From the NCBI GenBank assembly GCA_024278345.1, contig JAJRTK010000085.1, positions 1 to 26,855 on the forward strand: a stretch of DNA of 26,855 nucleotides, read 5' to 3'. The translations under genes were made by a program, and so were the position numbers. Position 1 is the stretch's first letter. Every line of letters begins with the position of its first letter. The notes beneath the pieces were generated by a model that saw nothing but the letters and a program-made list of their open reading frames with translations, was not told the origin of the DNA and ran no database searches. The DNA comes from a bacterium (lineage in GTDB: Bacteria; CSSED10-310; JAJRTK01). Below, piece by piece: positions 1 to 26,855 of the stretch.

Positions 1-69
1 CTCGCTATCGCTCGGCGGGTCACGTTTGCGTGACTCGAAGGGTCACGCCTCGCGTTACTCGGCGGTCAT

Positions 70-136
70 CCGGGGCCTCCGGCCCCGGTCCCCGGCAGGG
101 CTTTGCCCTGCACCCACCAGGGAGCGCGCTCCCTGG
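70..136. repeat. Array of three adjacent perfect inverted repeats
   Basis: Three perfect hairpins stand within 67 bp: CCGGGGCC/GGCCCCGG (70-77/81-88, loop TCC), GCAGGGC/GCCCTGC (95-101/105-111, loop TTT) and a 20-bp palindrome at 117-136 with arms CCAGGGAG/CTCCCTGG. The separators are only 6 and 5 nt. The compact design looks like REP/BIME-type intergenic elements of GC-rich genomes. That assignment is inference, since only one full copy is seen here. Confidence 0.7.
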
Positions 137-422
137 ACCCACATTCATGTACGACGCGTTGCGTCTTTGTTTTGGCGGGTGTCCCGGCTTACGTTGATAC
201 CCTGGGCAACGGGATCCCTACCCACATTTTTGTGCGCTGCGCGCTTTTTTGGGGGTGGCCGGGTCCGAGCGACAGCGAGAGCTGCGGAAGGCACCACCGG
301 TGACCACCTCCATGGATCCTCATTTCCGGACTTATCTTGAGGTGGTGACGCCGCGCCAGCTCTATCCCGGTGTGGAGGAGGAGTGGAGTCTTTTGGCCGT
401 ATCCACGGGGTAGAGGGCGAGT

Positions 423-446
423 GGCGGCGGACGGACTGCCGCCGCC
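423..446. terminator. GC-rich hairpin, terminator-like without a T tract
   Basis: An 8-bp perfect stem GGCGGCGG/CCGCCGCC (423-430/439-446) encloses an 8-nt loop. No run of T follows on either strand, so a classical intrinsic terminator is not supported. It may end a transcript entering from the left or simply be a stable structure upstream of the operon. Confidence 0.25.
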
Positions 447-583
447 GGGAGCGGAACTCAACACTGAGAATGTTTCTCTGGATGATGAAAGAGGGAGGCT
501 GGGTTTTCGGGATTGGGGGTAAGTTGCGTGGTGAGACTCTTTGTGTCTGCCTGGGCTCCGTTGGTTGGATGTGGCGGTTGCCC

Positions 584-612
584 TTGACAGCTTGGGCGGG
601 GGAGAGGATCAT
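584..612 (+). promoter_or_regulatory. Candidate sigma70-type promoter of the 668-4202 operon
   Basis: A perfect -35 hexamer TTGACA (584-589) is followed after 17 bp by GATCAT (607-612), which matches four of six positions of the -10 consensus. This would start transcription near 619, giving a leader of about 50 nt before the first gene. The spacing and location fit; the -10 box is only fair. Confidence 0.4.
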
Positions 613-655
613 CGAGGGGGCTTTTTCCTGCCCCGCGCCAATTGAAAGCCGACCT

Positions 656-661
656 GGAGGT
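656..661 (+). promoter_or_regulatory. Shine-Dalgarno that fixes the start at 668
   Basis: GGAGGT lies 6 nt before the ATG at 668. The same reading frame stays open to 383, but the upstream ATG has no comparable site, so 668 is preferred. Confidence 0.75.
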
Positions 662-667
662 GGTCCG

Positions 668-1270
668 ATGAGTGGGTCCGTTCTTGAGATTCTTGCGGGC
701 AGTTCTCTTGATTTGGATGCGCTTGCGGCGCGCCTGGATGGCCTTGATCCCGCTGGGCGGTTGCGAGAGGTTCGCTCTCTTGGACGCAGGGACCAAGCGC
801 GGCTTTTCGAGGCTTGCAAGGGGGGGCGGCCACTGGCGTTGGAGCACCTGGTTCCGGAGGGGAGACCGCCTATGGTGGGAGTGGTTCACGAGGGGAAGAA
901 CTCGTTGCCCTTTTTCTCCCATTTTGCCAAGGTCTTCTGCCGGCCAGATGGGGAAGAGGCGGATTCTGGAGTGGTGTGGGGCTACAACCGGAGTGGAGCT
1001 TTTCTGGAATCGGTGGTAGGACCGGGCTATTTCGTGGCTCGGCCTTGGAGCGATGGCGAGCTTTTGGTGGACTATCTTCGGGAACCGCCCAGGAAGGCTG
1101 CGGGCTGGCCGGCGATCATTCCGAACAGCGCACGGTTGTCGCGGGTGGTCTATTACAGGACGCAGGACATTTTGAGAGGCGTTTCTGAGCATGTGGTCAT
1201 CGGTCGGGCGACCCGAGATGGCCGGCCCATGGACGCCGGGTTTATGCTCTGCCGAACCGGTCAGCCCTGA
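668..1270 (+). CDS. Conserved protein of unknown function
   Basis: A 200-residue soluble protein with no signal peptide or membrane segment; I cannot assign a function. Start 668 is chosen for its GGAGGT site; the 95 codons upstream in the same frame are low-quality sequence (Trp/Gly/Arg-rich) over promoter-like DNA. The first ~60 residues look helical and charged; the remainder is a compact alpha/beta-looking region with dense aromatic and glycine positions, including GPGYFV, PNSARLSR and a C-terminal GRPMDAGFMLC. I recall similar unnamed proteins in deltaproteobacterial genomes, but could not check this. It is the first gene of a + strand group; the molybdopterin oxidoreductase begins 59 bp later, so cotranscription is likely and a role near that enzyme is possible but unproven. 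Confidence 0.75.
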   Translation: MSGSVLEILAGSSLDLDALAARLDGLDPAGRLREVRSLGRRDQARLFEACKGGRPLALEHLVPEGRPPMVGVVHEGKNSLPFFSHFAKVFCRPDGEEADSGVVWGYNRSGAFLESVVGPGYFVARPWSDGELLVDYLREPPRKAAGWPAIIPNSARLSRVVYYRTQDILRGVSEHVVIGRATRDGRPMDAGFMLCRTGQP

Positions 1271-1317
1271 CGGAGGTTTGGAGGCCTGGGGGAGGTTTTT
1301 GGGGGCTGATGGAGGAG

Positions 1318-1323
1318 AGGAGG
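1318..1323 (+). promoter_or_regulatory. Shine-Dalgarno pointing to a GTG start at 1330
   Basis: AGGAGG sits 6 nt before GTG 1330 and lies inside the coding frame if the upstream ATG 1309 were used. The ATG has only a GGAGG 13 nt away, so GTG 1330 is the better start. Confidence 0.7.
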
Positions 1324-1329
1324 GGACTC

Positions 1330-3543
1330 GTGGGAAAAATCCACTATCGCACGTGTAATTTGTGCGAGGCGATGTGCGGCTTGGCTCTCGAGGTGGAAGG
1401 GGAGCGCCTGATCTCTATCCGGGGCGATGCGGGAGATGTTTTCAGCCAGGGGCACATTTGCCCCAAGGCCGTGGCTTTGGGCGACCTTCATTCTGATCCG
1501 GATCGGATTCGTTCGCCGCAGCGCCGGGTGGGCGATGGTTGGGAGGCCATCTCATGGGACGATGCGTTCCATGAGATCGGGGAGCGGATCGCGGAGATTA
1601 GGACCACCTACGGCCGGGATTCGGTGGCCGTTTATCTGGGGAACCCCAATGTCCACAATTATGGGTCTCTTTTGACGCTTCTGCCTTTCCTTGAAGCACT
1701 GGAAACAAGGAATCGCTTCTCCGCGACGAGTGCTGACCAATTGCCTCAGATGCTGGCCGCCTATCTGATGTTTGGTCACCAACTGCTTTTGCCAGTGCCG
1801 GACGTTGACCGGACGGACTATTTCTTGATGTTGGGCGCCAATCCCTTGGAGTCGAATGGCAGTTTGATGTCGGCCGGTGGGATCAAGCGGCGGTTAGAGC
1901 ATCTTGTGGCTCGTGGTGGTCAGCTCGTGGTGGTGGATCCCCGTCGGACGCGGACGGCGGAATTGGCGACGCGCCACCTTTTCATCAGGCCCGGCTCCGA
2001 TGCCTTCTTCCTGGCTGCGATTCTGTTTGCGCTCTTCGAAGAGGATCGGGTGCATCTCCACAGGCTGGAGCCATTTGTCCAAGGAGTGGCGGAGCTCCGG
2101 GGTTGCGTGGCTCTTTTTTCACCCGAGGCCGTCGCCGGGAGGGTAGGGGTGCCGGCCAAAGCGATTCGTCAAGTTGCCAGGGATTTTGGTACGGCGCGGG
2201 CGGCGGTTTGTTACGGGCGGATGGGCGCATCTGCCCAGGAGTTTGGTGGTCTCGCGGCGTGGCTTGTCAACGCAGTGAACATTGTGACGGGCAACCTGGA
2301 CAGACCTGGTGGCGCCATGTTTACGACTCCGGCGGCGGACCTTGTGGAGTTCACGGCGCGCTTGGGCCACCGTGGCGGGTTCGCCCGATGGCGGAGCCGA
2401 GTTCGGGGCCTCCGGGAGTTTGGAGGGGAGTTGCCTCTGTCCGCCTTGGCCGAAGAAATGGACACGCCCGGCCAAGGCCAGGTGCGGGCCCTTATCACGG
2501 TTGCTGGAAATCCGGTGCTTTCAACGCCCAATAGTAAGCGGTTGGAGCGGGCTTTGGCGCGGATCGATTTCATGGTGTCCATCGATCTTTACCGGAATGA
2601 GACCGCCCGCCATGCCCATTTTATCTTGCCGCCGACGTCACCGCTGGAACGGAGCCATTACGACCTCGTTTTTCAGATGCTGGCCGTCCGAAACGGTGCG
2701 AAATACAGTCCGGCACTCTTTCCGCCTCCAGAAGGTGCGCTCCATGACTGGCAGATCCTTCTGGAATTGGCAGAACGGCTGACCACCAGCCGCCCGCCTT
2801 TGGCGCGGGCCGTGGCGATGCTGAGGAATGGTGTCCTGCAGTGGCTCGGGCCTGAAGGGATCTTGGACCTCCTTCTTCGGTTCGGTCCATACGGGCGAGG
2901 GGTTCGCCCCTTGGGCGGTGGTCTCGACCTGGGGCGACTCAAGAGCCAGGTTCACGGCATCGATCTGGGGCCGCTCAGGCCCGTTCTTCCCGGGCGCCTC
3001 TATACGAGGAACAAACAGCTATTCCTCTGTCCACCTGCAATCGCCATGGATATGAGGCGTCTCCGAGAATCGATGCGCAAGTGGGAGGGAAATGGCGCCC
3101 ATTCTCTTCGCCTCATTGGCAGAAGAGAGCTTCGGAGCAACAACACCTGGCTCCACAACAGCCAGCGGCTGCTCCGTGGGCAGAGGCCGCTTCGCCTCAC
3201 GCTTCACCCATCCGACGCGAAGCTGCGCGGAATCGAGGAAGGCCAGAGTGTGGAGGTCTGTTCCAGAACGGGAAAGGTCGAGGCCTTAGCCAGTTTGACC
3301 GAGGCGATCATGCCCGGCGTCGTTTGTCTGCCGTTCGGTTGGGGACACGGAAAGAAGGGAGCGCGCCTCGGCGTGGCCAACAAATGTCCCGGAGTCAACA
3401 TCAACGAGCTTACGGATGAGCTTTTCCTTGACGATCTGAGTGGCAATGCCGGATTGAATGGGGTTCCGGTGACTTTGCACCCCGTCGATCTGGCGAACCT
3501 GTCGCCGGACGGCATTTCTGGAGAGACCGATGAGCTCAGGTAG
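1330..3543 (+). CDS. Molybdopterin-dependent oxidoreductase with N-terminal 4Fe-4S site
   Basis: A 737-residue enzyme of the molybdopterin (DMSO reductase/formate dehydrogenase) superfamily. With the GTG start the protein begins with the 4Fe-4S motif at once: C9-x2-C12-x3-C16 and C44 in HICPK, K46 being the usual electron-relay lysine. Later blocks fit bis-MGD cofactor binding: LGANPLESNGS, VVDPRRTRTAE and PGSDAFF (about 170-225), a GNPVLSTPN segment near 400, and the C-terminal cofactor-cap domain (about 610-720) with SNNTWLHN and a late NELTDE. There is no Tat signal, so it should be cytoplasmic. The substrate cannot be read from sequence, and no electron-transfer subunit or cofactor biosynthesis gene is adjacent. 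An alternative in-frame ATG at 1309 would add seven residues. Its last 14 bp overlap the next gene, suggesting translational coupling. Confidence 0.9.
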   Translation: MGKIHYRTCNLCEAMCGLALEVEGERLISIRGDAGDVFSQGHICPKAVALGDLHSDPDRIRSPQRRVGDGWEAISWDDAFHEIGERIAEIRTTYGRDSVAVYLGNPNVHNYGSLLTLLPFLEALETRNRFSATSADQLPQMLAAYLMFGHQLLLPVPDVDRTDYFLMLGANPLESNGSLMSAGGIKRRLEHLVARGGQLVVVDPRRTRTAELATRHLFIRPGSDAFFLAAILFALFEEDRVHLHRLEPFVQGVAELRGCVALFSPEAVAGRVGVPAKAIRQVARDFGTARAAVCYGRMGASAQEFGGLAAWLVNAVNIVTGNLDRPGGAMFTTPAADLVEFTARLGHRGGFARWRSRVRGLREFGGELPLSALAEEMDTPGQGQVRALITVAGNPVLSTPNSKRLERALARIDFMVSIDLYRNETARHAHFILPPTSPLERSHYDLVFQMLAVRNGAKYSPALFPPPEGALHDWQILLELAERLTTSRPPLARAVAMLRNGVLQWLGPEGILDLLLRFGPYGRGVRPLGGGLDLGRLKSQVHGIDLGPLRPVLPGRLYTRNKQLFLCPPAIAMDMRRLRESMRKWEGNGAHSLRLIGRRELRSNNTWLHNSQRLLRGQRPLRLTLHPSDAKLRGIEEGQSVEVCSRTGKVEALASLTEAIMPGVVCLPFGWGHGKKGARLGVANKCPGVNINELTDELFLDDLSGNAGLNGVPVTLHPVDLANLSPDGISGETDELR

Positions 3544-3736
3544 CTACGAGTGTTGCGGCCACTGCGGGTTTCCGGTCTACGACGACGAAAGTCTGTCCTG
3601 CCCCTATTGCGGTAGATTGTTGGACCGGAGCGCGGGCTTCGTGAGCGGTTTGACGCGAGGGCGGACCCGATGGTTCGGGGTCCTGGTGGCGATCTTGCTT
3701 TTGATCGGCCTCCTCTTGTGGCTCGTGGGTTGGTGA
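3530..3736 (+). CDS. Small zinc-ribbon protein with C-terminal membrane anchor
   Basis: A 68-residue protein. Two CxxC knuckles (C-G-H-C at about 9-12 and C-P-Y-C at about 24-27) form a rubredoxin-like zinc ribbon, with an extra Cys at residue 8. A basic linker follows, then a hydrophobic helix (about 47-67, WFGVLVAILLLIGLLLWLVGW) that ends the protein, so it is a tail-anchored or single-pass inner-membrane protein with the ribbon probably in the cytoplasm. The start lies inside the 3' end of the oxidoreductase gene in another frame, with GGAGAG just upstream. Function is unknown; such short ribbon-plus-helix proteins are common and often poorly annotated. Confidence 0.75.
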   Translation: MSSGSYECCGHCGFPVYDDESLSCPYCGRLLDRSAGFVSGLTRGRTRWFGVLVAILLLIGLLLWLVGW

Positions 3737-3755
3737 CTGGCGTAGGAAGGGTTTT

Positions 3756-4202
3756 ATGGCGACAAGAAGAGGAAAATGCCAGGGCTGCGGAGAAATCGTT
3801 CCCGCTGCGGTGACTCCAGTGTTTGAGGGATTCAAAAAGGTCGGAGAGAAGCTCCACTGTCCCTTCTGTGGTGAAAAAGTGACGCCGGTGTCAAGGAGGA
3901 AGAAAGGAAACAGGCTTGAGAAAAGCCCGGACCTGAAGAACTTGTTCGGGGAAATCTCCTCCAAGAAGCCCGTCAATCCCTTTGGTGACCAACAGATCCG
4001 GCCGGAAGCTCCTCGGAATCCCTTTGGCGACGAGGCTCCGGCAGCAAGCGCCCCTCTCAGTCTTTTTCAGGAGCCCTTGGGCGCGATCCGCAACTGCCGG
4101 AACTGCAAGAGCTACCTGGTCCACCCCTTCACGCAAAAATGCGTTCTCCATGATCGCGAGGTAGTGGCGACCGATGTTTGCGATGAATTCCAGCGCCGCT
4201 GA
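3756..4202 (+). CDS. Soluble protein with zinc-binding Cys clusters at both ends
   Basis: A 148-residue protein preceded by AGGAAGG five nt before its ATG, 19 bp after the previous gene. The N-terminal ~45 residues hold CxxC (8-11) and CPFC (about 35-38), a typical zinc ribbon. The middle is a polar low-complexity linker with NPFGD occurring twice. The C-terminal ~35 residues contain CRNCKSYLVHPFTQKC and a later Cys in DVCDEF, consistent with a second metal site. No membrane segment. Paired with the upstream membrane-bound ribbon it may form a small zinc-protein module of the operon. No function can be assigned. The gene ends 35 bp from the convergent ileS. Confidence 0.75.
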   Translation: MATRRGKCQGCGEIVPAAVTPVFEGFKKVGEKLHCPFCGEKVTPVSRRKKGNRLEKSPDLKNLFGEISSKKPVNPFGDQQIRPEAPRNPFGDEAPAASAPLSLFQEPLGAIRNCRNCKSYLVHPFTQKCVLHDREVVATDVCDEFQRR

Positions 4203-4237
4203 GAGCCTGTGTGGGGGAGCCACCAAGGTCGCGGGCT

Positions 4238-7200
4238 TCAGCCACCCATCTTTTTGAGCGCCACTCGCAGCTTGTGCGGCTTGAGCGACACTGAGCGGCT
4301 CGCCATTCCGTCGTTCGGCGTGCCAAACGACAGCTTTTCCGTGAGAGTCTCCCGGATTAAGGTCTCCTCGAAGGCACGCACCGCGGCTTGCACCTCTTCA
4401 GGCCCGTCCATGACGAGCTCGATCCGATCCGCCACCTCCAGTTTTGCCTCCTTCCGAAGGTCTTGCACCTGCCGGATCAAGTCCCGCACGAGCCCTTCTT
4501 GGCGAAGATCGTCGGTAAGCGTCGTGTCCACTAGAACCTCTGCCGCTCCAGATTTGGCGAAGGCGAACCCCTCCTTGGGCTTCTGCTCGATGAGAACTTC
4601 TTGGGGAAGGATTTCGATGGCGCCGCCCTCGCAGGGAAGGCTCAAGCTGCCGGCACTCATGCCAGCGGCGGCAGTCTCAGCGGACACCAGCCTCATGGCC
4701 GCCATGGCCTTTTTCATCAGTTTTCCCAGTCGCGGCCCCGCCTTCTTGGCGTTCAACTTCACCGTGGTCGTCAAAAAGCCGCTCAAGGAATCGCGAAACT
4801 CGATGGCCTTGACGTTCAATTCATCGAGGATCTGGGATTCGAAGGCGCCTAGTTCTCCGGGGGAAACGTCTGAATCCAGATGGACCAGGATGCGGGAAAG
4901 GGGCTGGCGAACCTTGATGCCTACCTTTTGCCGGGCCGAGCGGCCAGCCTCCACCGTTTCAAGGACCGCCTTCATTCTGCGGTTAAGTTTTTGATCCACC
5001 AGTGAGGGGTTCGCCTTGGGAAAACCCCGATGGTGCACGCTCACCGGCGCTTGCTTGTCCCAGGAACGAACCAGGTTCTGGTAGATCCCCTCGGTAATGA
5101 AGGGGATAATGGGCGCAAGTAGCTCGACGATCGTCACCAGAACGCCGTAGAGCGTTTGATAGGCGGCGAGCTTGTCGTGATCGTCTTCGCTTTTCCAGAA
5201 CCGCCGACGGCTGCGACGGACATACCACGTGGAAAGGTTGTCGATGAACTTCTGCACCTGCCTCATGAAGGCAGGCAGCTTGTATCTCCCATACCCCTCG
5301 TGAGCGGCCTCAATGAGATCCTGCAAGCTTCCCAGGATCCAGCGGTCCAGAACATTCCGCTCCTTCACTGGAATCGCCGAAGACGAGGGGTCAAAGCCGT
5401 CAATGCGGGCGTACGTGACGAAAAAACTGTAAACATTCCAGAGAACCAGGAACTTCCGCCTGGCCTCATCGACGGAGCCGTAACCGAAGAGAAGGTTCTG
5501 CTCGGGGTTGTGCGCCGCAAAGAGCCAGCGCATGGGATCGACGCCGGCCCGATCCGCAGCCTCGTTGAACTCGATGGAGTTCCCCCAACTCTTATGCATT
5601 TCCCGGCCATCGGTCGCCCGCATGAGGGCGTAGCCCAACAGCGTCTTGAAGGGCGCCCGGCCAGCCATCACCGTGCTCATGGCCAAGAGCGAGTAGAACC
5701 AGTTCCGGAACTGCCCGGGAAAACTCTCTGTCACCATGTGAGCGGGGAACCACTTTTCCCAGTACTGACGATCCGTTCCCCACTTCAGGGTGGAAAAGGG
5801 CACGATCCCCGCGTCCAGCCACGGATTCCCAACGTCGGGGATTCGCCGAATCGGCGCCTGGCAATGAGAACAGGCGATGAGGACGCCGTCCACCCAAGGG
5901 CGGTGAGGAGAATGTCCGTCAAATTCCTCCCAACCCTCGATGGCCCGCGCCTTGAGCTCTTCGTGGCCACCGATCACCTCGAACTTCCCGCAGTCGTGGC
6001 ACTGGAAGATGGGAAGAGCCAGCCCCCAAAACCGCTTCTTAGAGATCATCCAGTCCTGCATATTCAACAGCCAGTCCATCTCCCGCTCATAGCCATAGCT
6101 GGGAATCCACTCGATGTCGCCGATGGTGTCCATGATCTGGTACCGAAGGCGCGACGCCTTCTCCGTGGCCGTGACGTCTCCGGGATCCTTGGGCAATCGT
6201 TCCCCCATGTCGATGAACCACTCGTCCACGAGGCGGAACAAAAGCTCGCTCCCGCACCGCCAACAGACCGGATAGGAGTGGGTGTAGCGCTCCCGCTTGT
6301 ACAGGATATCCCGAAGCCGGAGCTGTTCCAGCACCTCCGCCGACACATCCGCCGCACTCTTTCCGCTGAAATCCCCAAACCCCTCCACGAAGTGGCCAAG
6401 CTCGTTCAAGGGGGCGATGACCGCAAGGCCAAACTCGCCGCTCAGGGCAAAGTCCTCCTTGCCACAGCCAGGAGCGATATGGACGATGCCGGTCCCTTCC
6501 GTCTCCGTGACCTCGCTCCACGGGATCACCCGGTGAACCACATCCGCCTGCGCGGAAAGCTCGTGGAACGGCCCGGAATACCGCCAGCCCAGCATCTCTT
6601 TCCCCAGAAGGGACGACACGACCTCGAACTTTCCCTTCTCCTTCAGAATGTCCTTCCGACCTTCGATCAAGTAGTAGATCGCATCCCCCTGGCGTACCCG
6701 AAGGTAACTCTTGTCCGGATGCACCGCGCACGCCACGTTGGAGGTCAGGGTCCAAGGCGTCGTCGTCCAGACCAGAAGATACTCCCCAGGTCGCTCCGCA
6801 AGCTCCAGGCGGATATAGGGCGACACGTGGGTGAGCTGCCGGTAGCCTTCGGTGGCGATCTCGTGCTGCGAAAGTCCGGTTCCGCACCGGCCGCACCAGG
6901 GCATGGCGTCACGCCCTTTATAGATCCAGCCCTTCTCGTGGCACCGCTTCAAAAAGGCCCAGATCGTGTAGTTGTTCTCATCGGACATGGTGAAATAGGA
7001 ATTGTCCCAGTCCATCCATTGTCCCAACCGAGTCGATTGCTGGGTCTGGATCGCCGAAAAACGCCGCACCCGTTCCTTGCACTTTTCCACGAACTCCGCG
7101 ATGCCATATCGCTCGATATCGGTCTTGGAGGTGAATTGCAGCTCCTTTTCCACCTCCACCTCCACCCAAAGCCCCTGGCAGTCAAAGCCATTCTGGTAGC

Positions 7201-7444
7201 GCTGATCGTGGCCGAGCATGGCGTGGTATCGCTGAAAAATGTCCTTGTAGGTCCGGCCCCAGGCATGATGCACGCCCATGGGATTGTTCGCCGTAATGGG
7301 ACCGTCAAGGAAGGACCAAGGCTCCCCGCCGCGGTTCTTCTCCACAAGCGTCTCAAAACACCTGTTTTTCCGCCAAAACTCCAAAGTCTTGCGCTCTAGT
7401 TCCGGAAAATCGACCTTGCTGGGTACTTCACTGAAGAGACTCAT
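4238..7444 (-). CDS. ileS: Isoleucyl-tRNA synthetase
   Basis: A 1068-residue class I aminoacyl-tRNA synthetase that charges tRNA-Ile in the cytoplasm. The start is the ATG at 7444, with GAGGA just upstream; the frame is open further but that extension lies in a repeat-bearing gap. The HIGH signature is HHAWG (59-63), and the KMSKS signature is the variant MHKSWGN (about residue 615). The CP1 editing domain is present with WTTTPWTLTSN (about 228) and GTGIVHIAPGCGKED (about 320), so proofreading of valyl-tRNA is expected. CxxC pairs in PWCGRCGT, CWRCGS, CHDCGK and CSHC suggest zinc knobs. The length and variant signatures fit the long IleRS type (the class that includes eukaryote-like, mupirocin-tolerant enzymes), though the subclass is inference. 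The only other minus-strand gene nearby is the VWA gene upstream, 239 bp away. Confidence 0.95.
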   Translation of the reverse strand: MSLFSEVPSKVDFPELERKTLEFWRKNRCFETLVEKNRGGEPWSFLDGPITANNPMGVHHAWGRTYKDIFQRYHAMLGHDQRYQNGFDCQGLWVEVEVEKELQFTSKTDIERYGIAEFVEKCKERVRRFSAIQTQQSTRLGQWMDWDNSYFTMSDENNYTIWAFLKRCHEKGWIYKGRDAMPWCGRCGTGLSQHEIATEGYRQLTHVSPYIRLELAERPGEYLLVWTTTPWTLTSNVACAVHPDKSYLRVRQGDAIYYLIEGRKDILKEKGKFEVVSSLLGKEMLGWRYSGPFHELSAQADVVHRVIPWSEVTETEGTGIVHIAPGCGKEDFALSGEFGLAVIAPLNELGHFVEGFGDFSGKSAADVSAEVLEQLRLRDILYKRERYTHSYPVCWRCGSELLFRLVDEWFIDMGERLPKDPGDVTATEKASRLRYQIMDTIGDIEWIPSYGYEREMDWLLNMQDWMISKKRFWGLALPIFQCHDCGKFEVIGGHEELKARAIEGWEEFDGHSPHRPWVDGVLIACSHCQAPIRRIPDVGNPWLDAGIVPFSTLKWGTDRQYWEKWFPAHMVTESFPGQFRNWFYSLLAMSTVMAGRAPFKTLLGYALMRATDGREMHKSWGNSIEFNEAADRAGVDPMRWLFAAHNPEQNLLFGYGSVDEARRKFLVLWNVYSFFVTYARIDGFDPSSSAIPVKERNVLDRWILGSLQDLIEAAHEGYGRYKLPAFMRQVQKFIDNLSTWYVRRSRRRFWKSEDDHDKLAAYQTLYGVLVTIVELLAPIIPFITEGIYQNLVRSWDKQAPVSVHHRGFPKANPSLVDQKLNRRMKAVLETVEAGRSARQKVGIKVRQPLSRILVHLDSDVSPGELGAFESQILDELNVKAIEFRDSLSGFLTTTVKLNAKKAGPRLGKLMKKAMAAMRLVSAETAAAGMSAGSLSLPCEGGAIEILPQEVLIEQKPKEGFAFAKSGAAEVLVDTTLTDDLRQEGLVRDLIRQVQDLRKEAKLEVADRIELVMDGPEEVQAAVRAFEETLIRETLTEKLSFGTPNDGMASRSVSLKPHKLRVALKKMGG

Positions 7445-7499
7445 GTTTCCTCGCTTGAGGGATTCGTTCGTATCGACAAAAGTGCAAATGAAAGAACAA

Positions 7500-7505
7500 A
7501 GTATA
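7500..7505 (-). promoter_or_regulatory. Possible -10 element for ileS
   Basis: On the minus strand TATACT (five of six consensus positions) lies about 56 bp before the ileS start. No convincing -35 hexamer is found at 16-18 bp, so this is a weak promoter call. It suggests ileS can be transcribed independently of the upstream VWA gene. Confidence 0.25.
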
Positions 7506-7566
7506 GCCGAATCTCCAGAGAAGAGCATACCCCGGCAAACTTTCAGATCACAAAGAAAGCTCCTTT

Positions 7567-7617
7567 GGGTTGCGTTCCGCCACCATCGCTCACACCTGTT
7601 GCGCGCTGGTCGCCATC
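7567..7617 (+). repeat. Dispersed ~51-bp intergenic repeat, copy A
   Basis: Begins GGGTTGCGTTCCGC and ends TCGCCATC. It matches the reverse complement of 20884-20934 at 43 of 51 positions without gaps, and a shorter divergent copy lies at 18831-18874. It is in the gap between the VWA gene and ileS, upstream of ileS. Confidence 0.75.
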
Positions 7618-7683
7618 TATCGCCCCCACGACGTCGCCAAGGCCCGGGAAATCTGGATGCAGCGGCAAGCCCCCCTCTTGAAG

Positions 7684-9819
7684 CTAGAAGTCGATGCTGA
7701 TCTCCGTGGTCTCCAGCGCCTCCACGAAGACGTTCCTCCGCCACTTCACCGTGCGGCCCCGGGTGCATTTTACATCGTAGAGACCGGGGACCAGATCGAT
7801 GGGTTTCCCGGAGAAGGCAAAGGCGATCTGATCCGTCTTTTCCCCCTGAGGATAGACGAAGTAAGTCAGATCGCTCCCCTGCTCTTCCTCTTCAACCGTC
7901 AGATGGGCAAGAATCTGGCCTGTGGGAAAGTCCAGCGTCAGCTCCGTTACCCGGCCCCGCGTCACCACCACACCCCGCCGCCATTCCGAATACCGCAGGT
8001 AAGAATCAGAGGCCAGAATGTCGTAAGTTCCCGTTGGGACAATGAGGAGTGCGTGGTTTTTCAATTTGCCCACGGGATATTTGGTTTTCCCCGGAAGATA
8101 GAAGGCCGCCTTCCCCTCAAGCCGCGTGTCCTCGCCACCGGCGTAGATATGCACCTGGAGCTGCCCCGTGGCGAACTCCACCGGAATCCTTGTTCGCTCT
8201 CCGGCGGTCACGGAGACTCCCAACAGCCATTGTCTTAGCTCTGGTCCTTGCTCTGGCTTGTACTGGACCAGGGTATCGTACAAGCCCGCCGGAAGCTGGA
8301 GGGGGAGTCCATTGAAAGCCCAACCCTGAGATTCTTGATCGTGCTCTCCCTGAGTATAAACTTCGAACTTCGCTGCATTGCCAACTCCCCTGTCCTCGGT
8401 GGTGATATCAAGGATTAGGCTGCCGGGTCGGAAATCGGCCACCGCTTCGGTGAGGCGCGCTCCTTCTACCTCTAGGCCCGTGAGGCGCATGATCCGCTTT
8501 CTCCCCGTCGTCCCGGCGATGACCTCCACGTCATAACGTCCCGCGGGGAGTTCCACCGCCGTACCACAGTAATTCCAGGCCACGGGAGACTGCTCCTCTC
8601 CTGGCGGAGAAACTCTGTAGATCTGGTGCGGACCGATGACGAAGACCTCTCCCACTGCCTTGACCCGAAGGGCGCCCAATTGGAACTCGGTCCGAAGCCG
8701 GATCGTCTTGCCCGATTCAACGGTGACATTCCGGATCCAGGTCTCCGAGAGAGCCGGGCTTGCAAGAAGACGGCACCGCAGATCGTACTGGCCTGGCGGC
8801 GTCACCATGGGAAGGGAAGAATATTCTTCGACGACCTCCTTGCCGTCCCGATCCAACGCCGTGCATAGGACTCGCGTGCCCAGAATCGCCTCGCGGCTCA
8901 CAGCGTCCACCAGAATGGTCCCGTCCAGCGTGGGGAAGTCGAAGACCGTCCTCTGATAAGCACCCCCGCGAACCGTCACCAGACTCTCTTTCGATTGCCC
9001 CGAAGGAAGGCCTACGGAAATGCGGTACTCGCCTTTGGGGAGCTCGGCCACCACGGGGTTTTGATCCTTTGCGCTCTGGAGCATTTCTTCAGCGCTTCCC
9101 TCCTTGTGAATCTGGATTCGGATTCCGCTCCTTGGCGCCGAGACACCGGGTGGCTGGTTGACCTTGATGGCCAGTTTTCCCGTTGCAGGCTCCGGAGGAG
9201 GAGCGACCGCGGCGAGGCTGCGGTCGAGCTCGTATTGGTTCAAAGCATCGAAATAATTCCCATCTGCGACGGTTGCAATACAGGCGAGCTGCTTTCTGGC
9301 CTTCGGATCCGCGATACTCATCCCGATGACGTCGATCTGGATCCCCTCTTTTTCCGCAAGCATCCTGGCTGTCTGGCAGGGGTTCCCGCGGCACGTTTCC
9401 TTGCCGTCGGTGAGGAGAACGATCATCTTCTTTCCCTTTTTTCCTCGAAGGTCGTTGGCGGCGGCTTGCAGCGATCTGTCCAGGGGAGTTTTTCCCTTGG
9501 GCTTGATCTTGCGGACTGCTGCTCGAATCTCTCTTTGGTTACCCGTGGCAAAGGGAACCACCAAATGGGTATCACCGCAGCTCGACCGCTCTTTGTTTCC
9601 GTAGACCCGGAGCCCTACGGAAACCGTGTCGGGAACCCGTTCCAAAAACTTATCCATCGCTTTTTGAGCTCGCTGGAAACGCATTTTCCCATTCATCTTG
9701 GCCCACATGCTTCCCGAAGCGTCGTACACAACTTCAATGTTGAGGGAAGATGCCTTGGCAATTGAGGAATTCAGGGAAACGGCAAGGACCGCAAGAATCA
9801 GAAAGAATCGACGCACCAT
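7684..9819 (-). CDS. Secreted von Willebrand factor A protein with six tandem beta modules
   Basis: A 711-residue protein. Residues 1-23 are a signal peptide (hydrophobic core, AKA cleavage box). Residues 26-205 form a VWA domain with an intact metal site (MIDAS): D33-x-S35-x-S37, T111 and D138 in LLTDG, so it should bind a divalent ion and a protein ligand. Four cysteines in the VWA domain could form disulfides outside the cytoplasm. Residues ~214-711 are six repeats of about 80 residues, each with a signature like LPAGxYDV (ELPKGEYRI, TPPGQYDLR, ELPAGRYDV, QLPAGLYDT, VPTGTYDIL, VPGLYDVKC) and ending in a strand before the next Gly. These resemble PEGA or carboxypeptidase-regulatory-like beta-sandwich modules. 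No membrane or sortase anchor; probably periplasmic or released. Ligand unknown. A GGGAG site precedes the ATG by nine nt. The gene is divergent from the HPF-like gene. Confidence 0.85.
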   Translation of the reverse strand: MVRRFFLILAVLAVSLNSSIAKASSLNIEVVYDASGSMWAKMNGKMRFQRAQKAMDKFLERVPDTVSVGLRVYGNKERSSCGDTHLVVPFATGNQREIRAAVRKIKPKGKTPLDRSLQAAANDLRGKKGKKMIVLLTDGKETCRGNPCQTARMLAEKEGIQIDVIGMSIADPKARKQLACIATVADGNYFDALNQYELDRSLAAVAPPPEPATGKLAIKVNQPPGVSAPRSGIRIQIHKEGSAEEMLQSAKDQNPVVAELPKGEYRISVGLPSGQSKESLVTVRGGAYQRTVFDFPTLDGTILVDAVSREAILGTRVLCTALDRDGKEVVEEYSSLPMVTPPGQYDLRCRLLASPALSETWIRNVTVESGKTIRLRTEFQLGALRVKAVGEVFVIGPHQIYRVSPPGEEQSPVAWNYCGTAVELPAGRYDVEVIAGTTGRKRIMRLTGLEVEGARLTEAVADFRPGSLILDITTEDRGVGNAAKFEVYTQGEHDQESQGWAFNGLPLQLPAGLYDTLVQYKPEQGPELRQWLLGVSVTAGERTRIPVEFATGQLQVHIYAGGEDTRLEGKAAFYLPGKTKYPVGKLKNHALLIVPTGTYDILASDSYLRYSEWRRGVVVTRGRVTELTLDFPTGQILAHLTVEEEEQGSDLTYFVYPQGEKTDQIAFAFSGKPIDLVPGLYDVKCTRGRTVKWRRNVFVEALETTEISIDF

Positions 9820-10029
9820 TGGCGGGGACTCCCGAGAAGGGTGGAGAAAAACTCAAGTAACAGACAATAAAGAGCTTATGGAAGCTGTTTGACAAGTGCG
9901 TGCGCCGGTCGGTTCGTGCCAGAAACGATGAAGTTTGACTTTCTACCCAGCGGAACAGCGCCATCGGCCATTCGCCTCGGTGCTTTTCCAGCCGTTGCCG
10001 AAAGGCTTCGTCTCGGGTAACTTATCCTA

Positions 10030-10058
10030 CAGACATTGTGTTCTGGTGAATCTATCAT
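10030..10058 (+). promoter_or_regulatory. Candidate promoter of the HPF-like gene
   Basis: CAGACA (10030-10035, four of six for -35) and TATCAT (10053-10058, five of six for -10) are 17 bp apart, giving a leader of about 57 nt to the ATG at 10122. Confidence 0.35.
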
Positions 10059-10107
10059 TCGAGGTGTCGAGAGGACTTGGGAGCCTGCTTGAGGTTGTCA
10101 ATGACGC

Positions 10108-10114
10108 GGAGGGT
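10108..10114 (+). promoter_or_regulatory. Shine-Dalgarno that fixes the start at 10122
   Basis: GGAGGGT lies 7 nt before ATG 10122. Upstream in-frame ATGs at 10077 and 10101 lack a comparable site and would precede the natural start of the ribosome-binding fold. Confidence 0.75.
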
Positions 10115-10121
10115 CACCATC

Positions 10122-11153
10122 ATGAAAGTGGAAATCAAGTGGCGAAACCACGAGCCCCGAAAACAGATGGAGGCCGCGGTGAGTCGCCGTGCTGAAAGGC
10201 TGGAGCGGGTCGTGGGCTCTTTCAATCGCGGCAACACCACTCTGTTCGTCCAAATCGAGTATTTGCCCAAGCGGTACATCTACCAGATATCCGCGAGCCT
10301 CAAACTCGCGCACCAGCGTCTCTATGTCCGCGAGGAGGGCCACGAACCCTTGACCTCCATTGCAAAGACCTTGGACGAGCTGGCCCGCAAGGTGCGAAAA
10401 CTCAAGTCCAAGTTCCAGTCACGCCGGACAGAAACTCCTCATCTCGCCGACCATGCCTGGCCAGATGACTTTGGTGAACAAGCCGAAGAAGAACCTCCCG
10501 TTGCCATTCCAACCATTGGGCGCCAGCAACTTTCAAGGTTGGCTCGGATGATTCACCGCGAGCTGCGATATTATTCGGCGACTCACGACTTTGACGTGAC
10601 CCAGATCAGCCCTCAATCGATCCTTGATGAGACGATTGCGGCTGCTTTGCCCCAGATTGAAGAGCCCGGCGGGCCTTCCATCGAGAGCATCCTGCTACGG
10701 GAAGCCATGGCTGCCATTCATCGGCGGGTACAGGGGTTATTGGATGCCGTCGATAGAGACGACCAATCTACGGAGGCGTCCGTGCCTTCAGAAACCAAAA
10801 GGGATCAACTCAGTGCGGGGGGAGAGCGACATTTAGCCCCACTTTTGGAAGAAAACCTCCGGTTCGAAGATCTACTGCCTGTTGACGGCGCTACACCAGA
10901 GGAGATGGCCGCCACGTACGAAGCCGAAGAAAAGGTCGATGAGGTGCTCAGGGCCCTACCATCTCGGACGCGAAACGTCTTCATGCTTCACGTGATCGAG
11001 GGAATGAGCATGAACCAGGTCGCTCAAACGCTCAAGATCCAACTGGAATCGGCCGGGGAACACCTCACACACGCCCTCGACATGCTGCGGACAGATCCGG
11101 AGCTCCAGGAAATGTTGCCCAGGCTCAAGGATCCCGCGGCAGCTCTAAGCTGA
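10122..11153 (+). CDS. HPF/RaiA-like ribosome-hibernation domain fused to sigma-70-like regions
   Basis: A 343-residue cytoplasmic protein. Residues 1-100 match the S30AE/HPF fold: MKVEIKWRNHEP start, alternating strands (LFVQIEYLP, YIYQISASLKL), a second helix with TSIAKTLDELARKVRKLKSK and a basic end, as in factors that bind the 30S decoding region. A polar linker leads to ~137-205, with RLARMIHRELRYY and ISPQSILDETIAAAL, which resembles sigma region 2. Residues ~268-325 resemble sigma region 4: LRALPSRTRNVFMLHVIEG then MSMNQVAQTLKIQ, a helix-turn-helix, then a final helix. Ordinary long HPF proteins end in a dimerisation domain instead, so this is a fusion or a sigma-like regulator with an HPF front. 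DNA or RNA-polymerase binding is inference. An alternative explanation is a structural HTH without sigma activity. The gene is followed by a hairpin at 11179. Confidence 0.75.
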   Translation: MKVEIKWRNHEPRKQMEAAVSRRAERLERVVGSFNRGNTTLFVQIEYLPKRYIYQISASLKLAHQRLYVREEGHEPLTSIAKTLDELARKVRKLKSKFQSRRTETPHLADHAWPDDFGEQAEEEPPVAIPTIGRQQLSRLARMIHRELRYYSATHDFDVTQISPQSILDETIAAALPQIEEPGGPSIESILLREAMAAIHRRVQGLLDAVDRDDQSTEASVPSETKRDQLSAGGERHLAPLLEENLRFEDLLPVDGATPEEMAATYEAEEKVDEVLRALPSRTRNVFMLHVIEGMSMNQVAQTLKIQLESAGEHLTHALDMLRTDPELQEMLPRLKDPAAALS

Positions 11154-11178
11154 CAGGAGGTTTATTCTTGCCTCATGG

Positions 11179-11202
11179 CGGAATGATCGCCCCATCGTTC
11201 CG
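11179..11202 (+). terminator. Hairpin downstream of the HPF-like gene
   Basis: A 9-bp stem (11179-11187/11194-11202, one G-U pair) with a 6-nt loop lies 26 nt after the stop codon. It is followed by a run of G rather than T, so it is a weak terminator or an mRNA 3'-end stabiliser. Confidence 0.35.
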
Positions 11203-11266
11203 GGGGGGTCACTGTGTCATGTGGACCGGGCTGCGTGATTCGAAGTGACTTCGCGGGAGCATTTTC

Positions 11267-11296
11267 TTGCCAGAACATGGGTGGACTCAGTATTTT
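11267..11296 (+). promoter_or_regulatory. Candidate promoter of the amidase gene
   Basis: TTGCCA (11267-11272, five of six) and TATTTT (11291-11296, four of six) are 18 bp apart. The leader to GTG 11398 would be about 95 nt. Confidence 0.3.
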
Positions 11297-11397
11297 ATAG
11301 TCGAGTCCCATGAAAACGGATGAAGTAATATCATTGACCGTCCCTGCCGCGGCATTGGTCGGCAAGGCGATAGATCCACTGAACTGGCGGCGACACC

Positions 11398-12495
11398 GTG
11401 AACGACAAGATCGAGAAACCATCGCGGCAGCTCCGAAAGGCCCTGGTTCGCGATCTCGTGCGCCAGAATCGGGACCAATTGGGGAGTAAAACTCCAGTCA
11501 AGCGCCGGACCCGACCACGTCCGGAACGGCTGGAAATGCCCACGGCAATGGCTCCGGAGACTGCCCCTGAAAAAAAACATCCCTGGGCCCATCGCTTCCG
11601 CATTCCGCTCTTGTTGGTTGCCGTGGTTTACCTGTTTGTTTTTGGAACATCCGCATTTCGCAGCCAACGCGTGAGCCTCGAGCACCGCTTAGCAAAACCC
11701 GATGCGGATGTTTGGAATCCCGAGCTCCTTGACGAGCTAAGGAAGCTCACCTCCAGTGAGCATCTCCCCATGCCTCTTGCCCGGATGTTCCAGCTCAAGG
11801 CCAAGAGAATCGTCCTCGATCCCGGGCACGGCGGAATCGACTCCGGCACAAAGTCTAAGAGTGGCCTCATCGAAAAGGACCTTACCTTGGCCATTGTCCA
11901 GGCTCTGGCCCCGAAGCTCGAAAAGAAACTTAGCTGTGAAATCATCTTCACGCGAGAAACAGATGATTTCGTCTCACTCCGAGCCCGGGTGGAAATGGCC
12001 AATCGCCTCGAGGCGGACCTTTTCCTCTCCGTGCATCTCAATTGGTTTCCATCACCGCGGATTCAGAGGGTCGAGACCTATTTCGTGGGCCTATCCAAGG
12101 ATCGGGAGTCCCTGGAACTTGCCTCCAGAGAGAATGCCAGCGGCCAATTCCGCCTCGCAAACTTCGATGAGCTTCTCATCAAGATGACCCGGACGCTCAA
12201 GCTGGAAGAGTCGAAACGCTTCGCCCACGAGCTGCAAAGCTCTCTTCAAAGATCGCTGAAAAAGCGGAACCCCAAGTTGCGGGATCGCGGGGTTCGCCGT
12301 GCTCCCTTCGTCGTCCTCATGGGTGCCGAAATGCCCGCGGTGCTCGCCGAAGTTTCCTTCCTCTCCAACGAGAAAGAAGCCAAAAGGCTGGAATCCGAGG
12401 ATTACATCGATCTCATCGCCGAAAGCCTCACCTTGGGGATCGGCACCTACCTTCACGCCCAGGAGAAGGCGGTCCAGACTGCATCGGGTGACTGA
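11398..12495 (+). CDS. Membrane-anchored N-acetylmuramoyl-L-alanine amidase (Amidase_3)
   Basis: A 365-residue cell-wall hydrolase that cuts the bond between MurNAc and the peptide stem. The N-terminal ~65 residues are basic and cytoplasmic, a transmembrane helix spans about 68-86 (IPLLLVAVVYLFVFG), and a short stalk leads to the Amidase_3 domain (about 135-355) outside. Zinc ligands are visible: H144 in LDPGHGG, E159 in LIEKD and H213 in SVHLN; the catalytic glutamate is E318 in VLAEVSFLSN. There is no AMIN or SPOR targeting domain, unlike AmiC-type enzymes, and no cleavable signal peptide. The start is GTG 11398 with only a poor Shine-Dalgarno, so the N-terminus is uncertain; ATG 11536 is an alternative that keeps the membrane helix. 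Its neighbour across a 36-bp convergent gap encodes an AMIN domain. Confidence 0.9.
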   Translation: MNDKIEKPSRQLRKALVRDLVRQNRDQLGSKTPVKRRTRPRPERLEMPTAMAPETAPEKKHPWAHRFRIPLLLVAVVYLFVFGTSAFRSQRVSLEHRLAKPDADVWNPELLDELRKLTSSEHLPMPLARMFQLKAKRIVLDPGHGGIDSGTKSKSGLIEKDLTLAIVQALAPKLEKKLSCEIIFTRETDDFVSLRARVEMANRLEADLFLSVHLNWFPSPRIQRVETYFVGLSKDRESLELASRENASGQFRLANFDELLIKMTRTLKLEESKRFAHELQSSLQRSLKKRNPKLRDRGVRRAPFVVLMGAEMPAVLAEVSFLSNEKEAKRLESEDYIDLIAESLTLGIGTYLHAQEKAVQTASGD

Positions 12496-12498
12496 CCC

Positions 12499-12522
12499 TC
12501 GCCACCGGCCATTCTCTGGCGA
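12499..12522. terminator. Hairpin between convergent amidase and AMIN genes
   Basis: TCGCCA/TGGCGA (12499-12504/12517-12522) forms a 6-bp stem with a 12-nt loop in the 36-bp convergent gap. It could serve both strands, but no T tract is present, so confidence is low. Confidence 0.25.
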
Positions 12523-12531
12523 AGATCTCGG

Positions 12532-15500
12532 CTAATTGGCACGTAGCGTAATGGTCACGGCTTTGGGGGTCTGTTGAACATCGTATTCCGGGAACTTCCC
12601 CGACAGATCGACAACGATCCGTAGCTTCTTGGAATGGACTCCAAAGCGAACCTGCTTCACGCCGTGGGCACCGATCTTTTGCCTCTTGGGTTGAACGAGT
12701 GTCTTGGCGTTGAGGAGGTCGAGGACGAGGCGGTTGGGGTTCTTGAGCTCGGTTCGGAGCACTCGCTCCAGTTTGCGATCCGTGTCGATTCGAATGGTGA
12801 CTTGATCCGCGGAGGATACGACGCTGACACCGGAAAGCTTCACTGGACCCGCCATCACCTCTGGCGCCGCCGTTGGCGCCGGAGCCGGTGTCTTTTTGCC
12901 AGCGGGAGCTGGAGATTTTTTGGGAATGGCAGGTACCGCCAGCGAGGTTTTCCGGGTTGGTTTTGGACGGGGAGTGGGGTTGGGTCGGTGGGTGGGCTTC
13001 TTTGCCTCCACGCCTTCTCCCGGTTCCTCGACCATCTCATCCGTTGTGACCGCCGCCAGAAGCTCGTCAGGATTCAATGTTCCAGCTCCAGAATGCCCCT
13101 CCGTACTGGATGACGCTGGAGCCTGGGATCCTTGCTTTCCTTGATCTGGCCGCGACTCTTCTCCGGAGCCGCTGCCATCGGTTTGCGATGTCGCCAATCC
13201 GCCATCCGATGGTGACGCGGCTTCTCCGTCATCCGGGCTGCCATCCACTGGCTTTGGCCCAGGAGGTGGAGCCGTGATCTCGCCAAAGATCGCCGTCGAT
13301 AGATCGATCGCCCATCGGCCAGCGGGAGTGAAATAGAGGCCAACCACGCAGGCAATCAGGACGAAAATCCCCCCCACAACCCGCCGGCGCCTCTGTTTTC
13401 GGCGGCGCAGCACATAGGTGTTCAAGTCCGTGGACTCGTCCGTGTTCTCCTCTTCTCCCTTCGAGCGTGCCGCTTCCCTGCGCGAAACCCAGGGAAGGCG
13501 GTGTGCTTTCTCCTCTCCTGGTGCTGTCAGGCTGGCGAACTCCGAAACATCAGAGCCTAAGTTACCCTTAGCGACCGCCGGCGATTCGGAGGCCTCATCC
13601 CTTTTCCCAAGAGCGCCTGCACCCGTTGGCTGAGCGTCCAGGCTTTCCCACGTGAGTTTCGAAGGCGCGTCATCCGCGTCGGGGGGTGAGTCAGAACCGT
13701 CCGCCACCAGGCTTGGCGGTGTCGGAGTTGCCTCCATGTCGTCGGAAGATCCAGAAGCGCTCTCCTCCAACTCCTGCCTCGAAGCGGGGCCGCCTCCAAA
13801 GAATGGGTCCGAATCCAGGCGGTCCAGCATGGCGGTCGAGGCCTTGACTGTCGATTCTACGATGTTTTCCACGATGGCCGAATCCTCGAACGCGGGATCA
13901 GAATCCAGCCCGAATTCCCCAGAATCAAATTCGGCAAAGGCGCTTTCGTCGGCAGGAAGTGGCTCCGCATCAGAAAGCTCGGATGGTTTGGCGGCAGCCC
14001 ACTCTTGGCCGCCGCGAGAGGAATCACCTTCCAACTCCCCCGCTTCTTCAAACCGATGTTTATTGCCAAAAGCATCTTCCTGTTCCGCAGCCAGAGCCAG
14101 CCAATCAAGGGCCTTCGTCGTTTCCTGATCATCTGACTCTCGCACGCCTTCCGAACTCGTTTTCTTTTCCTTGTCCCCTTCCGCCAATTCCGGCTCGGGC
14201 AAGGGTGATCGATCAACCCCAGCTTCTTCCATGGCCTCTACGGAGCCGAACTTGAAGGAAGATTCCCACTCCGAAGGTGATAATCCATCTTGTAGAGACT
14301 CTTTTCCACCGCCTCCCAGCTGGAATTCAACTTCCTCGAAATCAGTGGAAAAACCGCCATCGTCTTGGTCAAGAGCATCTGTGGCAGGCTCGGACACACC
14401 TTCGTTGTCAGTTCCCGCCTCCGCCGCCTCCGGCCCATCGTCAAACACGAACTCCGTATCCGGTAGGAACTCATCCGAGGCGGCTGGCTCTGGTACCTGC
14501 ACACCTTCAAGACCTCCCATGGGGGTGTCTTCTTCGGAGTGCCTCAACTGCCGTCCAGCCTCAACCTCCAAGTTCGCCAGTTGAGCTAGGATCTTCGTGG
14601 TCTCCCATTCCTCGTCATCCTCAGCCTCTTGGAGCCAGGCAGGCACGGTGTCGAGGCTCTTCGCCAACGTGGAACCAGACCGCTCCGAAGCGCTCTTCTC
14701 TTCAGAACTGGGAGGCTGCGCATCATCTATCGGGAATCCGGCTTCCTCTTCTTTTTCGGAGGGTTCCCTCTTCTCCGACACCGACAACCGCGCCAGAGCG
14801 GAGTCGAAGGAAAGCTCTATCTCCGGTTCGTCATTTGTCGCGTCGAATTCAGGCGTTTCGTCCAGCCCCGGGCCAGCGTCTTCATCGGTGTCTTCAAAGT
14901 GGAAATCAAGCTCGTCGTTCACGTAAGTGTCGGTTTCCTCCCGGGGGCTTCCCACGTCGAACTCCACTGCTTCGTCGAGCTCGGTTACAGCTTCATCCTG
15001 AAGGCTTCCAAGATCGAATTCAGGTGCTTCTTCATCGAGCTGGCCATCGGTTTTCTCCAGTGATCTTTCACGGTCCAAGCCGAGACCTTCCCCTAAATCC
15101 CTCTGGAACTCACCTTCCGGGGCCTCGGCGGCTAGCCCATGGTCCTCAGCTTCCTGCTCGGCTTCTGCCTTCTTGTCGTCCATCGCTGTTGAGGGTATTT
15201 CTTTGCCCTTTTTGCGGCGTTTCAAGCCGGCTGCCGTGAGTCCGGTTTCCGAAAGCCAGTCCAGTGCCTTTTGTGTCGAGTCTTTCTGTGGTCGGCTCCG
15301 CTTGGAGTTCGGCCCTTTGACCGGGCTTTGTAAGCTGGAGTCTGGAGCTTGAGCATCCTGGTTATCTTGGGGATGGGCCTCGGGCGGAACCGGCAACCGT
15401 GATTCCGATAGGCTCATAAGGGTTTGGAGTGCTCCCGGATCAAGGAACTGTATGGCAGCCTCCAGCCGATCCGGTGATCTTCGGTGGCGATAGACCTGCC

Positions 15501-15711
15501 CGGGAACCATGACAGGAACATTACAATCCCCGAAATGAAATTCGATCTCCACCGGAGTGCCTACGGGCAATTTCGTTTCCATCTTCAGCAGGATTTCTCC
15601 CCGACGAAGTTGCCGGGAGAACATCGCGAAGAACATGGCTCGGTCTGGGCACTCGAAACGAACGATGGTCCGAACTGAGATCGTCGGCTTCTGAAATACG
15701 GAATCAGCCAT
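12532..15711 (-). CDS. PilZ-like / acidic linker / transmembrane / AMIN-domain protein
   Basis: A 1059-residue single-pass protein. Start 15711 is chosen because GGAAAG lies eight nt upstream and the sequence turns domain-like there; the frame opens at 15795. Residues ~10-110 look like a PilZ-type beta barrel (RRGEILLKMETKLPVGTPV, VPGQVYRHRR, AAIQFLD); the strict RxxxR and DxSxxG c-di-GMP motifs are not clear. Residues ~115-770 are a very acidic, Ser/Glu/Asp-rich, probably disordered region with short repeats such as EFDLGS, EFDVGS and EFDATN. A basic patch (RRRKQRRRR) precedes the transmembrane helix (~777-794). A Pro/Lys/Ser-rich periplasmic stretch then leads to a C-terminal AMIN domain (~954-1059: VTIRIDTDRKLERV, NRLVLDLLNAK, VRFGVHSKKLRIVVDLSG). 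AMIN domains target peptidoglycan enzymes or secretins. The layout recalls FimV-like polar scaffolds; function is inference. Confidence 0.8.
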   Translation of the reverse strand: MADSVFQKPTISVRTIVRFECPDRAMFFAMFSRQLRRGEILLKMETKLPVGTPVEIEFHFGDCNVPVMVPGQVYRHRRSPDRLEAAIQFLDPGALQTLMSLSESRLPVPPEAHPQDNQDAQAPDSSLQSPVKGPNSKRSRPQKDSTQKALDWLSETGLTAAGLKRRKKGKEIPSTAMDDKKAEAEQEAEDHGLAAEAPEGEFQRDLGEGLGLDRERSLEKTDGQLDEEAPEFDLGSLQDEAVTELDEAVEFDVGSPREETDTYVNDELDFHFEDTDEDAGPGLDETPEFDATNDEPEIELSFDSALARLSVSEKREPSEKEEEAGFPIDDAQPPSSEEKSASERSGSTLAKSLDTVPAWLQEAEDDEEWETTKILAQLANLEVEAGRQLRHSEEDTPMGGLEGVQVPEPAASDEFLPDTEFVFDDGPEAAEAGTDNEGVSEPATDALDQDDGGFSTDFEEVEFQLGGGGKESLQDGLSPSEWESSFKFGSVEAMEEAGVDRSPLPEPELAEGDKEKKTSSEGVRESDDQETTKALDWLALAAEQEDAFGNKHRFEEAGELEGDSSRGGQEWAAAKPSELSDAEPLPADESAFAEFDSGEFGLDSDPAFEDSAIVENIVESTVKASTAMLDRLDSDPFFGGGPASRQELEESASGSSDDMEATPTPPSLVADGSDSPPDADDAPSKLTWESLDAQPTGAGALGKRDEASESPAVAKGNLGSDVSEFASLTAPGEEKAHRLPWVSRREAARSKGEEENTDESTDLNTYVLRRRKQRRRRVVGGIFVLIACVVGLYFTPAGRWAIDLSTAIFGEITAPPPGPKPVDGSPDDGEAASPSDGGLATSQTDGSGSGEESRPDQGKQGSQAPASSSTEGHSGAGTLNPDELLAAVTTDEMVEEPGEGVEAKKPTHRPNPTPRPKPTRKTSLAVPAIPKKSPAPAGKKTPAPAPTAAPEVMAGPVKLSGVSVVSSADQVTIRIDTDRKLERVLRTELKNPNRLVLDLLNAKTLVQPKRQKIGAHGVKQVRFGVHSKKLRIVVDLSGKFPEYDVQQTPKAVTITLRAN

Positions 15712-16358
15712 GTCTGTTGCTTTCCGCGAATCTGAACGGGCACGGGGCGATTGTGATGACCGTCTTTCGGCTTCTTCCAAGTATCGCCGGCACATACTCG
15801 TTCAAGGAATGAACCTATTGTTCGCCACAGGCCTTACGGGCGCGGGACGACGACGTTTTGTGCTGTCACACACCATCTAAACCATACCATAGTTGAGACG
15901 GCAAGGGACAGCCAACCGTAACAAAACCCTAGATCCGTTCGTGCGATCCCGATTGCCATTCGCTACATATACGGCAGCCACGGCTGTCCCACCGTGCATG
16001 CAAGCAGAAAACTAGCGCTGCGGCTTTGACAGGAAGTCCTCGCGGGACGTAGGGGTTATTGAGTTGTGTCGGGGAAGCCAACTCCCCGGTACTCCCGAAC
16101 CATTCAGCATCCCCTAAATCCGGAAATCTCATCCAGGACTTGCCGGGGCATCTTATCCAATCATCTCCACCGCCTTTTTCGGCGGGCAGTTTGGACCTCA
16201 AGACTTGGCCCCATTTTCAGGCAGTTACCCATCACTAGAATCAGCCCTGGATCGTTCACCGCTGGTCATGGCAAGATAAGTGCGGCCGTGGGCGCGACAG
16301 ATCAGCTAGCGCCCTTTGGGGTGGTGAAAGGATCGGGATTGAGGACTGGAGAAAAACC
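15712..16358. other. Long intergenic region between divergent genes
   Basis: 647 bp between the PilZ-AMIN start and the unknown gene at 16359. Visible structures: a 6-bp stem CGGGGA/TCCCCG at 16070-16088; CCGCC/GGCGG with a T-rich loop at 16170-16185; GTCC/GGAC at about 16037-16049; and a near-palindromic AGCC/GGCT at about 15976-15985. A TTGACA at 16026-16031 (+) has no fitting -10. On the minus strand an ACTATGGTATGG stretch near 15880-15895 is the most promoter-like DNA. A 90-codon minus frame at 15929-16201 has no domain or good ribosome site. No RNA family could be called with confidence. Confidence 0.4.
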
Positions 16359-16925
16359 ATGACAGAGCATCAGGAACAACCTGTGGAAACGAAGTCCGGC
16401 ACGCCCCGCGATCCCGAGCAGAAACAGAATTCAACGGGAATCGTCTGGGAAGAAGAGTTCCTTCTTGGTCTAGGAATGTGGTTTGGTCGCGATTGGCCCG
16501 CCGCGATGCGTTTGCTCGAACGAGGCAGTGCAGCCGGTCGATTCGAGTACCCGGCGTTGCGGCGCATCTTGGCCGAAGTCACCAGTTGCTTGGGGAATAG
16601 CGGGATGCGGCGCCTCCGCTCCTCCTTGGTCCAATCTTTCGGCCAACAGCCAGAATGGGAACCCGAGTTCGAAAAACTGCTTTCAGAGGCCCAAGAGCCA
16701 GGCGCACCGCCCCTTGACAAACAGACCGGCTCGAAGTTGCTCAGTGAGAGGTCTCTCCTACTTTTTCGCACAGGGTTGGCTCTCTCTCATGGGTTTACCC
16801 AGGCGGCCGCCGATTTTTTTCAGAAGGGCAGGTTCAGTCCAACAGAGCGGGATGACTGCCTGAGCTTGCTTCGCCGCGAGTTTGGATCTCTTGCGGCTCG
16901 GGAGCTCCAAAATCATCTTGCCTGA
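16359..16925 (+). CDS. Hypothetical protein, helical
   Basis: A 188-residue soluble protein I do not recognise. The ATG at 16359 has GGAGA seven nt upstream. After a polar ~30-residue N-terminus, the rest is predicted helical by eye: EEEFLLGLGMWFGRDWPAAM, YPALRRILAEVTSCLG, MRRLRSSLVQSFG, then a linker and two more helices ending FGSLAARELQNHLA. The alternating short helices could be TPR-like or similar, but no repeat consensus is clear. It has no signal peptide or membrane segment. It is a monocistronic + gene, facing the DUF2203 gene 45 bp downstream, and has a long upstream region. Confidence 0.65.
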   Translation: MTEHQEQPVETKSGTPRDPEQKQNSTGIVWEEEFLLGLGMWFGRDWPAAMRLLERGSAAGRFEYPALRRILAEVTSCLGNSGMRRLRSSLVQSFGQQPEWEPEFEKLLSEAQEPGAPPLDKQTGSKLLSERSLLLFRTGLALSHGFTQAAADFFQKGRFSPTERDDCLSLLRREFGSLAARELQNHLA

Positions 16926-16970
16926 ACGCTGGCGCTCCACCAAAGGCCGGAGTTTGATGAAAACGGCGGG

Positions 16971-17357
16971 TCAGAGCCGCTGCCTGCCGGACAACCCCGT
17001 GTCTACGTCGTGCCACCACGAGATATCTTCTTCGTCCGAGATCCAGCAAAGGAACACCTTGTCCGGTCCCCGGAAGTGAGGAAAATCGAAGATTCCCCTG
17101 TCGAGATCTCTCAGAAGGCAGCCTGTGTGGGCAGTTTTCATGAGCTGGGACTGGAATTCCATGAACTCTGAAAAGTACTTCGTTCCCAATGCGCTCCCAG
17201 AGTCTTGAGAGCTGTGGGCCGCAAGTGAGGAAACCGTTTTGGCTTTTTGCTCCATGGCCGTTTTGAGCTTGCGAAGGATCTCAAGGTGCTGTCTCAGCAT
17301 AGGGAGGAGCGCTCTTGCTTCCTCCAGTGTAAACACAATCTCTTTTTCTTCTGGCAT
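16971..17357 (-). CDS. DUF2203 family protein
   Basis: A 128-residue cytoplasmic protein matching the DUF2203 pattern: N-terminal FTLEEARALLPMLRQHLEIL, a long helical hairpin, then GCLLRDLDRGIFDFPHF, VFLCWISDEEDISWWHD and a final Gly-x-x-Arg (GLSGRQ). The family is widespread and uncharacterised; the conserved Cys, Trp and His positions may form a binding site. The ATG at 17357 has AAGGA six nt upstream. It follows the HD gene on the same strand after 91 bp, so the two may be cotranscribed. Confidence 0.85.
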   Translation of the reverse strand: MPEEKEIVFTLEEARALLPMLRQHLEILRKLKTAMEQKAKTVSSLAAHSSQDSGSALGTKYFSEFMEFQSQLMKTAHTGCLLRDLDRGIFDFPHFRGPDKVFLCWISDEEDISWWHDVDTGLSGRQRL

Positions 17358-17448
17358 ATCAAATCCTTGCGCTTGGGTCCGGAGCTCGCCTGGCGAATCG
17401 TCGCCGTGGCCCTTTCATCGATGATCCGCAATGATATCGCCGGGTCCG

Positions 17449-18756
17449 CTATCCAGGCCGCATCATCCGCATGGGAAGCTGGTTCCGAGCGTCGAAAAAC
17501 TCTTCGCATGTCCTCGCCAGTTTCACCGCGCGCTCTTCGTAGCTCCCATCGACAAACACGTAGAACCGCCACAGATCCCGGTATTTCTCGGAGATGGCTT
17601 CCACTTCCTGATTGTGGAGATCAACCAGGCTCACCGGTGGCCCCCCGTCCACCAACACCCGAACTTGCGCTTCCTTCAGGGCAACCCCTTCCGCCGGGCA
17701 GTAGATCGTCACGGCCGCCGGCGGGATGCCCACCGCGCCGGCAAGCTCCGCCTCCGCCTTTTCACGGCAACCTGCCAGATTGTCCCTATATCGGGCCACC
17801 AACGTTGCCTGCCGCTCTTGCCCCACCCCTCGGGTCAGCAAGAAGACCTTGCGGATCAAGATTCTGCGTTCGAACTGATCGAGTAGCGTTTCCAAGGGCA
17901 GGTGCCCCGCGAAACGTCGCCGGAGATGAAAAAGAAGCGTCTCATCCCCAAGCCAGTAGAGCTCACTGGGCTCAAGCCCAAGGGATACCGCCATCTCCAC
18001 GGCCTTCGAGATCATGACTCCCGCGGCAACCTTCGCATGGTGGAAGTAGACCCGTTCCGTGAGGAGATACCGAATCCGAAGCAAGTGAATCACTTCGGAG
18101 ATGGCATCCGGCCGAAGCAATCCGCCTTTCTGGAGGTCGATGACCAGAGCGTTGTCAACAAGTGTAAAATAGCGAAAAATCCGATCGTCGTAAGAGTGCG
18201 CAAGGCCACAAAAAAAAGAATCTCGCCGAAGGTAGTCCAGCAAATCGGCGCAGATAGTGTACGACACAATCTGGCTGACGTAAGGTTTCTGCTGAGAAAA
18301 GTGGTCTTTCACAAGCAGCGTCTCCGCGATCTCCGCTTTGAGCCCCGTACCCTCCAGAGCTTTCGCCAGATCGGGCTCGGAGAAAAAAAGCTCGAGCCGC
18401 ACGCAGTCCTCATCATGGCGCGGGAAGACCAGTCGCTCGTCCTCGAATGTGTGCCCGTAGGGGATGTGGGTCACGTCGTGAAGAAGCGCCGCAAGACTGA
18501 TTCGGCGAGCATCTTGCCTGGAAACTTTGATCCCATAGTGATCCGCCATCGCCCGGAGCATCCGCTTGGCCGTCCAGCAGACGCCAAGACTGTGCTCGAA
18601 ACGAGTATGCACGGCCGAGGGATAGACCAAATTCGATGAGCCCAGTTGCTTGATACCCCGAAGCCGTTGCATCGGGAAAGTGTCGATGACCTGGATCTCC
18701 TCATCGGAGAAAAGCATGTCCCCATGCACCGCATCCCGAAACGTCTTGAACCCCAT
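17449..18756 (-). CDS. HD-domain phosphohydrolase, SAMHD1/dGTPase-like
   Basis: A 435-residue metal-dependent phosphohydrolase of the COG1078/SAMHD1 group. The N-terminus (FKTFRDAVHGDMLFSDEEIQ) and QRLRGIKQLGSSNLVYPSAVH segment are typical of the group. Catalytic residues: H55 in RFEHSLG, H93-D94 with H97 and H102 in HDVTHIPYGHTFED, and D174 in DLLDYLRRD. These match the H...HD...D set that holds the active-site metal, so dNTP triphosphohydrolase activity is plausible, but family members vary in substrate. The C-terminal half (about 200-435) is the usual helical region; no SAM domain is present. The ATG at 18756 is preceded by GGGAG five nt away. No dedicated regulatory site is clear; repeat copy B lies in its upstream gap. 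Confidence 0.88.
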   Translation of the reverse strand: MGFKTFRDAVHGDMLFSDEEIQVIDTFPMQRLRGIKQLGSSNLVYPSAVHTRFEHSLGVCWTAKRMLRAMADHYGIKVSRQDARRISLAALLHDVTHIPYGHTFEDERLVFPRHDEDCVRLELFFSEPDLAKALEGTGLKAEIAETLLVKDHFSQQKPYVSQIVSYTICADLLDYLRRDSFFCGLAHSYDDRIFRYFTLVDNALVIDLQKGGLLRPDAISEVIHLLRIRYLLTERVYFHHAKVAAGVMISKAVEMAVSLGLEPSELYWLGDETLLFHLRRRFAGHLPLETLLDQFERRILIRKVFLLTRGVGQERQATLVARYRDNLAGCREKAEAELAGAVGIPPAAVTIYCPAEGVALKEAQVRVLVDGGPPVSLVDLHNQEVEAISEKYRDLWRFYVFVDGSYEERAVKLARTCEEFFDARNQLPMRMMRPG

Positions 18757-18830
18757 GATAACTCCCGCACGCTTTTTTGTTCATCCATCTGCCAACTATC
18801 ACAATCAGGCAAAATCGGCGATCTCTCCGA

Positions 18831-18874
18831 GGGTTGCCTTCCGCTCTTGTCGCTCACCTTAGGCGCTGGCGTTC
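18831..18874 (+). repeat. Dispersed intergenic repeat, divergent copy B
   Basis: GGGTTGCCTTCCGC, five variable bases, then GTCGCTCAC match copy A (7567) over the first 27 bp at about 21 positions; the 3' half is degraded, keeping GGCGCTGGC. It lies in the gap between glmS and the HD gene. Confidence 0.5.
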
Positions 18875-18912
18875 ACGGCGGTTTTTACGGCATCCACGCA
18901 AAGCGGGACAAT

Positions 18913-18929
18913 GGGTCGCCGGGCAACCC
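18913..18929 (-). terminator. Hairpin just after glmS
   Basis: A 7-bp stem (18913-18919/18923-18929, one G-U pair) with a 3-nt loop begins two nt after the glmS stop. No T tract follows, so it is terminator-like only. Confidence 0.3.
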
Positions 18930-18930
18930 C

Positions 18931-20766
18931 CTATTCCACGGTGACGCTTTTGGCCAGGTTGCGGGGCTGATCCACGTCACAGCCACGGGCATCGGCCACA
19001 TAGTAGGCCAACAGTTGGAGAGCTACCGCGTGCAGTATCGGTTCAGTCTCGACCCTGGATGCCGGTAGCTCCAGGACGTGATGGGCCAGTCCGTCAAGCA
19101 AGTGTGGCTCGGAGCTCAGTCCGATGATAAGAGCATCCCGGGCCTTGGCTTCCTGGATGTTCGCTCTCATTTTATCAGCCGAAGGACCTGTTCCCACCAG
19201 CGCCACCACAGGCAGTCCTGGTTCCAAAAGAGCAATGGGGCCATGCTTCATTTCCCCGGCGGGATAGCCTTCCGCGTGGGCGTAGGAGATTTCCTTGAGC
19301 TTCAAGGCTCCTTCCAGCGCTATCGGGTAGAGCCACCTTCGGCCCAAATAGAGCCAGTCAGTTTTCTGATGGAGCTCCCAGGCGATTTGCTGGATCTTCT
19401 CAGAATCGAGGAGCAGATTTTCGATCTGCTCCGGAAGCCGTTCACAGGCACGGACGAGGCTGGCGGCCCGATCCTTGTCCAAGACTCCTCGCCGGAGTCC
19501 CAGCTCCACGGCCAACAGGAAAGAGACCATCAATTGACCGGTGAAGGCTTTTGTCGAGGCAACACCGATCTCCGGGCCGGAGTGAGTATGGACAACGGAA
19601 TCGGCTTCCCGAACCAGGCTGCTGCCTTCCACATTGCAGATTCCCAGGAGCCTTGAGCCCTGTTTCCGCATGATCATCGCGGCTGCCAGTGTGTCAGCGG
19701 TTTCTCCCGATTGGCTGATGGCAAGGCCAAGAACCCCCGGCCCGGCAAAGGGTCGCCGTCCTCGGAGCTCCGACGCGTAGTCCACCTCCGTGGGGATTCT
19801 AGCCAGTTCTTCAATAAAAGTCCTTGCCATCAGGCAACTATGCCAGGCTGTTCCACACCCGAAGGCCAAAATGCGATTGCAGTGAGCCAAGCCATCGACG
19901 GATTCTCCAACCATGTCGAGCCGTGGCAGGCGCTCACCCCGATCCGTGTGGATTGCCAGGAGCTCCCGGAGGACCCTCGGCTGTTCGTAAATCTCCTTGA
20001 GCATGTAATGGCGGAACCCCTCCTTTTCCGCGGCGTGGCGATCCCATTTGATTTCGCTCACCTCCGGTGCGACAGCTTTGCCGTCGAAGGTCTGGATCGC
20101 CACGGCGGTTCGGGTAACCACGGCCAACTGTTCGTCTTGGAGATAGATGACTCGGCGAGTGTAGGGAAGGAGGGCGGGAACATCCGACGCCACGAAGTTT
20201 TCGTTCTCTCCAAGACCGACGACCAGGGGGCTCCGAAGCCTTGCCACGATGAGGCGATCAGGGTGGGTCGCGGAAAGGACCGCAATTCCGAACGACCCGC
20301 GGATCACGCGGCAAACCTGCCTCACGGCTTCCGCCAACTTCACGCCGTCATCCAGCCGCTTTTCTATGAGGTGAGCGATCAACTCCGTGTCGGTGTCGGA
20401 AGTCAGTTGGCAGCCCTCCGCCAAGAGGCGTTCCCGGAGCTCGGCAAAGTTCTCCACGATCCCATTATGCACGACGTAGACGCGGCCGTTTTCACCTCTG
20501 TGGGGATGGGCATTTCTTTCCGTAGGCTTGCCGTGGGTCGCCCAGCGCGTATGCCCGATGCCGATGGTTCCGGTCATGGGGTTTTCGAAGAGAGAGTTTT
20601 CCAGGCCGCGGAGCTTGCCTTCACAACGCCGCAGGAGAGGCGCGCCGCTTTCGGAGATTACGACGATCCCGGCGGAATCGTATCCTCGGTACTCGAGACG
20701 GCGGAGACCATCGAGCAGGATGGGGGTCGAGCAAGTGGTTCCTACGTGTCCAATAATTCCACACAT
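18931..20766 (-). CDS. glmS: Glutamine-fructose-6-phosphate aminotransferase (isomerizing)
   Basis: A 611-residue enzyme making glucosamine-6-phosphate from fructose-6-phosphate and glutamine, the first step to UDP-GlcNAc for peptidoglycan and LPS. The start ATG 20766 gives MCGIIGHVG, so after Met removal the Cys nucleophile is N-terminal as required; AGGA lies six nt upstream. The glutaminase domain (1-~235) has RWATHGKP and GNPHPH-type loops; two SIS sugar-isomerase domains follow, with GCGTAWHSC, SQSGETADTLAA, STKAFTGQ and YAHAEGYPAGEMKHGPIAL. The C-terminus LAKSVTVE is canonical. The same frame runs on to 21255 but that extension is not coding by content. No glmS ribozyme is visible, as expected outside Firmicutes. 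Confidence 0.97.
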   Translation of the reverse strand: MCGIIGHVGTTCSTPILLDGLRRLEYRGYDSAGIVVISESGAPLLRRCEGKLRGLENSLFENPMTGTIGIGHTRWATHGKPTERNAHPHRGENGRVYVVHNGIVENFAELRERLLAEGCQLTSDTDTELIAHLIEKRLDDGVKLAEAVRQVCRVIRGSFGIAVLSATHPDRLIVARLRSPLVVGLGENENFVASDVPALLPYTRRVIYLQDEQLAVVTRTAVAIQTFDGKAVAPEVSEIKWDRHAAEKEGFRHYMLKEIYEQPRVLRELLAIHTDRGERLPRLDMVGESVDGLAHCNRILAFGCGTAWHSCLMARTFIEELARIPTEVDYASELRGRRPFAGPGVLGLAISQSGETADTLAAAMIMRKQGSRLLGICNVEGSSLVREADSVVHTHSGPEIGVASTKAFTGQLMVSFLLAVELGLRRGVLDKDRAASLVRACERLPEQIENLLLDSEKIQQIAWELHQKTDWLYLGRRWLYPIALEGALKLKEISYAHAEGYPAGEMKHGPIALLEPGLPVVALVGTGPSADKMRANIQEAKARDALIIGLSSEPHLLDGLAHHVLELPASRVETEPILHAVALQLLAYYVADARGCDVDQPRNLAKSVTVE

Positions 20767-21243
20767 GGCGATCCTTTTTCCTTGGCGTTCCCCGGTGGCA
20801 GTCGAGGGTCCGCGGACTGGGTTGAGGAAGGTCCGGGCAGGCGCAGTGCTTTTCCGGGGATTTGGCTCGGGAAGGGGGGAAGCGATGGCGAGTAGCGCGC
20901 AACGGATGTGAGCGATGCGAGCGGAACCCAACCCAAAAGAAGACCCTTCGTGTTGCTTGGAATTCCGGTTCCTCAGTTTAGGAGTGCGATGGAGAATTGA
21001 GCAAATCGTGTGCCACGGATTGATTGTCCCTGGGGAAGTCCCGAAAAAACTACCCTTCGCGCCATTGTGCGCCTGAATCGGTTTCACTGAAGCTTTGGAG
21101 AAGTCGTGAATTGGGTTTTCCTTGTGTGTCGTTTGAGCCTCTGGTGTGTCGATTGTTTGCAGTGGGCGGGTTTTCTGATAACGAAGCGTGGAGGCTTCCA
21201 CCCGAGCTCCCATATTCCCACGTTCCCAATTGGAGGTAGGAGC
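20767..21243. other. Divergent intergenic region between glmS and sucC
   Basis: 477 bp separating divergent starts. It holds dispersed-repeat copy C at 20884-20934. Toward glmS a weak TTGCTC/TAAACT pair (18-bp spacing) lies near 20983-21012 on the minus strand, which would give a leader of about 200 nt crossing the repeat. Toward sucC a weak TTGTTT/GATAAC pair lies at 21153-21182. A small hairpin GTGGA/TCCAC sits at 21188-21201 before the sucC ribosome-binding site. No gene was recognised. Confidence 0.4.
20884..20934 (-). repeat. Dispersed ~51-bp intergenic repeat, copy C
   Basis: On the + strand it starts GATGGCGAGTAGCGCGCAAC and ends CCAACCC. It aligns without gaps to the reverse complement of 7567-7617 with 8 mismatches in 51. 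Its orientation relative to glmS is the opposite of copy A relative to ileS. Confidence 0.75.
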
Positions 21244-22410
21244 ATGAAAATCCACGAATATCAGGCGAAACAGCTTTTATTGAAGTATGGCGTTCCGGTT
21301 CCGGAAGGGCGGATGGTCGAGAGCGTTGAAGCAGCCGAGGTGGCGGCGGGCGAACTTGGTCTCCCCGTTATCGTCAAGGCGCAGATTCATGCTGGCGGCC
21401 GAGGAAAGGGCGGAGGAGTCAAACTGGCTCGCACGGCGGAAGATGTCAAGGCTCATGCCGAGGCGATTCTAGGGATGACCCTCATTACCCATCAGACAGG
21501 TCCGGAAGGGCGGCTCGTGAAGAAGCTGCTTGTGGAAGAGGGCCTGGATATCCGGCAAGAGCTCTATCTTGGCGTCGTTCTTGACCGAGCCACCAGCCTT
21601 CCCATGTTGCTTTGTTCTTCGGAGGGCGGCGTGGAGATCGAGAAAGTCGCCGCGGAGACGCCGGGGAGAATTGTCAAGGCGGCGGTTGATCCTTCCGTCG
21701 GCCTTTTGCCGTTTCACGTCAGAAAACTGGCCTTTGGAATCGGCCTTGACCGAAAGGTCCACAAGGAATTTGGTCAGTTTGTCGCCAAGCTGGTGAAGCT
21801 TTACTTAGACGAGGATGCCTCCTTGGTGGAGATCAACCCTCTTGTCATTACGGGAGAGGGCAAGGTTGTTGCGTTGGACGCGAAAATCAACCTTGATGAC
21901 AACGGTCTTTTTCGCCATCCCGACCAGGCTGGAATGCGGTATCTGGATGAAGAGGAGCCGTTGGAAATCGCGGCGTCCAAGCACGACCTCAACTATATTA
22001 AGCTCGACGGCAGTGTCGGGTGCATGGTCAACGGCGCTGGTTTGGCCATGGCCACCATGGACATTATCAAATACTATGGTGGCGAGCCGGCGAACTTTTT
22101 GGACGTCGGAGGAGGCGCCAGTGTTGACCGGGTATCGGCGGCCTTTGAGATCCTGATGGCCGACCCAGGCGTCAAGGTTGTTCTCATCAATATCTTCGGG
22201 GGCATTGTCCGGTGTGACCGAGTCGCCGCGGGAGTGATCGAAGCCCATGGCAAGCTGGGCTGCAAACTGCCGATGGTCGTGCGTCTTGAGGGCACAAACT
22301 CCCGTGAAGCAGGCGAAGTTTTGGCTCAGAGCGGCATCGATTTCATCGTGGCTCAGGGTTTGGCTGACGCTGCTCAAAAGGCTGTCCAAGCAGCGGCGGG
22401 AGGAAACTGA
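21244..22410 (+). CDS. sucC: Succinate-CoA ligase, beta subunit
   Basis: A 388-residue ATP-grasp subunit of succinyl-CoA synthetase, which in the TCA cycle couples succinyl-CoA cleavage to nucleoside triphosphate formation. ATG 21244 is preceded by GGAGGT six nt away and gives the canonical MKIHEYQAKQLL start and exact usual length. ATP-grasp features include GGRGKGGGVKLA (about 45-56), the metal-binding block NPLVITGEGKVVALDAKI (about 199-216), and the C-terminal succinate/CoA-ligase domain with GLAMATMDII, FLDVGGGA and NIFGGIVRCD. It is the first gene of the sucC-sucD-ndk cluster; the alpha subunit follows after an unusually long 99-bp gap. Confidence 0.97.
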   Translation: MKIHEYQAKQLLLKYGVPVPEGRMVESVEAAEVAAGELGLPVIVKAQIHAGGRGKGGGVKLARTAEDVKAHAEAILGMTLITHQTGPEGRLVKKLLVEEGLDIRQELYLGVVLDRATSLPMLLCSSEGGVEIEKVAAETPGRIVKAAVDPSVGLLPFHVRKLAFGIGLDRKVHKEFGQFVAKLVKLYLDEDASLVEINPLVITGEGKVVALDAKINLDDNGLFRHPDQAGMRYLDEEEPLEIAASKHDLNYIKLDGSVGCMVNGAGLAMATMDIIKYYGGEPANFLDVGGGASVDRVSAAFEILMADPGVKVVLINIFGGIVRCDRVAAGVIEAHGKLGCKLPMVVRLEGTNSREAGEVLAQSGIDFIVAQGLADAAQKAVQAAAGGN

Positions 22411-22472
22411 GCCCATGCCGCACACCGTTGATCCCCCCTCGCGGACCTCTCACCATCCATCCGACTCAACTC

Positions 22473-22489
22473 GAGGGGTGCGACCCCTC
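22473..22489 (+). promoter_or_regulatory. Intercistronic hairpin between sucC and sucD
   Basis: A perfect 7-bp stem GAGGGGT/ACCCCTC with a GCG loop ends 6 nt before the sucD AGGAGGT site. It is well placed to affect stability of the mRNA segments or ribosome access to sucD. Confidence 0.45.
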
Positions 22490-22509
22490 CACCATAGGAG
22501 GTGCTGCCG

Positions 22510-23391
22510 ATGAGCATCCTCGTCAACAAAGACACGAAAGTTCTTGTCCAGGGTTTGACAGGCCGGGAAGGAAGTTTTCATGCCGGCCAGTGCAGAGAAT
22601 ATGGAACCCAGATTGTCGCTGGCGTGACGCCTGGGAAGGGCGGGCAAAAGTGCAATGGCATCCCCGTCTACAACACCGTCCATCAGGCTCTTACGGAGCA
22701 GTCCATCGACGCCAGCCTCATTTTCGTTCCCCCCAGGTTTGCCGCGGATGCCATTCTTGAAGCCATAGAAGCTGGCATCGGGCTCATTGTTTGTATCACC
22801 GAGGGAATACCGGCAAGGGACATGATCGGTGTCCACAAGGCACTCAAGGGATCCAGAAGCCGGCTTGTGGGTCCCAACTGTCCCGGAGTGATTAGCCCCG
22901 GGCAGGCAAAACTCGGCATCATGCCGGGTTTCATCCACCGCCAGGGCGACATCGGAGTGGTCTCTCGCTCTGGAACCTTGACCTATGAGGCCGTGGCTCA
23001 GTTGACGGCCCTTGGGTTGGGTCAGTCCACCTGCATAGGGATTGGCGGCGATCCCATCATCGGGAGCAATTTCACGGACATCTTGGAGTTGTTTGAAGCT
23101 GATCCCGAGACTCGCGGCGTCGTGATGATAGGGGAGATCGGCGGTACGGCTGAAGAGGAGGCCGCCGAGTTCTTCGCGTCCGCGATGAGCAAACCGGTTG
23201 TCGCGTTCATTGCCGGACAGACGGCTCCTCCCGGCCGCCGGATGGGCCACGCCGGCGCCATCATCGCCGGGGGCAAGGGAACGGCGGCGGAAAAGATGAA
23301 AGCCTTGGAAAAGGCCGGTATACGGGTGGCTCCGTCGCCCGCCGAGATCGGCAAGGCGATGGAAGACCTCTTGGGAGAGAGCGCATCATGA
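22510..23391 (+). CDS. sucD: Succinate-CoA ligase, alpha subunit
   Basis: A 293-residue subunit that binds CoA and carries the phosphohistidine intermediate. The ATG at 22510 has AGGAGGT seven nt upstream; an upstream in-frame GTG (22501) overlaps that site and is rejected. Key features: CoA-binding [14 protein letters not shown] (about 14-27), [28 protein letters not shown], and H247 in [14 protein letters not shown], the residue phosphorylated in the reaction. Length and motifs match the family closely. Its stop overlaps the ndk start by four bp (ATGA), indicating coupled translation. Confidence 0.97.
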
Positions 23392-23804
23392 GCCAGCGAA
23401 CATTGATTATTGTGAAGCCCGATGCTGTGAAGAAAAATGCTATCGGGCAGATTCTTGCCAGGTTTGAAAAAGAAGGACTCCGGATCGTCGCGGCTCGGAT
23501 GGTTTATCTGAGCAAGCGGGAAGCTGAAGGCTTCTACCAGGTTCACAGGGAGCGCCCGTTTTTCGGGTCGCTCACCGACTTTATGTCCTCGGGGCCCTGT
23601 TTTCCCGTTGTGCTTGAAGGCGGCGAGGAGACGATTCCTAAGGTGCGGGCGATTCTGGGAGCAACCGATCCTGCTCAGGCCGACGAGGGAACGCTGCGGA
23701 AACAGTTCGCCACGAATATCGAGCGGAATGCGGTTCACGGTTCTGATGGGCCAGAAACCGCAGCCACCGAGATCTCCTATTTTTTCCGAGGCCTGGAGCT
23801 GTAG
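23388..23804 (+). CDS. ndk: Nucleoside diphosphate kinase
   Basis: A 138-residue enzyme that moves the gamma-phosphate between nucleoside tri- and diphosphates. The N-terminus [11 protein letters not shown] and the active-site RNAVHGSD with phospho-acceptor H117 are canonical, as is the closing ATEISYFF. Translation is probably coupled to sucD through the ATGA overlap. Being next to succinyl-CoA synthetase makes sense: a GTP or ATP product can be equilibrated with the nucleotide pool, and Ndk-SucCD association is known in other bacteria. Confidence 0.97.
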
Positions 23805-23859
23805 CTCTTCGGCAGGCTGTGGCATGGGCTACCGGTGACCGCGTGCGAGGTGCGAGACG

Positions 23860-24972
23860 ATGGACTTTAGCTTGACTGGGAGACAGAACGAGGTTCTGGA
23901 TGCGGCCCGGGAATTCGTCCAGTGCATGGAGGTTGCGCCGCCTTCTGAATTGGGGCCTCCCAACGGGATAGGTCCGCTCATTCGGGAGATCGGCCCCACG
24001 GGTCTTCTGGCAGTGGGGCTGCCCAGCGAGCTTGGTGGAGACGGGACGGATTATCTCTCCATTGTCTTGCTTCTTGAGGCGCTAGCTGAGGCGCACCCTC
24101 TTCTTGCTCTCCGCGTGGCGACGCACAGGCTTCAGTGCATGGAGCATCTGCTACGCTTCGGAGCTCCCAGGCAGAAGTCAGAATGGCTTCCTCGGTTGGC
24201 ATCGGGGGAGCTCCTGGGTTCCTGGGTCCCGGAAATGGGTCCCGGGGCATCTCACGGTCGCCTGGAGCCGCGCCTCTTGGCCACGCAAGCGGCACCTGGC
24301 TGGACTCTGGACGGAACCGAGTCGTTTGTGGTGGGCACGGCTGAAGCCGATCTTTTCGTGGTCCTGGCCAAATTAGAGAGCGGTCGTTTGATCGCTTTTC
24401 TGCTTCCGCGGCAGAACCAAGGTTTCCGGAGCCGCGCTCAGGCCGCGGCCGCGAGTTTTGGGCAGGATGCCATGGGGATTCTGCTCTTTGAGGGGTGTGA
24501 AGTGGAAGCCCAATGGCAGTTAGGTACGCTTTTGGCGGATGAGGATTTACGGTGCTTGATGAGCTGCCGTCGTCTCGGTCTGGCAGCAGTGGCCATGGGT
24601 CTGGCCCAGCGGGCTCTGGACGCTGCCAGGACTGGATTGGTGGCGGGGCCTGGAAAATCCGCTCAGCCTCTGGAGTGGTTGGTGGCCAATGCGGCCACGG
24701 ACCTTGATTCGGCGCGGCTGTTAAGCTACGAGGCCGCCCGGGTTCTCGACGGAGGCGATGACGCCGTGGCTGAAACGGCCGCGGCCAAGCTCCTGGGCGT
24801 ACGTGCGGCCCTGGGTGCGGCCCAGGCAGCCGCCGAGATCCGTGGGTTGGAGATTTATCTTGAGGACTCTCCGGCATCCCTGATCTGGGCGCAGGCGAAA
24901 CAGTGCCAACTCCGGGGCGGGAGCGATGATCTGCTTCGGCTGGAGATCGCACGATCATTATTGGGCGTCTGA
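23860..24972 (+). CDS. Divergent acyl-CoA dehydrogenase homologue
   Basis: A 370-residue protein with the whole acyl-CoA dehydrogenase fold: helical N-terminus (GLLAVGLPSELGGDG), middle beta domain (WVPEMGPGASHGR; WTLDGTESFVVGTAEADLFVV), and C-terminal helices (RRLGLAAVAMGLAQRALDAA). It would normally bind FAD and oxidise an acyl-CoA to the enoyl-CoA. However, the usual YEGT catalytic-base block near the C-terminus is RGGS: G353 stands where Glu is expected. The helix-G alternative Glu used by isovaleryl-CoA dehydrogenase is also not evident (DLRCLM, about 229-234). The usual R-x-x-F-G FAD-contact block is replaced by GLVAGPGKSAQP. It may be inactive, non-dehydrogenating, or use another base. 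GAGGTG lies about eight nt before the ATG. Its 3' end overlaps the convergent histidine kinase gene by 15 bp. It follows ndk by 55 bp and may be cotranscribed. Confidence 0.85.
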   Translation: MDFSLTGRQNEVLDAAREFVQCMEVAPPSELGPPNGIGPLIREIGPTGLLAVGLPSELGGDGTDYLSIVLLLEALAEAHPLLALRVATHRLQCMEHLLRFGAPRQKSEWLPRLASGELLGSWVPEMGPGASHGRLEPRLLATQAAPGWTLDGTESFVVGTAEADLFVVLAKLESGRLIAFLLPRQNQGFRSRAQAAAASFGQDAMGILLFEGCEVEAQWQLGTLLADEDLRCLMSCRRLGLAAVAMGLAQRALDAARTGLVAGPGKSAQPLEWLVANAATDLDSARLLSYEAARVLDGGDDAVAETAAAKLLGVRAALGAAQAAAEIRGLEIYLEDSPASLIWAQAKQCQLRGGSDDLLRLEIARSLLGV

Positions 24973-26358
24973 GGCGGAATCAGAGGGGAGGAAGACTCGG
25001 AAGGTCGATCCCCTGCCAACCTCGCTTTCAAGCAGGATCCTACCGCCGTGGGCTTCGGCGACCTGTTGTGCAATGGAGAGCCCCAGGCCGCTGGATCCTG
25101 GCGCTCGCGAGCGCGCATAGTCTACGCGATAAAACCTGGAGAAGACTCTGGCCTGGTGTTCGAGAGGAATCCCCACTCCAGAATCGCTCACCTGGAGAAC
25201 GACTTCATTTTTTGGCTTCATCACAGTGACCTCGACCCATCCTTCAGGCGTGTAATAGATGGCGTTCTCCACCAAATTGCGCAGCATCCGGCCTAGCTGC
25301 CCGGGATTGCCAGTTGTCAGAACGGGTTCTGGGGATTGGAGATGAAGCTTGAGCGAAAGGTTCTTTGCCTTCGCAAGGGGAGATAGAGCCGCCACGAGGT
25401 CGGCGGCAAGTTCGTTGAGATCGATGGAATGCGTTTCGATGCCCGGCCGATCCGAGTGGGAGAGAAACAGCAAATCCGAGACGATTTCCGTGAGCTGTTC
25501 TACCTCTTCCAGGCAGGACTCCAGGACGGTCCGATACTCCTTCTCCGTTCGTTTTCCTCGGAGTGCAAGCTCGATCTCGCCTCTCAGGATGGTCAACGGT
25601 GTGCGGAGCTCGTGGGATGCGTCGGCGGAAAACCTCCGAGTCATCTGGAAGCTGCTTTCCAGTCTGTCAATCATTTCGTTGAAGGTGTCCACGAGGCGCC
25701 CGACTTCGTCCTTGGTGGAGATGGGGGGCAAGCGTAGATGAAGACTTCGAGCCGTGAGCTTTCTTGCAGCCCGAGTGACTTCATCGACCGGCGCCAGGGC
25801 TCTTCCCGCCAGCCACCATGCGCCCAAGGCGGAGCCGCCCAGAGCGATGGGGAAAGCCAAGAGCAAAACGATGCGAAGGGTCTTGACCGACCGCTCCACG
25901 TCGGAGAGCGGAGAACCAATCTGAACCAAATGCCGAAGCCGGTTTCGGAAGAAGATGGGAACCGTCAGGACTCGGATGGGCGAGCCCGTGACGCGGATGG
26001 TTTCCAGGGACGCACGGCCTCGTTCGGCTGCGCGAAGGCTTTTTTCCGACGTCGGCAGATCGAGTTGAAGCCGACCGCCTCTGAGATCGACTCGGCCATT
26101 GCGATCCAAAAGCCGGACGACCTTGTCCAGAGGAGAGATCCCCATGCTTTCGAACCATCTCTCTTCAAACGCCTGTTGCATGGTGAGCTGGCGCCTTGTC
26201 AAGCTCGTAGCCACCAGTTCGCCCACCGACTGGAGCGACACGTCCACTTCCCGGAGGAGCGAACGTGCGAAAAGCTGATCGACGCCAATTCCGCCAAGCG
26301 ACAGCACGAACGCCAGAGCGGCTGAAGTCATCAGCGCCAGGCGAACTCTAAGTTTCAT
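24958..26358 (-). CDS. Two-component sensor histidine kinase
   Basis: A 466-residue inner-membrane sensor kinase. A transmembrane helix (~7-28), a ~130-residue extracytoplasmic sensor region, a second helix (~162-184), then HAMP (~185-238). The HisKA box is FSADASHELRTPLTIL with phospho-acceptor H249; the ATPase part has the N box NLVENAIYY (N365), G1 DSGVGIP (392-398) and G2 GSSGLGLSI (421-429). All catalytic motifs are intact. This is the EnvZ/PhoR-like orthodox class. The start overlaps the response-regulator stop by four bp (ATGA), so the pair is translated together, regulator first. The signal cannot be read from sequence. The 3' end overlaps the acyl-CoA dehydrogenase homologue tail to tail. 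Confidence 0.93.
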   Translation of the reverse strand: MKLRVRLALMTSAALAFVLSLGGIGVDQLFARSLLREVDVSLQSVGELVATSLTRRQLTMQQAFEERWFESMGISPLDKVVRLLDRNGRVDLRGGRLQLDLPTSEKSLRAAERGRASLETIRVTGSPIRVLTVPIFFRNRLRHLVQIGSPLSDVERSVKTLRIVLLLAFPIALGGSALGAWWLAGRALAPVDEVTRAARKLTARSLHLRLPPISTKDEVGRLVDTFNEMIDRLESSFQMTRRFSADASHELRTPLTILRGEIELALRGKRTEKEYRTVLESCLEEVEQLTEIVSDLLFLSHSDRPGIETHSIDLNELAADLVAALSPLAKAKNLSLKLHLQSPEPVLTTGNPGQLGRMLRNLVENAIYYTPEGWVEVTVMKPKNEVVLQVSDSGVGIPLEHQARVFSRFYRVDYARSRAPGSSGLGLSIAQQVAEAHGGRILLESEVGRGSTFRVFLPSDSASDAQ

Positions 26359-26855
26359 CGTTTTGGACTCCTGACTTCCATCACGTAGCCAACACCTCGA
26401 ACCGTATGGATGAGCTTTGGTTCAAAATTCCGGTCAAGCTTGTTGCGCAAATACGAGATGTAGACCTCAACGACGTTGGTGGAACTGTCGAAATCAATGC
26501 CCCACACATGTTCGGCGATTTGTGTTTTTGTCACGATGCGTTCCGAATTTGCCAGAAGGTAGCGCAATAAGGAGTACTCCCGGCCGGTAAGCTCGATTTC
26601 CACGTCTCCCCGCCGGACCTTGCGGGAGACTGGATCAAGGGTCAGGTCGGCCAAATGCGTCGCCGATTGGGTGACGAGCTGTCCCCGGCGGGTCAAGGCG
26701 CGAATACGGGCCAGAAGCTCCGCAAATACGAAAGGTTTCGTCAGATAGTCGTCGGCGCCCAGGTCGAGGGCCTCCACTTTCGTCTCGATCTCATCCTTGG
26801 CGGTGAGCATGAGCACCGGCGTGTCGATGCCGAGCTCTCGGAGCTGACGAAGGAC
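26355..26855 (-). CDS. OmpR/PhoB-family response regulator, N-terminus cut by the window edge
   Basis: The C-terminal 166 residues are present. The remaining receiver part has the conserved Thr in VLMLTAKDE and the Lys in DDYLTKPF; the phospho-acceptor Asp and about 60 residues lie beyond the right edge. After a short linker, a winged-helix Trans_reg_C domain is complete: LTGREYSLLRYLLAN, then TKTQIAEHVWGIDFDSSTNVVEVYISYLRNKLD and IHTVRGVGYVME. It is a DNA-binding transcription regulator, cognate to the kinase encoded immediately downstream with a four-bp overlap. Targets are not evident. Confidence 0.93.
   Translation of the reverse strand, partial: VLRQLRELGIDTPVLMLTAKDEIETKVEALDLGADDYLTKPFVFAELLARIRALTRRGQLVTQSATHLADLTLDPVSRKVRRGDVEIELTGREYSLLRYLLANSERIVTKTQIAEHVWGIDFDSSTNVVEVYISYLRNKLDRNFEPKLIHTVRGVGYVMEVRSPKR

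Follow-up and report, generated by a model that had tools for sequence, protein, structure and literature searches.

A widespread bacterial protein family joining an S30AE domain to a sigma-factor-like half

The window, i.e., the whole 26,855-nucleotide stretch of DNA analyzed here, encodes a protein in which an S30AE domain of the ribosome-hibernation type is joined to a C-terminal half resembling a sigma factor (Table 1). This fusion is real, and it is not an isolated one: it belongs to a widespread and previously unrecognized protein family, and we regard the fusion, its fold and the family, taken together, as close to certain. As judged from sequence and structure models, the protein is of the hibernation type (S30AE), and its C-terminal half is an ECF sigma factor that has decayed. 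The best reading of its function, which we offer tentatively, is that of a stress-island ribosome-hibernation factor that would carry a sigma decoy for an anti-sigma-type partner.

Table 1. Features of the fusion gene and its product in the window
Feature	Position	Strand	Evidence
S30AE-sigma-like fusion gene, 343 aa	10122..11153	+	open frame; found by a profile built without it, E 7e-47
Shine-Dalgarno-like GGAGGG, 8 nt 5' of the ATG at 10122	10108..10113	+	read directly
S30AE/HPF domain, residues 1-104	10122..10433	+	PF02482 above cut-off; structure match to HPF/RaiA
Disordered linker, residues 105-127	10434..10502	+	pLDDT <50 at 104-129
Sigma region-2-like helical domain, residues ~128-216	10503..10769	+	model superposition on ECF sigmas; family segment profile E 3e-9
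Asp169, at the position of the region 2.2 glutamine	10626..10628	+	Asp in 18/18 fusions, Gln in 25/25 ECF sigmas
Degenerate copy of the family motif F[YW]QPDExLRLEDLVP, here HLAPLLEENLRFEDLLP, residues 237-253	10830..10880	+	family alignments
Sigma region-4-like domain, residues 259-324, recognition helix acidic, not basic	10896..11093	+	PF08281 above cut-off

Architecture and distribution of the family

A preliminary description of the gene had proposed an S30AE/HPF-type N-terminus, followed by segments resembling sigma regions 2 and 4 in place of the dimerization domain of long HPFs, and this architecture is borne out in each of its parts. Residues 3–97, taken as an isolated segment, match the Pfam S30AE model (PF02482) with E 2.5e-7 and residues 270–319 match Sigma70_r4_2 (PF08281) with E 4.6e-7, both above cut-off, and a search up to E 10 recovers no Pfam match to the long-HPF C-terminal dimerization domain in the window protein. 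NCBIfam models for ECF sigma factors and yfiA also match, all of them under their cut-offs. Residues 137–205 alone give no Pfam match in the window protein; their likeness to region 2 emerges instead from superposition on ECF sigma factors and from the family profile.

The AlphaFold2 model of the window protein (mean pLDDT 71.6) has three ordered blocks, residues 1–104, 134–216 and 259–324. When such models were compared with structures using Foldseek and VIA-align, HPF/RaiA structures led the matches to the first block, the best being 8rd8_D (Z 15.8, 1.4 Å over 99 residues), and residues 126–330 aligned as one unit to the ECF sigma factor RpoE (5uxx; Z 14.4, 3.1 Å over 153 residues), with residues 123–331 aligning to SigW (Z 12.3). 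The sigma structures matched by the second and third blocks are those of ECF sigma/anti-sigma complexes, namely RpoE-NepR and SigW-RsiW. A relative from the Acidobacteria (L055) gives a better model (pLDDT 80.2), with Z scores of 17.3 and 14.9 against RpoE and SigW, and this model also superposes on PhyR (4qic, Z 13.6). At the sequence level, positions 129–334 of the family profile align to positions 41–236 of SigG1. Structure models and relatives together indicate that the middle domain is a sigma region 2, too diverged in the window copy for Pfam.

A profile built from relatives only, with the window protein and its phylum-mate left out, recovers the former at E 7e-47 overall. The three segments, whose separate searching the preliminary description had suggested, score 4e-17 (S30AE), 3e-9 (region 2) and 6e-14 (region 4), and the best of the shuffled decoys reaches only 0.7 against the same profile. 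The taxonomic survey also suggested there shows the family to be widespread across many bacterial lineages. Its first full-length relatives, from a whole-genome search, came from the same phylum (G003) and from an unrelated phylum (G051); a profile search of 386 genomes found the family in nine, and a scan of named genomes found it in MAGs labeled Acidobacteria, Blastocatellia, Nitrospirae, Tectomicrobia, Calditrichota, Sedimenticola, Chromatiales, Gammaproteobacteria, Myxococcales and Nitrospinota. Among 18 members, Pfam recognizes S30AE in 18, Sigma70_r4_2 in 17, PhyR_sigma-like (PF22233) in 12, Sigma70_ECF in four and Sigma70_r2 in two. Many independent assemblies, some of them complete plasmids and one, from the Calditrichota scan, a single-contig 5.0-Mb genome, carry the fusion in a single unbroken frame, so that it is neither a product of chance nor of misassembly; both are further rejected by the dN/dS values of 0.10–0.17 between close pairs of members, which indicate strong purifying selection. 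Within the Calditrichota 7 of 40 genomes match, and one of the seven copies is broken: at G081:C95:32168-32575 (L077) only the S30AE half is found, followed by stop codons, possibly representing a decaying copy.

Trees built for each of the two halves together with comparators, which are quick trees with some long branches, place the fusions on one side of a branch with support of 98 and 100, and the family appears to have had a single origin. The S30AE halves of the fusions group apart from 29 other HPFs. An ordinary HPF is also present in most of the family genomes searched, G051 being one in which the search turned up the fusion alone. A search of the main texts of open-licence papers found no paper describing an S30AE-sigma or HPF-sigma fusion. 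A separate HPF gene directly preceded, on the same strand, by a sigma region-4 match (G024:C1:109396-109974) could illustrate how the fusion originated. Sigma region-4 matches also occur on G046:C157, G046:C63, G323:C25 and G322:C56, where the open frames that contain them are very long (600 to 1035 aa).

Residues kept and lost in the two halves

The residues of region 2.2, region 2.4 and the recognition helix have established roles in the binding of core polymerase and promoter DNA by sigma factors. When the 18 fusions were aligned with 25 ordinary ECF sigma factors, picked via their similarity to the family sigma4, the region 2.2 glutamine present in every ECF sigma factor was seen to be replaced by aspartate in all the fusions, and the region 2.2 phenylalanine (24/25 ECF sigma factors) by valine, isoleucine or leucine (18/18 fusions); the region 2.4 asparagine is likewise found in 25/25 ECF sigma factors and in 0/18 fusions. 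From ECF sigma factors to fusions the median charge of the basic patch after region 2.4 drops from +4 to -0.5, that of region 4 from +3 to -1.5 and that of the recognition helix from +4 to 0 (p 3e-7, indicative only, as the rows compared are related); in the window protein the recognition helix has a net charge of -3, as against +2 to +6 in the ECF sigma factors. Alignments and models thus show a two-domain sigma fold that is kept and residues for core binding and for -10 and -35 recognition that are lost. Because these core-binding and DNA-binding residues are lost across the family, a role as a promoter-reading sigma factor is unlikely; judging from sequence, sigma activity has likely been lost in the family, and the sigma half is best taken as a probable sigma mimic. 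Of the features new to the family, the linker motif F[YW]QPDExLRLEDLVP is the most constant; the window copy keeps only its second half, the QPD part being missing.

In the S30AE half the charge is +5 in the fusions against +4 in HPFs (p 0.23; related rows, hence indicative only), and among the basic positions K95 is kept in 17/18 and R89 in 15/18 fusions, so that the alignment shows the basic C-terminal helix of the fold to be largely retained. Asp81, present in 28/29 HPFs, is replaced in the fusions; Lys86, present in 27/29, is mostly Glu or Ala, and Tyr77, another HPF signature residue, is also lost. Ribosome binding by the fusion is a plausible prediction, and it is not assured because several S30AE signature residues (Asp81, Lys86) are lost. 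The window genome has a second S30AE gene (L001 1270-2079, contig C123), by eye apparently of the canonical HPF type with a cold-shock-like C-terminal stretch, which adjoins an Hsp20-like gene.

With respect to known systems, the family shares the N-terminal fold, overall charge and basic C-terminal helix with HPF/RaiA/YfiA, and differs from them in having a sigma-like half in place of the long-HPF C-terminal domain and several changed signature residues. With the ECF sigma-70 factors it has in common the sigma2 and sigma4 folds in that order and, in four lineages though not at the window, an anti-sigma-type gene downstream; it is set apart by the lost core- and DNA-binding residues, an insert of ~10 residues in sigma2, the FYQPDExLRLEDLVP linker and the N-terminal S30AE domain. 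A known precedent for a sigma fold serving as bait for an anti-sigma factor is PhyR, the anti-anti-sigma factor that binds NepR: like the fusion, it has a sigma-like fold without the residues for sigma activity, those for DNA binding being lost. PhyR, however, has a receiver domain and NepR as its partner, whereas the fusion has S30AE and a candidate partner of the zf-HC2 type; Pfam finds no receiver domain among the family members.

Gene neighborhoods and possible functions

Anti-sigma factors commonly contain the zinc domain zf-HC2. In four lineages (L054/L027, L055/L056, L057 and L059) the fusion is followed directly downstream, on the same strand, by a short gene encoding a C...HxxxCxxC motif, the background of this motif being 0.5% of 420-bp windows of the family loci. 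The Pfam zf-HC2 model matches this downstream gene above cut-off in L054 and L059, just under it in L055 (22.0 vs 22.2) and more weakly in L056; that of L057 has the motif only, with no zf-HC2 match in Pfam. The C-terminal tails of the L058 and L066 fusions align to the C-terminus of the zf-HC2 partner (shuffle p <0.001 vs L054 and L055), and they resemble that partner C-terminus without the zinc finger; this likeness may be a hint, of the Rosetta-stone kind, at contact between fusion and partner. A like derivation of the L060, L062 and L065 tails was unsupported by tail alignment. No adjacent zf-HC2 gene is seen at the Calditrichota loci L063, L067 and L031, in the proteobacterial islands of the locus of heat resistance (LHR/tLST; see below), or beside either the window gene or L023 from the same phylum; therefore, a fixed adjacent partner is not general.

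Across the family, the context includes FtsH, GroEL, Hsp20 and ClpK, e.g., FtsH upstream in L055, GroES-GroEL upstream in L054 and Hsp20 genes downstream in L066. A ClpP-like SDH-type serine protease gene recurs near the fusion in L055, L056, L058 and L068 (PF01972 in L068), sometimes with a rhomboid protease. A baeRF (Balon-type) gene lies close by in six family loci. Balon genes have been described in stress operons that also contain genes for RaiA, Hsp20 and alternative sigma-70 factors, and the searched passages of that paper contain no S30AE-sigma fusion (PMC10901736). The window gene itself is flanked by genes for a VWA protein and an N-acetylmuramoyl-L-alanine amidase, and its other neighbors include genes for an AMIN-domain protein and a class I tRNA synthetase; the Balon/baeRF, chaperone, FtsH or ClpK genes seen beside other members are missing there, its location is not a heat-resistance island, no family-10 baeRF was found in its genome, and a defence-system library gave weak matches only. 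Adjoining the amidase gene, positions 12532-15795 of the window encode a protein of 1087 aa that contains an extended acidic region of low complexity and has its AMIN domain at the C-terminus.

In the reading that we tentatively favor, the S30AE domain would bind idle ribosomes under stress by their 30S subunit, and a zf-HC2 (ZAS-type) anti-sigma protein would be drawn to the sigma half as to a decoy, in the way that NepR is drawn to PhyR. Whether the fusion is on or off the ribosome would then decide whether it holds the anti-sigma partner, freeing a true sigma factor elsewhere, and ribosome hibernation and a stress regulon would thereby be coupled. There being no adjacent anti-sigma gene, the partner would need to be encoded elsewhere in the window organism, whose genome has four zf-HC2 matches at other places. 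In favor of this reading are the PhyR-like sigma half, the zf-HC2 gene of four lineages, the partner-like tails of L058 and L066, and the Balon, chaperone and protease neighbors; against it are the loci with no adjacent zf-HC2 gene, the QPD part missing from the window protein and the lost S30AE signature residues, and the zf-HC2 protein could act on another sigma factor. If true, the decoy reading would tie ribosome hibernation to sigma-factor control through a single protein, joining two branches of the bacterial stress response that are generally considered separately. Ranking close behind is a reading under which the protein is a hibernation factor whose sigma-derived half is a scaffold with no transcription role, which might bind Balon, another ribosome partner or the polymerase on the ribosome, or join two ribosomes in the manner of the long-HPF C-terminal domain. 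The loss of sigma function residues, the frequent Balon/baeRF neighbor and the proteobacterial islands annotated without an adjacent anti-sigma gene are all in keeping with such a scaffold, for which the constant linker motif could be a putative binding site. This leaves us seeing it as a serious if lesser possibility, since it explains neither the zf-HC2 gene directly downstream in four lineages nor the retention of the whole sigma2-sigma4 fold.

The same gene order, a classical sigma-then-anti-sigma arrangement, together with complete sigma2 and sigma4 folds and the database labeling of some members as sigma-70 factors, might be taken to favor a functional ECF-type sigma factor that is kept on the ribosome or bound by an anti-sigma factor and turns on stress genes upon release. 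This is nearest to the preliminary suggestion that the protein could link ribosome state to transcription; it is improbable, as the family lacks the core-binding glutamine, the region 2.4 asparagine and the basic recognition helix, each of which is found in all or nearly all of the ECF comparators, the window helix being outright acidic. What survives of that suggestion is the link itself, in another form, by way of a sigma mimic with an anti-sigma-type partner gene in four lineages. Least probable is that the S30AE half is no longer on ribosomes and that both halves are interaction modules of a proteostasis-island protein, working with ClpK, FtsH or Hsp20: the recurrent chaperone and protease neighbors and the loss of Asp81, Lys86 and Tyr77 would fit, but the HPF-like charge, the conserved basic C-terminal helix and the Balon neighbor speak against it.

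Orf11 of the heat-resistance islands

A tblastn search of plasmids with the L055 protein returned 272 records, mostly from Klebsiella, Enterobacter, Acinetobacter and Escherichia, and in the records examined (E. coli AW1.7, Klebsiella and Acinetobacter) the match is the LHR gene annotated "hypothetical protein" that is flanked by hdeD-GI and trx-GI. Pfam gives no match at E 1 for this Orf11 of E. coli AW1.7, and its identity therefore rests on the family profile, which matches LHR Orf11 with E 2e-49 to 3e-51, each of the three segments also matching separately. By this evidence from sequence, and with a tblastn cover of 87%, Orf11 of LHR1/tLST1 of E. coli is a full-length family member. It has the same region 2.2 aspartate as the window protein, and differs from it in lying in a heat-resistance island, in the hdeD-trx interval, the window gene being outside such an island. 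In Shinella the gene order is Hsp20s, FtsH, AAA ATPase, fusion, HdeD, rhomboid, Clp-type protease, thioredoxin and antiporter, and in L068 it is baeRF, rhomboid-like (named by eye), SDH-type protease and fusion; these parallel orders suggest an old association.

Orf11, so far of unknown function in a transmissible stress-tolerance locus, thus gains a domain identity, which brings the question within reach of ordinary E. coli genetics; it is also present on many Klebsiella, Enterobacter and Acinetobacter plasmids. It would also be the best-placed copy for a bolder and more doubtful form of the decoy reading, under which the family would be an undescribed kind of signaling protein on hibernating ribosomes, ancient and spread by stress islands, whose sigma decoy holds an anti-sigma factor, so that a stress sigma factor would be set free directly when ribosomes fall idle. 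Among complete E. coli genomes, the AW1.7 gene is matched in 152 of 5426 (2.8%).
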